Below, piece after piece: positions 1 through 64,000 of a DNA stretch of 64,000 nucleotides. Source of the DNA: an uncultured Bacteroidales bacterium (GTDB lineage: Bacteria; Bacteroidota; Bacteroidia; Bacteroidales; CAIXZF01). The DNA lies in NCBI GenBank assembly GCA_903923925.1, contig CAIXZF010000072.1, positions 1 through 64,000 on the forward strand, given 5' to 3'. Numbering within the stretch: position 1 is the stretch's first letter; each line of letters opens with the position of its first letter. Below the pieces are notes generated by a model. The model worked only from the letters and a program-made list of their open reading frames with translations, ran no database searches and was not told where the DNA came from. The position numbers and the translations under genes were made by a program.

Positions 1-89
1 GGCGATGGAGTGTACTCGGTATTTAGGCTTTTTGTATCTTTACTCATGGAAAAGTTTGTTTTTGGTTTTGTCACCTCTAAGGTACTCAT
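1..89 (-). CDS. Partial hypothetical protein, cut by window start
   Basis: An ATG at 87-89 on the minus strand opens a reading frame that runs without a stop to the window edge (29 full codons, beginning MSTLEVTKPKTNFSM). A purine-rich AGGAAAA stretch lies about 20 bases upstream. It follows the 97-residue gene on the same strand by 47 bases, so the two may be co-transcribed. The product is not recognised. The frame is short, so it could be chance; the start and downstream extent need the neighbouring sequence. Confidence 0.35.
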   Translation of the reverse strand, partial: MSTLEVTKPKTNFSMSKDTKSLNTEYTPS

Positions 90-136
90 TATCTTAGATT
101 TAACAAGCTTTTCCTTTTTTTTATGAATTATTCAGG

Positions 137-430
137 TTAGATAATAAAATCATGCAATGCTTCCTGAAAAATTGCCTTCAATGCAGTTATTTTGCCATCA
201 TATGATTTCGCATTTTCAAGTTCAGCTTTTAACTTGTAACCGATCTTGGTTTTTGATGCAAAGAGACCTGATAATTCATTATTGCCAAAATCTTTAGTAA
301 ACTTTGCTATGAACAGATAAAACCGTTCAGTAAGAGATTGGTAATTTTTATCGGTAATATCTTGTTGGCTTGCTTCAAGAAACAGGATATATCTTTGAGT
401 AAAGTCCTTTATAATTATATCCTTGTCCAT
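137..430 (-). CDS. Small hypothetical protein (97 aa)
   Basis: An ATG-started 97-residue protein with no signal peptide or membrane segment. It is charged, probably helical and likely cytosolic (DKDIIIKDFTQRYILFLEAS at the start). No family is recognised. It is followed at once by another possible small gene on the same strand. Codon use looks ordinary for the neighbourhood. Called on length, a clean start and the absence of any competing frame, so the coding call is moderate and no function is proposed. Confidence 0.5.
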   Translation of the reverse strand: MDKDIIIKDFTQRYILFLEASQQDITDKNYQSLTERFYLFIAKFTKDFGNNELSGLFASKTKIGYKLKAELENAKSYDGKITALKAIFQEALHDFII

Positions 431-608
431 GTTTCTGAATTAGTTAATTGATTATCCTCATTTTAAATGAATAATCCGGAGTAAACCATGCCACTATTCC
501 GGAGCAAAGCAGGCCACTTGTCTGTGTAAATGTACTTCAATATGTTTTTCAAAGATACGATCTGTAGTAATGTCGCAATAAATGGAATTATTTTATATTT
601 TTGAAAAC

Positions 609-722
609 AATATCGGATATCAAGACACTAAGATCCCCTGGTGACCCAGTGGGGCATTCCCAAGATATGTGCAACGGAGTTGACCCTCCCGTCCACGCAC
701 TGACTGATGTCCGGTATTTTTT
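609..722 (+). ncRNA. Candidate structured RNA, tandem copy 1
   Basis: The ends form a 14-bp helix (609-622 with 705-718) that is complete if two G-U wobbles are allowed at 613/714 and 618/709. Those wobbles are valid only if the plus strand is the RNA. A T6 tract (717-722) follows the helix, as in an intrinsic terminator. Inside lies a 43-base core (623-665) that is 40/43 identical to the core of copy 2. The core holds a hairpin, 635-641 with 646-653, with loop TGAC and a bulged T650. A perfect Bacteroidota -7 box TATTTTTG (596-603) places the expected transcription start at about 609, where the helix begins. I do not recognise the family. The structure was read by eye, not folded. Confidence 0.55.
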
Positions 723-727
723 GATTT

Positions 728-832
728 AAAACCGGTCGGGAGACACTAAGATCCACTGGTGACCCAGTTGGGCAATCCCAAGACGTAGGCATCGGTTAAC
801 CACCGTGGGCGCCTTAACCCTGACCGGTTTTT
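728..832 (+). ncRNA. Candidate structured RNA, tandem copy 2
   Basis: Second copy of the element at 609-722. The terminal helix pairs 728-740 with 818-831 (13 bp, one bulged T821) and is followed by T5 (828-832). Its sequence is wholly unlike the helix of copy 1 although the position is the same, so pairing rather than sequence is conserved. The core 741-783 matches 623-665. Within the core hairpin, base pair A755-T769 replaces C637-G651, a compensatory change. The GGG at 770-772 can pair either upstream with the hairpin or downstream with CCC 777-779, so two conformations are possible. TATTTTTTG (715-723), overlapping the T tract of copy 1, sits just before the helix and could act as its own -7 box. 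Confidence 0.55.
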
Positions 833-859
833 ATGTGGATCAAACCGAAAAACCTATTA

Positions 860-2398
860 CTACCGCAGAACAATCAATTTCACTGTCTTCAGTGCCCGTT
901 CATCTGCGGTAGTTAAGGTTAGTAAATAAACACCTGCCTGAATATCTTCTATACTGTAATGTCCAAACCCCTGCTTTCCTTTGAATTCCCATTCTTTAAA
1001 TAAAATCCCGGAAGTATTATACAATCGTAAATGGTAGGTCCCTGAATATTCTTGGTTGTTAAGCTTGTAGTTAAAATAATCTTGCGCAGGATTAGGCCAA
1101 ACTGCAACATCTGTAACTTCTTTTGTAAGTTCAGGATTACTGGTAATAATATTAATCCCCAGTGAATCACAAATAGTTCCATCAATTGGGCCTAATCGAA
1201 AATTTGGGAAATTGGGAATTGAAGAAGAATTGAAAGTATTTAGATGAATAGAATGTTGCAAAACGTTGCAAGATATCCCTTCATTATTTGGTTGATCAAT
1301 AACATGAAGAAATCTAGTAGTACCAGGCGTACAAACATAAATTTTGTTATCATAACCAGATTGCATTAGAAAAAATCGAGTCTGAGCTGGGAATAAGGGA
1401 TCTGTGAATCCATCATATATTGCAACGATCTGGCGGGTTGAAGCAATATCGGTTGCTAACAGATCGTATTGATCAATCCGTTGGTCAGCTGAAACATACA
1501 TGAATCTTGAGTTCGGAGATATTGCCACTCCACATGCATATGCAGAATCCTGATACCAAAGATTTCGATAATTACTTAATGTACCTGTACACCTATCAAA
1601 ATCAAACACTTCTAATCGGTAGGGATGAAATAAACTGGCACCACCCCATCTCACGTATTTACTTCCATCCGGTGAGAAGCAGGATTGTGATAATTCTGGA
1701 ATGATCGAAGCAGTTCCAATTGTTTGAATAGAGTCTTGAAAAATTCCCTGGGCACAAAATAGAAATCTGTAATATCTGTTATGTTTAAATTCAGGAACTA
1801 TAATCCACCAGTCTCTTCCATTGGCATGGCGGGTAGCAGTGATACAACCATAGTCTAGAGTATCATTTAATAGTAATACATTCTTTAGTTCAACATCTCC
1901 TAATCCCCCATCAAGATCCATATTAACAATTGAACAATAAAACCCCATTGTAAGATCAAAATAGGGCGCAGAAAATTCTAATTTTTCATGAAAAATATAA
2001 TAATAATTTGGAGACCCCGGTAATGGTAAGATTAAAGCCCCTTGGGGCATAGTATAGCCGTAATAGCCAAAGTAGTTATACAAATCACCATAATTAATTG
2101 AATCTCCATGTGGCATAATTTGGTGATTACTATTTGCAACGTACATCGCATTCGTATAGAAAAGGAGATTGCCATTTGTATCTGATATGGAAGCATTGGC
2201 AATATCGATACTAATCTGCTGACTAACATAAGAAACAGAGAGTGGGTTTTGGTTGAAATTCAAACAAGTACCTCCAAAGTTAGGTGGTGAATTCTCATAC
2301 CCAAACATCCAAATATTATCTCGCCTATGATCACAAGGATATTGTGAGAAGACTGAATAACTTGAAAGCATTAATAGGAATACAAATAATCTTCTCAT
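860..2398 (-). CDS. Secreted T9SS cargo protein, YVTN/WD40-like propeller
   Basis: A 512-residue protein with an N-terminal signal peptide (about residues 1-18, MRRLFVFLLMLSSYSVFSQ). The body opens with the DNIWMFGYENSPPNFGG and DTNGNLLFYTN motifs typical of Bacteroidota secreted beta-propeller proteins ('NIWYFG' type). The last 80 or so residues (VAVWPNPAQDYFNYKL to LKTVKLIVLR) form a type A T9SS sorting domain: a WPNPA start, a beta-sandwich, and GVYLLTL near the end. The protein is therefore expected to be exported by Sec, moved across the outer membrane by T9SS, and attached to the surface or released. It stands alone on the minus strand, and its 3' end faces the tandem RNA candidates. 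The ligand or substrate is unknown. Confidence 0.85.
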   Translation of the reverse strand: MRRLFVFLLMLSSYSVFSQYPCDHRRDNIWMFGYENSPPNFGGTCLNFNQNPLSVSYVSQQISIDIANASISDTNGNLLFYTNAMYVANSNHQIMPHGDSINYGDLYNYFGYYGYTMPQGALILPLPGSPNYYYIFHEKLEFSAPYFDLTMGFYCSIVNMDLDGGLGDVELKNVLLLNDTLDYGCITATRHANGRDWWIIVPEFKHNRYYRFLFCAQGIFQDSIQTIGTASIIPELSQSCFSPDGSKYVRWGGASLFHPYRLEVFDFDRCTGTLSNYRNLWYQDSAYACGVAISPNSRFMYVSADQRIDQYDLLATDIASTRQIVAIYDGFTDPLFPAQTRFFLMQSGYDNKIYVCTPGTTRFLHVIDQPNNEGISCNVLQHSIHLNTFNSSSIPNFPNFRLGPIDGTICDSLGINIITSNPELTKEVTDVAVWPNPAQDYFNYKLNNQEYSGTYHLRLYNTSGILFKEWEFKGKQGFGHYSIEDIQAGVYLLTLTTADERALKTVKLIVLR

Positions 2399-2595
2399 TA
2401 CTTAGTGAACGATGATTAATTTAATCCAGGTGTACTGTTTTTCTTTTCGTCGGGAGTTTTTACAATACTAGTCAAATATATAAAATCAAACGATTATATT
2501 TAAGACCAATCAATAAAAATATCCAATCACACGTAGTATTTTTGATGGTTTTTCTAACAGATACAGCAAACAACATTTCAACTTTATAGAAATAA

Positions 2596-3045
2596 TTAAC
2601 AGATAACTTCAAACTTTTTAGGAGTATTCATCACACTTGCATCCCGAATTTGAGAATTTACAGGATTTATTAATTTGTAAGGCCGGTTAAATGCTTCCTG
2701 AGAAACTTTGAAATATTTTGACAGATTCCGGATAATTTCCTTAGACAATCCTCTTTTATAGTGCAAAATATCTGAAATCAGGCCTTTGCTTACTCCTAAA
2801 ATAACTACCAGGTCTTTCGCCTTTAAATGATGATCATGCATTAAAGAATGAAGCAACTCAATAGGATTAACTTGATTCAAGGTAGCATGATCAGCATCCC
2901 ATTTTTCAATCAGGAAGGTCAGCAATTCAATCTCGTCAGCGGAATCGATATTGGTATCATTGTTTCCAAGAAGATCCCCCAGTACTTTACAATATGAAAT
3001 GTACTGGCTTTCTGATTTAATTACGGTATACTTTAGAGCGGCCAT
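2596..3045 (-). CDS. higA: HigA-type antitoxin, HTH regulator
   Basis: A 149-residue cytosolic protein. The middle (about residues 60-115) is an HTH_3/XRE DNA-binding domain, seen in LKAKDLVVILGVSKGLISDIL and the following KRGLSKEIIRNLSKYFKVS. The tail SQEAFNRPYKL is typical of HigA antitoxins encoded after HigB. It starts 11 bases after the toxin gene, toxin first, which is the usual order for this family. Its role is to bind and neutralise HigB and, with HigB, to repress the operon. The 31-bp palindrome upstream of higB (3410-3440) is the obvious operator. The last ~25 residues extend beyond the HTH region and are not recognised. Confidence 0.85.
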   Translation of the reverse strand: MAALKYTVIKSESQYISYCKVLGDLLGNNDTNIDSADEIELLTFLIEKWDADHATLNQVNPIELLHSLMHDHHLKAKDLVVILGVSKGLISDILHYKRGLSKEIIRNLSKYFKVSQEAFNRPYKLINPVNSQIRDASVMNTPKKFEVIC

Positions 3046-3056
3046 TGTTAATAGAA

Positions 3057-3389
3057 TTAATATGCATCAACAGTGTATTGTTCATTATGTTTACAGAGTT
3101 CATCGTATTCTGTATGAGAACCGATCCAACAAACAAATAAATGAACTTTCACAGTACCAAAATGAAAGTGACAAACAATCCGATAATTATTACCGCCAAT
3201 ATCAAAAACTACCCTGTTGCTTCCCTTACCTAACAAATCGGCTGTCCCAAAAGTCTGTTGAATATCATTTGGCGTTTCCCAATCTGCATATTTTATCCCA
3301 GTTAACCAAAACTCAAACGATCTTTTGGCAGAGGCATGAGAAGCCACAAAATTTTCAATTGTTTGCTGTTTAATTAAATGTACTTTCAT
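3057..3389 (-). CDS. higB: HigB-type toxin (ribosome-dependent mRNA interferase)
   Basis: A 110-residue protein of the RelE-like HigB family, expected to cleave mRNA at the ribosome. Diagnostic features are W..P.DI followed by FGTADLL, then NRVVFDIGGNNYRIVCHF and the end motif VCWIGSHTEYDEL. The ATG at 3387-3389 is preferred over a GTG at 3422, because the GTG would place the first codons inside the 3410-3440 palindrome and because family members begin near this methionine. It is the first gene of a two-gene operon with higA. Length is normal and no key residue is obviously missing, so the toxin is probably functional. Confidence 0.85.
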   Translation of the reverse strand: MKVHLIKQQTIENFVASHASAKRSFEFWLTGIKYADWETPNDIQQTFGTADLLGKGSNRVVFDIGGNNYRIVCHFHFGTVKVHLFVCWIGSHTEYDELCKHNEQYTVDAY

Positions 3390-3409
3390 GCAAAGATACA
3401 ATATTTTTG

Positions 3410-3440
3410 ATATAAAGTTCACATTATGTAAACTTTATAT
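3410..3440. promoter_or_regulatory. 31-bp palindromic operator candidate of higBA
   Basis: The two 15-base arms (3410-3424 and 3426-3440) are inverted copies of each other with a single mismatch (C3420 against A3430), around a central T at 3425. The inner part reads AAGTTCACAT then ATGTAAACTT. The palindrome ends about 20 bases upstream of the higB start codon. This fits a site bound by a HigA dimer or HigBA complex for autoregulation. Position and symmetry are seen directly; the protein-DNA pairing is inferred. Confidence 0.65.
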
Positions 3441-3642
3441 GTTCCCTAATTTGTGAAATCGAAAGTAGGAATATTCTGCGAAGCTATAAGAACTATACCG
3501 CTATTTTATAATTTCATTCCAGGAGCTTAATATCTCTCCAGTGGAAGTCTGGTGAATTCAATATAATCTCTTTTCAGAGCTGCATAGACGGAGTTGTTTG
3601 TCGTTGAACAGTTCACAATTTCCTTAAATTCTTTAATTCGAA

Positions 3643-4026
3643 ATGTCAAAAAAAAAGTTGGATATCACAAAAGATGCTGCTGTATTCCTGAAAAAACTAA
3701 AACTGATCGAAGGAAGGAGTCCAAATTATTATGTCTCTGCCTCTGTTGCACGAGCAACTGGGAAAAAGGCACAGTATATCCATAATAAAGGTTTTGATGA
3801 TAAGTATTTCAAAGACCTTATTCTTGAATTTATCAGAAAATATGGACAAGCCACTAAAGAAGAAATTGATACGCTAATTTTAGATAAACTTGCGGCTGTT
3901 TTAGATAAGAATCAGAAGAAAAATAAAGTAAAAAATCTGGTTTACTCACTCTCTAAGCGAGATCAATTTATTGTAAATCAAGGATCTAAACGATATCCAA
4001 TATGGAAACTACGAACTGAAGTTTAG
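3643..4026 (+). CDS. Stand-alone C-terminal part of an AlbA_2-type ATP-binding protein
   Basis: A 127-residue protein matching, from memory of the family, only the C-terminal wHTH-like region of Bacteroidota AlbA_2/Schlafen-like 'ATP-binding' proteins. Those carry a run like LRKLKLIEGR.PN.F.S..VA..TGQKA.Y..NK.FD, then a K..I..LI..L...G.I.N.GS...P.W motif. Here the same elements appear as LKKLKLIEGRSPNYYVSASV and NQGSKRYPIWKL. The N-terminal nucleotide-binding half is absent and upstream in-frame stops exclude an extension. It is either a decayed gene remnant or a free DNA-binding fragment. The stop codon lies at the beginning of an 11-bp tandem repeat. Confidence 0.55.
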   Translation: MSKKKLDITKDAAVFLKKLKLIEGRSPNYYVSASVARATGKKAQYIHNKGFDDKYFKDLILEFIRKYGQATKEEIDTLILDKLAAVLDKNQKKNKVKNLVYSLSKRDQFIVNQGSKRYPIWKLRTEV

Positions 4027-4078
4027 ATAAACATTAGATAAACATTAGATAGACTTTAGATAGACTTTAGATGAACTT
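4024..4078. repeat. 11-bp tandem repeat, five units
   Basis: Five consecutive 11-base units: TAGATAAACAT twice, TAGATAGACTT twice, TAGATGAACTT once. The first unit overlaps the stop codon of the preceding AlbA_2-type fragment. The unit length is close to one helical turn. It lies between that gene and the convergent 201-residue gene. A replication-slippage product or a short binding array are both possible. Confidence 0.8.
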
Positions 4079-4085
4079 CGGGGTC

Positions 4086-4691
4086 TCAATGCTTCTCATC
4101 AATTGAGTACAAATAAGCAGCCGTATATTCCTCATTCATAGGATCAATGAATTCTTCTGATTTTATCTTCCAAAATTCATTATAGGTCATAAATGTATCT
4201 AGTTGCACGACATCAACATCTTTAAGTAATGCTTTACGATCAAAATTATGTGTCAACTCCAGAAATTGATCATAAGATAGGTCAAAAAAATCCTGAAGTG
4301 CAACTTTATCAAGGGATTCAGATTCGGTTATTTTGTTGTCAAGATATAACCTTGCCAGAAAAAGTTCGGACAAAAATTTCAGCCGATGGAACCTGAACCT
4401 ATAAAAATCACCTTCTGTTACATCAAATACTCTTTTCATCAACTTAACTTGCCTCTTCTCATCTTCTGTTATTATGCCATCTTCCAATGCAATTTCGATG
4501 TAATAAAGTACTATATCCAGAGATGCAATTTTATAAGGTTGCTCCCTGTATCCCTTCTCCCTTAAGGTTTCGTGAAAATCGATTATGGTTGTAAAATTAT
4601 TTATCAGGAACTCTATTGAAAACAATTGAAATTCATCCAATCCCCTTTCAAATTTAATTCTTTGGAGTACGGGCAAAACGTCTTCTTTCAT
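4086..4691 (-). CDS. Hypothetical protein, possibly TerB-like helical fold (201 aa)
   Basis: A 201-residue cytosolic protein, strongly helical and acidic, with no signal or membrane segment. The stretch YYIEIALEDGIITEDEKRQV followed by LMKRVFDVTEGDF resembles the DG.I...E...I..L...F....... pattern of TerB-like metal-stress/defence domains, but the match is weak. It is the most downstream module of the repeated-3'-end array: a copy of the repeated gene end plus terminator (4748-4998) lies directly upstream. By position it belongs to the defence-like island. Function is not known; the TerB suggestion is tentative. Confidence 0.55.
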   Translation of the reverse strand: MKEDVLPVLQRIKFERGLDEFQLFSIEFLINNFTTIIDFHETLREKGYREQPYKIASLDIVLYYIEIALEDGIITEDEKRQVKLMKRVFDVTEGDFYRFRFHRLKFLSELFLARLYLDNKITESESLDKVALQDFFDLSYDQFLELTHNFDRKALLKDVDVVQLDTFMTYNEFWKIKSEEFIDPMNEEYTAAYLYSIDEKH

Positions 4692-4747
4692 AAATAGATA
4701 AATAAAGCGCTAGTTGTAAACCCTGAACGAATTTCAAATATACATTA

Positions 4748-4998
4748 CAAATATAAAAAATCTTTTGATGAAATCTATATCCATAAGTAGTTAATTTTCA
4801 AAATTTGGCGTTAAAAAAACCCTTTTTCAGGGGTTCTTTTGGGAGGGATGTTATCTGGCGGTTGTGGCCGTGGAGATGATCTCTGTTTTCTGGTCGGTGG
4901 CGATTCTTTCGGCAAGGGATTTTGCTTTTACGTAGTACCAAACTTTGTAGGCATATTTAGGTTCGGCATCAAGATCGGTTCCGAGGGAAACACTCCAG
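4748..4998 (-). repeat. Repeated gene 3' end plus terminator, copy A
   Basis: About 250 bases shared with 6241-6486 and 9247-9491. Read on the minus strand it encodes the last ~48 residues of a protein (WSVSLGTDLDAEPKYAYKV, then WYYVKAKSLAERIATDQ, ending TATTAR), a stop at 4851-4853, then a terminator hairpin (AACCC...GGGTT with a T tract, about 4812-4835), then about 65 more conserved bases. Differences between copies fall mostly at third codon positions in the minus-strand frame (for example GCA/GCC/GCT for Ala, CTT/CTG for Leu). That shows which strand was coding and that the sequences diverged under selection. No full-length parent gene is in the window. The parent family is not recognised. 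Confidence 0.85.
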
Positions 4999-5056
4999 GC
5001 TTCCCGATTCATCGGGATGAATAACCCGGAACGGTGCGCGTATTTCATAATTCAGA

Positions 5057-5076
5057 GGCACCCGCCTTCGGGTGCC
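5057..5076. terminator. Strong 8-bp hairpin downstream of the RhuM gene
   Basis: A perfect inverted repeat, GGCACCCG and CGGGTGCC around a CCTT loop. It is followed by no T tract on either strand, so it is an incomplete intrinsic terminator at best. It lies about 70 bases past the rhuM stop codon on the minus strand and could end that transcript or protect its 3' end. Confidence 0.4.
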
Positions 5077-5148
5077 GGATGGTCGCAGGTAAATTGTAAA
5101 AAATTGAAGTACGTGTGTTGGGGCGGTTAGCACCACTCTAGTGCTTTA

Positions 5149-6200
5149 TTATTCACCTTTTAGCCGTTTTATTTCTTTATCAAAATCAGATTCATAAATT
5201 TTGTCCTGAATTATTCTGTATGAATCATACTCTTGTTCTACTTTTAATTTAGCTTCTAATGCAGAAACCTTTCCTTTGTCTTTTAGAATTGGGAAGCTGG
5301 ATAATTCCAAAAACTGGTGTAAAAAAATAATCCAATCATGCATTGTCGTGGGAATCAGCCTTTCTGCTCTGCTTTCCGCTAAGTCAAGATATGCAGAAAC
5401 AATCCTATTGAGTTCTTTGATATGTTGTTCGTTCAAATAATTCTTAGCGATTGAAACATCTGATTTTAGTATTTTACCATCTGGTGCATGTTTCCAATTT
5501 GTCAATCCAATGTATATTTTCGAAGCATCCGCTGAGGAGTATATAATTTCAGCTGCTGTTTTCCTGTTATTGCCCAGTGAAGCTTATTTTGGACTGTGGC
5601 AAAAAATTCCTTTGTTAATAAATCTGAATTGTCATAATCAATTGAAAGCGAATAAATGTCTGTGATTTTCTGATAAAACCTTCTTTCACTTGCTCGAATT
5701 TCACGAATCCGTTCAAGCAATTCATCAAAATAATCTTTACCGAAATGTTTTCCTTGTTTTAAACGTTCATCATCCAAAACAAATCCCTTGGTAATAAACT
5801 CTGTTAAAACCTTTGTAGCCCAAATTCTAAATTTAGTCGCTTTATTAGAGTTTACACGATATCCAACTGCTATTATTGCATCAAGATTATAGAAAGTTGT
5901 TTTATAGTTTTTTCCATCTTCGGCAGTATGTTCCAAAATGGAACTAACTGAATCTTGGTGTAATTCGCCACTCTCAAAAATATTGGTAAGATGTTTAGTA
6001 ATTGATGGTCTTTGGACTCCAAAAAGTTCGCTAATTTTCTTTTGTGTCATCCAAAACGTATCGCCGTGGTAGAAAACCTCAATTTTTACACTTCCATCAT
6101 CACCTTGGTAAAATATAATTTCAGATTCTTTTGCCATTCTTTTTTCTTCAAAAATAATCTTTTGATGCGTAATTTCTTGATTGCTTTGATTATTTAGCAT
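5149..6200 (-). pseudogene. rhuM: RhuM family protein, split by a one-base frameshift
   Basis: Two adjacent frames together make one full-length RhuM (virulence RhuM / Fic-DOC-associated family, usually about 330-350 residues). The first part (ATG at 6200, or ATG at 6137, which is nearer the usual family start) runs to FFATVQNKLHWAITGK and then into nonsense. The second frame restores TNWKHAPDGKILKSDVSIAK through DFDKEIKRLKGE. Adding one A to the AAAA run (plus-strand T 5559-5562) joins them exactly as GKTAAEIIYSSADASKIYIG, the family's normal sequence. The gene is therefore recently inactivated, slippage-switched, or carries a sequencing error. RhuM genes are common in accessory and defence islands; the molecular role is unknown. 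A copy of the repeated 3' end lies on each side. Confidence 0.85.
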
Positions 6201-6240
6201 GAATGCCAAAATTTGTGCGTGTTTGTCTCTCCGCTATTTT

Positions 6241-6486
6241 ATAATAAACCTTTTGATGAAATCTATTACCATAATTAACAATTTTCAAAAGTTGGCATTA
6301 AAAAACCCCTTTTTCAGGGGTTCTTTTCGGGAGGGGTGTTATCTGGCTGTTGTGGTAATGGAGATGATCTCTGTTTTCTGGTCGGTGGCGATTCTTTCGG
6401 CCAGGGATTTGGCTTTTACGTAGTACCAAACTTTGTAGGCATATTTGGATTCGGCATCAAGATCGGTTCCCAGGGAAACACTCCAG
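6241..6486 (-). repeat. Repeated gene 3' end plus terminator, copy B
   Basis: Second copy of the element at 4748-4998. The minus-strand tail is WSVSLGTDLDAESKYAYKV through SITTTAR, with a stop at 6339-6341 and a terminator with a 6-bp stem (AACCCC/GGGGTT, loop TTTTTCA, about 6303-6328). Copies A and B share sequence up to the same point (CACTCCAG on the plus strand) and then diverge, so the boundary is sharp. It sits between the PtuA/PtuB module and the RhuM module. Confidence 0.85.
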
Positions 6487-6634
6487 TTGGGAAACCAATC
6501 ACGATTAGCACGAATTATGGGCAGGGTTTTTGTTTTTAAAATCAAAGAAGTTTGTTACTGATTGTTTTATGGTCAAATGAAAATGATGTGTTAATTTAAT
6601 GATATAAATAATATATGGAATAAGTTATTTGAAA

Positions 6635-7597
6635 CTATGGTTTATACCAATCAATTACTAATTTTTTAATCTGATTTTCTATATGAGTAATTATTTGATT
6701 TATCAATTTCTTTACAGCATTTTCAGTATCTGCGTTTGCTTCATTAAAAGTATTGTAGCCAATTAAAGCGCATTTAGCAGCCAAAGAAAAAGGCGCAGAT
6801 GGTAAAGCCATAAGCGTAATGTTTTCAATTAAAGAAGGGATAAGTTTACTGTCAGGATTTTCAGAAATTATCAGGAGTAACATATCTACAAGGTTTCTGC
6901 AGTTTTCATAAACTTCTTGCCTTCCTTTTTTAAAAACGGAATCATTTAATCTAAAAAGTTCTATTGTCACTACAGCTCTTAAATAATTAAATCCATCATT
7001 CTTCCATCCTATAGGTAAATTGTCAAAATCTGTTTGAGTAAGTTGTATTTTCGGGGCAATAGGTGCTATTTCTCCATTTGGTTTTACATACAACAAATTG
7101 GCATCGTGCTTATTAGTTGGGTCAAGAAAGTAAGGGAATTCATTTGTTGACCAAGGGTATTGGCCAGCAATTAATCTTGTTGTTGATTTAGCGAGAGGAA
7201 AATATATGTGTTTAGCACCACCTCTGTTAGTAATAGCTGTGACTATTCTATAATTTCTATAATCAAATATTAACCAAGGATAATTTCCTGCTGTATCATT
7301 CTGTTCATATTTAATTCCTGATAAATTTTCAATTTTTTTAATCTGTTTAGCAGTTAAAGGCAATGCTTGATTTTTGGGTCTGAAATGCTCAACATCCCTG
7401 GCAAAGTCATCACCTTGAGGTAGTTCACAGTACCAACATTTTGAAATTGGGTGCTTTCCTGATATAAGTCGGGCACTCTCTGCCAAATATTCTTTTAAAT
7501 CAGTCCAGTCACCATCAACTTTGTCAGCTTTTAATCTCCATCCAACCAAGTCTGCATGATTATCAAGATCTAATCTAGGGTACGGTATATAGTTCAT
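6635..7597 (-). CDS. PtuB-like HNH nuclease of a Septu-type system
   Basis: A 320-residue protein with the TIGR02646/PtuB-type HNH region: a first zinc pair C54-W-Y-C57, then the core motif DVEHFRPK (H71), then the YPWLIFDYRNYR block with N115, and a final N124..K129.YFPL. In typical members the segment before that Asn carries a second CxxC pair; here it reads TAITNRGG, so the second zinc knuckle is lost. In Septu and some retron systems PtuB acts as the toxic nuclease controlled by the PtuA ATPase after phage sensing. The gene starts 15 bases after the ATPase gene on the same strand, the usual order. The family assignment is strong; activity is inferred. Confidence 0.75.
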   Translation of the reverse strand: MNYIPYPRLDLDNHADLVGWRLKADKVDGDWTDLKEYLAESARLISGKHPISKCWYCELPQGDDFARDVEHFRPKNQALPLTAKQIKKIENLSGIKYEQNDTAGNYPWLIFDYRNYRIVTAITNRGGAKHIYFPLAKSTTRLIAGQYPWSTNEFPYFLDPTNKHDANLLYVKPNGEIAPIAPKIQLTQTDFDNLPIGWKNDGFNYLRAVVTIELFRLNDSVFKKGRQEVYENCRNLVDMLLLIISENPDSKLIPSLIENITLMALPSAPFSLAAKCALIGYNTFNEANADTENAVKKLINQIITHIENQIKKLVIDWYKP

Positions 7598-7612
7598 ATA
7601 TTCAAAACAGGA

Positions 7613-9052
7613 TTATTTCTTAAATAATTCATTAATTATTCTAGTTACTTCTTTTTCAACATTTTCTGTTGAATCTTGTGTAAGTGAAATTGTTTTATTT
7701 TTGAAGTATTTCTGCAAGTTATCTTTAATAATTTTTGTAATTGGATCTTCATTTGTAAGTTGCAATGCTGGGTCTAATCTCAATATGGAGAGCTCTCTTG
7801 ATAATCTCTTAAATGAATCATTTTCATTTGGAGTAAGTTTAGACTCCTTTGATTTATTAAAAAGGTATCTGTATTCCTCATTCCATTTCAAAAATTGATG
7901 ATCCATCGTACTACTTAGCCCAAAAATTTTCGTTAAAATTTCATCGGCTCCTAATCCAATAATGTCTTCATCTGGATTTGTTGAAATTCTTTTTCCTTCG
8001 TTATCATAGGATAAGATATGTACTTGCTCTTTTTTTAATCCATTTAGTAATAATGGAGAATGGGTTGTAACTATAAATTGTACATTCTTGAATGTTTCTT
8101 GCAATCTAAGTAATGTGTCATTTTGCATAGTTGGGTGTAAGTGAATTCCAAACTCATCAATTAATACAACACCATGTATTTTTTCTAACACTTCTTTACC
8201 CAGGTATTTATTTAAAATAAAAGCTCTTGTCGCCAATTCTCCTGCTAATAGTATAAGATATCTATAACCATCGCTTAACATATTAAATGGTCTAATTTCT
8301 CCATTTGATAATTTGACCACAAGTTGTTTGATATCATTAGACCATTCGATTTCTCTTATGTCAGGGAGAACTGATTTTACAGCTTTCTTGAAAACGTACA
8401 TTGCGTTTTCTGGCAGGTCTTTATAAGTTTCTGCTAGAATTGGCTTACGGTCAACTTCTAAAATTAGATTATCAATTCTAGCAATCCAATTAAACAGATA
8501 TTTTTTAATTGATTTGTCCTCAAAACAACCTTTGTAGCCATCGATGCTTTTACCATTTACATCCCATTTAACTGTATTGGATGACTCAACATGAATGTAT
8601 TCTGTTCCTATAAAACCTAGTAAAGGTTGAATAGCCTTCCCTTCACTAACTAATTTGTTAATTCTTTTACTTTCCTTCCTTGGATCAATGCCTTGAACTA
8701 TTTCAACTTTGGTCCTTTCACCGTAAGGTTTTGATTTATATTTCTTCCAAGTTGTTTGTACTTCTTTTCCCTTTGAATCAATTATTAAAGCTGTTGACTG
8801 GATAGAAACTTCAGGAGAAATATCAGCTATAGGATTAGTACCAATAATTCTGTGATCTTGAATTTGTAATTGCCATTCAGATTTAAGTCCACTTGTATAA
8901 GTATTTGCAGCAATTCTTAGCGCTGACATTAACGCTGATTTCCCAAGCATATTCTCAGCAATGATAATATGGGTGTTAAAATTAGAGTCAAAGGAAATGC
9001 TAAATGCCTCAAAACATCTAAAGTCCTGTAATACAAGATTTAAGATTCTCAT
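7613..9052 (-). CDS. PtuA-like AAA ATPase of a Septu-type system
   Basis: A 479-residue OLD/RecF-like ATPase (AAA_21-type). The N-terminus MRILNLVLQDFRCFEAFSIS is the usual beta-strand/FRCF opening. The Walker A is A32-ENMLGKS39, with Ala in place of the first Gly. The C-terminal half has a signature-like SDGYRYLILLAGEL, Walker B GVVLIDEFGIHLHP, and the H-switch VTTHSPLLL. It forms a two-gene unit with the HNH gene downstream. Together they fit Septu (PtuAB) or the equivalent effector pair of some retrons, but no reverse transcriptase is present here. A copy of the repeated 3' end (9247-9491) lies about 195 bases upstream and another lies after the pair. Confidence 0.75.
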   Translation of the reverse strand: MRILNLVLQDFRCFEAFSISFDSNFNTHIIIAENMLGKSALMSALRIAANTYTSGLKSEWQLQIQDHRIIGTNPIADISPEVSIQSTALIIDSKGKEVQTTWKKYKSKPYGERTKVEIVQGIDPRKESKRINKLVSEGKAIQPLLGFIGTEYIHVESSNTVKWDVNGKSIDGYKGCFEDKSIKKYLFNWIARIDNLILEVDRKPILAETYKDLPENAMYVFKKAVKSVLPDIREIEWSNDIKQLVVKLSNGEIRPFNMLSDGYRYLILLAGELATRAFILNKYLGKEVLEKIHGVVLIDEFGIHLHPTMQNDTLLRLQETFKNVQFIVTTHSPLLLNGLKKEQVHILSYDNEGKRISTNPDEDIIGLGADEILTKIFGLSSTMDHQFLKWNEEYRYLFNKSKESKLTPNENDSFKRLSRELSILRLDPALQLTNEDPITKIIKDNLQKYFKNKTISLTQDSTENVEKEVTRIINELFKK

Positions 9053-9246
9053 GTTGTTTGTATTTATAGATTTTCAAACATTACAAATGTTAATACATTT
9101 TTATGGAATGGTTTGATTTTCAAGTTTGCCCATACATTCGTGCGTATACGCCTTCGTCCTATTTTTTAATATACACGAAGGTAGTTATTTCAGCTTTATC
9201 AGTGCCCAATATATATTCTAGAAATCAAATCCTCCCCAAATCAAAT

Positions 9247-9491
9247 CAAATATAAAAAACCTTTTGATTAAACCTATTACCATAAGTAACGATTATTTCA
9301 AAATTTGGCATTAAAAAACCCCTTTTTCAGGGGTTCTTTTCGGGAGGGGTGTTATCTGGCTGTTGTGGCCATGGAGATGATCTCTGTTTTCTGGTCGGTG
9401 GCGATTCTTTCGGCAAGGGATTTAGCTTTTACATAGTACCAAACTTTGTAGGCATATTTGGATTCGGCATCAAGATCGGTTCCGAGGGAAA
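9247..9491 (-). repeat. Repeated gene 3' end plus terminator, copy C
   Basis: Third copy of the element. The minus-strand tail runs from SLGTDLDAESKYAYKVWYY to SMATTAR and is followed by the same terminator hairpin and downstream block. It is cut shorter than copies A and B: similarity stops at GAGGGAAA (9491) instead of continuing eight bases further. It marks the upstream edge of the array. The next gene (9627) is on the other strand. No intact parent gene is seen beyond it. Confidence 0.85.
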
Positions 9492-9626
9492 TAATTATTT
9501 AATTGAGTCCGATTTGATGGTTGAGTTGCATCTATAATGTTGTACAACTTCTTTTCGTGGCTGATGCCGTGGTTGAAGCTTTTTATTTTCACCACTTAAG
9601 GCACTTAAGAATTAATATCTAACATT

Positions 9627-10034
9627 ATGACAAAGAGGCAATTAAATGAAATAGTCTATGCTATTATTGGTGCAGCTATTGAGGTTCATAAGGAACTGGA
9701 GCCTGGTTTATTGGAAAGCATTTATGAGAAATGTATTGTTCATGTACTCAGGCAAAAAGGTTTGATGGTTGCATCCCAGCAAAAGGTTCCAGTAATGTTT
9801 CAGGGTATTGAACTTGATTGTGATTTGAGATTCGACCTATTAGTTGAGAACGAAATAATTGTAGAGATAAAAGCAATTGATAATATATTGCCAGTTCATC
9901 AAGCGCAATTGTTGACGTATTTGAAATTGCTGGATAAGGCAAAAGGGATTCTTATAAATTTTAATTGCACCAATATATATAAAGAAGGTCAAAAAACAAT
10001 GGCAACAGCTAAATTCGCTGCTCTAAAAGATTAA
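9627..10034 (+). CDS. GxxExxY protein, PD-(D/E)XK nuclease-like
   Basis: A 135-residue protein of the GxxExxY family (PDDEXK_3 fold). The naming motif is G27-LLE30-SIY33. The nuclease-like core is seen in D70 of LRFDLL, E80-I-K82 and the following HQAQLLTYL. Length is normal. The family is widespread in Bacteroidota and often sits near sugar or mobile genes; its role is unsettled. It stands alone on the plus strand, convergent with the Fic gene 47 bases away. All the residues expected for a PD-(D/E)XK active site appear present, but nuclease activity is inference. Confidence 0.85.
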   Translation: MTKRQLNEIVYAIIGAAIEVHKELEPGLLESIYEKCIVHVLRQKGLMVASQQKVPVMFQGIELDCDLRFDLLVENEIIVEIKAIDNILPVHQAQLLTYLKLLDKAKGILINFNCTNIYKEGQKTMATAKFAALKD

Positions 10035-10081
10035 CCCTAAGTGCCTCAAATGGTAAAGAAAATTTACTGAAAAGGAAAAGT

Positions 10082-11632
10082 TCAGACTAAGGACGCTACA
10101 GGTGTTCCGTTCAATCCTGCTTGTGTCAGAAAGGCCAGAAATGTTGCAAAAGGTTTAATTTCCTGACGTGTACTCGCTATTTCAAGTGCTTCCATGTAAG
10201 TATTTCGTGATTCTACAGGAACTACAGTCCATGGATATCCACCTGAAGCCAGCATTGCATTCATAAGAAAACGAGCAATGCGACCATTTCCATCCATATA
10301 CGGGTGTATATAAACGAATATGAAATGTCCCAGAACTGCTCTGACTGAGGCTTCTGATTCCCGGATTAACAACTCAAAAAGAGCAGGCATGCAGTCTCTT
10401 ACTGCTTCAACATTTGGTGGAACATGTTTCGACTGACTAATATAAATCTGGTTATTACGGTATCCGGCCAGGTCGGATGGTTTAAAAATACCTGCTGCGA
10501 CACCGGGAGTAAAAAGTGCCCTGTACCAATCTCCGAGGTCATGATCAAAAACCTTACCCGGGTTTTCCTTGTTTAGAATTCGCTGTATACTTTCTCTGAC
10601 GCTTTGAGTGGCTTGCCAGTAACCTCTGGCTGCCATCGCATTAAGATGAGTAAGATCTTCTTTGTTTTTTTTAACATCCCAGGCACCACTCCTGACCCGC
10701 TCTATAAGTTCGGGTGTGACATTATACTTTTCAATTGATAATGAATGATAAGCATCCATCACATAAAGAGACTCAATGCTTTTCAGGTATTTTTCGTGAT
10801 CACCGGGCAAGCCTGGTGCTTGAGGAAACACATCAATAACAACCTCGCGCATCTCGTGCCACATCAAACTTATTCTGTTGACGTATGGAGAAACTGCTTT
10901 TGTATAAAACAAGGGCGGAGATTGTCCTTCAAACGGATTGATTTCCCGCACATTATAGCCTGCAGCCTGCATTGTTTTAATAATATCATCGGCAATTTTA
11001 CCTTTTCCGATATCGCGGAAAGCACCTGAGAGTCTTCCGGCAATAACGCTATTACCACCATCAAGTAATAATTTCAGGACTTCAGAAGAATCCCTTATCA
11101 TTGCCAATGCTGTCCGCATATCTGTTGAGCTATTGGTATACATCAAGGGTGTACAATGGAGCAAGACTGAGGGCAGGGTAAGCAACCGGATGCCATTGAT
11201 TTTAGTGATTTCAGCAGATTTTGGCAGTGGAGATTTTATGGTGAACAGTGAAGTATTAAAGGGCAATTGCGTTTTGCCATTGGGTCCATCCAAAGAACGA
11301 ATCAGCAACTGATTCGGGACGGTCCAGTTTCCTGAATGAATCTGAAGGGACTGGTCAGCTGATAAACAATATGAATCAGTAAACCGATTATTTAAATAAT
11401 CAGCACAAAAGGACCAAAAAGAGGTATACCATGAAGTACTTTCTCCGCTTTGTTCATCAGAGGGAATAGCAATGTACCAACCTTTCACCACTTCTTTCAG
11501 GAAACCATGCTTCAGGAGTCTTTCCCTGTGAACCCGGTTTATGTTGGCAGATTTAATACCAATAACTCCCTGAACCTGAATATTTCTAAGTACTTCCAAT
11601 GAGGCAGCCAACTTTTCACCTGGTGTTGCCAT
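10082..11632 (-). CDS. Fic-domain AMP transferase with AbiEi-like N-terminus
   Basis: A 516-residue protein. The C-terminal half has the canonical Fic motif at about residues 443-454 (HPYMDGNGRIAR), with the catalytic His and the GNGR anion-binding loop intact, so nucleotide transfer (usually AMP) to a target hydroxyl is expected. A SLSIEK sequence earlier in the Fic region fits the inhibitory-helix pattern [S/T]xxxE[G/N] except for Lys at the end. The N-terminal ~90 residues (RLLKHGFLKEVVKGWYIAI) look like the winged helix of AbiEi antitoxins, suggesting DNA binding and self-repression. Three 24-bp repeats lie just upstream. No separate antitoxin gene is visible, so a single-protein toxin/antitoxin is possible. 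Confidence 0.85.
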   Translation of the reverse strand: MATPGEKLAASLEVLRNIQVQGVIGIKSANINRVHRERLLKHGFLKEVVKGWYIAIPSDEQSGESTSWYTSFWSFCADYLNNRFTDSYCLSADQSLQIHSGNWTVPNQLLIRSLDGPNGKTQLPFNTSLFTIKSPLPKSAEITKINGIRLLTLPSVLLHCTPLMYTNSSTDMRTALAMIRDSSEVLKLLLDGGNSVIAGRLSGAFRDIGKGKIADDIIKTMQAAGYNVREINPFEGQSPPLFYTKAVSPYVNRISLMWHEMREVVIDVFPQAPGLPGDHEKYLKSIESLYVMDAYHSLSIEKYNVTPELIERVRSGAWDVKKNKEDLTHLNAMAARGYWQATQSVRESIQRILNKENPGKVFDHDLGDWYRALFTPGVAAGIFKPSDLAGYRNNQIYISQSKHVPPNVEAVRDCMPALFELLIRESEASVRAVLGHFIFVYIHPYMDGNGRIARFLMNAMLASGGYPWTVVPVESRNTYMEALEIASTRQEIKPFATFLAFLTQAGLNGTPVASLV

Positions 11633-11664
11633 AGTATGAATTCGCGTTGAAGGTTAGCATTAAA

Positions 11665-11736
11665 ACTCTATTATCGTGTAATACGAATATTCTATTATTG
11701 TGTTGCACAAAAACTCTATTATTATGCAATATTAGC
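11665..11736. promoter_or_regulatory. Three 24-bp direct repeats upstream of the Fic gene
   Basis: Near-copies begin at 11665, 11689 and 11713, each opening with (A/T)CTCTATTAT or TTCTATTATT and containing a GTGTAATAC/GTGTTGCAC/ATGCAATAT core with partial inner symmetry. The exact 24-base spacing and the position 33-104 bases before the Fic start fit a set of operator sites. The Fic protein's own AbiEi-like winged helix is the natural candidate binder. This pairing is inferred. Confidence 0.6.
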
Positions 11737-11812
11737 ATAAAATGAGTAAGGTAAAACACTCGCATAATAATTCAGCCCAAATTATTTGTTCTCATGATCG
11801 ACTTACGAGTAT

Positions 11813-11844
11813 AAAAAAAGCCCGGCAGGATCTTCCTGCCGGGC
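11813..11844 (-). terminator. Rho-independent terminator, minus strand
   Basis: A perfect 11-bp inverted repeat (11820-11830 with 11834-11844, GCCCGGCAGGA and its complement, loop TCT). On the minus strand it is followed by seven T (11813-11819). It would end a transcript coming from higher coordinates, yet the only complete gene there is on the plus strand. It therefore probably belonged to the gene whose remnant is at 11868-11986. Confidence 0.8.
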
Positions 11845-11867
11845 CTTCTTGGTCACATGAACTCCGT

Positions 11868-11986
11868 TCAAGCCAACTCCTGAATAGCCTTCTGCAACGG
11901 ACCAGTAGCTCGAAGCATTTGGAAGTTACCCAGACCACCCATGAAGTGTTATCCTTCAGAACTTTTGCCCAGGAGGTGATGTAAGC
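11868..11986 (-). pseudogene. Possible 3' remnant of an ArdC-like antirestriction/zincin gene
   Basis: On the minus strand, AYITSWAKVLKDN (from 11986) followed after a frameshift by MLRATGPLQKAIQELA and a stop (11868-11870) resembles the C-terminal AAYI.SWLK.LK.D......A...AQKA..YI pattern of ArdC-type proteins from conjugative elements. The match is short and needs a frameshift, so it is tentative. It would explain the orphan terminator immediately downstream. If right, it is a trace of a mobile element at the island's right edge. Confidence 0.3.
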
Positions 11987-12191
11987 TGAAGTAAATGCGA
12001 GATCGTAATTTCGTGATTGTCTGCTGTAGATGTCTGTTTATTAAGGATTAGCCAGCCTATGCCTTATAGAAACTGCTCTGATTATTAATCCTTCTCTGTC
12101 CAAAGCTTAATTTAATGTTAAATTATTCTATTCTTCATATTCGGGTAATGCAGGACTTCTATACTTGCAAAAAAATTAATTATTATTCATT

Positions 12192-15100
12192 ATGACAAGA
12201 CGATCGCTACTATTAGGTATTATTATTATGGTAATGTCAGTTAACCATAGTTTCACACAAACTTTGGTTCACTATTGGAATTTTAACAATTCTGCAACTA
12301 TCACCGACCTTTTATCACCAGGTGTTTCTATGGTTTCCGGTGCTGGTATTTCTCATAATGCAGGAGGTATCAGCGCTATACAAACTACCAGCAATACCGG
12401 GCAGGGATTTGATATTACAAATCCAAATGCAAGGAATGCAGATGTTGCCGGAACACATTTAAGGTTTAATGATCCAATCGGAGGGGGGTTGGTTTTCTCT
12501 CTTCCCACAAATGGGTTTAACGCCATCGTTGTAAAATATGCCACCAGAAGATCCGGTTCAGGAGCCGGTACACAATTGGTGTCGTATAGTATTGATGGTT
12601 TGAACTTTATCGATTTTACTACAATTGAACCAGTTAATGGGAACCCAACGCTTCAGACACTCGACTTTTCAGGAATTCCTGAAGTTAATGACAACCCTTA
12701 TTTTTGTGTACGATTTCTTTTTGAACAAGGTAGTGGTGGAACAGTAGGCAACAACCGTTTCGATAATTTTACACTTGAAGGTAGTGTGGGATCAAATGAT
12801 CTTATCCCACCGACGGTTACGATTCTTCCATCACAGAATTCAATAAATCAGTCTGTTACTGTTCTTCCTTCTATGGTTTTCAATGAAGAAATTCGCTTGA
12901 TTGACAATTCCGCAATTACTGATGCCAATGTTGATGATCTTATTGAATTCAGACTTCAGAATGAATCTGGTCCACTGGTAACTTTTGATGCAACATTTTC
13001 GGGAATGGAAATAACGATCGTACCTGCTACTCCATTATTAAGCAATCAACAATATTATCTTGCAATGAAACCAGACGTGGTTGAAGATCTGAATGATAAT
13101 GCCATAACCTTAACCAATTCAACGTCATTCACAACAGTAGCTGTTCAGACAGTACTTCAGCCAGGAGACCTGCTTCCTGTTGCCTATCGGATGAATGCAA
13201 CAGCTACTGAAGATGAAATTGCCTTTTTAAGCCTGGTAGATATTCTTCCAGGGACTTTGATTAATTTTACAGATGCAAAGTATACCAGCAATTCAACACC
13301 TCAATGTGCTGGTGGACTAATTTGGACAGCACCCTCAAGCGGTATTTCTGCCGGAACAGTAATCAGTATTCAGACGAATGCGGCTGTTGCATCAATTGGC
13401 ACACTAAGCGGTAGTGGTTTTGGTTTAAGTTCAGGTGGTGACCAGGTTCTTGTATATCAGGGAAGTGCGAATTCTCCTGCTTATGTTACTGCTTTAAGTT
13501 CAAATGCCTGGGTAGCTCTAAATACCAGTTGCAGTGGAAGTTTGTCGCAGATTCCTGGGGGTTTGACTGATGGTATTTCATCTGTTAATTTGAGTACTGC
13601 CCCAGCTAGTGTTTCAGGAAATACGGTGAATGCATATTATAATGGCCTGATGACAGGAACAAATTTGCAATTAAAGGCATCGATTCTTGATCCTGCAAAC
13701 TGGATCGGAATTGGAGGAGCAACGGCTCCGCAAACCTGGCCAACATGGGCTTTCCCCGGACCGCCAAGTGTTCTAAGCACAACTGTACTGAATGCACATA
13801 CACTTAGGGTAGTTTTTAATGGTAACATGGATCCTGTTTCCTCTGCTGACATCACAAAATATACTGGTATTGCAGGTTTGACAAGTATAAGTTTAAGCAA
13901 CAACGGATTAGGATCTGACACAGCTTTGTTAATTTTCAGCACTTCATTTTCTTCAGGTACCAATTATTCACTTCAAATATCCGGTGTTAAAGATTTCGAG
14001 AACCGGATAATGCAGGGTGTTTATACCTATAATTTTACATACAGCACAAGCATTGCCTGGAACAAAAAATATTATACTGTCGGTGAAGGAATCGGGACAC
14101 TCCAATTAAGACTGGACATGGCATTCCCTTCCACTGCAAATGTTGATGTTGTTGTAAAATCAAGTCCATTCAGTACAGCATCTGCTGACGATTATACTTT
14201 TACCACACAAACAGTATCAATTGCAGATACAAGTTCGACTATACTATACCTCACTATTCCAATTACGGATGATAATGTTTCAGAAGATGATGAATACCTG
14301 GTTCTGAGTCTTGAAAATCTGAATGGTATAAGTCTTACTGGCAGCAAATACGTAACAATATATATAAAAGACAATGACAGACTGGCTCCAGCCCCAGATC
14401 ATGAATTAGAACTCAACTACATAAGCAGTTTTGATCCGTCTCCGTTAACAGGGAGCACAACAGAAATTGTTGCTTATGATCCTGGATCAAAGCGTTTGTT
14501 TATGACAAGTGCTATCCAGAACAGGTTTGATATTGCTGACTTTACGAATCCTGCGGCAATTAGCCTCGTTACTTCTGTAGATATGGCTCCTTATGGTGGT
14601 ATCACCAGCGTTGCAGTTAGAAATGGGATTGTAGCTGTAGCTTCGCCAAATGCCGATGAGTTATTGAATGGTTCTGTTGTATTTTTTAATACGGATGGAG
14701 TATTCCAGAAACAACTGACTGTTGGAGCTCTTCCGGATATGATAACATTTTCTCCTGATGGATCAAAGATTATGACTGCGAATGAAGGTCAGCCTAATGA
14801 TGCATATACAGTAGATCCTGAAGGTTCTGTAAGTATCATTGATATTTCAGGTGGTTTATCAGGACTTTCCCAGTTGAATGTAACGACGTTGTTATTTACT
14901 GATTTTAATGCACAGGAAACAACACTTATTAATTCCGGAGTTAGAAAATTAAAACAAAGCAGCACACTATCTCAGGATCTGGAACCAGAATATATAAGTA
15001 TTTCAGCAAACAGTCAAAAAGCATGGGTAACACTTCAGGAAAATAATGCTATTGCAGAAATTAACCTCCTGAATAACACGATTTCCTCTGTTTGGGCTTT

Positions 15101-18100
15101 AGGAACAAAAGATTTCAGCTTAACCGGTAATGGTTTTGATGCCTCAGATAAAAGTGGCACAGTCCTGCTATCAAATTTTAATATAAAATCATTTCTTATC
15201 CCTGATGGTGTTGGAACATACAACTGTAATGGAGTTAATTATATTATCACTGCAAATGAAGGTGATGAAAAGGAATATTCTGGATTAAATGAACGTACTA
15301 CAGTAGGTGCTTCATCCACGATTCTGGATCCACTGATTTACCCGAATGCTGCTGTTCTGAAAGAGGAGCATATGCTTGGCCGTTTAAGAATGACCAACAG
15401 GAATGGAGATACTGACGATGATGGCGATTATGATCAGATTTATGTTGTCGGAAGTCGCTCTTTCAGTATTTTCAATGCAGACAGCAAATCACGGGTATTC
15501 GACAGTGGAAATGATTTTGAATCGTTTACATCAACAGACCCTTCTATTTCTTCAATCTTTAATTCTGATAACGCTGACAATTCTTTCAAAGCCAGAAGTC
15601 GTGCCAAAGGCCCGGAGCCAGAGGGAATGCTTGTAAAGGAAATTAACGGTAAAACCTATGCTTTTATCGGTCTGGAGAGAATTGGTGGTGTTATGGTCTA
15701 TAATATAACCGATCCACAACATCCTGTATTTGTTGATTACAGCAATAGCCGAAGTCTGACAACCTACAGCGGAGATCATGGTCCTGAGGGTATTGAGTTA
15801 ATTGATGCTGCTACAAGTCCTGACGGAAGAAACTATCTTGTTGTGGCCAATGAGATTAGTGGTACGCTTAGCATATACCAGATTGGTATTCAGGGAGAAA
15901 CCGGGCCAAGCACAGCACAATCACCCTTTATTAAACCAGTAGGATCAGGACGTGAATTTACCTCAATACTTACCGTTCCTGAAACAGTAAACAATTATAA
16001 AATGTGTGGTATTCCTGATGGAATGGGAGCCTTTGACAATGGCGATACTACTTTCACCTTAGTTTTGAATCATGAGATTGGCAATACTCTGGGTGTTGCC
16101 CGTGCGCATGGATCAATCGGAGCTTTTGTTTCAAAATGGATTATTAAGAAATCAGATCTTTCAGTAGTAAGCGGAAGTGATTTGATTCACAATGTAAACC
16201 TTTGGAATGGGACAAGCTATACAACTTATAATTCAGCAAATCCTTCTTCGCTGGCAGCATTTGGCAGGTTCTGTGCTGCTGATCTTCCATTAGTATCAGC
16301 CTTCTATAACAGTGCAAGTGGCCTTGGGACTCAGGAGCGAATCTTCATGAATGGTGAAGAAACTGGCAATGAGGGAAGAGCTTTTGCTCACATTATCACA
16401 GGTTCAAACGCAGGTACAACCTACGAACTACCTTGCCTGGGAAAATTCTCCTGGGAGAATTCAGTAGCAAGTCCTGCCTCAGGAGTAAAAACAGTTGTAG
16501 CAGGAACAGATGATGTTACAGGAGGACAGGTTTATTTTTATGTAGGAAACAAAACCAATACTGGAACAGAAATTGAAAAAGCTGGTTTAAGTGGCGGAAA
16601 GCTATATGGAGTTAAGGTATCAGGTCTTTCATCAGAAGTAAATGCAAGCATTCCATCACAGGAAACAGCATTTAGTCTTGTTGATTTGGGTTATGTTCAG
16701 AATATGACAGGTGCAGCTCTTCAAACAGCCTCGAATACAGCAGGAGTAACAGCATTTTTAAGACCTGAAGATGGCTCATGGGATCCAAGCAGTACCAATG
16801 ATTTCTATTTTAATACCACAAATACATTCAACGATCCGAGTCGTCTCTGGAGATTGCATTTTACGAATGTGGCAAATCCTGAACTAGGAGGAACCATTAC
16901 AGCAGTTCTTGATGGAACTGAGGGTCAGAAAATGCTTGACAACATTACAATCGACAACTACGGACATATTTTATTGCAGGAAGATCCGGGCAATCAGGAA
17001 CATATAGCTAAAATCTGGCAGTATACCATTGCAACGGATGATTTAGAACTTGCTGGAGAACATGATCCGGGTCGTTTCAAGAGTGGCGGCGCAAACTTCC
17101 TAACCAAAGATGAAGAATCATCAGGTGTTATTGATGTGCAAAGCATTCTTGGCCCGGGGATGTTCCTGCTCACAAGTCAGGCACATTACGGCATACCAGG
17201 TGAAGCAGTTGAAGGTGGACAAATAATGGCCTTCTTTAATCCGGATACTTATAGCTCATATTTGGAAGCACATAGAATTTCCGGTACTTTAAGTTATGAC
17301 AACATAGTAAATACTAAAATGAATAATTCCATTGTCAAATTGAAGCAGGCAGGAGTTATTCTTCAAGAAACAAGCACTGATGCTCTTGGGCATTTTAGTT
17401 TTTCTATTGTCCCTGAAGGTAACTACTCCCTGGAAGCTTCAACTGGAAAGGCCTGGGGCGGAATCAATTCTACAGATGCCCAGATAATACTGAAGCAATT
17501 TACAGGGGCTATACATCTAAGCAATTTTAAACTAAGAGGTGGTGAAGTAAATGGGAATAACTATGTAAATTCGTCAGATGCATTATCTGTTGCTAAACGT
17601 TTTGTTAATCTTGTCAATAGCTTCCAAAGCGGTGATTGGTTATTTGAATCTGCTGATATGCTTGTTAATGGGATTAATCCTACAACAATCCAATTGCGTG
17701 CTTTGTGTTATGGTGATGTAGATGGTTCCTACAATCCTGTTTTAAAAACGGAGCCTTCTGTTAACATTTCTGAAAAGGGAATTCAGTTTGTTGAAGAAGA
17801 TCAGGAGTTTTCTATTCCGGTTTCTATTGAAAGTACACAAGAAATTGGTGCGATTTCGCTAATCGTTTCTTTACCTTCATCAGGGATGCAAATTGTTGGC
17901 ATTGATAGCAAAATAGGAGGTACAATCATCTTCAATCAGCAGGGAAATGAATTGCGGATTGCATGGTTTACGGATAAAGCAATTGTAGTAAATGCAGACG
18001 ATATTGTATTTTCGCTTAAAGCCAGAATCAATAATACACACTTTTCTAAAGGAGGTTCATGGGTTGTTGGAAATGAAAGTAGCATAAGTGATGGAAATGC

Positions 18101-18428
18101 TATTACACTTAACAGTATTACTTTCAATGTTCCTGGCCTGGTAAAAAGCACAAATGGCTTTTCTCTTGGACAGAATATTCCAAACCCATGCAACGGAAGT
18201 TCTTTGATTACCTATCAGTTACCTGTTAACGGACAGGTGATACTAAAACTTTATAACACTCTGGGAAGTGAAATTTTGATTTTAGTAAATCAATATCAGG
18301 AAAGTGGTACTTATACAGCCACACTGAATGCAGATCAGATACCTTCAGGTATTTATTATTATAAGTTAGAATTGAAAGGTTCAAAACATCAATTTACTGA
18401 TGTAAGAAGAATGATTATTAATAGATAG
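12192..18428 (+). CDS. Giant multidomain T9SS surface protein (2078 aa)
   Basis: Approximate order: signal peptide 1-22; unassigned beta-rich region ending in a Big_5-like Ig domain (203-316); lamin-tail-like region (320-520); second Big_5-like domain (522-617); Calx-beta (619-729, ending in the DNDR motif); a choice-of-anchor-I beta-propeller (736-1233, with TANEG, LEPEYISIS and GPEPEGM motifs); a PhoX-like propeller region (1236-1690, with NHEIGN and NGEETGNEGR); a carboxypeptidase-regulatory/dockerin-like segment (1693-1850); a cohesin-like beta-sandwich (1856-1983); and a T9SS type A sorting domain (1986-2078, PNPCNGSS... GIYYYKL). The PhoX and choice-of-anchor-I similarity suggests phosphoester or metal-dependent chemistry, unproven. 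It is a single gene with a strong terminator after it. The dockerin/cohesin/CTD tail matches that of the gene at 26466-28394. Confidence 0.85.
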   Translation: MTRRSLLLGIIIMVMSVNHSFTQTLVHYWNFNNSATITDLLSPGVSMVSGAGISHNAGGISAIQTTSNTGQGFDITNPNARNADVAGTHLRFNDPIGGGLVFSLPTNGFNAIVVKYATRRSGSGAGTQLVSYSIDGLNFIDFTTIEPVNGNPTLQTLDFSGIPEVNDNPYFCVRFLFEQGSGGTVGNNRFDNFTLEGSVGSNDLIPPTVTILPSQNSINQSVTVLPSMVFNEEIRLIDNSAITDANVDDLIEFRLQNESGPLVTFDATFSGMEITIVPATPLLSNQQYYLAMKPDVVEDLNDNAITLTNSTSFTTVAVQTVLQPGDLLPVAYRMNATATEDEIAFLSLVDILPGTLINFTDAKYTSNSTPQCAGGLIWTAPSSGISAGTVISIQTNAAVASIGTLSGSGFGLSSGGDQVLVYQGSANSPAYVTALSSNAWVALNTSCSGSLSQIPGGLTDGISSVNLSTAPASVSGNTVNAYYNGLMTGTNLQLKASILDPANWIGIGGATAPQTWPTWAFPGPPSVLSTTVLNAHTLRVVFNGNMDPVSSADITKYTGIAGLTSISLSNNGLGSDTALLIFSTSFSSGTNYSLQISGVKDFENRIMQGVYTYNFTYSTSIAWNKKYYTVGEGIGTLQLRLDMAFPSTANVDVVVKSSPFSTASADDYTFTTQTVSIADTSSTILYLTIPITDDNVSEDDEYLVLSLENLNGISLTGSKYVTIYIKDNDRLAPAPDHELELNYISSFDPSPLTGSTTEIVAYDPGSKRLFMTSAIQNRFDIADFTNPAAISLVTSVDMAPYGGITSVAVRNGIVAVASPNADELLNGSVVFFNTDGVFQKQLTVGALPDMITFSPDGSKIMTANEGQPNDAYTVDPEGSVSIIDISGGLSGLSQLNVTTLLFTDFNAQETTLINSGVRKLKQSSTLSQDLEPEYISISANSQKAWVTLQENNAIAEINLLNNTISSVWALGTKDFSLTGNGFDASDKSGTVLLSNFNIKSFLIPDGVGTYNCNGVNYIITANEGDEKEYSGLNERTTVGASSTILDPLIYPNAAVLKEEHMLGRLRMTNRNGDTDDDGDYDQIYVVGSRSFSIFNADSKSRVFDSGNDFESFTSTDPSISSIFNSDNADNSFKARSRAKGPEPEGMLVKEINGKTYAFIGLERIGGVMVYNITDPQHPVFVDYSNSRSLTTYSGDHGPEGIELIDAATSPDGRNYLVVANEISGTLSIYQIGIQGETGPSTAQSPFIKPVGSGREFTSILTVPETVNNYKMCGIPDGMGAFDNGDTTFTLVLNHEIGNTLGVARAHGSIGAFVSKWIIKKSDLSVVSGSDLIHNVNLWNGTSYTTYNSANPSSLAAFGRFCAADLPLVSAFYNSASGLGTQERIFMNGEETGNEGRAFAHIITGSNAGTTYELPCLGKFSWENSVASPASGVKTVVAGTDDVTGGQVYFYVGNKTNTGTEIEKAGLSGGKLYGVKVSGLSSEVNASIPSQETAFSLVDLGYVQNMTGAALQTASNTAGVTAFLRPEDGSWDPSSTNDFYFNTTNTFNDPSRLWRLHFTNVANPELGGTITAVLDGTEGQKMLDNITIDNYGHILLQEDPGNQEHIAKIWQYTIATDDLELAGEHDPGRFKSGGANFLTKDEESSGVIDVQSILGPGMFLLTSQAHYGIPGEAVEGGQIMAFFNPDTYSSYLEAHRISGTLSYDNIVNTKMNNSIVKLKQAGVILQETSTDALGHFSFSIVPEGNYSLEASTGKAWGGINSTDAQIILKQFTGAIHLSNFKLRGGEVNGNNYVNSSDALSVAKRFVNLVNSFQSGDWLFESADMLVNGINPTTIQLRALCYGDVDGSYNPVLKTEPSVNISEKGIQFVEEDQEFSIPVSIESTQEIGAISLIVSLPSSGMQIVGIDSKIGGTIIFNQQGNELRIAWFTDKAIVVNADDIVFSLKARINNTHFSKGGSWVVGNESSISDGNAITLNSITFNVPGLVKSTNGFSLGQNIPNPCNGSSLITYQLPVNGQVILKLYNTLGSEILILVNQYQESGTYTATLNADQIPSGIYYYKLELKGSKHQFTDVRRMIINR

Positions 18429-18450
18429 TTTTACATGTTTTGATTTTTTT

Positions 18451-18480
18451 GGGGTGCTCTGGAAAGGGCACCCTTTTTTT
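18451..18480 (+). terminator. Rho-independent terminator after the 2078-aa gene
   Basis: A stem GGGTGC (18452-18457) with GCACCC (18468-18473) is followed by seven T. It begins 23 bases after the stop codon of the giant T9SS gene. Confidence 0.85.
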
Positions 18481-18981
18481 ATCTATAGAAGTTCGGTTCC
18501 GGATTCTTTCAAAACATAAAGGAGCAGTTCGCCCATGGCCCTACAGAATGATGACTCAGTTGTTGCATACATGCCGCCACTCTGTTGCTGGCTGCAGCGC
18601 AGCCCACTTTTGTAGTAATGATAGAAAGATTCCCGGATTCAAGCCACATCGTGGCTACCTGAGTGAATTTGGGGTAGCAGCAACACACAAGCAAACCAGC
18701 AATTTAGCACACTAAAAATCACCACTGTTTGAGAATATGGCATCTATTGTTACACCTGAACGAAGAAATGGCGGAATAAACCAATGTGCAAATCTAGCAG
18801 TATGCCGATTTATCAATTTCACCAGGCAATTGATTTACAGTGTTCCAAACGTCAGGATTCTACACGATGGGAGCTGCCCATTGCTATTGGAAAATGCCCT
18901 TTCAGGGTATAAGGAAAACGGTATGATCTTTTAGTTTAATAATTAATTGAAAATTCCTATTTAAACACTCTATTTGTTTAA
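18481..18981. other. About 500 bases without a recognisable gene
   Basis: Short frames exist on both strands but none has family similarity, a convincing start or context. The part from about 18500 to 18720 is visibly richer in G and C (for example GCTGGCTGCAGCGCAGCCC) than its surroundings and resembles neither the flanking coding DNA nor the AT-rich spacers. It may be a fragment of a foreign element or an interspersed repeat. I see no promoter, terminator or clear inverted repeat in it. Confidence 0.5.
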
Positions 18982-19462
18982 CTATTTAGTTACAACGAAT
19001 TTGTAAGTATGTGCTTTGTTTTCTTCAATTGCTTCCAGAAAATAGATGCCATTTGTAAAATTGGCGATATCAATTGTTGTTTCTGATCCCGGAGAATTAC
19101 ATTCAAAGACAGTTTGACAGTGATAGATGAAAACATATTTATTGTTGATGAAGAACTTACTGATGCAGGCTGAATTCCTATTACTGCCTGTTGACCAGAA
19201 TTATAGCCACCTGTGCCTCCGCCTGTACCAACTAAAACAAAACTGTATTCCCCTTATTGGAGCTAGGCAAAGTAGCGCTTAGAGAATTCTTAAACGCAAG
19301 TGAAATATTGAGCGTTTGAGTATTGATGCTATTAGCTGAACTCTTATTATAAATATAGAAGTTCTTTGCGGCAGTCATGGCTGTTTGTTGGTCGACTTGA
19401 GCAGCCATTGAAGTAAAAGATGTGATAATGCTTATTGAGATTAGTAGAATTATTTTTTTCAT
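18982..19462 (-). pseudogene. Decayed secreted protease-like T9SS gene
   Basis: The 5' end (ATG 19460-19462) encodes a signal peptide (MKKIILLISISIITSFTSMA) and the opening of a Spi/C10-peptidase-like propeptide (VDQQTAMTAAKNFYIYN). It meets a stop at about 19232. In a second frame the sequence resumes as LVGTGGGTGGYNSGQQAVIG, and a third frame gives a normal T9SS C-terminal strand pair, IDIANFTNGIYFLEA to KFVVTK, with its stop at 18982. The catalytic region is missing. A large internal deletion plus frameshifts have left only the two ends. It may be non-functional, though a secreted short propeptide could still be made. Confidence 0.7.
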
Positions 19463-19600
19463 AATTGCAGGTTTTTGTATTGTTTTCCAAAATCGGAAAG
19501 TCAATTTTTACAAAAAAAATCATACAAATATAATCTACACATTCACTAAATCAAATATAAAAATGCTTATCATACAAATTTAATCGGGTTTTGTTATTGT

Positions 19601-19634
19601 AAAAAAAAAACCTGGCAACTACCAGATTTTTTTT
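19601..19634. terminator. Bidirectional intrinsic terminator
   Basis: A ten-A run, CTGG, a CAACTA loop, CCAG, then A and eight T. The A and T runs extend the hairpin. It lies 80 bases beyond the stop of the FISUMP gene and so would close the minus-strand operon that begins near 30.1 kb. Confidence 0.7.
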
Positions 19635-19713
19635 AACGCAATGAAACAGGAATAAAGAAAATATGATAATATAAGTATGATGCAAATTGATTTGATATCA
19701 AATTTCTCTTCAG

Positions 19714-20469
19714 CTAATCTTTCACGCAGCGCAGGCTGAATCCGTAGGTTTTTGGACCATGATATCTGAAAATACCTGAGTTTTTATAGTCGAGGTAGCG
19801 ATACCAGGCTTCGTTCTGGGCTCCTTCGGAAGATGACCACCAGAAGCCGGTAAACTGCAGTCCGTAAGGATTACTCCAGCCTCCGTTAAACATTCTGGCT
19901 CCGCCGGCCATACCACTAAAGCCACTTTCGTTGGATCCCCATATGTTGGTGTAAGGATACCAATATCCTGAGCCATCAATTTTTAACTTATCACCTTCGG
20001 TTGTACCTCTCCAGTTAACATCATCGGCTACTGATTGACTCATACCAAGATGTATTTCCAATTCTTTCCATTCGGCATCGGATGGAATATGCCAGCCTAA
20101 TGGAGCCAACCTGGCAGAATCATTAACAGCAGCCCAATTATACAGCAGCCCGGGAGCCCCAGTGTTATTATCATAAACGCAAAAAGCACCTTTCTCATTC
20201 CAGATAAGTGTGTCATTATTGTTTACTGTGGCAGGAATAATGATTCCGTTTCTGTAATGTTTAACCTTAAGGTTTTCAGCCATCCACCATTGATTGCCAA
20301 TTTTAACAGTTTTATAGCTATTCCCATCAAAATCTGTTACAGTGGAAGTTTCCTGAATTGGACTACTCACCTCAGGTTTCTTACAGCCAAGGATAAAAAG
20401 GCCGATAATACCAGAAAGTGTCAGAATAAATAAAGTAAAGGACCGATTGAAATGAAAAAATTCTAGCAT
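19714..20469 (-). CDS. FISUMP-domain lipoprotein
   Basis: A 251-residue protein. The N-terminus has a hydrophobic segment ending in a lipobox (LFILGC, Cys about residue 29), so it is probably lipid-anchored. The rest is a Fibrobacter succinogenes major paralogous (FISUMP) domain: DFDGNSYKTVKIGNQWWMAENL, GLLYNWAAV, GWHIPSDAEWKELE, FSGMAGG, WWSSSE, and the terminal SLRCVKD. FISUMP domains are beta-rich lectin-like modules of exported proteins; the ligand is unknown. It is the last gene of the minus-strand operon of surface proteins, 89 bases after the T9SS gene upstream. Confidence 0.9.
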   Translation of the reverse strand: MLEFFHFNRSFTLFILTLSGIIGLFILGCKKPEVSSPIQETSTVTDFDGNSYKTVKIGNQWWMAENLKVKHYRNGIIIPATVNNNDTLIWNEKGAFCVYDNNTGAPGLLYNWAAVNDSARLAPLGWHIPSDAEWKELEIHLGMSQSVADDVNWRGTTEGDKLKIDGSGYWYPYTNIWGSNESGFSGMAGGARMFNGGWSNPYGLQFTGFWWSSSEGAQNEAWYRYLDYKNSGIFRYHGPKTYGFSLRCVKD

Positions 20470-20558
20470 TTATTCTCTTTAATAATGATTTCTATAGCAC
20501 TCTGAAACATAACTTTAATATTTACCAATGGATTTTAATGCATGTAAACAGTCAATCC

Positions 20559-21878
20559 CTAATTTTTAATAAATTTCTTTTTTGTTGAACTTTCTCCAGA
20601 CTTAAGACAGATCATATAAATACCTTTTTTAAACTCCGAAACATTGATATTGAATCCGCTGTAATCGGAGGCCTTTAATGAAACGTTTCTTCCAAGAATT
20701 TTGCGACCTAACATGTCATAGATTTCAAAGCTATCAACAACGACATCATGAGAAACTAATTTCACTGCCAAATGATCCTGAACTGGATTCGGGAACAGAT
20801 CGAACTCCGGACTAATTTCGGATTTCTTCGTAAGATCAGGGCATACAAGGCTAATATCGCGGTCGTTACATCTTCCCGGATAGCAGCAAAGTTCCTGGAA
20901 AGTCATATTGGCTTCAGGATTGTAATTGCAGGCAGCAGGATCCATACAACCGAATATGATAAGCGTTTTACAGGAATCGCGGTTCTCACAACCAAAACTT
21001 GGATTGTATTCGAGGTAGCGTGCATCTCTGCAACCACATGGCAAAGGATAGGTAAGGTAAGGACTCAGAACTTCGTCGGGTTTTGGATTTCTTGCAACAC
21101 ATTTCACAACATTCCCAAGTGAATCTAAAAGTTCTACATTGAGTTCAAAAGCGAGATCTCCTTTGGTGGTCAATTGCGCTACAAGCACTTTATTGCCCTG
21201 CAAATTTGAGGAAACTCCTGCATTCTGCTGTAAAAAAATGTTATTGCTCTGGAAAAGTTTCCCTTGATTCTGAGGTCCGAAAACAGTAGTGTCGATTCCA
21301 TTGAGATCTTTGAATCCATTGTCAAGCCATTGAGTATAGGTAGTCGTATCAGGCATCATCCCATCGCTTTCCAGTAAAGGAATTCCGGCAGCACTAGTTG
21401 TATTTACCAGTAAACCACCCTCAACAGCGGCAGTACCGCCGTAGTTGTGCGACCCACCAATAAATGAACCATTCAAATCTTCAGATTTCAAAACGCCTGT
21501 TTGCGATTTAGCTGCCAGACCTATGGTCAACCAACTGTCGAGACCAAGAATCGGGTTAGAGGGAAACCAGCTTTTGTTAATCAGATATCCAAAATTGGCA
21601 GCAGGTCTGTCAATATTATTATAGAAATTCTCTGTACTTGAAATGAGCAGTGTATGATTAGCATCCCCATATATTTTCTTTAATTTATAGGATGGCGATA
21701 AAACCATGAACACGCGATAGGTTGTGGAACTTTCCTCAAGTGTACGTCCACCTGTGGTATCCGAAGCATCCTTTCCATCAGAGATGTAATAGGTTTCTAC
21801 ACTTAAATTTTCAACCTGAGAATGTCCATAAAATGGAATCAGGAAAAGGAATGCAAAAATCGGCAAGAGAGTTTTCAT
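20559..21878 (-). CDS. T9SS secreted protein with shared N-terminal domain (paralog 1)
   Basis: A 439-residue protein: signal peptide (1-20); an N-terminal domain of about 240 residues shared with the genes at 24991 and 26466 (VETYYISDGKDASD, then YRVFMVLSPSYKLKKIYGD, then LDSWLTIGLAA); a Cys-rich central stretch of about eleven cysteines, including CMDPAACNYNPEA, a motif known from marine Bacteroidota surface proteins; and a T9SS type A sorting domain (LFPNPVQDHLAVKL to STKKKFIKN). It lies 22 bases after the TonB-dependent receptor gene. The Cys-rich insert is peculiar to this paralog. The ligand is unknown; partnership with the receptor is inferred from operon position. Confidence 0.8.
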   Translation of the reverse strand: MKTLLPIFAFLFLIPFYGHSQVENLSVETYYISDGKDASDTTGGRTLEESSTTYRVFMVLSPSYKLKKIYGDANHTLLISSTENFYNNIDRPAANFGYLINKSWFPSNPILGLDSWLTIGLAAKSQTGVLKSEDLNGSFIGGSHNYGGTAAVEGGLLVNTTSAAGIPLLESDGMMPDTTTYTQWLDNGFKDLNGIDTTVFGPQNQGKLFQSNNIFLQQNAGVSSNLQGNKVLVAQLTTKGDLAFELNVELLDSLGNVVKCVARNPKPDEVLSPYLTYPLPCGCRDARYLEYNPSFGCENRDSCKTLIIFGCMDPAACNYNPEANMTFQELCCYPGRCNDRDISLVCPDLTKKSEISPEFDLFPNPVQDHLAVKLVSHDVVVDSFEIYDMLGRKILGRNVSLKASDYSGFNINVSEFKKGIYMICLKSGESSTKKKFIKN

Positions 21879-21900
21879 TGCAATTAAAATTTCAGTTTGA

Positions 21901-24900
21901 TTATAATTTATAGGATAAGCTCAATTGATAGGTAGTTCCATAATGGTATTTATCATAGTCGATTATCCATCCGTCTGAATAATCATACGATCTGCGTACG
22001 GGAGAATTTAAAATGTCGCGGATGTTAAAACTTGCGGTGAAGTATTTATTTAACTTTTTGGAAATTTTTAAATCCAGCAGATGTCTTGGGAGTTCATATA
22101 TATCTGGTATTCCATTGGTTGAAGTTAAAACAAGTCTTGGGCCCTGAACGTTGTAACCAAGTGTTACATTCAATCCCAGGCTATCTGCCGAGTATGCAAG
22201 TATTCCGTTTATCACATAGGGTGCCTGGCCAAACATTGTACGATTGACAGTATCAATTGGAATAAAGACCTTTACTCCATTACTTATTTCAAGCCGTGTT
22301 TGAACAGAAGTAGTCATTGAATTGATGAGGCTGACATTTGCCCTTAATTCCAGGTGTTTGCTTAATTTCTTTTTGCCTTCTATTTCAACACCCAATGCTC
22401 TTGAATTATCGGCATTTTTCCAGGTATAGTATTGATCTGACTTTAGCAATTCGATATGATTTTTAAAGCTTTTGTAAAAAAGGCTGATTGAGATGTCATC
22501 ACCTGATTTAAAATAGGATTCAAGCCTTAAATCGTAATTGTTAATCTCAACCATTTTAAGGTCTGAATTTCCAAAAACATAAGCTCTTAATTCATAATCG
22601 TAAACAAGGCCTCCATAGAGTTCGCGAATGCTTGGCCTGGCAACAGTTTGACTGAAATTTAACCTAAGATTTAATGGAGCATTTTCATTTCCTCCAAGCT
22701 TATAAATAAGGCTTAAACTCGGCAGGAATGAATTTTTATTTAATTCACCAGGGTTTACGATAAATATCTCCCCAATATGTTGTCTGCGGGGATCGTTTGC
22801 CGGCAGGTTCAAAGAATCATATTTGAATACATCTGTGTAAACTTCCGCTTTCTCAAATCTAAATCCGCCAGAAAATCGGATGTCTTTATTTAGAGAATAA
22901 TCTGCCAAAGCAAACCCTGCTGTAATGGTACTATGACCAATAGTATGATTTGAAGGGAGGTCGCTTTCAATATAAAATTTCTCCAGTGTTGGATATGTAT
23001 TTCCCCCATCAGAGTAAGAGCCTAGAGTAAAATAATTCAGATTGAAAAATGCGTCAAGATTATTAGCATCAAATTTCCCTGATGCACCCGGGCCAAAACT
23101 CATACCATAATCGTACTGATCGTTTTTTCGCTTGTTGATTTGATATGCACCACCAAATTTAATTTTCCGGATGAGTCCGGGATGGTTATCCAACGGAAAT
23201 TCAGCAGAAGCATGAGAATCGAACAAGTTGTCTGTGAGATACCTGTAATACCGATGAACTCCTTCAATCTGGCCTTCACCTGTATTTTTTACAGTATAGG
23301 TGAGGTCTTTAAAATCAGGAGCACTGCTTTTGCCAAGCGTATAGGATGCATTCAATTCCATTTTAAGCTTAAGTGAGGGAATATAGTGTCCTGATTTATA
23401 TTGATAAACCCACTGTTTACGCTGTTCGTAGAATTGACTTTTATTTAATGTGAGACCATTCTGATCGACTCCTCCTGCATTTTGTCCGACCGTATCTGAA
23501 GCATTTCTGATATTATTTACACCCGTCATATTCGGCATAAAAAGCATGGAAACACTGTGATTTGCATTCAGTTTGTATGCCAGGTTTACTAAGGCACTCC
23601 AGCCATTTGTTTCTCTTGCAAACTCCTGGACTGCGGCCTGCTTGATTACCATTTTGCCGGTTACATCTACATCAGTGCGATTTGCCACTGAATTCGGATC
23701 ATATTGTACAGAACTTCCATACCGAAAGCCTCCAATAAATCCGAATGGCCTGCCAAAAAGCATTACCTGATCACCAATCGTAAAACTTTGGCTGAAGTTT
23801 AAAGGTGCATTCGCAGTTTTTGTATTCCAGTTGTTCGGTAAGGATTGTCCGAATTTAGCTGCTGCTCCATTAATTGTCCGGAAAGCCTGAATATAGTTTG
23901 CGCAGGATGGAACTTCAAATTCTTTTTTGGCATTTTGAACAGCTGTTGGGTCATTTATCAATGCGGGTGCTAAAAGACCCATTTGAACCAATCCCAATCT
24001 GTAATAGGTTTCGTTCCAGTTGTCGCTTCTTACACCTAGTTGATTAAAGTAGTTTCCAAGACCCAATGCTATAAATTCGTCGTAGGGAGTTGGGTTCATG
24101 TTTGCATTTGCAAAGTCATTATGCTCACGGTCGCGAAAACCATTATCGTAACCAAGCCAATCCGTAGAGCTGTGTTGAGATGAAAGAACATTCTTAAACG
24201 CAGACTGGTTGTTGTATCCCAATGTTGATTCTACAGTTACCGAAAGTTTTTCAGGATAATCTTTAGTTTCTACAGATAAGTAGGCTCCCGACCAATCGCC
24301 CGGAAGATCGGGACTTGATGTTTTGTTAATCACTATATTATCTACAAGGCTGGCAGGGAATAAATCGAGTTTAATATTGTTGGTAAAAGCATCGAGTGTT
24401 GGAATGCGTGATCCGTTAATGGTGGTTTTAACGTAGCGATCGCCAATACCCCTTACTGTAATAAAACTTCCATTTGTAGAAACACCCGTAACTCTCGCTA
24501 CTGCTGCTATTACATTGGCATCACCGGTTTTCTTAATTGTGGCTGATGAAATATAATCTATACTTGTTGCAGATTTCATTTTAATCTTTTCCATATAGGT
24601 ATCTGCGGTCTTAACGGTTTTAGCCTTTATTTCCACACCTGTAACTACTTTCGCTTCCGATACCAATATAAAATCCTTGATTACAACATTCCCATTATCC
24701 GCCTGGATTACTTCTTCAACAGTTTTATATCCGAGATAGAATATAATGATAGCCTGTGGAGCACTCCCGGTGAATTTTAGTGTGTAAACTCCGTTCAGAT
24801 CAGCAACTGCACCAACTGAACGATTCGACTTTAAAACAACAGAAGCACCGATCATAGATTCTCCATTCTCATCCGTAATCTTTCCACGAACAGTGGTTTG

Positions 24901-24960
24901 GCCAATAACAACAGAACTGAGGAGAATAGTAATAATAGCAATTAGTAATCGTATTTTCAT
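21901..24960 (-). CDS. TonB-dependent outer-membrane receptor with CarboxypepD_reg-like domain
   Basis: A 1019-residue protein starting at the ATG 24958-24960; a TTG 15 bases upstream is less likely. It has a signal peptide (1-20), a carboxypeptidase-regulatory-like domain (about 22-115, TTVRGKITDENGESMIGASV), a plug (about 130-250, with VTGVSTNGSFITVRGIGDRY), and a beta-barrel ending in the aromatic/hydrophobic strand YQLSLSYKL. These receptors import bulky ligands using TonB energy. No SusD homolog is adjacent; instead it is flanked by T9SS proteins sharing one unknown N-terminal domain. An iron, polymer or glycan ligand cannot be told from sequence. It is mid-operon, 30 bases after the previous gene. 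Confidence 0.9.
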   Translation of the reverse strand: MKIRLLIAIITILLSSVVIGQTTVRGKITDENGESMIGASVVLKSNRSVGAVADLNGVYTLKFTGSAPQAIIIFYLGYKTVEEVIQADNGNVVIKDFILVSEAKVVTGVEIKAKTVKTADTYMEKIKMKSATSIDYISSATIKKTGDANVIAAVARVTGVSTNGSFITVRGIGDRYVKTTINGSRIPTLDAFTNNIKLDLFPASLVDNIVINKTSSPDLPGDWSGAYLSVETKDYPEKLSVTVESTLGYNNQSAFKNVLSSQHSSTDWLGYDNGFRDREHNDFANANMNPTPYDEFIALGLGNYFNQLGVRSDNWNETYYRLGLVQMGLLAPALINDPTAVQNAKKEFEVPSCANYIQAFRTINGAAAKFGQSLPNNWNTKTANAPLNFSQSFTIGDQVMLFGRPFGFIGGFRYGSSVQYDPNSVANRTDVDVTGKMVIKQAAVQEFARETNGWSALVNLAYKLNANHSVSMLFMPNMTGVNNIRNASDTVGQNAGGVDQNGLTLNKSQFYEQRKQWVYQYKSGHYIPSLKLKMELNASYTLGKSSAPDFKDLTYTVKNTGEGQIEGVHRYYRYLTDNLFDSHASAEFPLDNHPGLIRKIKFGGAYQINKRKNDQYDYGMSFGPGASGKFDANNLDAFFNLNYFTLGSYSDGGNTYPTLEKFYIESDLPSNHTIGHSTITAGFALADYSLNKDIRFSGGFRFEKAEVYTDVFKYDSLNLPANDPRRQHIGEIFIVNPGELNKNSFLPSLSLIYKLGGNENAPLNLRLNFSQTVARPSIRELYGGLVYDYELRAYVFGNSDLKMVEINNYDLRLESYFKSGDDISISLFYKSFKNHIELLKSDQYYTWKNADNSRALGVEIEGKKKLSKHLELRANVSLINSMTTSVQTRLEISNGVKVFIPIDTVNRTMFGQAPYVINGILAYSADSLGLNVTLGYNVQGPRLVLTSTNGIPDIYELPRHLLDLKISKKLNKYFTASFNIRDILNSPVRRSYDYSDGWIIDYDKYHYGTTYQLSLSYKL

Positions 24961-24990
24961 GAAGTTGGCTTTCAACAGATTTGTGGGGTT

Positions 24991-26328
24991 TTATTTTTTA
25001 CTAAATTGTTTGATGATCGTTTTACCATCGATGTTTATTCCAATAAAATATGTTCCGGATGAATACTTTGAAATGTCGATCACGTCAATGACTTTAGTGC
25101 TTATAACTCCCAAATCTTTGTGAAACAGAACTGCACCTGATATGCTATATAAGTCGTAGGCAGTTGCTCTGTTTTCAGAAGAAGGGACTATCTCCAGCGA
25201 CAATTTACTGGCAGCAGGATTTGGGAAAATACGAACATTCTGAGTTAATGAAACCAGGTTATTCACCGAAACTGTTCCAACATTTACAACAACGAATGAA
25301 GAAGTTGTTTGTGCACCATTGTTATCGGTTGCTACTGTTTTTAAAGTATCAATTCCTGAAACACAGATCCATGAAAATTCATAAGGTGATGTAAGATCTT
25401 CACCGATTTTTGCAGCATTCACATAAAACTCAACTTTAGTTACTGTTCCATCAACATCAGAGGCGTCAGCAGTAATATTAACTGAATTTCCGCCAATCAG
25501 ATTGGTAGTTGGAGTAGGATATGAAATACTGACTGTTGGTGCAATATTAGAACTATAAAGCAAACCTGAATTTTGAATCTCGTTGCCTGTAGGGTTTATT
25601 GCCACATATTGTTCTGTTAAATTAGAAACAGTGTCTTTAATCTGAATATTCAATTCGAAGGAAAAAGCCCCGTTTGTAGTAAGCTGGGCAATTAGTACCC
25701 TGTTTTCTGAGGTTGGACCTTTTGCTCCGTTAAGTGCCGACCAGGCGCCATTGTGTGTCGTAAACAGATTTCCGAAACCACTTGTTGCATCAAATACCTG
25801 CATCTCGTTGTCGATTCCAACAGCTGTTACGGTTTGTGGGGTTCCTGCGATAAGTCCATCTTGTGTTGTAAGAGGGATACCAGCTAAAGGATTATTATTT
25901 TGAAGAATGCCGTCGAGATTGACGACAGTTGAAATTCCATTGTCCTGTGATTTTAATATTCCATAATTTCCTGCACAAGCTGCACCTACTGATAACCATG
26001 AATCAAGCATTACTGTGTTATAGCGTGCCTGAGCTTTTGTGTATGTTGGTGTTGTTGCCCCCCGGTCTTCGTTGTTAAAGAATGAAGTAGTTGTTGCAAA
26101 CCGCAGTTCGTGGTTTGAGTTCCCATATGCTGCCTGGAATTTGTAGCCAGGAGCCAGGTCAACAAAAATTCTGTATGTTGTTGAACCTACCGGTAAATTC
26201 CCGACACTGTTGATTGAATCGTCAATATTTGAGATGTAATATCTTTCTACAATTATACTGTCTAAGCCCTGGGAAAATCCTTTATTAATCGAAAAAAACA
26301 GAACCAGGCAAAGGGTAATATATTTCAT
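24991..26328 (-). CDS. T9SS secreted protein with shared N-terminal domain (paralog 2)
   Basis: A 445-residue protein: signal peptide (1-19); the shared N-terminal domain (about 20-255; VERYYISNIDDSIN, YRIFVDLAPGYKFQAAYG, LDSWLSVGAACAG, NRVLIAQLTTNGAFSFEL); one Ig-like (Big_17-type) domain (about 265-355, with the DVDGTVTKVEFYVNAAKIGE and YEFSW motifs); and a T9SS type A sorting domain (IFPNPAASKLSLEI to IIKQFSKK). It sits between the TonB-dependent receptor and a third paralog. The Ig domain may act as a spacer or carbohydrate-binding fold. Function is unknown. Confidence 0.8.
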   Translation of the reverse strand: MKYITLCLVLFFSINKGFSQGLDSIIVERYYISNIDDSINSVGNLPVGSTTYRIFVDLAPGYKFQAAYGNSNHELRFATTTSFFNNEDRGATTPTYTKAQARYNTVMLDSWLSVGAACAGNYGILKSQDNGISTVVNLDGILQNNNPLAGIPLTTQDGLIAGTPQTVTAVGIDNEMQVFDATSGFGNLFTTHNGAWSALNGAKGPTSENRVLIAQLTTNGAFSFELNIQIKDTVSNLTEQYVAINPTGNEIQNSGLLYSSNIAPTVSISYPTPTTNLIGGNSVNITADASDVDGTVTKVEFYVNAAKIGEDLTSPYEFSWICVSGIDTLKTVATDNNGAQTTSSFVVVNVGTVSVNNLVSLTQNVRIFPNPAASKLSLEIVPSSENRATAYDLYSISGAVLFHKDLGVISTKVIDVIDISKYSSGTYFIGINIDGKTIIKQFSKK

Positions 26329-26392
26329 GATAAACCTATGTTAATTAGTAATAAACTCACTGTAATTATTTGATACTTAATATTGTAATAAA

Positions 26393-26419
26393 GAGCGGAC
26401 GACAATTTATCGTCCGCTC
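26393..26419. terminator. 9-bp intra-operon hairpin (possible attenuator)
   Basis: GAGCGGACG (26393-26401) and its exact complement (26411-26419) flank a 9-base loop, in the 137-base gap between two genes of the minus-strand operon. On the minus strand it is followed only by TTTATTAC, a weak T tract, so it may partly terminate transcription or protect the upstream message from 3' decay. The ten A on the plus side (26420-26429) are T upstream of the hairpin in the transcript and do not make a terminator. Confidence 0.5.
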
Positions 26420-26465
26420 AAAAAAAAAATAACCGGGTACTTATATATTAAGTTGCAATTTATTT

Positions 26466-28394
26466 TTATTTGGTAATTACCACTAGCTTTCCTTTAACTG
26501 GCGACACACCTGACATTTCGGCAACATAGAAATATGAACCGGCAGTTAAGCCACTCAGATCAAAAGTTGTTGTAAATATTCCGTGTTGAATTTGTTCGTT
26601 TAATGGAGTTGCAACTAGCTCACCCGTTATAGAATAAATTTTAACAATCAGATTACCATCAGCAGGAATATTAATGGTAAAGGAAGTTGTTTGTTGAGCA
26701 GGGTTAGGGCTGCAAGAAACCTGCAAACCTGACTCAGGCTGAGCAAATGAAATTTTAGGAACAAACAGGTTTGTTGTTTCAGATGCAGCACCATTGAATC
26801 CGGCTATTTCACAGTCGTTCAGAAGTGAGAAATCAGAAGTTCCTTTATTGTTATTAATCCGGACTAATAAAGTAAATAATACTTCATCTTTCTTGATTTC
26901 TTTTGGTGAAACTGCAATCCAGGAAAGGTTAAATGAGTTGTTTTCTGCATTAAAAACAAGATTTTTATTGTCAAGCATATCTACAGAAACGAATTCTACA
27001 TTTTCTGGCAGATTCATTTTTAGTGAAAGAGCACCAACTGACAGATTGCGATCAACCTGGAAAGGAATTGCTACAAGCTGACCAGAAGTCACATTTAAAA
27101 TCCCTTTTTGCTGAAGGTTAATATTTGTTTCTTGTTTTGCAACAGGAACATAACTACCATTCACATCACCAAAACACAAGGTTTTTAAATCATGTGTAAG
27201 GTTTGCGCCATTCATTGTAAACTGGCTTTTATCGAACGTCCATGTTCCGGCAGTAAATGAATTAACAACCCCTACAAAACGCTTTTGAATGATAAGTGCA
27301 TCAAGTGAATTGATATATGTTGATCCGTCGACATCTGCCGCTGATTTATTAAGATTTCCCAGAGTTGTAAGTCCTACAAAGTATTTCATGGCAATCAATG
27401 CGTCTGAGGAATTGAATCCGCCTGCTACTTTTGTTGTACTTCCATCCATTGCATAATCTCCATCCGCGATTGAATTGAAGAAAAATTCTCCCTGGCTATT
27501 AGATGTAGTTTGGCCGATAACAGATGAACCTTGTTTGAGAAGAACAGTTACATCGCCCAATGCTGTAAAAACAGTATTGTTGTAAAGAACTCTTCCATAG
27601 ATAGTTGCAGGATGCAAAGTTCCCATTAAACTAGCCAATTGGAATTCGCCTGACTGAGGATTTTCTGCAACATATTTTTTAATAGTATTTGTTACGGTAT
27701 CCTTGATCTGGATATTGAATTTGTAATTCAGGGTACCATTAGTGGTAATTTGAGCGATTAAAACACGGTTTGAGGCTGTTGGCCCTTTTACACCATTTAA
27801 TGCAGACCAGGCTCCATTGTTGCTTGAGAACAAATTTCCGCTTCCACTTGTGGCATCGAATACTGATAATGGTGTTGTTAATCCTATTGTTGTTACGGCC
27901 TCCGGAGCACCGGCAACCATTCCATCAAAGGATGTTAAACTTCTTCCAATTGAAATATCACTATTCTGAAGGAGACTATTTGTATTTCCAATTGAGCCAT
28001 CAGAATCTTCGCTTTTAAGGACACCAAGTTTTCCTGAAGCAGCAGCTCCGACAGAAATCCAGGAATCAAGCATTACAGTATTCTTTTTTGTGTTATTTAC
28101 AGAGATACCATTTGGTGAGGTATTTCCATAATCTTCATTATTAAAAAATGAAGTTGAGGTTGCTATACGAAGTTCATGGGCTGGATTTCCAAATACTGCC
28201 TGTAATTTATAGCCAGGCAGCATATCTGCGTAAAACCTGTATGTAACAGATCCTACAGCCAGATTTCCTATACTCCCGATTGAATCCGCAGTAGTCGAAA
28301 CATAGTACTTTTCAACTATAATGTTTTCCAGTCCCTGGGCATGCAGAAAAACTGATAGCAAAAGTAAGTTTGCGAATAATATGATTTTTTTCAT
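26466..28394 (-). CDS. T9SS protein with shared N-terminal, dockerin-like and cohesin-like domains (paralog 3)
   Basis: A 642-residue protein from the ATG at 28392-28394 (MKKIILFANLLLLSVFLHAQ, signal peptide). It has the shared N-terminal domain (about 21-260), a carboxypeptidase-regulatory-like strand block (TIYGRVLYNNTVFTALGD), a dockerin type I-like pair of repeats (FNSSDALIAMKYFVGL and VDGSTYINSLDALIIQKRFVG), a cohesin-like beta-sandwich (about 425-550) and a T9SS type A sorting domain (SPNPAQQTTSFTINI to GKLVVITK). The dockerin-to-CTD half matches the end of the 2078-residue protein at 12192. It lies 29 bases after the beta-helix gene. Dockerin and cohesin-like modules on one chain suggest self- or cross-assembly at the surface, not shown. 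Confidence 0.8.
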   Translation of the reverse strand: MKKIILFANLLLLSVFLHAQGLENIIVEKYYVSTTADSIGSIGNLAVGSVTYRFYADMLPGYKLQAVFGNPAHELRIATSTSFFNNEDYGNTSPNGISVNNTKKNTVMLDSWISVGAAASGKLGVLKSEDSDGSIGNTNSLLQNSDISIGRSLTSFDGMVAGAPEAVTTIGLTTPLSVFDATSGSGNLFSSNNGAWSALNGVKGPTASNRVLIAQITTNGTLNYKFNIQIKDTVTNTIKKYVAENPQSGEFQLASLMGTLHPATIYGRVLYNNTVFTALGDVTVLLKQGSSVIGQTTSNSQGEFFFNSIADGDYAMDGSTTKVAGGFNSSDALIAMKYFVGLTTLGNLNKSAADVDGSTYINSLDALIIQKRFVGVVNSFTAGTWTFDKSQFTMNGANLTHDLKTLCFGDVNGSYVPVAKQETNINLQQKGILNVTSGQLVAIPFQVDRNLSVGALSLKMNLPENVEFVSVDMLDNKNLVFNAENNSFNLSWIAVSPKEIKKDEVLFTLLVRINNNKGTSDFSLLNDCEIAGFNGAASETTNLFVPKISFAQPESGLQVSCSPNPAQQTTSFTINIPADGNLIVKIYSITGELVATPLNEQIQHGIFTTTFDLSGLTAGSYFYVAEMSGVSPVKGKLVVITK

Positions 28395-28423
28395 CTTGTA
28401 TGATTTTGGAAAGTAAGGGGTGT

Positions 28424-30076
28424 TTATTCGCAAGATTGACCAAAGTTGCCAAGCAATTGCAGGAAGTCATCCACATTGGTAGTTCCATCAGTATTAATAT
28501 CTGTTGGACAATCAATAAGACCAGTAGTATTATTTAACAGCAGTGTATAACTCCAATCAGATAGCCATGATTTTGCGCCTGGTTTAAATGCACCTCTGTA
28601 TTCGGCTGGAGTAAAAAAGCCATCTGAAGGAGGCATCAGGTTAGTAGCTAATCCTGGTGCTGGAACAGCATTGTATTTGGTTGTTACGGCATTTGTATTT
28701 CCATCCATACTCCATATATAACTGAACCCCGGGATTGTTGCAGGAGTGAGGTTACCGTCGGCTGCAAATTTTGTAAAATCAGCTGCTGTAGCCGTTCCAT
28801 TGCAGAATTTGTCTATTGAAACAGGTTTCGTGCAACCTATGAAAGTATTGTTTTTAACAATCAGGTCATTGTAAATCCAGTTATCATAAGCTTCAATAAT
28901 TGGGTTACCAGCCTGGTCTGTAGTAGCAGGACGACCATAAGCCTGTTTCCATAAATTCAGACCACCTTTAAAATTGGCAAAAACGCTATTGTAAAATTCA
29001 CCTTCTGTGCATTCTTTCGCCATAATTGCAGCAATACCACTATTATCAACAGTCATAATGCGTTTGGCATTCCCAATTAAAGTTACGTTGTAAACAACAG
29101 GGTGTGAGCGAGGCCATGCGTTTGATTTGCTGTCGTCAGCATCACATTCAAAACCATTGTCAGCATCAGGAGATGTAACAATAGTATCGTTTGTAGAAGA
29201 TTTTATTCCAAAGTAAAATTGAACCTTACCTTTATAACCAAGGTCAAAATCAAACATATCATCGTTTCCGAACATGCAGCTTACGTACTTAACATTAACA
29301 GTACCACCGAAAAATTCAATATTATCATCAGCACAGGCTACAACTTCAATGTGTTCAACAGTAGTACCTCTGCCAACCGAACCGAAAGAAATACCATTTA
29401 ATTCATTACCAGTTCCCGGAGGCAGGATTGCACCAGCATAACGAACAGATACATATTTAAGAATTCCTGAATTATCATTATCATCAGCCTGACCAGTTGG
29501 CATACCATAGAGGTTTCTTGTATCGGCACTCACAAAACCTTCAATAAAACCAACACCAGCCTGAACAGCCGTTCCACCTGAAGTTTGATTATTTGTTGCT
29601 TTACCTAAAATTACAAGTCCACCCCATTGTCCTTTATTTTTAATCGGGAATGATCCGTCCATTGGATCAGCAGCAGCTGTAAATACAATCTGGCAATCTG
29701 CATTACCGGAAGCAATAATTTTTGCCCCTCTTTCAACAATTAATGCTGTTGCTAGAGATGGGTCATTGTTTGGGGCTGTATTTCCTTTGATTACTGTACC
29801 AGGCTCTATTACAAGAGTTTTTCCTTCAGGCACGAAAATTTTCTTATCGAGAATCCAGTTTTTGCTGCAATCGAGAATTGTATTTGTTGCTGTTAAATCC
29901 CCGTCGTTTGCTCCGCCAGAGGTTGCCAGAGTAGATAACAAAACAGTTTGCCTGGAAGCAACTGGTGGACAACCACAATCTGCTCCAAGATTAATCTGGG
30001 CAAAAGAATTATTTACTGTAAAAATTCCAAATCCCAGAATTGCTGCTATTTGAAATAGTGTACCCGATTTTTTCAT
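28424..30076 (-). CDS. Secreted right-handed beta-helix protein with dockerin-like tail
   Basis: A 550-residue protein with a signal peptide (about 1-26), first gene of the surface-protein operon. The body has repeated turns of a parallel beta-helix, with conserved opening elements NWILDKKIFVPEGKTLVIEP and GTVIKGN, then QWGGLVILG, and repeats such as TTVEHIEVVACADDNIEFFGG. Similar proteins are regularly encoded next to TonB-dependent receptors in Bacteroidota. Unlike its neighbours it has no T9SS sorting domain; it ends in DINTDGTTNVDDFLQLLGNFG, an EF-hand/dockerin-like repeat, suggesting calcium binding or docking to a partner. Enzymatic activity (for example a lyase) is possible but no catalytic residues can be assigned. 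Confidence 0.8.
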   Translation of the reverse strand: MKKSGTLFQIAAILGFGIFTVNNSFAQINLGADCGCPPVASRQTVLLSTLATSGGANDGDLTATNTILDCSKNWILDKKIFVPEGKTLVIEPGTVIKGNTAPNNDPSLATALIVERGAKIIASGNADCQIVFTAAADPMDGSFPIKNKGQWGGLVILGKATNNQTSGGTAVQAGVGFIEGFVSADTRNLYGMPTGQADDNDNSGILKYVSVRYAGAILPPGTGNELNGISFGSVGRGTTVEHIEVVACADDNIEFFGGTVNVKYVSCMFGNDDMFDFDLGYKGKVQFYFGIKSSTNDTIVTSPDADNGFECDADDSKSNAWPRSHPVVYNVTLIGNAKRIMTVDNSGIAAIMAKECTEGEFYNSVFANFKGGLNLWKQAYGRPATTDQAGNPIIEAYDNWIYNDLIVKNNTFIGCTKPVSIDKFCNGTATAADFTKFAADGNLTPATIPGFSYIWSMDGNTNAVTTKYNAVPAPGLATNLMPPSDGFFTPAEYRGAFKPGAKSWLSDWSYTLLLNNTTGLIDCPTDINTDGTTNVDDFLQLLGNFGQSCE

Positions 30077-30125
30077 AATTATCTTTTTAAAGTTTTTGAT
30101 TTCATTCCTGTTTTTGAATCGGGAG

Positions 30126-30133
30126 CAAAATTA
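30126..30133 (-). promoter_or_regulatory. -7 promoter box of the beta-helix/TonB operon
   Basis: TAATTTTG on the minus strand is an exact match to the Bacteroidota -7 consensus TAnnTTTG. It would start transcription about 40 bases before the ATG at 30076. I see no clear TTTG box at the usual distance upstream. Confidence 0.45.
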
Positions 30134-30228
30134 GACCCGTAAAATTTAAAGTCGTTTAAACATAAATTAACAAATTATTAACTTTATATGAACTTAAAGC
30201 TATTCTATATTAATAGTTCTTGAATGCT

Positions 30229-31008
30229 TTAATATTCATAGGAAAGAAGATCAGAATTGTTATTAATTACACTTTTTGTATTTGCATTTTTGTTGAACAA
30301 GAATGAAGTTAAAATCCAGATTAACAAAACTCCTGATGTGATAATAGCTTTCGTAAGTAAATCTGCTTGCAGATGGAAGAATATATTGAACACGGAATGG
30401 ATTGCTGCTGCTATTAAAAGTGATTTGTATTTGTCAGCGAAATAGCCAATGATCCAACTTCCTAAAATGCAGGATGGGAGGTGTACAAAAAGTCCGAATT
30501 TCCAGTTATAAGGACCAACATTAAGGAAATTAAGGTGCCAGAAATACCACAGAACACCAATAATTATAAACCGGTAAGGGTTCAAAATACCTCTGAATGC
30601 ATCCTGTAAGAAGCCGCGCCAACCTGTTTCTTCGAAGAGACAATATCCCATCATTGTAAGGCCTGTGAGCAAACCAAAAAGATGGGTATTGCCACCGGAA
30701 TCGCTATTTACTCCCCAAACACCGATCATAAGCACAGGAGCCAGAAAATAAATGAGGCTAAGTGCCAGGGATTTACCAGTTAAGGAAATTGTACTTTTGA
30801 AATATTTTCGAAGAAACAATATACAGAATAGTCCTCCCACAAGTGGACCCAGCGCCTTGAATAGTGAAATTGGAACCCAACCATACTCCAGGTCACTTAA
30901 ATTCAAATACCAATCCGGATTAAGTTGCCGTACCCTGAAAAATATCGACAATTCAAGTGCAATCGTATAAAATGTCAAAACTGCTATGAAATGGAATTTC
31001 TTTTTCAC
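30229..31008 (-). CDS. CPBP family intramembrane metalloprotease
   Basis: A 259-residue membrane protein with about seven or eight hydrophobic segments. The three CPBP/Abi (Rce1-like) motifs are present: EETGWRG (EExxxR), WYFWHLNF (FxxxH) and HSVFNIFF (HxxxN). These proteins are intramembrane glutamate-dependent proteases linked to peptide processing, bacteriocin immunity or protein prenyl maturation; the substrate here is unknown. The most plausible start is a GTG at 31006-31008, as no ATG lies nearer the first hydrophobic segment. It is separate from the operon downstream and stands alone. Confidence 0.85.
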   Translation of the reverse strand: MKKKFHFIAVLTFYTIALELSIFFRVRQLNPDWYLNLSDLEYGWVPISLFKALGPLVGGLFCILFLRKYFKSTISLTGKSLALSLIYFLAPVLMIGVWGVNSDSGGNTHLFGLLTGLTMMGYCLFEETGWRGFLQDAFRGILNPYRFIIIGVLWYFWHLNFLNVGPYNWKFGLFVHLPSCILGSWIIGYFADKYKSLLIAAAIHSVFNIFFHLQADLLTKAIITSGVLLIWILTSFLFNKNANTKSVINNNSDLLSYEY

Positions 31009-31259
31009 AAGGATAGAATTGATGGAGTGTTTTCAATTTATTTCTTTCAACTGTCTGTTTTTTGCGGAGCAAATTTCTGAAATGAATGTTAATTTATCAT
31101 TGCAGTATTGTTAAGTTAACGTAATCAAAATGTGACAGGATAATTTAAAAATGCTTATGGTATTTAGCGTCATTTAGTGTTTTATCACATACGGGTTTAA
31201 TACCTTTATTCACATTCTCTGATTCTTGCAGTTAATATTATAATAACATCCTCTTAATA

Positions 31260-31287
31260 TTGAAGTCTTTCTGTTTGTTTAATCTTG
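31260..31287 (+). promoter_or_regulatory. Promoter-like -33/-7 pair of candidate small RNA
   Basis: A TTG at 31260-31262, a 17-base spacer, and TAATCTTG at 31280-31287 (one mismatch from TAnnTTTG) make the best two-part Bacteroidota-type promoter in this spacer. It points to an expected start near 31293. Confidence 0.45.
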
Positions 31288-31292
31288 CAATG

Positions 31293-31446
31293 GTTTTTAT
31301 CACTAAGAAAATAGCTACAGAACAATGATTATTATTCAGGGAAATATGCTTATTTTTTTTAGTAAATAGTGATATATTTTAAATTAAGGTTTCGTGTTTT
31401 GGTTTTTTCGAGAGGATGTCCCGGTTTTCGGGGCATCCTTTTTTGG
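31293..31446 (+). ncRNA. Candidate small RNA or small-peptide transcript
   Basis: The 660-base spacer between the CPBP gene and the phosphoesterase has no long frame, but a promoter-like pair at 31260-31287 and a strong terminator at 31413-31444 bracket about 150 bases. Inside are two tiny frames (12 and 14 residues, MVFITKKIATEQ and MIIIQGNMLIFFSK) sharing an ATGA stop/start overlap. Whether this is an RNA, a leader, or a degraded gene cannot be told from sequence. Interpretation rests on the promoter/terminator pairing only. Confidence 0.35.
31413..31444 (+). terminator. Rho-independent terminator without an upstream gene
   Basis: An 11-bp stem (31413-31423 with 31429-31439, one T-G wobble) and a GTTTT loop, followed by a six-T run (31439-31444). 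It works on the plus strand, where no protein-coding gene precedes it. Confidence 0.75.
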
Positions 31447-31666
31447 TAAAATTCAGATAATCTGTGAATAAACCGGGTCTCCAATAGTAAGTTTTAAGAG
31501 AAATGCAGCAGGAATAATCAATTTATTTAAATTTACTTATGATGAAAAGCAACTTAAATCACTTGAGAAAAGCATTTGCGATTGACATGATTTAGACATG
31601 TTTTTACGTTTTCTTAAAAAGCGGGAGGCCCTGGATTGGGAAGTTATCCGATTGAAATAAAATGAC

Positions 31667-32200
31667 TCAAACCATTTTTAGTTCCTGAAGCAGACTCTCA
31701 AACATTTCATGATTCGTGAGAGGCTCGATCCGAATCTCATCAAAACTGTTTAACAAAATTAGCATATCATAACCTACAGAACCCAATTTTGCCAGCCATT
31801 TACTGTACTGCATTGTAATATCGAATACATCTCCATGAAAAATCCAGACTTTATTTCCGTTCAGATCCAAAAGGAGCTTATTTACAAGCTTAAACGAGCC
31901 CAGGTTGAATTTCACAAATTTGCGCAGAAGCTCATCATGATTTCCTGTTATATAAACAACCTTTGTCCGCTTTGTAATCAGGTCGGTAATGTGCCTTATA
32001 ACTAATTGGTGGGATGTAGGAAAGTATCGTTTCCTGAATTGCCAGATATCAATAATGTCGCCATTAAGGATAAGCATTTTGGGATTGATACTTTTGAGGT
32101 ATTGCAGGAGTTCCTTTGCATGGCAACCAAATGCCCCCAAATGGATGTCTGAAATTACAACAATTTCAACGTCTCGTTTTTGATAGGTTTTTTGTTTCAT
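31667..32200 (-). CDS. LpxH-like metallophosphoesterase, C-terminally truncated
   Basis: A 177-residue protein with the first four motifs of calcineurin-like UDP-2,3-diacylglucosamine diphosphatase relatives: D18-I-H20, G47-D48 in LNGDIIDIW, G86-NHD89, and H122-GD124. Family members are about 250-280 residues and end with a GHxHxP metal-binding motif; that part is missing here. After YDMLILLNSF the sequence departs from the family and stops. The truncation removes two metal-ligand histidines, so activity is doubtful. It is divergent from the glycosyltransferase gene at 32403, with which such phosphoesterases often pair in Bacteroidota. It may be a pseudogene. Confidence 0.7.
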   Translation of the reverse strand: MKQKTYQKRDVEIVVISDIHLGAFGCHAKELLQYLKSINPKMLILNGDIIDIWQFRKRYFPTSHQLVIRHITDLITKRTKVVYITGNHDELLRKFVKFNLGSFKLVNKLLLDLNGNKVWIFHGDVFDITMQYSKWLAKLGSVGYDMLILLNSFDEIRIEPLTNHEMFESLLQELKMV

Positions 32201-32402
32201 AGGATTCTCTAAAAGTAAACCACATGCAAGTATCAGATGTTATCAAAACCTTACTATTACATTAACATAGGTTTATGTTTTCGTTAAGATTGTGTTAAGT
32301 GAGGGAAACAGTCATTATAATATTGAATTTTGTAGAACATACTTTTATGGATTTGTTGAATTCATGCAGATCCGGGGGGTGAAAAATTTTAAAATTATCA
32401 AA

Positions 32403-33575
32403 ATGAATCATCTGGAAAAAAGTAAAGGTAAAATTGAGAATGTTCTGTGGCTTACAGATACTTATGGTGATCACAACGGCGTTTCGATGGTGCTTCAGGC
32501 CATGCACAGGGAAATAAAAGCCCGCAATCTTCCGATAGATATTATGGTTTGTAGCGATAGCCTTAAATCTGATGATCATCTTATTGTACTGAAACCTGTT
32601 CTGCAATTCGGTATTCCCTATTACAGGCAGCAACCACTTAGAATCCCCAATTATTTGAGCTTAAGGAAAATATTTAAGAAGAAAAAATACGACAGGGTAT
32701 TATGCTCTACCGAAGGACCAATGGGATTTGCAGCTATATATTTCAAAAAGTTTCATTCTGTAAAAACATATTTTTATCTGCATACAGATTGGTTGATGTT
32801 TGCAAAACAGGTAATGGGGATACAGGAAAATGGTTTAAACCGTATACAGTATCTGATGCGCAGGTATTACAAGATGTTTGACTTCGTTTTTGTTTTGAAC
32901 TCCGACCAGCAAAAATGGTTAACAGGAACTTCAATGCAGTTTCATCCATCCAGAGTACTTTTAACAGCCCACTGGACAGAGAATATATTTGTAAATCTTC
33001 CTGCATACGATGCTGTTTACACCGGAACCAACAAGCAGGCAAAAGTAATTCTATATGTAGGACGCCTGAGTGCTGAAAAAGGAATTTTCGAGCTCCCGGG
33101 TATTTTCAGAAAGGCAAAAGAAAAAATGACAGGTTTAAAAATGCTTATTGCCGGAACAGGTCCTTATGAAGCGGAGCTCAAAGCTGCTTTTCCGGAGGCC
33201 AAATACACTGGCTGGATAGATCATAACATACTGCCAGAAATTTATGGTTCAGCTGATTTGTTGCTTCTACCATCACGTTTTGATACGTTTAGTTGTGTTG
33301 TTCTTGAAGCGCTGAGCTGCGGAGTTCCGGTTATAGCATATAATACAAAAGGACCGAAGGATATCATCCAAAATTCGAAAAACGGTTTTCTTGTTGAAAC
33401 ACCTGAGGAGATGAGTGATCGAATTCTTGAGTACTTTTCAGATGCAGAAATGCGATCAACTTTTCCTGGAGCAGCAGCAGCCCGTGCAAAAGACTATACT
33501 TCAGACAAAATTCTGAAGAAACTTCTTAGTGATATTGAAATTGATTTATCTGAAAAGGTTTATGAATTATCCTGA
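32403..33575 (+). CDS. GT4-type glycosyltransferase
   Basis: A 390-residue cytosolic GT-B glycosyltransferase, from the ATG at 32403-32405; an upstream GTG is unlikely. The N-terminal half begins VLWLTDTYGDHNGVSMVL. The C-terminal GT1/GT4 domain has VILYVGRLSAEKGIFELP, LLIPS-type DLLLLPSRFDTFSCVVLEAL, and SCGVPVIAYNTKGP with the expected ExxxxG-like glutamate. Acceptor and donor are not known; a glycolipid or membrane sugar is typical for relatives. Its stop overlaps the start of the GH13 gene by 14 bases, so the two are translationally coupled. Confidence 0.85.
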   Translation: MNHLEKSKGKIENVLWLTDTYGDHNGVSMVLQAMHREIKARNLPIDIMVCSDSLKSDDHLIVLKPVLQFGIPYYRQQPLRIPNYLSLRKIFKKKKYDRVLCSTEGPMGFAAIYFKKFHSVKTYFYLHTDWLMFAKQVMGIQENGLNRIQYLMRRYYKMFDFVFVLNSDQQKWLTGTSMQFHPSRVLLTAHWTENIFVNLPAYDAVYTGTNKQAKVILYVGRLSAEKGIFELPGIFRKAKEKMTGLKMLIAGTGPYEAELKAAFPEAKYTGWIDHNILPEIYGSADLLLLPSRFDTFSCVVLEALSCGVPVIAYNTKGPKDIIQNSKNGFLVETPEEMSDRILEYFSDAEMRSTFPGAAAARAKDYTSDKILKKLLSDIEIDLSEKVYELS

Positions 33576-35187
33576 ACCTGATCAATGGATTTGGTGGAAA
33601 CATGGTGTACTTTATCACATATATCCCCGAAGTTTCATGGATTCAAATGGCGATGGAATCGGTGATATTCAGGGGATTATAAGCAAATTGAAGTATATTT
33701 CTGATCTGGGAGCAGATGGAATCTGGTTGTCACCGATTTATGAATCGCCAATGGTCGATTTTGGATATGATGTTTCAAATTTCCGGAAAATTGATCCTGT
33801 ATTTGGAACAATGGACGATTTCATGCAGTTAATTCGTGAAGCTCATTCACTTGGAATCAGAGTTATCCTGGATATGATACTCAATCATACTTCAGAACAG
33901 CATAACTGGTTTAAAGATTCCAGGTCTTCGCTGGATTCTGATAAAAGGGAATGGTATATATGGAGAGATGGTAAAAAGGACAAATCTCCAAATAACTGGA
34001 AATCGGTAGCGGGTGGCAGTGCCTGGGAATATGATGAAGCAACAGATCAATATTATTATCATTCATTCTTTAGAGAACAGCCAGATTTAAACTGGAGAAA
34101 TGAAGAGCTATCCAGAGAATTCTTTGAAGATATAAAGTATTGGCTGGATCTCGGAGTTGATGGATTTCGCCTGGATGTTATTAACCTGATTGTAAAGGAT
34201 AAAAAATTTCGTAACAATCCATATTTTTTAGGAATCCCGTTTTTGCAGGACCATACTTATACCCGTAACCGCAGGAAATCAATTGGAATTGTTAGAGAAT
34301 TAAGAAAGCTTGTCGATTTGTATCTTAATAAGGTATTAGTTGGAGAGGTTTATACTCAACCTCCTGGCAACTCAGAAGTTGCAGCTCGTTATCTCGACGA
34401 AGGTAAAGGATTGCATATGGCATTTGATTTTTCTTTGATATTCCAGTATTGGAGTGCCAGGAAGTATTTCAATTGTATACAGAAGTGGTACAAGTGTATA
34501 CCAGTTAATGGATGGCCTTGTAATGTTTTATCAAACCACGATTTATTCAGAAGTGTGGATCGTTTTCCATGGCGAAGGCATAAGGATGAAAAGGCAAAAG
34601 TAGCCGCTATGCTTTTGTTAACACTCAAAGGCACACCGTTTATATATTATGGCGAAGAAATTGGAATGCGCAACGCAAAAATTAAACGCCGGGATATTCA
34701 GGATCCTTTCGGGAAACGCTATTGGCCATTTTTTACGGGAAGAGATAAGGCAAGAACTCCGATGCAATGGGACGATACAAAATATGCAGGCTTTTCTTCA
34801 GTGATTCCATGGTTGCCTCTTAATAGGGACTCAATTGCCAGGAATGTTGAATTTCAAGGAAAAGAAACAGATTCAATTCTCTTATTCTACAAGGATCTTA
34901 TTAACATCAGGAAACGCCTGCTTTCGTTACAAATGGGACGATGGGTGCCCTTGCTAACTGGTCGCGGAGGAGTGTTGGTGTATATGCGTGTACATCATGA
35001 TGAAAGGACGATTATTTTTCTGAATTTCACCTCACATACCAAACGAATTTCGCTCCCGGCACATAGTTATGGTTATGTCCTTTTTTCAACCCACAGGAGA
35101 GCCAAAGAAATTCACTTTTTCAGGGATTTAAGAGTTTTGCCCTTTGAAGCTACAATTTTTACGGAAACACAGACTTGGACTACTTAA
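33562..35187 (+). CDS. GH13 alpha-glucosidase
   Basis: A 541-residue protein starting at the ATG 33562-33564, inside the end of the previous gene. The N-terminus WWKHGVLYHIYPRSFMDSNG is the usual opening of oligo-1,6-/alpha-glucosidases, and VDFGYDVSNF follows. The catalytic triad is visible: nucleophile D205 (GFRLDVIN), acid/base E262 (VGEVY), and D327 (SNHD). No signal peptide is seen, so it is cytosolic and should act on short alpha-glucosides. Length is normal. Coupled with a glycosyltransferase, it may serve sugar-storage or glycoside turnover rather than polysaccharide uptake; this is inference. Confidence 0.9.
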   Translation: MNYPEPDQWIWWKHGVLYHIYPRSFMDSNGDGIGDIQGIISKLKYISDLGADGIWLSPIYESPMVDFGYDVSNFRKIDPVFGTMDDFMQLIREAHSLGIRVILDMILNHTSEQHNWFKDSRSSLDSDKREWYIWRDGKKDKSPNNWKSVAGGSAWEYDEATDQYYYHSFFREQPDLNWRNEELSREFFEDIKYWLDLGVDGFRLDVINLIVKDKKFRNNPYFLGIPFLQDHTYTRNRRKSIGIVRELRKLVDLYLNKVLVGEVYTQPPGNSEVAARYLDEGKGLHMAFDFSLIFQYWSARKYFNCIQKWYKCIPVNGWPCNVLSNHDLFRSVDRFPWRRHKDEKAKVAAMLLLTLKGTPFIYYGEEIGMRNAKIKRRDIQDPFGKRYWPFFTGRDKARTPMQWDDTKYAGFSSVIPWLPLNRDSIARNVEFQGKETDSILLFYKDLINIRKRLLSLQMGRWVPLLTGRGGVLVYMRVHHDERTIIFLNFTSHTKRISLPAHSYGYVLFSTHRRAKEIHFFRDLRVLPFEATIFTETQTWTT

Positions 35188-35217
35188 CTTATATTTTCAA
35201 GGTATTCTAATTCTTTT

Positions 35218-35847
35218 TTACTTTATTAAAGTATGTCCTATAGTTAACAATGTTGAAAGAATAAATTCAACCCCAAGTGCAATAACAATAAAACCAATAA
35301 TCCTTGATAAAGAGTTCATCCCGGATTCTCCCATTAAATTGGTAATTCTTCTGGATACGTTTAATATAATAAATGTTATTAAGGTCACTGTTACTACCGA
35401 TCCTAATACAATTAACTTATTTGAAAAAGAAATAAATTCCTGATTGTAGGTAATTAGCAATGAAATGGTTCCTGGTCCGGCAAGCATTGGAATGGCAAGT
35501 GGAGTTAAAGTGATTTCTGATCGTTTAAGTGCATCTTCTTTTACCTCTTTTTTCATTCCTTTATGTTTGTCAAACGATCCTGTGAGCAAGGCAAACCCTG
35601 ATGTGGCGATAATCAGGCCGCCTGCAATTTTCAATGAGTTTAAAGAAATACCAAAAAATGAAAGGATATAGTTGCCTGCAAAAAATGATAATGTCAGGAT
35701 AACAAACATATTTAAACAAGTTCTGATAGAAATATTTAATATTTGTTCTTTGGTTTTGTTCTTGGTCAACTGCATGAAAACCGGTACAGTACCCAACGGA
35801 TTGATGACTGAAAATAAAGATGTGAGGCTTAGAAAAAATAAATTCAT
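35218..35847 (-). CDS. MarC family membrane protein
   Basis: A 209-residue protein from the ATG 35845-35847 (MNLFFLSLTSLFSVINPLGT); a TTG 42 bases upstream is less likely. Six hydrophobic segments and the MarC/UPF0056 signatures SVINPLGTVPVF and PLAIPMLAGPGTI are clear. The family consists of inner-membrane proteins whose transport role is unsettled. It is convergent with the GH13 gene (30-base gap) and has no evident partner. Confidence 0.9.
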   Translation of the reverse strand: MNLFFLSLTSLFSVINPLGTVPVFMQLTKNKTKEQILNISIRTCLNMFVILTLSFFAGNYILSFFGISLNSLKIAGGLIIATSGFALLTGSFDKHKGMKKEVKEDALKRSEITLTPLAIPMLAGPGTISLLITYNQEFISFSNKLIVLGSVVTVTLITFIILNVSRRITNLMGESGMNSLSRIIGFIVIALGVEFILSTLLTIGHTLIK

Positions 35848-36009
35848 TTTTATTGCAAAACTAGCTATGTCATATAACCAAATTGGCAATTGAATTTTAA
35901 TTCTATATTACTTTTCCCCAGACTTTTTTAAAAAAGATGAACGAAAATAAGCAATACTGTGAATGAATGAACCAATAGTAAATCATGTAAATTAAATATA
36001 TATCGGCTA

Positions 36010-37227
36010 TCAGAAACTTCCAGAATGAATAAAATCTTTTACCAAATAGTGATTGGCTGATTTTATCAGATTGTGTTCATCAATAATATCGATATATTTC
36101 ATTTTAACATTATTTACAATGCTTTCCCAATTCCGATAGATTGTTTTTTCGGCATTCTTTCCTGCACTTTTAATTTTTTCCGGGTGCTCATAAAGATCTT
36201 TAATTTTGGCAGCAAGAGATTCTTTTGTATTGTCGATCAGAAATCCATTCACATTTTCAAGAACACATTCGGCGGCAGACGTTCCTTTTACAACAATTGC
36301 CGGGACATTGTATGCAGCAGATTCAATCATTACAAGCGGTGCATTATCATAAACGGATGGAAACACCAATAAATCTGCACTGGCATATATTTGTTTTAAT
36401 TGGGTTCTGTCAGCTATTGGACCGGTAAAAATGACATTATCTTTTAACATCATCTGTTTCACCAACCGATGCATATCCTTAGAGGCATATCCTTCTCCCA
36501 CAAACACCATTTTGAACTTTACATTTTCATCCTTTAGAATTTTAAGAGACTCAATAATCATTCGAACATTTTTTTCCCAACGGTGCTGCCCGACAAATAA
36601 TAATACAAAATCGTCGGTGGTGCAATCAAGTTTTAGCAGCCCTCTGTTCCTTTGTAAGAGATAAGTATGTTTATGCGGGATTTCCAAATCTGTTCCATTC
36701 GGGATTATTTCAAAGTCCCCCTGGAATCCATATTCCCGCAATGTTTCGCCTGTCGATCGATTTGGAACCCATACATAATCAACAGAATTATAGAAATTCA
36801 CAACATACTGAATCATGAATTTCACAAAAAGATTCGAATCCAGGATCTTTTTAAAGTCTTCCTTGTATTTACTGTGAAAAGTTGCAACCAATGGGATATC
36901 AAGTTTTTTAGAAAGATTTAATGCCAGTTGACCTGAAACAAAAGGACAATGGGCATGGAGAATATCAAATTCCAAAGATTTTAGTTTTTGGTTAAACTTA
37001 TAGTCAATATGAGGCAAACCTATGCGATAGGGATTCATCATTGGCATCATTACCGAATTAAACCGCAGGGTTTGGTAATTAACATCGTCAACATAATCTT
37101 TAACACCGGGAGCAATCAGGAAGGAATTGCAGTTTTGTTTTTCAAGCCAAGAGGCATAGTTATGAGCTGTCATTCCTACTCCATCGATTATAGGGAAATA
37201 GGAATCATTAAACTGGCAAGTTTTCAT
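36010..37227 (-). CDS. GT4-type glycosyltransferase (glycolipid-like)
   Basis: A 405-residue GT-B enzyme resembling diacylglycerol glucosyl- and mannosyltransferases. The N-terminus FNDSYFPIIDGVGMTAHNYA is followed by DILHAHCPFVSGQLAL and LVATFHSKYKEDF. The C-terminal GT4 domain has VLLFVGQHRWEKNVRMIIES, FVGEGYASKDM, FTGPIADRTQLKQIYASAD and VMIESAAYNVPAIV. The expected ExxxxxxxP catalytic-domain glutamate is present in PLVMIESAAY. The substrate is uncertain; relatives make cell-envelope glycolipids. It stands alone on the minus strand. Confidence 0.85.
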   Translation of the reverse strand: MKTCQFNDSYFPIIDGVGMTAHNYASWLEKQNCNSFLIAPGVKDYVDDVNYQTLRFNSVMMPMMNPYRIGLPHIDYKFNQKLKSLEFDILHAHCPFVSGQLALNLSKKLDIPLVATFHSKYKEDFKKILDSNLFVKFMIQYVVNFYNSVDYVWVPNRSTGETLREYGFQGDFEIIPNGTDLEIPHKHTYLLQRNRGLLKLDCTTDDFVLLFVGQHRWEKNVRMIIESLKILKDENVKFKMVFVGEGYASKDMHRLVKQMMLKDNVIFTGPIADRTQLKQIYASADLLVFPSVYDNAPLVMIESAAYNVPAIVVKGTSAAECVLENVNGFLIDNTKESLAAKIKDLYEHPEKIKSAGKNAEKTIYRNWESIVNNVKMKYIDIIDEHNLIKSANHYLVKDFIHSGSF

Positions 37228-37401
37228 TTGATAGGGTTATTTGTTGCAAACAAATTTATTATCAATTGATAAGCAGTGTGTTAACTTAATATTATTAAAA
37301 CTTGCTTTAATAGTTAAGTAGTAAGAATTAATATGTTTAAATAAGTTCTAAGACTAGATATTGTGTAGCTAAACTGAACTCCGCTAGGCTGGACGCATTG
37401 C

Positions 37402-38268
37402 CTAAAGCTCCTCTTTACTTCTCACTGCCAGCTCTTTGAGCGGAAGATTATCCTTCACCAGAAGAAGACGATACGTTTGCGAAGGAAGGAGTGCATCATC
37501 GAGAAAGTGAAACGTATAATATTGAATTCCTTTTTGATAGGACTGATTATTAAGGAGGCAGCCAAGACGGTTGTTGTTGCTGTCGAGCACATAAAGATAA
37601 ACTTTACCATTGTTTGGCATATTCCAGCGTAGTTCACCGGAAAGGTTGACTGAGGGATAGGATAAGGGTTCTTTTGATCGAGGTGGACGCTGCCTGCCGG
37701 TAATACCATACAGATAATTTCTGACCAGACGGGTTTCGAAATTCGTTCTTCCCTTAACTTCTTCAATCGGACTATTATTTGTAATAGCCCATATTGCCGT
37801 GGGTGTTGCCTTACTCCGGATTTTTTTCACCCCAAGAAATTGAGCTGCTTTCAGTAATAGTCCTTGAGCCATAGTACCAATTGTATAGCTCTTGTAATTG
37901 GGAGAAACCTTGCGCTTATTGATGCAGTAAGCCATGAACTGATATGGAACCTGATTTCCATGGGTTATAGTTACAAGTCTTTCCTCTGTTAGAATCAGAT
38001 TCTGCGAAGAACTATCATTACACATGAACCTTCTGCCTGATTCGAAAATAATTTCCAGGGGTTCAGTCGTGAGGCTTTGAATCGTCATTGAGACCAAATA
38101 TCCACTTCTTCGACTCAGGCTGTCGGGGATGGCACCAGAAGCTTTAAGTTTGCAATTTACCAGATTATTCTTTATTGCTTCTCCAATGCTTAGCCTATTC
38201 AGGGCAACTGCGGCAAGTGGTATCAATAAACCAATCACCACTATCGAATTTACTAAAAATCGTTTCAT
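37402..38268 (-). CDS. Secreted hypothetical protein (288 aa)
   Basis: A protein with a signal peptide (about 1-22, MKRFLVNSIVVIGLLIPLAA) and no known domain. The sequence alternates short beta-strand and basic stretches (GRRFMCNDSSSQ, RPPRSKEPLS). It begins 9 bases after the OmpA-domain gene, so the two are certainly one operon and may act together at the periplasm or outer membrane. Function is not recognised. Confidence 0.6.
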   Translation of the reverse strand: MKRFLVNSIVVIGLLIPLAAVALNRLSIGEAIKNNLVNCKLKASGAIPDSLSRRSGYLVSMTIQSLTTEPLEIIFESGRRFMCNDSSSQNLILTEERLVTITHGNQVPYQFMAYCINKRKVSPNYKSYTIGTMAQGLLLKAAQFLGVKKIRSKATPTAIWAITNNSPIEEVKGRTNFETRLVRNYLYGITGRQRPPRSKEPLSYPSVNLSGELRWNMPNNGKVYLYVLDSNNNRLGCLLNNQSYQKGIQYYTFHFLDDALLPSQTYRLLLVKDNLPLKELAVRSKEEL

Positions 38269-38277
38269 CTTGTGTGT

Positions 38278-39534
38278 TTATTTAGGTTCAACAAAACCAT
38301 ACGTTACCTGATCTTTATTTACTTTCTTGATTTTTAATACCGGAGCTTTCTTGAAATCTGATTTGCGGAGAGTGATTCTGCCAGTGAATAAATTTGTAGA
38401 AAAGGAGTTCAGCCGCTTGCCATTAATCCGATATTCTGCACCATTGTGATCTTTTGCAACAGCATAAATCTTAGGGGTTTCCTTGTTTCTTAAGGCGGGG
38501 ATGTTTACTATTCCGGGTTTTACCATTTTACCAACTATAATTGCTTTTGAGCGTGGATAAACCAGCTTTACTGAAACAGCTTCATACCTGCGAAATGAAA
38601 TCAGCAAGGGTTCCGTTTTTTGATAACAGTCGAGGTTTATGCATGTAAGGGAGTTTACATTGAAAACGTAGAATTCATGGCTTGTCTCGCGTAGCAGTTT
38701 CACGCTGTCCTTCAAACGTGCCCAAACTATAGTGTTGTCATCGTTTTTTACTGCGCTCCAAAGCATAATTTCGCCAGGGATGCAGGCACAATTGCTTGCC
38801 GCAAGGTATACTTCAACAGGTTTAGTAAGCCTGAAACTGTCGGCCAATGCCTGTCCATTACTGGTGCTTGCTTTCAGGCAAATTACACCTGCCGAGGCAA
38901 GTACTTCCCCTTCTGACGACATGGTTGTAAAGCCGGCTTTTACCATTTTATCCATGTCTGTCCTGTAATCATAATTTAAAGTGATTTCCGTGTTTGTGTA
39001 AGGGTAGAAGGCTCCTTCCGGAACCTTAAGTCTTACTTGCGGTATTTCTGATTTTACTTCTATTTCCTGGTTGCCTCTTTTATATGAAACTGCGACCGAT
39101 TTGGTCTTGGCGGGGAAGCGTGGCATTACAACGGCAAGAATATCGACACGGCGGTTAGTGGCCCTTGAGGATTCATTGCTACCAGGACTTAGAGGCAGTG
39201 ATTTACCTTGTGCCAGAATTTCCAGATTGTCCATGTTGATGCCTTTGTCGGCGAGGTAATCGTAAACGGTTCGGGAACGCGATTCAGACAAAGTCCGGTT
39301 GTAGTCATAGCTTCCGTGATTGTCGGTGTTGCCCGTAATTCTAAGCGATTCCACGTTAAACTTAGTTAATACATCTGCCAGGCTGTCAAGCCTGGTTATT
39401 GCTTCCGGAATCAGGATTGATTTCGCATAATCAAAATATACACTTACGCGAATCGTGTCCTGGGCTGAAGACTTTGAAGAAATCATTCCAAACAACATAA
39501 CAAATGCAGGCGTCACCAAACGAAGCTTCTTCAT
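38278..39534 (-). CDS. OmpA-domain protein with unknown C-terminal domain
   Basis: A 418-residue protein: signal peptide (1-24); an OmpA/MotB peptidoglycan-binding domain at the N-terminus (about 27-135; VYFDYAKSIL, ITGNTDNHGSYDYN, LSESRSRTVYDYL, RATNRRVDILA); then about 280 residues of unknown beta-rich sequence. OmpA domains usually sit at the C-terminus; here the order is reversed. The OmpA part should bind meso-diaminopimelate in the wall, leaving the rest in the periplasm. The downstream secreted gene is 9 bases away. What the C-terminal part does is unknown. Confidence 0.75.
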   Translation of the reverse strand: MKKLRLVTPAFVMLFGMISSKSSAQDTIRVSVYFDYAKSILIPEAITRLDSLADVLTKFNVESLRITGNTDNHGSYDYNRTLSESRSRTVYDYLADKGINMDNLEILAQGKSLPLSPGSNESSRATNRRVDILAVVMPRFPAKTKSVAVSYKRGNQEIEVKSEIPQVRLKVPEGAFYPYTNTEITLNYDYRTDMDKMVKAGFTTMSSEGEVLASAGVICLKASTSNGQALADSFRLTKPVEVYLAASNCACIPGEIMLWSAVKNDDNTIVWARLKDSVKLLRETSHEFYVFNVNSLTCINLDCYQKTEPLLISFRRYEAVSVKLVYPRSKAIIVGKMVKPGIVNIPALRNKETPKIYAVAKDHNGAEYRINGKRLNSFSTNLFTGRITLRKSDFKKAPVLKIKKVNKDQVTYGFVEPK

Positions 39535-39799
39535 AGTAAAAGGATTTAAAATGAAACAAAATTCCGGTAAAGGCCAGATAGAATGTCGGGAACATTAATA
39601 GAGTAGAACTAAAAATCCTGAAACCAATTACCAGCGTTGGGAATGCTTCATAAGGATGATGCTAAATTTTTACTGTAAAATGGAGTAAAAATCAGATTGT
39701 CATGCAATAAAGTTTTTGGAAATAATCAGAAGACTAAATTAGTAACGGGAATAACTTTAAGAAAGTATAGATTTAATTAGTTGAATTATTATTTTTTGT

Positions 39800-39807
39800 T
39801 ATTTTTG
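39800..39807 (+). promoter_or_regulatory. -7 promoter box upstream of T9SS gene
   Basis: TATTTTTG is an exact TAnnTTTG match, with a TTG at 39781-39783 sixteen bases upstream. It would give a leader of about 65 bases before the ATG at 39879. The rest of the 345-base divergent spacer 39535-39878 shows nothing else I can name. Confidence 0.4.
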
Positions 39808-39878
39808 ATACTATCTAAAATCATCATCAATCTAATCGTAAAAATATTTGTGATTAATAACGCTTAATAAAACACAAA

Positions 39879-40928
39879 ATGAGACCTTTATTTTTCATGG
39901 TTCTGCTCGCCATCTGTTTAAGTGGATATTCAGGACATTCGCAGTGCGAATTTTTATTAAATGCCGTTCCTGACCTTACATTAACTTTTGTAGGAACCTC
40001 TGGTACCAATGGTTCTGGTGTGGCTTTCAATCCACATGATAGTCTGTATTATGCACTAATTGCCGGAAGTAACTCCTATCCGCTTGAAACGTTTTCGAAT
40101 ACTGGCGTTCCATTGTTCCAGGCAACTACAAATTTCGATTCACGGGGACTTTGGTGGAACCCGGAGCTGGCTCAGATTGAGGCTAACGGTTATAGTTCAA
40201 ACGGTTTGTATCTTCCTGCTCTTAATGTAAGTGGATATGCTCAAAGCACTGGCGTAGTCGTTTTTAGCAGTATGAGCCAGCCAGATGTTCAGTCGTGTGG
40301 TGCATTAGACTATTCGTCTAATGAGATGATTTATTACTACAATGGTTCTATTTTCCGATACAGTCGCCCAAGCTGGAATGCACTTGGCAGCTTACCACTG
40401 ACCGGAATAGCCAATCTGACTGATATTAATTCAACGAGTGTAATTTTTACCGGCTGCGTAGGAAAAGAAATCGGATTGCTGGATTATGTTAACAAGGACG
40501 TTCTGCTATTCAGTAAAACCAGCGGATTGCTTACAATGACGATTCATCTGCCCACAACTGCCATCACCAGTAATATGTTTCGCTTTTCTTATGCAAACGG
40601 AAAGGTATGGCTATACGATGTGACCAGCCGGACCTGGTATTCGTATCGTATAATTTACCAGACAACTACCGGATTAGAAGCTCTTGCAGATAAGGGACAG
40701 AATATAATTATTATTCAAAGTAATGGAATGATGCAGCTGAGTTTGAATAATAATGCCAGAAAGCAATCAGAAGTAAGCATTATTGATTTGACCGGCAGAC
40801 AGGTGATAAACGCTGAGTTTGAGGGAAGTGTAGTTTCCTTTTCTACCAGCAAATTAAGCCCGGGACTTTACATGGTTTGTGTGAATTCCGGTAATGCTGT
40901 GATATCGAGAAAGGTGATGATAGAGTAG
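39879..40928 (+). CDS. Secreted T9SS cargo protein (349 aa)
   Basis: Signal peptide (about 1-20, MRPLFFMVLLAICLSGYSGH), a beta-rich body of about 245 residues with short repeats suggesting a small propeller (for example GVAFNPHDSLYYALIAGSN and CGALDYSSNEMIYYYNGS), and a T9SS type A sorting domain (from about residue 270: SLNNNARKQSEVSIIDLTGR to VISRKVMIE). No enzymatic motif is seen. It is a monocistronic gene, convergent with the DUF4143 ATPase gene 3 bases away. Confidence 0.8.
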   Translation: MRPLFFMVLLAICLSGYSGHSQCEFLLNAVPDLTLTFVGTSGTNGSGVAFNPHDSLYYALIAGSNSYPLETFSNTGVPLFQATTNFDSRGLWWNPELAQIEANGYSSNGLYLPALNVSGYAQSTGVVVFSSMSQPDVQSCGALDYSSNEMIYYYNGSIFRYSRPSWNALGSLPLTGIANLTDINSTSVIFTGCVGKEIGLLDYVNKDVLLFSKTSGLLTMTIHLPTTAITSNMFRFSYANGKVWLYDVTSRTWYSYRIIYQTTTGLEALADKGQNIIIIQSNGMMQLSLNNNARKQSEVSIIDLTGRQVINAEFEGSVVSFSTSKLSPGLYMVCVNSGNAVISRKVMIE

Positions 40929-40931
40929 GGA

Positions 40932-42065
40932 TTACAATATCCAATCAAGATAGTTTTCCCGATTTATCAATTTCCATTGGGCATCCGGATAGGCATTTTT
41001 CCATGCAACCGGTACTTTGGCTTTATCGTTTTTCCATTTAATTTCATAGGCTGAAAGATTGTTTCCTTGTTTTTCAATCATATCAATCTCCTGCTGATCG
41101 TATGTCCGCCAAAAATAGAAATCGACGGTTTCTCCTTCATTTCCGGCTTTCTTTACTCTTTCTGCCAGTAAGTAATTCTCCCACAAAGCTCCTGTGTCCG
41201 ACCGGATCGAAAGTGGCGAGAAATCGCCAATCAGTGCATTCCGTATACCATTGTCATAAAAATACCATTTGCTGTGTTTGCTTACTTCTTTTCTTAGATT
41301 TCTGCTATATCCTCCTAGTTTGAATAAAATGTAAATACGACTTAGCAGGTCAAGATACTTCTCTACAGTATTTTTACTTAATCCCAATTGCCTGCCAACT
41401 GCTTCATTGGAAACTTCCTGACCAGTCTGAAATGCAATTAACGTTAATAAATCGTTTATTTTGGGAGAATTGCGGGTGCCTTCAATACTAAGAACATCCT
41501 TGTATAAATAGGCGTTTACTATTGTTTGGAGATAGCGGCCTTTTTCTTCTAAATTTTCAGTTTTCAGAACCTCCGGATAGGATCCATAGATAAGTCGTTC
41601 TTCTAATTTATTGACGGTTTCAAAGTGATTTTCAGTAAATGCAAGTTCAGCTTGTGAAATCGGATAGATTGGAAAATGAAATGACCGACCGGTAAGGGGC
41701 TCCATTGTCTGGTTCAGTAATGAAAGTGCTGATGACCCTGAAGCAATTATACATAAACCTGGAATTTCATCCACCATCAATTTCAGTTTTATCCCGATAT
41801 CAGGAATTTGATGTGCTTCATCAATCAATAACAACCCAATATCTGAAAATAACCGCTTGTAATTTGCAATACTACGTTCTTCAAGAAGCCGGATTGTTGT
41901 AGCATCCTCCCCATTCATCCACAAACTTTTGCCACTAAACTCCTGTGCTATCTGTTTCATTAAAACAGTTTTACCAACTCTTCTGGCTCCATATATTAAC
42001 AAAACCTTATTGGCTTTAATAGCAGCAGTAATATTTTTCTTAACTAAGCGATTTATGTAAATCAT
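40932..42065 (-). CDS. DUF4143 AAA ATPase
   Basis: A 377-residue protein of the AAA_14/DUF4143 family. Walker A is GARRVGKT (about 26-33), Walker B is LLLIDEAH, and sensor-type IIASGSSAL follows. The C-terminal DUF4143 part includes LYKDVLSIEGTRN, RIYILFKLGGYSRN, KWYFYDNGIRNAL and YEIKW. Such proteins are abundant in Bacteroidota accessory regions; roles include toxin-antitoxin-like and defence functions but remain unproven. Two palindromic sites lie 53-100 bases upstream. Confidence 0.85.
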   Translation of the reverse strand: MIYINRLVKKNITAAIKANKVLLIYGARRVGKTVLMKQIAQEFSGKSLWMNGEDATTIRLLEERSIANYKRLFSDIGLLLIDEAHQIPDIGIKLKLMVDEIPGLCIIASGSSALSLLNQTMEPLTGRSFHFPIYPISQAELAFTENHFETVNKLEERLIYGSYPEVLKTENLEEKGRYLQTIVNAYLYKDVLSIEGTRNSPKINDLLTLIAFQTGQEVSNEAVGRQLGLSKNTVEKYLDLLSRIYILFKLGGYSRNLRKEVSKHSKWYFYDNGIRNALIGDFSPLSIRSDTGALWENYLLAERVKKAGNEGETVDFYFWRTYDQQEIDMIEKQGNNLSAYEIKWKNDKAKVPVAWKNAYPDAQWKLINRENYLDWIL

Positions 42066-42117
42066 TCCTGCCTTTTTTTTACAAAAATAATTAAAAATAT
42101 AACAATAATGTAAAAAT

Positions 42118-42165
42118 CGTCAAGTAAATGACGGAATTAACATAAAAAGCGTCATTATAGTGACG
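42118..42165. promoter_or_regulatory. Two palindromic operator candidates upstream of the DUF4143 gene
   Basis: CGTCA-N6-TGACG occurs twice, at 42118-42133 and 42150-42165, centre-to-centre exactly 32 bases, each followed by GGAATTARCAT. The spacing is close to three helical turns, so two dimers would lie on one DNA face. The sites are in the divergent region between the ATPase and SNF2 helicase genes and could serve either. No regulator gene is adjacent. Confidence 0.6.
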
Positions 42166-42276
42166 GAATTAGCATTATACAACTAAGAAATTTTGCTTTT
42201 CATGGAGTAACCTGATAAAACAAATTATTGTTCCCAGCGAATAGTCTGGTTTCCAAGCTTTGCTTAGCTTTGTAGG

Positions 42277-45132
42277 ATGGAACAAAATAAGGCTGCGTTC
42301 TTCCTGCTTCTCCACCAGCACCGTCGTTTAGGGGTTGTTTTTTCAGGCTGTCTGGTGAATGAAACTACCGGAACCAAGGCATTAGTTGAACCCTTTATAA
42401 TTGATAAGGCAAGCCAATATCAGGAGTTCCTTGATGCTCCTGCACAGCAGATTATGAAACTGGCCGATTCCTGTTCCGAAGCTGAGTTGAGCCGGCATTT
42501 TGCGAAAAATAAAAAGGCAGTCGAGTTTATCCGCGACCTCGATGATGTTATTTTTAAACAACATGTCAGACCATTTATCGACAGGCAGCTTAGTAAAGCC
42601 ATTCAGATTGCTGTTGATTCTTCAATCAGGATATGTTTCAGGGAAGAAAGATCGGAAGGAGGGAAGAGTGTTATTCTTAGTCCTCATGCTGAATTGGTCT
42701 CTCCAAGGTTTCACTTTAGCAGAACTGATGATGGATTGCTCTATAAGCTGGAAGTTTATCATCTCGATAAACAAATTCCACTTCAGGATAAACAGACCAG
42801 AATTATCAGCTATTCTCCCTGCTGGGTGAAATTCAATCAATTATTAGTCCAGTTCCCGGCAGAATTCGATGGCCTGAAACTTACGCCTTTTACTACGAAA
42901 TCCGCAATAGCTATTTCGCGAAAAACAGAAAAGGAATATCTGCAAAAATTCGTTTTAAAGAATGTCAGAACCGGCGAGGTGCAAGCTGAAGGGTTCGATA
43001 TTATTGATAAACCTGTAATCCCGGTTATGGAGCTTTCCCTTGAACTTGACTGGCAGGGAAATGGAGTTTTTTTAATCTGGTTTAGCTATGGCCCGAAACG
43101 AATTATGGCAGGAAACACACATAAGAGTTTCGTGGATATGGTATATCAGCAGGATCATCTGGAATTTACCAGAATCCGCAGGAATCCGGAATGGGAGGCT
43201 GATCAGATTAATTTGCTGACAAGCAGAGGATTGAAAAAGAAAAATGATAACACAATAGGAGTAGCCTCCGATACAAATTCAGCGAATGATTCACTTTTTC
43301 AGCTGTTGGAATGGCTAAACCAGAATTGCACTTTTATTGATGAAACAGGAATCCGGATATTACAAAATACGGGTAGTAAAAATTATTTTACTGGTTCAAT
43401 AAACATAGAAATTAACATTGACAGGGGCAGGGATTGGTTTGATATTTATGGAATTGTAAGGTTTGGGGATTTCGAAATTCCTTTTCTGAAACTCAGACCA
43501 TATATTCTGAATAATATCCGTGAATTTCAATTGGCCGACGGCTCATTGGCCATTATCCCGCTGGAATGGTTTTCGTGTTATACTGATGTACTTTCATTTG
43601 GAGTTGAAACTGCGAATCGGCTAAGGATAATAAAACACCATTTCTCATTTATTCAAGATGTTAAAATAGGGCAGGATGAATTATTTACTTCAATATCCGA
43701 TCATTTAATCTTTCGTAAAGCTGAAGCAGTTCGAATACCATCAACCTTAAAAAGCAGTCTAAGGCCGTATCAGGAAGAAGGGCTGCAGTGGTTGCAATTT
43801 CAGCAAAATAATGAATTCGGAAGTTGCCTTGCAGATGATATGGGCCTGGGTAAAACTATTCAAACACTCGCACTTTTGTTAAGTAGTGAGGAAAATATGC
43901 AAGCTGCATCAATAATTGTGATGCCATCTTCGCTAATCCATAACTGGAGAAATGAGATCCGCCGTTTTGCACCAACATTACGGTCAATAATTCACACTGG
44001 TCCCGACCGGCATGGAAGCCCGGGAATGTTTGATGCTTTCGACCTTATTCTTACTACTTATGGCACCTTACGACGTGATATTCAATGGCTTTCAAAATAC
44101 CGTTTCTATTATATTATTCTTGACGAAAGCCAGGTAATCAAAAATCCGGATGCCCAAATTACAAAGGCTGTATGTGAACTTCAGTCCAATCATCGAATTG
44201 CACTTACGGGTACGCCTATTCAAAACTCACTTTCCGATTTATGGTCGCAGATGAATTTCCTGAATCCAGGCTTACTTGGTACACATAACTGGTTTTTAAA
44301 TGAATTCATTGGAAAAAATAAGGAAATCCATGACGAAGCGAGAACATCAAGGCTTAAAAAAATAGTTTTTCCGTTTATTCTGAGACGTAAAAAGGAAGAT
44401 GTTGAACCAGATTTACCACCTCTTACTCAAAACAACTGGTATTGTGAAATGACGGATTCTCAACGCAAGTTTCATGAAACTGAGAAATTGCTTGTACGGA
44501 ACTTCCTGTTAGATAATTCTAACAAAAGCGGGAAGGCCAATACTTCTATTCATGTACTGAGAGCCCTGATACGCCTGCGGCAAATTTCCAATCATCCCCT
44601 GCTAATTGATCCGGAATATGATGGCGAGAGCGGAAAAGCAGAACAGGTACTTAAGAATCTGGAAACCCTTGTGGAGGAGAATCACAAAGTGCTGGTTTTT
44701 TCTTCTTTTGTAAAATACCTTAATTATTTTGCTGCTGAATTTGAAAAACGTGGCTGGAAATATTCAATGCTTACAGGTGCCACCAAGGATCGTGAAAAGG
44801 TAGTCAGCAGTTTTCGTTCAAGTCCCGATAAAACGATATTTCTTATTTCTTTAAAAGCTGGTGGTGAGGGCTTAAACCTTGTTGAGGCCAGCTATGTGTA
44901 CATTTTAGATCCCTGGTGGAACCCGGCTGCAGAGCAACAGGCAATGGCGAGAGCACATCGGATAGGGCAACAGCAAAAAGTATTTGCCTATAAGTATATA
45001 ACTAAGGATAGTATCGAAGAGAAGATTCTCCTGCTTCAGGAAAAAAAGACAAAGTTATCGGAAACCTTTATTCAAACCGGGAATCCATTAAAAGATCTCA
45101 GCCACGAAGAAACAATGTGGTTGTTCGAATAA
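42277..45132 (+). CDS. SNF2-family DEAD/DEAH helicase
   Basis: A 951-residue superfamily-2 translocase. The N-terminal 500 residues are an SNF2-associated region without a clear motif. The helicase core starts near residue 505: DDMGLGKT (Walker A, about 520), DESQ in place of DEAH/DEGH (about 616), GTPIQN, then the C-terminal lobe with SLKAGGEGLNL, DPWWNPAAEQQAMARAHRIG and QQQKVFAYK. It should move on double-stranded DNA and remodel bound proteins; the cellular role in bacteria is uncertain. Divergent from the DUF4143 ATPase. Length and motifs look intact. Confidence 0.9.
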   Translation: MEQNKAAFFLLLHQHRRLGVVFSGCLVNETTGTKALVEPFIIDKASQYQEFLDAPAQQIMKLADSCSEAELSRHFAKNKKAVEFIRDLDDVIFKQHVRPFIDRQLSKAIQIAVDSSIRICFREERSEGGKSVILSPHAELVSPRFHFSRTDDGLLYKLEVYHLDKQIPLQDKQTRIISYSPCWVKFNQLLVQFPAEFDGLKLTPFTTKSAIAISRKTEKEYLQKFVLKNVRTGEVQAEGFDIIDKPVIPVMELSLELDWQGNGVFLIWFSYGPKRIMAGNTHKSFVDMVYQQDHLEFTRIRRNPEWEADQINLLTSRGLKKKNDNTIGVASDTNSANDSLFQLLEWLNQNCTFIDETGIRILQNTGSKNYFTGSINIEINIDRGRDWFDIYGIVRFGDFEIPFLKLRPYILNNIREFQLADGSLAIIPLEWFSCYTDVLSFGVETANRLRIIKHHFSFIQDVKIGQDELFTSISDHLIFRKAEAVRIPSTLKSSLRPYQEEGLQWLQFQQNNEFGSCLADDMGLGKTIQTLALLLSSEENMQAASIIVMPSSLIHNWRNEIRRFAPTLRSIIHTGPDRHGSPGMFDAFDLILTTYGTLRRDIQWLSKYRFYYIILDESQVIKNPDAQITKAVCELQSNHRIALTGTPIQNSLSDLWSQMNFLNPGLLGTHNWFLNEFIGKNKEIHDEARTSRLKKIVFPFILRRKKEDVEPDLPPLTQNNWYCEMTDSQRKFHETEKLLVRNFLLDNSNKSGKANTSIHVLRALIRLRQISNHPLLIDPEYDGESGKAEQVLKNLETLVEENHKVLVFSSFVKYLNYFAAEFEKRGWKYSMLTGATKDREKVVSSFRSSPDKTIFLISLKAGGEGLNLVEASYVYILDPWWNPAAEQQAMARAHRIGQQQKVFAYKYITKDSIEEKILLLQEKKTKLSETFIQTGNPLKDLSHEETMWLFE

Positions 45133-45144
45133 AGAATGTTTGGG

Positions 45145-46632
45145 TTAATGAATAATCCGCCTGCAAATTCTGCCTGATTTACCAAGATCAACATTGATAA
45201 AATATAATCCGCGACTAAAGCCTGACAAGTCTTTTTCAATCCGGTTTCTTCCGTTGATAAGGAGAATATCTTCTGTTTGGATTACACTGCCTGTGAAATC
45301 ACTTATCGAAAGCCTTCCTCTGATGATCCTGTCAGATTGCAGTTCGATGGTGACACGTTCAGGAGCAGGATTAGGATAGACATTGAGCATACTTACCGCT
45401 TTATTAATGTCTTCTATTCCGATCGTATTGTTTTGAATAAATAAGTTTACAGTAACTGTATCGAATGCCGGATTTCCAATAGTAAAATAAATAAAATAGG
45501 AGGCGGTGTTGCCAGGTAGTTCAGCATAATACATGTAATTCCCCTGTAAGAGACCGCCAATCAGGTAACTCCCGTCGGCAGATGAAAAATTATAATCGAT
45601 TCCTGTCTGTGAAGTGCTGAATACCATCAGCTCAATGTCGGGTGCTGCTACCGTAGATGTACCATTTGTGTAAACAATGTGGCCGGTGAGTGCACCTGTA
45701 CCGCCCATAGGTTCAGGTTTTGGTTTGAGCTCAAAGCTGTTGGTGTAGGTACTGTCGTGCAGTGAAATAAGTGCTGCATCATGCCAGGTCAAGGCCTGAT
45801 GAAAATATGTAGGGAAATAATGTTTGGCAAGTTCAGGATCCGTTGGTATAGCCCTCAGGCTATAATTTCCTTGAGGAATCTGGTAGAAATAATAAACGCC
45901 CTGGCTATCAACATAAGAAGTGTCAATGGCAATCCAATCGGAAGAAATGACCCTGTAGAGAATGACTTTGGCCTGTGCCTGAATTGGAAACTGATTTGCT
46001 AAAATCTGCCCTGCCAGAATACACATCGGGCTAATTACAACAGTTTGTATTACCGAACAGGTATAAAGCGGGTTCATTGTATTCCCATTACTGAGGCTTA
46101 CCTGGTAACTTCCAGGCTGTAAATAAGTATGCTCCGGATTAAGCTCAGTTGAATAAGTGCTGTCTCCAAAATCCCATAAATAGGTATTGATTAATCCTGT
46201 AGATGTATTGCTAAAGTAAACTCTCAGAGGATAGAGACTATCCTGATTGGGAAAAAAAGAGGCTTCACAGTTTGGAGTAGGAGTTAAAAAGCAAATAGTA
46301 AAAAATGCAAATTCCAATGCTCCGGGATTGGAAATAGTTTGCTCGTATTTGTAGTTATCGCAACCAAAAGTGAAAACTTTTAACGTATTCTGACCACTGT
46401 CAGGAAGTAGCGTATCGAAAGAATATATACCACCCTGAGCTGTTATTACCGAGTCAAGACTCGTAGATGTTGAATCTTCATATAAAAAGTAAACCTTTTG
46501 ATTTGGAATGCCGTATCCGGAAATTGAATCGTATATAAAACCTGTTATAGTATGCTGTGATGCCGCCTGCACAAAGCTTACAGGTAATATAAACAATAGA
46601 ATTAGTGAATATCTGAGCAAAGGTTTTTTCAT
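45145..46632 (-). CDS. T9SS secreted protein with PKD domain
   Basis: A 495-residue protein: signal peptide (1-24); a carboxypeptidase-regulatory-like first domain (TITGFIYDSISGYGIPNQKV); a PKD domain (about 125-195; YLWDFGDSTYSTELNPEHTY, PGSYQVSL); two further regulatory-like domains (AKVILYRVISSDW, TGHIVYTNGTSTVAAP); and a T9SS type A sorting domain (VYPNPAPERVTIEL to SGRICRRIIH). It is the last gene of a sigma factor/anti-sigma operon, 10 bases after the membrane regulator, so its export may be the output of that regulatory pair. Confidence 0.85.
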   Translation of the reverse strand: MKKPLLRYSLILLFILPVSFVQAASQHTITGFIYDSISGYGIPNQKVYFLYEDSTSTSLDSVITAQGGIYSFDTLLPDSGQNTLKVFTFGCDNYKYEQTISNPGALEFAFFTICFLTPTPNCEASFFPNQDSLYPLRVYFSNTSTGLINTYLWDFGDSTYSTELNPEHTYLQPGSYQVSLSNGNTMNPLYTCSVIQTVVISPMCILAGQILANQFPIQAQAKVILYRVISSDWIAIDTSYVDSQGVYYFYQIPQGNYSLRAIPTDPELAKHYFPTYFHQALTWHDAALISLHDSTYTNSFELKPKPEPMGGTGALTGHIVYTNGTSTVAAPDIELMVFSTSQTGIDYNFSSADGSYLIGGLLQGNYMYYAELPGNTASYFIYFTIGNPAFDTVTVNLFIQNNTIGIEDINKAVSMLNVYPNPAPERVTIELQSDRIIRGRLSISDFTGSVIQTEDILLINGRNRIEKDLSGFSRGLYFINVDLGKSGRICRRIIH

Positions 46633-46642
46633 TTTTTTAAAT

Positions 46643-48019
46643 CTAAAATTTTCTGAAAATACCGGCTTTTATCCCAAAATAAACTGGCCTGTCGGTTTTT
46701 CCTTCTGCAGGATTATACGGCTTACTCAAATAACCCTGAACACCAGGCTCCAGAAGCAGTCCATACTGATCAGAAATATACCAGTTTATTCCTGCTCTCA
46801 GTACCCATTGCAGATTAGTTGTAAGGTAAACCGGACTTGTTCTGCTTACACTGCTGATTTTGGAATTCTCGGGTGTAACTGGCATCTCTTCTGTTTTATT
46901 TACCTGAATTCCCATCAGGAAACCGGTTTTTATATTGAAGGCAAAGCGTGATTTTTGTTGTTCAATTCCAACCAGTAGCGGAACATTGAGATAAGTATAG
47001 GATGAAGATGTAATTTGTCTGCTGATTTTCTGATCCTGTCCGAAAACACTGTCGAGAACCAGTACGTTAGTTGATGTTAACTGCCCGTTCTGAACCTGGA
47101 AAATTATGGAATCAATACGCATGTAAGTCCCGACAAATTCATTATAATTCAGGTTGAATTTCTGGTCGTGGTTCTCTCTGCAATAGATTAATCCGGATTC
47201 GAGGAGGAAATTATTTTTTGACCACATAACACCAAGCCCGGCAAGATTTCTCCGGCTGGCAACATTTTCAGATGTCTTACTACTCAGATAGTCGGCCTGA
47301 AAATACATACTTATTGCCAGATTCCCATTTGGTGCGTAATAGGAGTAATTCTTTCTGCTGGAATTTCGGAATATTGATGTAAAATTCTCTCTTGAAACCG
47401 GAAGAAAGTTAAGCATAAAATTATCTGAAATTTCAAGGAATGCATCTCTCTTCATTCTCATAACAGAAGGTAAATCGATACTGGCAAAAGCTTCAAAAGT
47501 TGACTTTGGATGATCTTGTAATAAGGGTTTATTAAAAACTGAAGTTGTTGTTTGTGATTTAGAATTTGATAGGACTGCGGCAGTAATTGTTTGCTTACTA
47601 CTTTGTTGATTTGAAAGTTCTACTTTTTCTGGTGATTTTTTGATTTTTTGATTTTCCGTTTGCTTGCTCACGGCATTGGAGGAAATTTGAGTATTGCCTT
47701 TCTCTTTAATTTCAGGCAAGGCCTCAGAACCAGGGATAGTCTTAACAAGTTCATTCTTCGCTAGCTGCGAATTGTCTTTAACAGCAGAAGCTGTATCAAA
47801 ATAGCCAAGGAAATAGAAGAGAGCAAGCGTTCCAACAAGAAATGCGCTGCTAATAGTCACTATCAGTCCACTTCCATGCAGGAATGAAAATCCTTTTGAG
47901 GAGGCTGCCGGCACGTCATTAAGCACTGCTTCCAGCACCCAGGGTGATGGCCTGTCTTCAAAATTCCCGAGCTTGTCCTCGATGAGCTTGTCGAGGTCTT
48001 TATCCTTATCCCAGTTCAT
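46643..48019 (-). CDS. Anti-sigma-factor-like membrane protein with outer-membrane-barrel-like C-terminus
   Basis: A 458-residue protein. The N-terminal ~50 residues are cytosolic and acidic (DKDLDKLIEDKLGNFEDRPS), followed by one membrane segment (about 50-75, GLIVTISSAFLVGTLALFYF), a Ser/Lys/Gln-rich linker (about 80-170) and a C-terminal beta-rich domain ending RPVYFGIKAGIFRKF, like OMP_b-brl proteins. This arrangement is typical of Bacteroidota anti-sigma factors linked to an extracytoplasmic sensor domain. Its start overlaps the sigma factor stop by 14 bases. It may sense envelope signals and hold the sigma factor. The barrel-like part would need to be periplasmic or outer-membrane. Confidence 0.7.
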   Translation of the reverse strand: MNWDKDKDLDKLIEDKLGNFEDRPSPWVLEAVLNDVPAASSKGFSFLHGSGLIVTISSAFLVGTLALFYFLGYFDTASAVKDNSQLAKNELVKTIPGSEALPEIKEKGNTQISSNAVSKQTENQKIKKSPEKVELSNQQSSKQTITAAVLSNSKSQTTTSVFNKPLLQDHPKSTFEAFASIDLPSVMRMKRDAFLEISDNFMLNFLPVSRENFTSIFRNSSRKNYSYYAPNGNLAISMYFQADYLSSKTSENVASRRNLAGLGVMWSKNNFLLESGLIYCRENHDQKFNLNYNEFVGTYMRIDSIIFQVQNGQLTSTNVLVLDSVFGQDQKISRQITSSSYTYLNVPLLVGIEQQKSRFAFNIKTGFLMGIQVNKTEEMPVTPENSKISSVSRTSPVYLTTNLQWVLRAGINWYISDQYGLLLEPGVQGYLSKPYNPAEGKTDRPVYFGIKAGIFRKF

Positions 48020-48602
48020 ATATTGATAAATCTTTTGGTTTCATTGAATACTTTTCATCCAGTAATTTCCGCAGGTATCTTCTGGCTTTAAACAGTTGCG
48101 ACTTGGAGCCACTTTCTGAAATGCCCAGCATCTCACTGATTTCTTTGTGGTTATGTTTTTCAAGCACAAACAAGTTCAGTACCATTCTATAACCATCGGG
48201 GAGTTTTTGTATCAGGTTCATAATATCCTGAGGACCAGGTCTCCCATCATTATCTCCCAGAATATTATCCTCATTAATTTCGTTTCCGGTATCTTCATTT
48301 CCAATATTTATATCGTCGATGTTCACAAATTGGTGTTTTAATCTGCTTCTGTAGTGATCGATAGATGCGTTTACCATTATTCTTCTTATCCAGCCTTCAA
48401 ATGATCCTTGTCCCCGATATAGTCCGATATTGCTGAATACCTTAACAAAAGCTTCATGAAGCACATCTTCTGCATCTTCCCGGTTATGCGAATAGCGAAG
48501 ACAAACGCCAAACATGGAGGATGCGTACATTTTATACAGCTCCCCTTGTGCCTGACGGTCTCCCTCTTTACATCCTTTAAGTATCTTCTCCTCAGGAGCC
48601 AT
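48006..48602 (-). CDS. ECF-type RNA polymerase sigma factor
   Basis: A 198-residue sigma-70 family protein from the ATG 48600-48602. Region 2 has AQGELYKMYASSMFGVCLRY and EDAEDVLHEAFVKVF; region 4 has YRMVLNLFVLEKHNHKEISE and the HTH ISESGSKSQLFKARRYLRKLL. It lacks an adjacent sigma-3 domain, as usual for ECF factors. The overlap with the anti-sigma gene and the T9SS gene downstream form one operon. Target promoters, including its own, are not identified here. Confidence 0.9.
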   Translation of the reverse strand: MAPEEKILKGCKEGDRQAQGELYKMYASSMFGVCLRYSHNREDAEDVLHEAFVKVFSNIGLYRGQGSFEGWIRRIMVNASIDHYRSRLKHQFVNIDDINIGNEDTGNEINEDNILGDNDGRPGPQDIMNLIQKLPDGYRMVLNLFVLEKHNHKEISEMLGISESGSKSQLFKARRYLRKLLDEKYSMKPKDLSIYELG

Positions 48603-48752
48603 TTCTACTATTCCTAATATACATGACGAAAGCAAGAGCATAAAGTTGCCCCATCTACATCATTAATGCATAGCGAATTTAAGAAATATTGATGATTTTG
48701 AGATTGTTACATTGCATGCTTATCAGGCATCACAGGTACAGGCAGGTGTTTG

Positions 48753-49505
48753 TTACTTTAGCTTATTAAAATATTCAATAAAACGTTTTTTGAATGTGTT
48801 CCCTAGTGCAGCATTATTTCCTTCAGATAAACCTATTAATCCATCGGTATTAAATGTCCGTACATGCTTTATATTGATGATAAAAGAATTATGTACGCGG
48901 ATAAAGGTTGCTGTTGGTAAAAGTTCTTCATAATACTTCAGAATTTTTGAACTTACAACTTTCTGTTCTCCAACCAGATGAAATGCAGTACAATAGCCAT
49001 CAGCCTTACACAAAATAATTTCCTTAAGTTCAATTACTCTGAACCCTGAATTTTCGTGTACAACCAATTGCTCAAAGGATGTTCCCTGATTGTTAATATT
49101 TTTAAAAAGAACTTCAAGCCTTCCTATATCGAACTGCTGCAGGATTTCATTTTTTACTTTATTTATTGCATCAATGAGATCATCAATCTTTAATGGCTTA
49201 AGTAAGTAATCTATAGCACTGATTCTGAAAGCTTTAACAGCATACTCTGAATATGCTGTTATGAAAATTGTTTTAAAATCAATTTCCTTGAATTCTTTAA
49301 ATAGTTCAAAACTTAAACCATCTGGCAATCGGACATCCAGAAAGACGAGATCTGGCTTATATTGTTTAATTGCTGTAATTCCTGTCTTAAGGGATTTTGT
49401 AACAGCAACAATTTCTACATCTTTACAATATTGATTCAAATAGTTGACCAGAACTTCCTGTGACGGTATTTCATCCTCAACAATAACTGTTTTTAATATT
49501 GACAT
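48753..49505 (-). CDS. LytTR response regulator
   Basis: A 250-residue two-component regulator. The receiver domain (about 5-120) has the acidic pair in VEDE, the phosphoacceptor D57 in LVFLDVRLPDG, the TAY switch threonine, and the conserved LLKPL. The C-terminal LytTR domain (about 145-248) has LVVHENSGFRVIELKEI and ATFIRVHNSFIINIKHVR. LytTR proteins bind paired direct repeats. It starts 10 bases after its sensor kinase in an operon with a GH38 gene, and three consensus LytTR repeats lie in front of the operon (56088-56138). Confidence 0.92.
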   Translation of the reverse strand: MSILKTVIVEDEIPSQEVLVNYLNQYCKDVEIVAVTKSLKTGITAIKQYKPDLVFLDVRLPDGLSFELFKEFKEIDFKTIFITAYSEYAVKAFRISAIDYLLKPLKIDDLIDAINKVKNEILQQFDIGRLEVLFKNINNQGTSFEQLVVHENSGFRVIELKEIILCKADGYCTAFHLVGEQKVVSSKILKYYEELLPTATFIRVHNSFIINIKHVRTFNTDGLIGLSEGNNAALGNTFKKRFIEYFNKLK

Positions 49506-49515
49506 AAAAGCAATT

Positions 49516-52500
49516 TTATTGGTAAATGTACGGAATCTCGATAATTACACATGTACCGCTTTCTTCTTTGTTAGAAAATAAATCGGTAATACTAATTTTG
49601 TGATTTGTCTTATATAGGCTATTCATAATACTTAGCCTTTCTATAGTAAGGTCTGTTCCCCTCGACTGATGAGACTTCTCAAAATCAGATTTGCGGGTTT
49701 CCGATTTCTTCCTTCCAATACCATCATCTTCGATATAACAAACTATACATTTATTTAATTTTTTCTCAAATCGCAGGTTTAGGGTTCCTTTCCTCTCATT
49801 TAAGGTGCAAAGTCCATGTAAAATTGCATTTTCAGCAAATGGTTGTACAAGAAATGGAGCAACCATAATTCCTTCTAAAAAATAATCTTCATTTATTTCT
49901 ATATTAAAATTAAATTTATCTGAAAACCTCAAATGCTCAAGTTTGAGATAATCCTTGATATTGTTTATTTCGAGTTCCAAAGGAATAAATTCATTCTGGG
50001 AATTTGTCAAAATAGATCTCATCAGGCGCGACAAATCGCTGATATATTCGTTCGCTCTTTTTTTATCATTAATTGCAATTAAATAGTTAACGGCATTTAA
50101 TGAATTAAAGGTGAAATGAGGGTTCATCTGGCCTCGCAATGATTCAAGCTTGAGTTGCTCCTGTTTCCGCCTTTCATAATGCTGCATTTGCCGGAACCTG
50201 AAGTTTACAAACCAAGAAATGAATAATGCCAGGAGTAATATAATTACCAATTTGAATATCAATGTTTCATAGAACCAGGCAGGTATTTTAATAGTTAACT
50301 CAGCATGATTTATCCACTTGCCACTTTTATCTGTTGATTCTACCTCAAAAAGATAGGAGCCCGGTTGCATTGAAGAATAATTTGCACTACGATGCCTGCT
50401 ATCTGTTATCACCCATTCATTTTCAACTCCCTTTAATCTGTACCTGTAATTTATCTTGTCATTGAAAATGAAATCAATACAGGAAAAAGTTATTTTAAAA
50501 TTAGTTGTTTTTCTTGGAAACCTTATTAAACTTGTTTCATAGATTGCAATTTCACCACCATTTCCGTTCCCGGGAGATGAAACATTGGTTATCAATAATT
50601 TAGTATTATTGCTCATGTTTTTATTGCATAGCTCCAGGCTATCCGGATAAAAACCTGCTATACCACCATCACCGCCAAAAATCATTTCTCCCTTTTCAGT
50701 AATAAAGCCTGCATTTGGATTAAATTCATTGATTCTCAAGCCATCCGATAGGGAATAGTTGTTGAAGTACTTGTCATTCAGGTTTAAACAGGAAATTCCA
50801 TGATTTGTGCTGATCCATAGATTTTGTCGGTTATCCTGCAAAATATGGTAGGCATTATTCCCTGCAAGCCCATTGCTGCTTGTATAAAAAACTGAATTCC
50901 TGCTTTTTGGTTCAAAATTGCAAATACCCCCACCCTGGAGACCAAGCCACAATTTATCACTATTCTTTTCCTCAATTATACATTGAATATTATAATAAGT
51001 CGAGCTTAATAAAAATTGTTTGGGATTTTTTAAGTCAGCATTAAATCTGAAAAATACATTTGAAGATCCAACCCATAAATTTCCATTTTTTGCAACACAA
51101 AGAGCATTTATTTCATTGATATCAAGTGTTTTAAGATCGAATACGTGCAAGAGTTTCTTAAGTATCGGATTGAAATGAAATAAATAATTACTCCCACCGG
51201 CATAAAAGTTCCCATCTTTATCCTTCACTAGAAACTTATAGGAAAGTCTCTGGTCATTTTTTATGTTTAATTCAGGCACCAGAATTGTTCCGTCTGAAAA
51301 TTTATCCGAATTCAGATTAAATACGTCTAGGAATTTTTCGTCATATCCAATCCAAATGTTATTCTCAGAATCCTCAAGAAAAGAAACAGCTGCGTTTGAG
51401 TTTCCCTTTTTCTCCTGATGTATTTGCCTGATCTTCCTTAATTCGCCTTCAGCACTTTGTTTGTAAATAAAACCGGAGTTGTTACATCCAATCCAGAGGT
51501 TATTTTTACTGTCTTTAAAAACGGTTGACACATTAAAATTCTGACTCTCTGAGTTATCTGTCAGATATGAATTAAAAACAGTGGATATCTGGTTTATTTG
51601 ATTTAAGCCTGTTCCATTCTTCATTTTATCAATTCCACCAAACCATAAACTACCATTTTTATCATACAAAACCGCAGAAGGATTTTGCACCTGATCATCA
51701 TCAAGATGAATTAATTTTTCACTAATTGGCAAATAAACAAATAAGCCTTGTCCTTTAATAGCCCAGAAAATGGACCTGGTATTATCGAATTTCCTTAAAC
51801 GTAATTCTTCCGTTGAGGCCGGTCTGGACATAAATTTTTTCATGTCAAGATAATATAGTCCCCTTGTTCCAGCCATAAAAACTGAACTGTCGGTTGCCTG
51901 AAAAATATCCGACTGAAGCATCAATGGTGATGTTGATTGTATCGGCAGATCTAATGTTATTTTCTTATAAAAATAGATTAGCTGTTCTCCAGTATCTGCT
52001 TTTTTAATAAGTCCTTTAAATAGAAAGCCTTTAGAGTATACCCAGAATTTATTGTAATTATCTATCCAGAATATGCCATTTTGGAGAGGCAATGAGGAGT
52101 TACAGTGAACACTGTAATGACTGAATGAATTTAAACTGGGATTGAAACGTGAGATTCCTTTATTCCCGAAAATCCAGAGTGATTTATCAGGAGCGTTTAC
52201 GATATTGTAAATAGTGTCGGATTTAAGATCAGCTTGCTTTCTGGAGCTGTACTCAATAAAACACTCCTGGCTTCTGTCGAATCTGTATAATTTATTTGCA
52301 GACAATATCCACAGCTGATTGCTTTCGTCCAGGATTAAGGATTGTATTTTAAAAAACGGAAGTGAATTTTTAACGTAGGGCACATGCTTAAAAACCTTGA
52401 AATCATTTCCATCAAATCTGGTTAATCCATCTGAGGTTGCAAGCCAGATAAAGCCATAGTCATCCTGGACTATCCTGCTTATCTCATTGTTAGACAGCCC

Positions 52501-52629
52501 ATTTTCAGTTGTGTATCGTTTAACGGAGTAGCCATTCTTCTTCAGCCCAATATTTATTACAGATTGCGCACTAGCTTCAATGTTAATGAGGAGCAATAAT
52601 AAAATAATATTGAAGCAATACTTAATCAT
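49516..52629 (-). CDS. Propeller-type sensor histidine kinase
   Basis: A 1037-residue membrane sensor. A signal peptide is followed by a large periplasmic two-component-regulator (Reg_prop) propeller (about 35-690; repeats such as TENGLSNNEISRIVQDDYGFI and WLATSDGLTRF), a Y_Y_Y domain (about 700-770, YRYRLKGVENEW and SSMQPGSYLFEV), one membrane segment (about 785-810), and a LytS-like histidine kinase (QMNPHFTFNSLN at about 835; HGLC and DDGIGR nucleotide-binding boxes). It probably reads a glycan-derived ligand and phosphorylates the LytTR regulator downstream. It starts 17 bases after the GH38 gene, so expression and substrate sensing are linked. Confidence 0.9.
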   Translation of the reverse strand: MIKYCFNIILLLLLINIEASAQSVINIGLKKNGYSVKRYTTENGLSNNEISRIVQDDYGFIWLATSDGLTRFDGNDFKVFKHVPYVKNSLPFFKIQSLILDESNQLWILSANKLYRFDRSQECFIEYSSRKQADLKSDTIYNIVNAPDKSLWIFGNKGISRFNPSLNSFSHYSVHCNSSLPLQNGIFWIDNYNKFWVYSKGFLFKGLIKKADTGEQLIYFYKKITLDLPIQSTSPLMLQSDIFQATDSSVFMAGTRGLYYLDMKKFMSRPASTEELRLRKFDNTRSIFWAIKGQGLFVYLPISEKLIHLDDDQVQNPSAVLYDKNGSLWFGGIDKMKNGTGLNQINQISTVFNSYLTDNSESQNFNVSTVFKDSKNNLWIGCNNSGFIYKQSAEGELRKIRQIHQEKKGNSNAAVSFLEDSENNIWIGYDEKFLDVFNLNSDKFSDGTILVPELNIKNDQRLSYKFLVKDKDGNFYAGGSNYLFHFNPILKKLLHVFDLKTLDINEINALCVAKNGNLWVGSSNVFFRFNADLKNPKQFLLSSTYYNIQCIIEEKNSDKLWLGLQGGGICNFEPKSRNSVFYTSSNGLAGNNAYHILQDNRQNLWISTNHGISCLNLNDKYFNNYSLSDGLRINEFNPNAGFITEKGEMIFGGDGGIAGFYPDSLELCNKNMSNNTKLLITNVSSPGNGNGGEIAIYETSLIRFPRKTTNFKITFSCIDFIFNDKINYRYRLKGVENEWVITDSRHRSANYSSMQPGSYLFEVESTDKSGKWINHAELTIKIPAWFYETLIFKLVIILLLALFISWFVNFRFRQMQHYERRKQEQLKLESLRGQMNPHFTFNSLNAVNYLIAINDKKRANEYISDLSRLMRSILTNSQNEFIPLELEINNIKDYLKLEHLRFSDKFNFNIEINEDYFLEGIMVAPFLVQPFAENAILHGLCTLNERKGTLNLRFEKKLNKCIVCYIEDDGIGRKKSETRKSDFEKSHQSRGTDLTIERLSIMNSLYKTNHKISITDLFSNKEESGTCVIIEIPYIYQ

Positions 52630-52646
52630 AAATTCTGCCTGATCCT

Positions 52647-55600
52647 TTATTTAATAGAAAAATTAACTGATTTTGATTCAAATGGTTTAAAGATGAAAGT
52701 TTGTTTTTCGCTGTTTGTCACTGTTGCGGCTTTCCCGCCTATTTCCCTGAGTGAGAATTGCACTGAGTCCGATTGTTTCAATGGTTCAGCAACTATGAGT
52801 AATAGATCTGATGATATTGCCGGCAAAAATGAATGATTCTTCTCCCCGAAAGAATTTGCAGAAGCAGGAATTACCCTGGCAGGAAAAGGAATCCTGGAAC
52901 TCCACCCGAATATCGTTCTGAATTTATTAGAGGTATCTTTGGAAGAAGTTATTTCGTAAGACCACTTCAGCTCACCCTGCTGACTGGCAAGGAAGTTTGT
53001 GGTCCAGTAATTATTTAATACCCAGGAAAAAATGTATGGATTTTTTACTACTGTTTTACGTTGAAACTTACCAATATTGAGATCGCCGAATTGCATCAGG
53101 GGAATTTCCGGGCTGGAAAGTATAATTTGGAAATCAGAACTTTTAACAGCTGCATAATTCTGAACAGCACACCAGTCGGCAGAGGAACCCTCGATCTGAT
53201 CTTTGCCTGCCACAACATCTCCACCCTGCACATCATAATGGATGTCTGAGTTTTTAAGCTTAAAGGGGAAAGCGATATAAACTGCCTCTGGATCGGTTAA
53301 AGGTAGTTTTTTCATTGAACACATTATCTCCAGGCGTTTTTCTGTTTCATATAATCTGAATTCGATATTAACCCCATCCATATCAGCACATTCTTTTGAA
53401 AGACCTGTCATTGTGATGCTCTGCCAGATTCCTTCAATAGTATATTTGCTGAACCGGAGGTTGGTAAGGCTACTTCGTTCCACCTCATCAAGTCGCTTAA
53501 GCTCCAGCTGGTTGCGGTTTTTACCCAGGCGTTCGTAAATAAACTGACCTAATAACCAGGGTGCATCCGGATCAACGAGTTCTTTGCCTGATTCTTTATC
53601 GATAAAGCTCCTTATTCCTCCCTTTACTGTGTCAAATTGGATCCTGTAATATTGGTTCTCGAGAAGACCTTCAAATTTCTTCTTCTGCTGGATGGCAGGA
53701 AATTGTTTGGAAACTTCTATACGATAAGTTTTGTATCCGAATGCGGGCAGTTTATCCAGATAAAATGCCCAATAATTTCCATCATCTCTTCCGCTTAACG
53801 ACAATGCCCTTACGGTTTTACCTTCAATGTCAACAATGGAAAAGGCCTTGTCTGTCGGAAGAATCTGGTGGTCGATATAAACAACTGTAGTTCCAGATCG
53901 TTCTACATTTAAAGGATTGAAAACTACCAGTGAAGGTACGTTTTCTTTACCTGCCCTGCCCTGGATTAAACCCATGGCTGTTTCCCTGAGCAGACTGTTC
54001 TTTTTAACGGCATCCCAAATGTTTGCTGCTTTCTGTCCCCATTGTACATATGTATTTTCAGCTAAAGGATCAGTTATACTTTCAGCAGCAGTGAAAGTAT
54101 GTTCATCCCAGAAAGCCAGATCGTCCCTGATATCCGAAATCAGTTTATCAGCGTATTCTGGTATAATGCTACCCGAAAATTTACACATACTAAGTAATCC
54201 GAGATTGGCAATAAAATCGGTTTGCGATTTTCTGCCATTTGCTGTTTCAATAGCTGTGGATCCAAATCCATCCGACCACCAGTCGGGCCATGCACCCCGG
54301 ATAACAGGAAGCTTATCGCTGTATTTCGATTCTATAATCGCAGGAAACTCACTGATTGTTGATAAACGAAGCTTTGGCCATTCATACTTCTCATTCCAGC
54401 TCCTGATAAGCTCACAGGCATTTGTTGACGGAGGTGAGTTATCTGTTAAGTAACCACTGAACTGTAAACAAATATCTTCGTAATTATAATTGAGATGCTG
54501 AAGGTCGTTAATGTATTTAAAGATATTTTTCTCAAAGGCATTCATGTCGTTTGTAAGGATACCAAGATAATTTCCGTGCATATAATGCTCACCCCGAAAG
54601 GTAAGTATACGGTTTCCTGCAGGTGATTCCCACCAGAAAACAGTTGGCTTATCAAATGGCTTTAAAGCTCTTCCATCATTCTGCCCCATTGTGAGGTAGC
54701 TGATTCCGGCATCTTTCAGATAATCTACGAGAATCCATGCAGCCCCGTTAACATCATCCTGCATGCCAGTTTTAACAGGGATCCCTTCTTTACGGAAAAG
54801 TTTAACCGGCTCAAGGCTTGATTTTAAAATATTCTCATCATAGAGATCCGACATATTAAGGAATAAGCCGGTAACTTCAATCCGGCCTTCGCGTATTCGT
54901 TTTTTTAAGCGTTCTACCTGGACGGCCGGGCGTGAATTCAGATATTCCCTTACAGGCCATGATGTTTCACAGGTCCATCTGAATTTGGACGCGTCAGGGT
55001 AATTATCAGTTTTGTCACAATAATCGAGTGCATAATCGATGAACCTTAAATGCTCCGGTAGAATTTCTGTCTGAGGCCGGGTGTACCCAATATCTGTATG
55101 TGCATGCTGCACAAAGTAAAAAGTATAATGGTGAGGAGGTGAAGTAGTAAAAGTATAGGTTTTTACAGGGCTATTCCCAAAACTAATTCCAGCTGTATAG
55201 TTCTCCTCCTTTTCTGTAAGGGGCATCAAAATTTCTACGGAAGTGTATCCTGCATCAATGTTCAATTCTTTTACTACAGCCCCTTGTATTTCAATCCGTA
55301 CTCCTATACTGTTTCCAAGGTGAGAAAATTGAAAATTTACCGGTTGCATTAACTTACCATCTTTGCGGATAACAGCGTCGGACTGCACAATGCGGACACT
55401 CTCATTAATGCCGGCTTCAAAGGTCATATACCACGACCTGCTGCCAGCATCTTCACCTGTAATTTTCAGAACCTGAGGTTTCCCTGAAATTATCAAACTC
55501 CTGGGAACTCTCAGAAATGCATACCCCATCGGGTCATTGAATTTATCAAGGATAAGAGGTTTAAAAGTAAGGCTTGATCCTTTAAGGCCTTTACAAACCC

Positions 55601-55964
55601 AATTCACTTTTTCGGAAATTAATGGATTCGAAAATGTTACTATTTCCAGATTATTCAGGTAAAGCTTAAATTCGTGACTGTCAATATTAGCATCAATCCC
55701 AAACATCCATATAAACTCCACCGAATCAGCATTCAGATTTCCGGGAATTGTTTCAGTTTCCCATTCAATGTATTCTTTGCTGCTGATAGAACGGATTAAC
55801 ATGGATTTTGTGATATCAGGCTGTAGACTATGATAGTCAAATCCTCCGCCATGTAAGGATTTTGTATATCCCATATAAACAGAATTGTTCTCTGCACACC
55901 GGGATAAAGAATAATCCAGTATTAAAAAGAAAAACAGAAGCGTACATATGATCAGATTTCGCAT
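52647..55964 (-). CDS. GH38 family alpha-mannosidase-like hydrolase, secreted
   Basis: A 1105-residue protein with a signal peptide (about 1-23). The N-terminal ~280 residues are beta-sandwich-like. The GH38 catalytic domain has the zinc motif QHAHTDIGYTRP (about 284-296) and the nucleophile region MQDDVNGAAW (D404 most likely). The C-terminal ~500 residues are the usual GH38 beta domains. GH38 enzymes cleave alpha-mannosides, releasing mannose from N-glycan or mannan type chains. It is first in an operon with a sensor kinase and LytTR regulator; three LytTR-type repeats lie 124-174 bases upstream. No Sus transporters are adjacent. Confidence 0.9.
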   Translation of the reverse strand: MRNLIICTLLFFFLILDYSLSRCAENNSVYMGYTKSLHGGGFDYHSLQPDITKSMLIRSISSKEYIEWETETIPGNLNADSVEFIWMFGIDANIDSHEFKLYLNNLEIVTFSNPLISEKVNWVCKGLKGSSLTFKPLILDKFNDPMGYAFLRVPRSLIISGKPQVLKITGEDAGSRSWYMTFEAGINESVRIVQSDAVIRKDGKLMQPVNFQFSHLGNSIGVRIEIQGAVVKELNIDAGYTSVEILMPLTEKEENYTAGISFGNSPVKTYTFTTSPPHHYTFYFVQHAHTDIGYTRPQTEILPEHLRFIDYALDYCDKTDNYPDASKFRWTCETSWPVREYLNSRPAVQVERLKKRIREGRIEVTGLFLNMSDLYDENILKSSLEPVKLFRKEGIPVKTGMQDDVNGAAWILVDYLKDAGISYLTMGQNDGRALKPFDKPTVFWWESPAGNRILTFRGEHYMHGNYLGILTNDMNAFEKNIFKYINDLQHLNYNYEDICLQFSGYLTDNSPPSTNACELIRSWNEKYEWPKLRLSTISEFPAIIESKYSDKLPVIRGAWPDWWSDGFGSTAIETANGRKSQTDFIANLGLLSMCKFSGSIIPEYADKLISDIRDDLAFWDEHTFTAAESITDPLAENTYVQWGQKAANIWDAVKKNSLLRETAMGLIQGRAGKENVPSLVVFNPLNVERSGTTVVYIDHQILPTDKAFSIVDIEGKTVRALSLSGRDDGNYWAFYLDKLPAFGYKTYRIEVSKQFPAIQQKKKFEGLLENQYYRIQFDTVKGGIRSFIDKESGKELVDPDAPWLLGQFIYERLGKNRNQLELKRLDEVERSSLTNLRFSKYTIEGIWQSITMTGLSKECADMDGVNIEFRLYETEKRLEIMCSMKKLPLTDPEAVYIAFPFKLKNSDIHYDVQGGDVVAGKDQIEGSSADWCAVQNYAAVKSSDFQIILSSPEIPLMQFGDLNIGKFQRKTVVKNPYIFSWVLNNYWTTNFLASQQGELKWSYEITSSKDTSNKFRTIFGWSSRIPFPARVIPASANSFGEKNHSFLPAISSDLLLIVAEPLKQSDSVQFSLREIGGKAATVTNSEKQTFIFKPFESKSVNFSIK

Positions 55965-56087
55965 CTTGGTATTAAATAGGATATCGTAAATTTACTGGAT
56001 AAAAAGTGGATAATAATCCTAAAATTTTGTCCCGTTCTAAAAATACTCATATTTAGAATTGAGACGAATTATTTTTTTGTTTATTTA

Positions 56088-56138
56088 ATGAACGAAGGAT
56101 ATTTACTGATGAACGTATGCTTTTGGTAAACGAACGTA
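56088..56138 (-). promoter_or_regulatory. Three LytTR-type 9-bp direct repeats upstream of GH38 operon
   Basis: On the minus strand, TACGTTCGT (56130-56138), TACGTTCAT (56109-56117) and TTCGTTCAT (56088-56096) occur with exactly 21 bases from start to start, i.e. 12-base spacers. The known LytTR consensus is [TA][AC][CA]GTTN[AG][TG] in direct repeats separated by 12-13 bases. The first two match fully and the third has one mismatch. They lie upstream of the operon that encodes a LytTR regulator, so direct autoregulation and GH38 control are likely. The divergent YitT gene could also be affected. Confidence 0.7.
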
Positions 56139-56197
56139 TTATTGCAAATTGCAAATCTAATACTTTTACTACAACTCTATAATGAGGATTTTAAATT

Positions 56198-57106
56198 ATG
56201 AAGGCAAAAGAAAATTCCGGAAATGAATCAAAAACCAATCAAAAACGAATTACGAATAAAGCTCTCCTGACAGAGGTAAAAACGTACGTAATTATTACGA
56301 TTGGCTTATTTATCAATGCACTAAGCTGGTCAGCTTTTCTAATTCCTTCAAAAATTGTAGGTGGAGGAGTGGCTGGTATTGCCGCACTGGTATTTTTTTC
56401 AACAGGTATACCAGTAGCAATAACCTTACTGGCAATAAATGCCTTCCTTATTCTTATTGCAATAAGGATACTGGGAACATCATTTGGTATTAAAACTATC
56501 TATTCTATACTCGTGTTATCATTTTTTCTGGCAATATTACCCTACTATATCAAGGAAGCTGTTGTTCCTGAGCGATTTATGTCCGCAATCCTGGGTGGGA
56601 TTCTATGTGGAGTAAGTGTTGGCCTTATTTTTACAAGAGGAGGATCAACTGGTGGTACAGATATTATTGCAATGATTGCAAATAAATTCAGAAATATCAG
56701 TCAGGGCAAAGTAATTCTGTTCTGCGATGTCTTCATAATTGCTTCTTCATGGCTGGTCTTCAGATCGCTTGAAACAATTGTGTATGGTTATGTTGCAATG
56801 GGAGTAACTTCATATTCAATAGATCTGCTTCTAACCGGATCAAAACAAAGCGTCCAGATGTTTATTGTATCAAAAGAAAGTCAGGCTGTTGCTGATAAAA
56901 TTGCAAATGAGGTTGGTCGTGGCGTTACATTTATAAAGGGTAGGGGATGGTATACCAACGAAGATTCGGATATCGTAATGGTTGTGGTACGGAAAAGAGA
57001 ATCCCAATTGGTGTTCAGAGCAGTAAAAGAGATAGACCCGGATGCATTTATTTCTTTGGGGAGTGTAATGGGTGTATATGGAAAGGGTTTCGACAGGCTT
57101 CGCTAA
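56198..57106 (+). CDS. YitT family membrane protein (DUF2179)
   Basis: A 302-residue protein with about five membrane segments (from about residue 30; SWSAFLIPSKIVGGGVAGIA is the family start) and a soluble C-terminal DUF2179 domain (about 220-295; MFIVSKESQAVADKIANEVG, FIKGRGWYT). The RGGSTGGTDIIAMI motif is typical. Function of the family is unknown; some members are nucleotide-responsive or transport-related. Divergent from the GH38 operon and convergent with mreD, ending 1 base from its stop. Confidence 0.9.
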   Translation: MKAKENSGNESKTNQKRITNKALLTEVKTYVIITIGLFINALSWSAFLIPSKIVGGGVAGIAALVFFSTGIPVAITLLAINAFLILIAIRILGTSFGIKTIYSILVLSFFLAILPYYIKEAVVPERFMSAILGGILCGVSVGLIFTRGGSTGGTDIIAMIANKFRNISQGKVILFCDVFIIASSWLVFRSLETIVYGYVAMGVTSYSIDLLLTGSKQSVQMFIVSKESQAVADKIANEVGRGVTFIKGRGWYTNEDSDIVMVVVRKRESQLVFRAVKEIDPDAFISLGSVMGVYGKGFDRLR

Positions 57107-57107
57107 C

Positions 57108-57626
57108 TTAGTCTTTCTGTTTAATATTGTAGATAAGATATTGACTTAACAAAATGATTGAAAGCGTGAGAGTTGAATTAAGTATAATCCTCCAGAGTGT
57201 AATAAAAAATTCGCTGAACCTGAATGCTTCAAGGAAAAACAGGATAAAATGATGAGCAATAATCATCAGGATGGAATAAGTTAGGAACCAACTAAATCCC
57301 AGGTCTTTAATTCCAGGACGTATTCCCGGCTCATATTCCTTTTTGGAGGTAATCATTCGTAAAATTGCCGGCCTGGAAAAAGCCATAAATGTACTTGCTG
57401 CAGCATGAATCCCATAGCTGTTCGAAAATGAGTCAATGCAAAGCCCGATTGCGAAGGAGGACACAAGCAGCAGCCATTTTGGAGTTTCAAAAGGCAACAA
57501 CAAGATATATAATACATAAAGATATGGGTTCATATACCCGCCCAGATTGATTCTATTCAGAATTAAAACCTGGATTAGCACAAGCAGAATAAAACGAATC
57601 AGGTTTGATGTTAACTTATTATTCAT
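57108..57626 (-). CDS. mreD: Rod-shape-determining protein MreD
   Basis: A 172-residue membrane protein of about five segments, directly after MreC, overlapping its 3' end by 8 bases. The hydrophobic profile, length and position fit MreD, which links the MreB cytoskeleton to wall synthesis. The central GLCIDSFSNSYGIHAAASTF matches the family pattern. Further shape genes (pbp2, rodA), often next in Bacteroidales, are not adjacent; the following gene is on the opposite strand. Confidence 0.9.
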   Translation of the reverse strand: MNNKLTSNLIRFILLVLIQVLILNRINLGGYMNPYLYVLYILLLPFETPKWLLLVSSFAIGLCIDSFSNSYGIHAAASTFMAFSRPAILRMITSKKEYEPGIRPGIKDLGFSWFLTYSILMIIAHHFILFFLEAFRFSEFFITLWRIILNSTLTLSIILLSQYLIYNIKQKD

Positions 57627-58449
57627 CTACTTTAAATTGTTCAAGTTGAAGTTGCTCTTCTTTAAACAGGTTAACAACCACATAAACATAAGCGAGTTTG
57701 TTGTAATCCTGAGAAAAATCAAGCGTAATATCATAAAAGTTATATCCCTTGTCAACTGTAAAATCTCTTATTCTTCCTATCATTACTCCTGACGGATAAA
57801 TATGGGAATACCCGCTTGTAACTACTGTGTCACCTTTTTTAATAAGCACATTTGCAGGGATATCATTCAAAGTTCCATGCTGATAGTGTTCTCCATCCCA
57901 GGTAATAGTACCAACAAACCCATTTTTTTTGATTTTCGCTGATATCTTGGTTTGTTTATGTAACACAGAGTTCACCCAGGCAAAATTTGTGGATACTTTC
58001 GTTACAATACCAACAATACCATCGGGAGCAATTACTGCCATATCCTGCCTTATTCCGTCAACAAGGCCTTTATCCAGCATGATATAGTTGTTTCTTCTGG
58101 TTACAGAATTACTGATAACTTTAGCAGGAATAAACTGGTATTGTTGCTTGAACACTGTATCGTTTTTCGAATATACCTGTTTGAATTTCTTAATAATTAA
58201 TTCGGGAATTTGCGACCTTAGTCTTGAATTCTCCTCGGCAAGCCTTGTATTTGCTTCCTTTAACCTGAGGTATTCCGTAACATTATTAACAGAATTTTCC
58301 ATACGGCCGGTAATCTCGCCTGATACACTCAGCGCAATTGAACGGTGGAAAGTATGATTGTTTACTGTGAGGTAAACAGCAAATGACTCCAGTATCAGGA
58401 ATACGATAATGAAATAATTGCGCAGTAGGAAATTAAAGAAATAGCGCAT
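57619..58449 (-). CDS. mreC: Rod-shape-determining protein MreC
   Basis: A 276-residue protein from the ATG 58447-58449; the TTG 15 bases earlier is less likely. One N-terminal membrane helix (RYFFNFLLRNYFIIVFLILE), a coiled coil (about 60-90, LRLKEANTRLAEENSRLRSQ), then the beta-rich periplasmic MreC domain (PAKVISNSVTRRNNYIMLDK, GIVTKVS, VVTSGYSHIYPSGVMIGRI). It organises the peptidoglycan synthesis complex with MreB and MreD. Operon order purH-mreB-mreC-mreD is standard for the group. Its start is 98 bases after mreB. Confidence 0.93.
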   Translation of the reverse strand: MRYFFNFLLRNYFIIVFLILESFAVYLTVNNHTFHRSIALSVSGEITGRMENSVNNVTEYLRLKEANTRLAEENSRLRSQIPELIIKKFKQVYSKNDTVFKQQYQFIPAKVISNSVTRRNNYIMLDKGLVDGIRQDMAVIAPDGIVGIVTKVSTNFAWVNSVLHKQTKISAKIKKNGFVGTITWDGEHYQHGTLNDIPANVLIKKGDTVVTSGYSHIYPSGVMIGRIRDFTVDKGYNFYDITLDFSQDYNKLAYVYVVVNLFKEEQLQLEQFKVDE

Positions 58450-58547
58450 AGCCTGATATTGCAAATAATTAGTTATGCAAAAATAGGAAAATCCTGTTTG
58501 CCTTTTGGCTTAATAGGTTCTGCCCCCGGGCAGAAAATGGATAAGTC

Positions 58548-59570
58548 CTATTTGATAAGGAAGTTGAATTTATCGAAGTTCTTCAGCGCAATGCCTGTCC
58601 CACGGGCAACGGACCGTAAAGGATCTTCTGCCAGGTGAACCGGAAGTTTGGTTTTCAGGTGAATACGTTTGTCGAGTCCTCTTAGTAAGGCACCACCACC
58701 GGCCAGGTAAATTCCTGTACGGTAAATGTCAGCCGAAAGTTCTGGCGGAGTCATTTCCAGTGCATTTAAAACAGCTGCTTCAATTTTAGAAATGGATTTG
58801 TCAAGTGCATGAGCAATCTCAGCATAATTAACCATAATTTCTTTTGGGATTCCGGTTAACATGTCGCGGCCATGTACAGGGTAATCGTCAGGTGGATTAT
58901 CAATATCGGTTATTGCAGCTCCAACCTCTATTTTAATCCTTTCAGAAGTACGCTCTCCAATATTAATATTATGCTGTTTACGCATATATTCCTCTATATC
59001 AGCATTAAAATCATCACCAGCAATTCGGATTGATTTGTTATTTACAATACCACCCAATGCAATAACAGCGATTTCTGATGTTCCTCCGCCAATGTCAATA
59101 ATCATATTTCCTGTTGGTTCCAGCACATCAATACCGATTCCAATAGCAGCTGCCATTGGTTCATGAATCAGTCTTACTTCTTTTGCACCTGCCTGTTCTG
59201 CTGAGTCTTTTACCGCACGTTCTTCAACTTCAGTAATTCCGGAAGGAATACAGATTACCATACGTAATGCAGGTGGAAAAAGGGAGCGGCGCACTCCAAT
59301 CATTTTAATCATCTCCCTGATCATATGCTCAGCAGCCTGGAAATCAGCAATAACTCCATCACGTAATGGACGGATTGTCTTAATGTTCTCATGGGTTTTA
59401 CCATGCATCATCATTGCTTTCTTACCAACAGCTATAATTTTTCCGCTTGAGCGCTCTATTGCTACAATTGATGGCTCGTCCACAACGATCTTATCGTTAT
59501 AAATAATGATCGTATTAGCCGTTCCAAGGTCAATAGCGATTTCTTTAGTCAGAAATGAAAAGAGTCCCAT
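58548..59570 (-). CDS. mreB: Rod-shape-determining actin homolog MreB
   Basis: A 340-residue actin-fold protein. Phosphate loops and the nucleotide pocket are seen in AIDLGTANTIIIYNDKIVV, GNMIIDIGGGTSEIAVIALG and the final YLAGGGALLRGLDKRI. Length and sequence are typical. It polymerises under the inner membrane to guide wall synthesis. It lies 21 bases after purH and ahead of mreC and mreD. Confidence 0.97.
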   Translation of the reverse strand: MGLFSFLTKEIAIDLGTANTIIIYNDKIVVDEPSIVAIERSSGKIIAVGKKAMMMHGKTHENIKTIRPLRDGVIADFQAAEHMIREMIKMIGVRRSLFPPALRMVICIPSGITEVEERAVKDSAEQAGAKEVRLIHEPMAAAIGIGIDVLEPTGNMIIDIGGGTSEIAVIALGGIVNNKSIRIAGDDFNADIEEYMRKQHNINIGERTSERIKIEVGAAITDIDNPPDDYPVHGRDMLTGIPKEIMVNYAEIAHALDKSISKIEAAVLNALEMTPPELSADIYRTGIYLAGGGALLRGLDKRIHLKTKLPVHLAEDPLRSVARGTGIALKNFDKFNFLIK

Positions 59571-59591
59571 ATGCTATTCTTTATTATTCTT

Positions 59592-61109
59592 TTAATGTTT
59601 AAAATGTCTGAAGCCTGTGAAGACCATCCGCATACCGTTTTCTGTACAGTAATTGATAGAATCCTCATCCCTCACTGAGCCACCGGGCTCAATAATTGCA
59701 TCAATTCCTTCTATATGTGCAATCTCAACACAATCAGGGAAAGGGAAAAACGCATCAGACGCCATAACAGCACCTTTCAGGTCAAACCCGAAGGTTCTGG
59801 CTTTAAGGATAGCCTGCCTCAGCGCATCAACCCTTGAGGTTTGCCCTACCCCGCTTGCAATAAGTTGCCTGTTTCGAGCAAGCACTATTGCATTAGATTT
59901 GGTATGTTTCACAATAATATTGGCAAATAGCAGATCTTCTATTTCCTGCTGACCAGGAGGTAATGTAGTAACTACCTTTAAATCACTTGCCAATTCTCTT
60001 TTAGTATCTTTATCCTGTTCAATCACTCCGTTTAAAACCGATTTAAATTGCCTTTGAGGAAGCATCACCGGTTTAGCCTGCAAAATTATTCTATTTTTCT
60101 TGCTTTGAAGCACTTCCATTGCATTTTTTTCAAAACCGGGAGCAATCAGAATCTCAAAGAACAACTTGTTAATTTCTTCAGCTGCCTCAAGGTCAACAAG
60201 CCTGTTCGTTGCAAGGATACCTCCAAATGCCGAAATGGGATCGCCCGCAAGCGCATCCAGATAGGCCTGTTTTACACTCTGCCTCACTGCTACCCCACAT
60301 GCATTTGTATGCTTTATAATTACAAAAGCCGTATCCTCAAATTCACGAATCAGGTCCATTGCGGCATCAATATCAACTAAATTGTTGTAAGATATAGCTT
60401 TACCATGAATCTGGTTGAAAATTTCATCCAGGTTTCCATGAAAGACTCCAACCTGGTGTGGATTTTCTCCATACCGAAGTACCTCATGCTTCGCAATACT
60501 TGATTTGAAAAAGTTTAAATTCTCCTTTCGGTTGAAATATTCATAGATAGCAGTATCATAATGACTTGAAACATTAAATGCATAGGTCGCAAAAGTTCTC
60601 CTGTCTTCATAACCTATAGAACCGCTTCCAGATCTGATTAGTTCCATGAATTGAGAATAATATTCAGATGAAGGAACAATTATTACATCTTTAAAATTTT
60701 TGGCTGCAGCTCTGATAAGGCTAATGCCACCAATATCGATTTTCTCAATAACTTCTTCTTCAGATGCTCCCGAAGCCAATGTCTCCTCAAAAGGATACAA
60801 ATCAACGATAACTGCATCGATTTCAGGTATCAGGTACAATTCTGCCTCACGTTGATCCTGAACCTGGTCGCGACGTGAAAGAATTCCTCCGAAAATTCTC
60901 GGATGAAGTGTTTTTACTCTTCCACCTAAAATTGAAGGATATTCTGTGATGCTTTCAACACTTTTTGCCTCAATTCCAAGATTAGTTACAAATTCGTAGG
61001 TTCCGCCAGTCGAAATTATCTCAATTCCCTGGTCATTAAGTGCCCTGATCAGAGGTTCGAGCCCTTCTTTATGGTATACAGATACTAAAACTCGTTTAAT
61101 TTTTTTCAA
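59592..61109 (-). CDS. purH: Bifunctional AICAR formyltransferase/IMP cyclohydrolase
   Basis: A 505-residue PurH, carrying out the last two steps of IMP synthesis. The N-terminal MGS-like IMP-cyclohydrolase domain has GIEIISTGGTYEFV and GGRVKTLHPRIFGGIL; the C-terminal AICAR transformylase domain has KHTNACGVAV, KHTKSNAIVLA, GVGQTSRVDAL and SDAFFPFPDCVE. The start is a TTG (61107-61109): family alignment (MKKIKRVLVSVYHKEGLEPL) and a GGGAGA Shine-Dalgarno-like motif about 6 bases before it fit, and no ATG is nearby. First gene of the purH-mreBCD cluster. Confidence 0.95.
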   Translation of the reverse strand: MKKIKRVLVSVYHKEGLEPLIRALNDQGIEIISTGGTYEFVTNLGIEAKSVESITEYPSILGGRVKTLHPRIFGGILSRRDQVQDQREAELYLIPEIDAVIVDLYPFEETLASGASEEEVIEKIDIGGISLIRAAAKNFKDVIIVPSSEYYSQFMELIRSGSGSIGYEDRRTFATYAFNVSSHYDTAIYEYFNRKENLNFFKSSIAKHEVLRYGENPHQVGVFHGNLDEIFNQIHGKAISYNNLVDIDAAMDLIREFEDTAFVIIKHTNACGVAVRQSVKQAYLDALAGDPISAFGGILATNRLVDLEAAEEINKLFFEILIAPGFEKNAMEVLQSKKNRIILQAKPVMLPQRQFKSVLNGVIEQDKDTKRELASDLKVVTTLPPGQQEIEDLLFANIIVKHTKSNAIVLARNRQLIASGVGQTSRVDALRQAILKARTFGFDLKGAVMASDAFFPFPDCVEIAHIEGIDAIIEPGGSVRDEDSINYCTENGMRMVFTGFRHFKH

Positions 61110-61261
61110 TAGATCTCCCTTTTATAAAAAACTTATGGTCGGAAAAAAAATAAATATCTCATTTTCAGGTTATTGAAAATAAGAATTTCCCCGATACAAT
61201 TCATGCAATTTTATTAAAAACCTAAGCAAATTACAACTAATTTCGTTACAAAATTCTAAGA

Positions 61262-62530
61262 ATGCCCAAGTCACAGTCTTTTCTTATCCTGAAACTTATA
61301 CGGGAGAGCTATTTATTTGCCCTGAATGCTATTGTTGTTAATAAACTCAGAACATTACTCTCGCTGCTTGGAATCACTATCGGAATATTTTCTGTTATTT
61401 CTGTTTTTACGGTTTTCGATTCAATGGAGAGGGAAGTAAGGAGTAGTATTGAATCCTTGGGAAATAATGTACTTTTTATAGAAAAGTGGCCATGGTCGAT
61501 GGGTGGTGAATATCCCTGGTGGAAATATATGAAAAGGCCGGAAGGTAAGTTAAAGGAAATGGAGGAACTCCGGCGCAGAAGTGCAACGGCTGAAACCGCA
61601 GCGTTTATGATACAGACTCAGCGAACGGTTAAATTCAGGAATAACAGTATAGAAAGTGCGAATATTCTGGCTGTTTCTTACGATTACGACAAACTTTTCG
61701 TTTATGAGATTCAGGAGGGAAGATATTTTTCGGTGCTTGAATCAGGTTCAGGCAGGCCGGTTTGCCTGATTGGTAGCGAGATTGCTAAAAATCTTTTCCC
61801 GGACGAAAACTCGGTCGGAAAAAAAATTAAAGTCTGGGGCAGAGAAGTAGAAGTAATCGGACTTTACAAAAAAGTGGGAAGTGGAATGTTTGGTAATTCA
61901 CCAGATGATAATATTTTAGTTCCGGTTAGTTTTGCAAGGAATTTCGTTGATATGGATGGTGATTTTGTTGGGACTACAATTATGGTAAAAGCCAGACCAA
62001 ATGTTACCAACGCTGAAATGCGCGATGAACTCACAGGAATTATGAGATCCATAAGAAAAACAAAACCCGGAGCCGAAGAAAACTTTTCTATCAATGAAAC
62101 CAGTCTTATTAGTAAGGGGTTCGATGAACTATTTGGTGTAATCTCAATGGTTGGCTGGATTATCGGCGGATTTTCATTGTTGGTAGGCGGATTTGGAATT
62201 GCTAACATTATGTTTGTTTCTGTTAAAGAAAGAACCAGCATTATTGGAATTCAAAAATCTCTTGGGGCGAAAAACTATTTTATTCTATTCCAATTTTTAT
62301 TTGAAGCTATTTTCCTCTCATTATTTGGTGGTATTATTGGTTTGATTATCATTTTTATAGCGACTAAAATTGTGTCCAGTAGTTTTGAAATGACACTCAT
62401 CCTTACTCAGGGAAATATTTTTCTCGGCGTTTTTGTGTCAGCAGCTATCGGTTTGATATCAGGTATTATCCCTGCCTGGAATGCTTCAAGACTCAATCCT
62501 GTTGACGCAATCAGATCAACCGGAGCCTGA
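61262..62530 (+). CDS. MacB/FtsX-type ABC transporter permease
   Basis: A 422-residue inner-membrane protein with the usual four segments: an N-terminal one (RTLLSLLGITIGIFSVISVF), a periplasmic MacB_PCD domain, then three C-terminal FtsX-type segments (SLLVGGFGIANIMFVSVKER, GIIGLIIIFIATKIV, GVFVSAAIGLISGIIPAWNA) and the terminal RLNPVDAIR motif. The ATPase partner is not beside it. The substrate (lipoprotein, peptide or drug) is unknown. It sits between purH and recJ and is read with recJ. Confidence 0.9.
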   Translation: MPKSQSFLILKLIRESYLFALNAIVVNKLRTLLSLLGITIGIFSVISVFTVFDSMEREVRSSIESLGNNVLFIEKWPWSMGGEYPWWKYMKRPEGKLKEMEELRRRSATAETAAFMIQTQRTVKFRNNSIESANILAVSYDYDKLFVYEIQEGRYFSVLESGSGRPVCLIGSEIAKNLFPDENSVGKKIKVWGREVEVIGLYKKVGSGMFGNSPDDNILVPVSFARNFVDMDGDFVGTTIMVKARPNVTNAEMRDELTGIMRSIRKTKPGAEENFSINETSLISKGFDELFGVISMVGWIIGGFSLLVGGFGIANIMFVSVKERTSIIGIQKSLGAKNYFILFQFLFEAIFLSLFGGIIGLIIIFIATKIVSSSFEMTLILTQGNIFLGVFVSAAIGLISGIIPAWNASRLNPVDAIRSTGA

Positions 62531-62691
62531 AAAATTCCCTTTGAAATCCTGGTTTTATAAAAGAAGTTTCTTTTTTTTAGAATAACTGGGCAATTATCAA
62601 AATTCCTCTTAAATTTGTTCAGCCCGGGAAAGAGATTTTTTGGGTGTATTTGGTATTGTAGAAAGTCAAACAAGTTCTAAGGTTATTGTAA

Positions 62692-64000
62692 ATGGATAAA
62701 CGTTGGGTCATAAAACCTCAGGGAGACGACAAGATCATCGATGAGCTTGCCCTGACCCTCGATATCGATAAAAACCTTGCAAATCTTCTCGTCCAGAGAG
62801 GTATAGAAACATTTGAGCAGGCGCGTGATTTTTTCAGGCCCGACTTAACACTTCTGCACGATCCTTTCCTGATGAAGGATATGGATAAAGCTGTTACCCG
62901 AATCAGGGAAGCCTTTAGCAAAGATGAAAAAATTCTTATTTACGGCGATTATGATGTTGATGGAACAACAGCGGTAGCACTCGTTTTTACCTTCATACAA
63001 CAGTTCTATTCAAAAGTCGATTTTTATATTCCTGACAGATACTCAGAGGGTTACGGAATTTCAATCAAAGGAATAGATTTTGCGGCTGAAAACGGTTTTA
63101 CTTTGATTCTGGCTCTTGATTGTGGTATTAAAGCCATCGAAAAAATTGAATATGCCCAAAGTAAAGGGGTTGAATTTATTATTGGCGATCATCACCGCCC
63201 AGGCGATGAGTTACCTAAGGCCTGCGCTGTTCTCGATCCAAAGAGGGCTGATTGTGAGTACCCTTATAAAGAATTATCAGGTTGTGGTATTGGATTTAAA
63301 TTTTGCCAGGCATTAGCACAGGAAACAGGTTTCCCTTTCGAAAAATTATCGAAGTTTCTTGACCTGGTTGTTGTTAGTATTGCATCTGATATTGTTCCCA
63401 TTACAGGTGAAAACAGGATTTTGGCCTATTATGGATTGAAGTTGCTAAATACAAAACCGAGACCCGGTCTTGAAGCAATTCTGCAATTCAGCAATATCCG
63501 GCGGCGCGATTTATCAATGGTAAGCACCAACGGAAATAGTTTCCTCTTTTCAAAAGAACTTACAATAAGTGATCTGGTTTTTCTTGTTGGGCCTCGCATT
63601 AATGCAGCCGGACGTATCGAGAGCGGGAAAAACTCTGTTGAATTGTTAATTTCAAAAGACCTGCCAGCAGCAAATAAAATTGCTGAACAGATCAATAAAA
63701 ATAATACAGAAAGAAAAAACCTGGATACTCTGATAACTCAGCAGGCTCTTGAAATGATTACTAAGGATGTTACCCAGAGTGAGCATAGAACCACTGTTGT
63801 TTATCATCCCGACTGGCACAAAGGTGTTATAGGAATTGTGGCTTCAAGATTAACTGAATATTATTACAGACCGACTATTGTGCTTTCGATGTCGAACGAA
63901 TTAATAACTGGTTCAGCCAGGTCGATTAAGGATTTTGATATTTATGACGCAATTGATTCCTGCAGCGATCTGCTCGAACATTTCGGAGGACATAAATATG
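62692..64000 (+). CDS. recJ: Single-stranded-DNA exonuclease RecJ, partial
   Basis: The first 436 residues of RecJ from an ATG at 62692-62694, cut by the window end. DHH-superfamily motifs are present: GDYDVDGTTA (manganese site), GDHHRPGDELP (the DHH motif), VVVSIASDIVP, and LVGPRINAAGRIESG. The C-terminal DHHA1 part (VVYHPDWHKGVIGIVASRLT) has begun and the window stops inside EHFGGHKY. RecJ degrades single-stranded DNA 5'-3' in recombination and mismatch repair. The gene looks intact as far as it goes. Confidence 0.95.
   Translation, partial: MDKRWVIKPQGDDKIIDELALTLDIDKNLANLLVQRGIETFEQARDFFRPDLTLLHDPFLMKDMDKAVTRIREAFSKDEKILIYGDYDVDGTTAVALVFTFIQQFYSKVDFYIPDRYSEGYGISIKGIDFAAENGFTLILALDCGIKAIEKIEYAQSKGVEFIIGDHHRPGDELPKACAVLDPKRADCEYPYKELSGCGIGFKFCQALAQETGFPFEKLSKFLDLVVVSIASDIVPITGENRILAYYGLKLLNTKPRPGLEAILQFSNIRRRDLSMVSTNGNSFLFSKELTISDLVFLVGPRINAAGRIESGKNSVELLISKDLPAANKIAEQINKNNTERKNLDTLITQQALEMITKDVTQSEHRTTVVYHPDWHKGVIGIVASRLTEYYYRPTIVLSMSNELITGSARSIKDFDIYDAIDSCSDLLEHFGGHKY

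Follow-up and report, generated by a model that had tools for sequence, protein, structure and literature searches.

The window analysed here, 64,000 nucleotides at the start of a contig of an uncultured Bacteroidales bacterium, carries near its beginning two tandem units on the plus strand, each ~110 nt long and formed of three helices round a junction (Table 1). A convergent gene follows (860-2398, minus strand), whose product bears a T9SS type A sorting domain (the earlier note had called it a T9SS gene), and within some kb of the units lie a HigB/HigA-like pair and RhuM, PtuA/PtuB and Fic genes. The genes for the HigB-like toxin and HigA-like antitoxin (2596-3422, minus strand) also match PADLOC PD-Lambda-2 A and B. 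The RhuM-family (PDC-S05) gene is split between overlapping frames, 235 and 118 aa long (5149-6209, minus strand), which match successive parts of the same profiles and thus point to an apparent frameshift. A PtuB-like HNH gene adjoins a PtuA-like ATPase gene to form a Septu-like pair (6635-9052, minus strand); no reverse transcriptase was found among the window proteins tested. Searches with the 97-aa neighbour of the units (137-430, minus strand) matched nothing in Pfam, PADLOC, NCBIfam or plasmids.

Positions 124-139 of the window (TGAATTATTCAGGTTA) carry a motif, TGAATWATTCAGGYTA, that occurs in the genome 11 times exactly and 14 times with one mismatch allowed. Since 6 of these 14 matches lie at contig bases 88-144, the assembly is probably interrupted there by a repeated IS-like end. 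The possibility that the RNA is part of this contig-end repeat was rejected, given 11 exact matches for the motif versus two copies for the RNA.

Two tandem units and their homologs

Table 1. Coordinates of the paired units, their flanking signals and the genes around the prophage-borne homolog (G001)
Feature	Position	Strand	Basis or remark
-7 box, TATTTTTG	596-603	+	Exact TAnnTTTG, 5 nt before the unit 1 closing helix
Structured RNA unit 1 (W1)	608-721	+	Fold; covariance model match 106 bits (training sequence); pair counts
Unit 1 closing helix	609-622/705-718	+	14 pairs, 2 of them G-U
Unit 1 hairpins	635-641/646-653 and 669-677/689-700	+	Fold
T tract of unit 1 / near-match -7 box for unit 2, TATTTTTTG	715-723	+	Sequence; T tract itself 717-722
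Structured RNA unit 2 (W2)	727-834	+	Fold; covariance model match 112 bits (training sequence); identity to G040 unit a 85%
Unit 2 closing helix	728-740/819-831	+	13 pairs, 1 of them G-U
Unit 2 hairpins	753-759/764-771 and 787-795/803-814	+	Fold
T tract after unit 2	828-832	+	Sequence
Portal_Mu/Phage_Mu_F/PBECR2 gene	L006 1413-4028		G001 Mu-like prophage
Phage_tail_S gene (tail/neck-type)	L006 4146-4754		G001 Mu-like prophage

The earlier note had described two units that share a 43-base core while their terminal helices differ in sequence yet pair in both, and this description holds: positions 623-665 and 741-783 are identical at 40 of 43 bases (93% over 43 nt), the repeat stretches without gaps to 55 nt at 85%, and the two closing helices, although different in sequence, form the 14 and 13 pairs claimed. 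The compensated C-G to A-T core pair was likewise recovered, C637-G651 of unit 1 being replaced in unit 2 by A755 paired with U768 or U769 (one U is bulged in either register), and the two ways of pairing proposed for the core GGG returned as alternative folds.

A BLAST search with positions 596-840 gave matches in 3 of 98 related genomes, the window's own (G000) included. G040, from the same order and another family, carries two units in tandem on a 3,281-base contig, and G001, from the same family as the window genome, carries one. The five units (W1, W2, G040a, G040b and G001) were used to build a covariance model, R1, with which overlapping draws of genomes were searched; with 9-12 candidates scored in each genome, weak members may have escaped detection. 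Among the genomes drawn from the order, the model detected the family in 3 of 393, one of them being that of the window; it did so in 1 of 395 genomes at the level of the class and 1 of 395 at that of the phylum (in both cases the window's own), and in 2 of 294 genomes in a draw that was centred on G040 and from which G000 is absent. When 150 candidates were scored per genome, the copies numbered two in G000, one in G001 and two in G040, with no further ones, in draft assemblies of 117, about 30 and about 310 contigs, respectively, which may lose repeats. Phages, plasmids and E. coli genomes gave no match by blastn, viral contigs yielded no homolog to strict sequence patterns, and 17 loci, mostly Mu-like phage or prophage regions, held no model match at E 1. 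The covariance model and genome search suggested by the earlier note thus led to relatives beyond the window's two copies (five units in three genomes in all), with their pairing supported. The family is real but very rare.

Several weaker candidates were discarded. A model match in genome G279 (L009 2019-2118, 16.2 bits, E 0.14 in 95 kb) has ends that pair, but it is the 3' end of a coding gene, which we take from its translation to be OmpA-like; its row stands in alignment A4 and is absent from A5, the alignment on which all counts were made. Short DNA matches in G219 (E 0.004) and G279 (E 0.003) had no model support: at E 1 the model found nothing in L010 and, in L009, only 2019-2118, away from the short DNA match.

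Thermodynamic support from folding alone is modest, plus strands folding 1.7-2.6 sd better than shuffles. Shuffled sequences folded at least as well as unit 1 in 4 of 300 cases and as unit 2 in 5 of 300; for slightly longer stretches the counts were 3 of 200 and 8 of 200, and the longer stretch of unit 2 did better on the minus strand (1 of 200) than on the plus strand. The plus-strand z scores were -2.4 (W1), -2.6 (W2), -2.3 (G040a), -1.7 (G040b) and -2.6 (G001), against -0.7, -3.2, -1.5, -0.6 and -2.5 for the minus strands in the same order, W2 and G001 having lower energies on the minus strand than on the plus. The weight of the RNA case comes from the homologs. No pseudoknot of at least three pairs beyond the known helices was found in common to all five units.

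In the model-fitted alignment of the five units (A5), 94.8% of the cells pair, compared with 82.9% after shuffling, and both sides have changed in 10 of 27 pairs, compared with a shuffled mean of 3.7 and a value that 0 of 500 shuffles reached; as all five units trained the model, the alignment and these counts are biased in favour of the structure. When the partners are slid by 1-3 columns, pairing falls to 33-51%. A plain search that is independent of the model found longest uninterrupted end helices of 14, 13, 13, 12 and 12 pairs on the plus strand, versus 4, 10, 6, 8 and 12 on the minus strand. In G001 the arms of hairpin 2 are swapped (CCAGU..ACUGG for ACUGG..CCAGU) and still pair.

Of the 60 closing-helix cells, 52 are Watson-Crick, 8 are G-U on the plus strand and none is A-C; the 8 G-U cells fall in six pairs, one of them common to three units, and thus represent fewer than eight independent events. 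The whole structure has 10 G-U cells, 1 A-C cell and 6 other non-pair cells, the sole A-C cell belonging to the diverged hairpin 2 of G040 unit b, which is off the consensus pairing. This G-U-only pattern in the closing helix points to a plus-strand RNA, in agreement with the two G-U pairs of unit 1 that the earlier note had called legal on that strand only and that are borne out among the closing-helix pairs. The choice of strand follows from the G-U pattern and the leader box described below, not from folding energy.

Two alternatives can be weighed here. A DNA-level element, either a palindromic MITE- or REP-like insertion or a recombination or replication site working as folded single-stranded DNA, would suit the imperfect terminal inverted repeats (ACCGGTC..GACCGGT), the scattered occurrence, the prophage site and the IS-like repeat nearby; we regard it as very unlikely, given that all 8 odd closing-helix pairs are G-U on one strand, that a promoter-type box lies outside the repeat and that, in place of the many copies of MITE, REP or BIME elements, 1-2 copies per genome were found in the drafts of G000, G001 and G040, which may lose repeats. 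A short protein gene, for which the 43-nt core can be read in one frame as ..TLRSxGDPVGxSQD.. and ORF 601-729 (plus strand) spans unit 1, is barely credible: the changes are paired across helices, and by eye the frame stops at differing places in the other units, early in G040b, with no common start. Instead, a structured small RNA family very probably accounts for the five units, as judged from their sequences; the duplicated, covarying, plus-strand family without a name that the earlier note proposed is thereby upheld, through homologs, changed pairs, the G-U pattern and the lack of an Rfam match.

The units appear modular. In the window pair the J1/2-hairpin 2-J2/3 core is common to both units, whereas the closing helix and hairpin 3 vary; in the G040 pair it is hairpin 2 that varies, hairpin 3 and the 3' half being shared. 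Identity between window unit 2 and G040 unit a is 85%. The J1/2 strand reads GAGACACUAAGA and the J2/3 strand AAUCCCAAGAC. Over four units, fixed columns number 12 of 14 in J1/2, 11 of 15 in J2/3 and 3 of 6 in J3/1, as against 11 of 24 in P1, 8 of 14 in the P2 helix and 9 of 16 in the P3 helices; over all five units, they number 8 of 14 in J1/2, 5 of 15 in J2/3, 11 of 24 in P1 and 9 of 16 in the P3 helices. The J1/2 and J2/3 strands are thus the best-kept parts in four of the five units, while the hairpin arms change, but not across all five. From these five sequences, it seems that a cassette of leader plus two units was moved or kept together and that parts were swapped between units.

Leader, tails and the prophage site

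The sequence TAnnTTTG is the Bacteroidota -7 consensus, as quoted in an excerpt of PMC7366714. An exact copy precedes unit 1, another lies before G040 unit b, the first of the two G040 units, and the G001 unit is preceded by the box TATCTTTG, which is what a Bacteroides-type small RNA promoter would predict. The chance of TAnnTTTG in a 25-nt stretch of the AT-rich parts of the window is 1.4% (plus strand) to 2.6% (minus strand). Within 150 nt upstream of the window's ORFs, the box occurs in 9 of 37 cases in sense and in 6 of 37 in antisense; within the window it is therefore not clearly a promoter mark. The leaders of window unit 1 and G040 unit b are identical in 31 of 35 alignment columns, whereas the units behind them share only 48% identity, and the similarity between window and G040 fades farther upstream of the leader and stops right after the second unit.

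The earlier note had placed a -7-like box before each unit and a promoter and terminator within each. For the first unit the box is exact, and its recurrence in the window, G040 and G001 supports a putative promoter of its own for this unit only. The sequence before unit 2, TATTTTTTG, has one T too many for the consensus, and the homologous position in the G040 spacer (before G040 unit a) has no -7 box, so that a second promoter does not appear to be conserved. A closing helix with a T-rich tail is present in 5 of 5 units, the window's T tracts among them, which makes termination at this point plausible. A standard terminator scan of the window returned no site; it considers loops of 3-8 nt and the unit stem closes ~80 nt, which is unusual for a terminator.

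The G001 unit lies on the minus strand of a Mu-like prophage, between the Portal_Mu/Phage_Mu_F/PBECR2 gene and the Phage_tail_S gene, and is antisense to the F gene. The former gene encodes a single 871-aa protein in which portal, Mu F and a C-terminal PBECR2 nuclease-like domain are fused. By eye, its frame runs into the unit, stopping shortly beyond the closing helix's 3' strand, and the final residues TGQG are unit-encoded; the homolog in G014 has the C-terminus ..GLLIK, and this comparison places the unit at the very end of the portal/F gene.

The same junction between portal and neck genes varies among related phages. Two Porphyromonas phages have ~250 nt there, in which a hypothetical gene of 41 aa is the sole annotation; a minus-strand hypothetical gene occupies the junction in Bacteroides phages p00 and BKO1-TP4, and small hypothetical genes do so in Peternella and lotta8-2. 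FPSV-S1 has a Dcm-type methylase gene right behind the F-like gene, the neck gene not being named there. Others have nothing evident at this place: in L016 and L019 the next ORF, taken here for the neck gene, comes after gaps of 69 and 86 nt, and in fF4 and G014 a tape-measure-type gene (annotated in fF4, our own reading in G014) lies ~130 nt past the F-like gene. The Porphyromonas stretch was itself examined: it is identical in PP754930.1 (L017, 5356-5609) and BK068094.1 (L034), which makes covariation uninformative, and positions 5340-5590 fold better than 200 of 200 shuffles on either strand, with TATATTTG on the minus strand. It is a candidate phage RNA. That it is a relative of the window RNA was not supported, as it had no model match.

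In G040, the RNA adjoins an 813-aa gene whose match to a defence methyltransferase is far below threshold (17.9 bits, cut-off 720), and the contig stops 140 nt past the unit. The IS-like motif is also found there, ~43 nt from the RNA (L005 82-97). No gene is common to the three neighbourhoods examined (window, G040 and G001), so no partner can be named. Going beyond the earlier note, we find that the family looks mobile as well as very rare. Its apparent mobility rests on context and scatter, that is, on the Mu-like prophage of G001, the defence-type genes of the window and the sporadic occurrence.

A possible mode of action

Comparison of the sequences establishes the units, their fold, a constrained strand, a conserved leader with a -7 box and a scattered, low-copy occurrence. 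That these units are both structured small RNAs, presumably transcribed independently, and cargo of mobile DNA within the order is probable, at somewhat lower confidence than the RNA family itself. Transcription would start just past the leader box, the closing helix and T tract would end each unit, and the RNA would act in trans. Because J1/2 and J2/3 are best kept in four of five units while the arms change, we read the junction as a binding site, most likely for a protein, in which case the RNA could serve as a decoy or in a regulatory ribonucleoprotein, and the tandem copies could provide dose or two recognition variants. The part of protein-binding decoy or scaffold is proposed tentatively, and a protein partner is favoured over base pairing with low confidence.

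A trans-acting, base-pairing small RNA like FopS or GibS, with the conserved unpaired strand GACACUAAGAUCC as its seed, is the rather unlikely alternative to a protein partner. In four units, 12 of the 14 J1/2 columns are indeed fixed, a box of its own and a T tract are the usual marks of B. thetaiotaomicron intergenic small RNAs (PMC7366714, in excerpt), and FopS acts by base pairing, paralogous Bacteroides small RNAs repressing mRNAs in this way (PMC11697453, in excerpt). However, the seed would lie inside a closed junction, unlike the FopS and GibS seeds, which the same excerpts place in a single-stranded 5' region, and it is altered in G040 unit b.

A search of the whole window against Rfam 15, with the gathering score as threshold, returned no family. 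Below threshold, the window had Atu_C10 on the minus strand (E 3.1), G040 had snoU36a (E 0.6) and Termite-leu (E 1.8) and G001 had none; these weak matches are inconsistent between units. A self-cleaving ribozyme or other catalytic RNA could present such a compact multi-helix fold, with junction strands conserved in four units, tandem copies and a mobile context, but it is highly unlikely, as there is no ribozyme family among the Rfam results and G040 unit b retains the core only in part. Some riboswitches stand in tandem, and a structured RNA with a possible terminator might be a cis-regulatory leader (riboswitch or attenuator); this we judge extremely unlikely, since no same-strand gene lies directly downstream in the window or G001, the window gene at 860 being convergent and the G001 unit antisense to the F gene. 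In type III toxin-antitoxin loci, the toxin gene comes immediately after its repeat RNA, in the same orientation, a layout absent from the window and G001 for the same reason. Retron RNAs have a reverse transcriptase gene adjacent, and no reverse transcriptase family was found among the proteins tested (9 from the window, 1 from G040 and 8 from G001).

If expressed, the units would offer a small, testable RNA that has a promoter, two natural variants and a setting in a prophage; they would also allow one to ask whether the portal-neck junction of Bacteroidota phages, which in several of them holds extra genes, is a site of RNA cargo. They add to Bacteroidota a covariation-backed RNA family beyond Rfam, one that occurs in a Mu-like prophage and close to defence-type genes.

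Comparison with known systems

Phage morons are cargo genes with their own promoter and terminator. The G001 unit resembles them in lying between two late genes, opposite to the operon, with its own box and T tract, and differs in that the cargo would be RNA rather than protein. One could imagine an RNA moron whose tandem RNAs, with a kept junction core and swappable arms, bind and disarm (or arm) a host defence or toxin protein, arm exchange between copies altering the protein variant recognised; we consider this specific scheme quite unlikely.

No published description of this RNA or its like was recognised in the sources at hand, among them excerpts of PMC11697453, PMC10367356 and PMC2864571. 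The c4 antisense RNA, listed in a table of PMC2864571, is also a phage-carried structured RNA, but no covariance match to it reached the gathering score. In arrangement, the nearest known system appears to be the STAXI motifs, structured repeats that, according to the excerpted text of PMC2864571, stand in tandem close to genes for DNA handling and antirestriction; STAXI consists mainly of a repeated pseudoknot, whereas the present family has three helices and no Rfam match at gathering score.

In kind, the Bacteroides small RNAs FopS and GibS appear nearest. GibS, as excerpts of PMC7366714 present it, is likewise intergenic with its own -7 box and a T tract, but its conserved 5' region is single-stranded and is accompanied by two hairpins and a plain terminator, whereas in the window family the closing helix ties up the 5' end and the units are in tandem, a comparison made by description. 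The FopS RNAs, as described in the excerpted parts of PMC11697453, are paralogous Bacteroides small RNAs that are bound by RbpB, have several copies per genome and sigma-ABfr type promoters, occur by sequence in a phage too and have their structure deposited in Rfam. They comprise a single-stranded 5' stretch and a terminator hairpin and were counted at 12-15 copies per genome in Bacteroidaceae, in contrast to the closed three-helix fold and the 1-2 sporadic copies seen here, again compared by description. We therefore file the units as a new family, outside Rfam, of structured small RNAs carried by mobile DNA, set apart by description from FopS and GibS. For the protein-binding role proposed above, FopS with RbpB may nonetheless serve as a precedent by analogy, being, in the excerpts of PMC11697453, a protein-bound small RNA family from the same phylum, with an occurrence in a phage as well.
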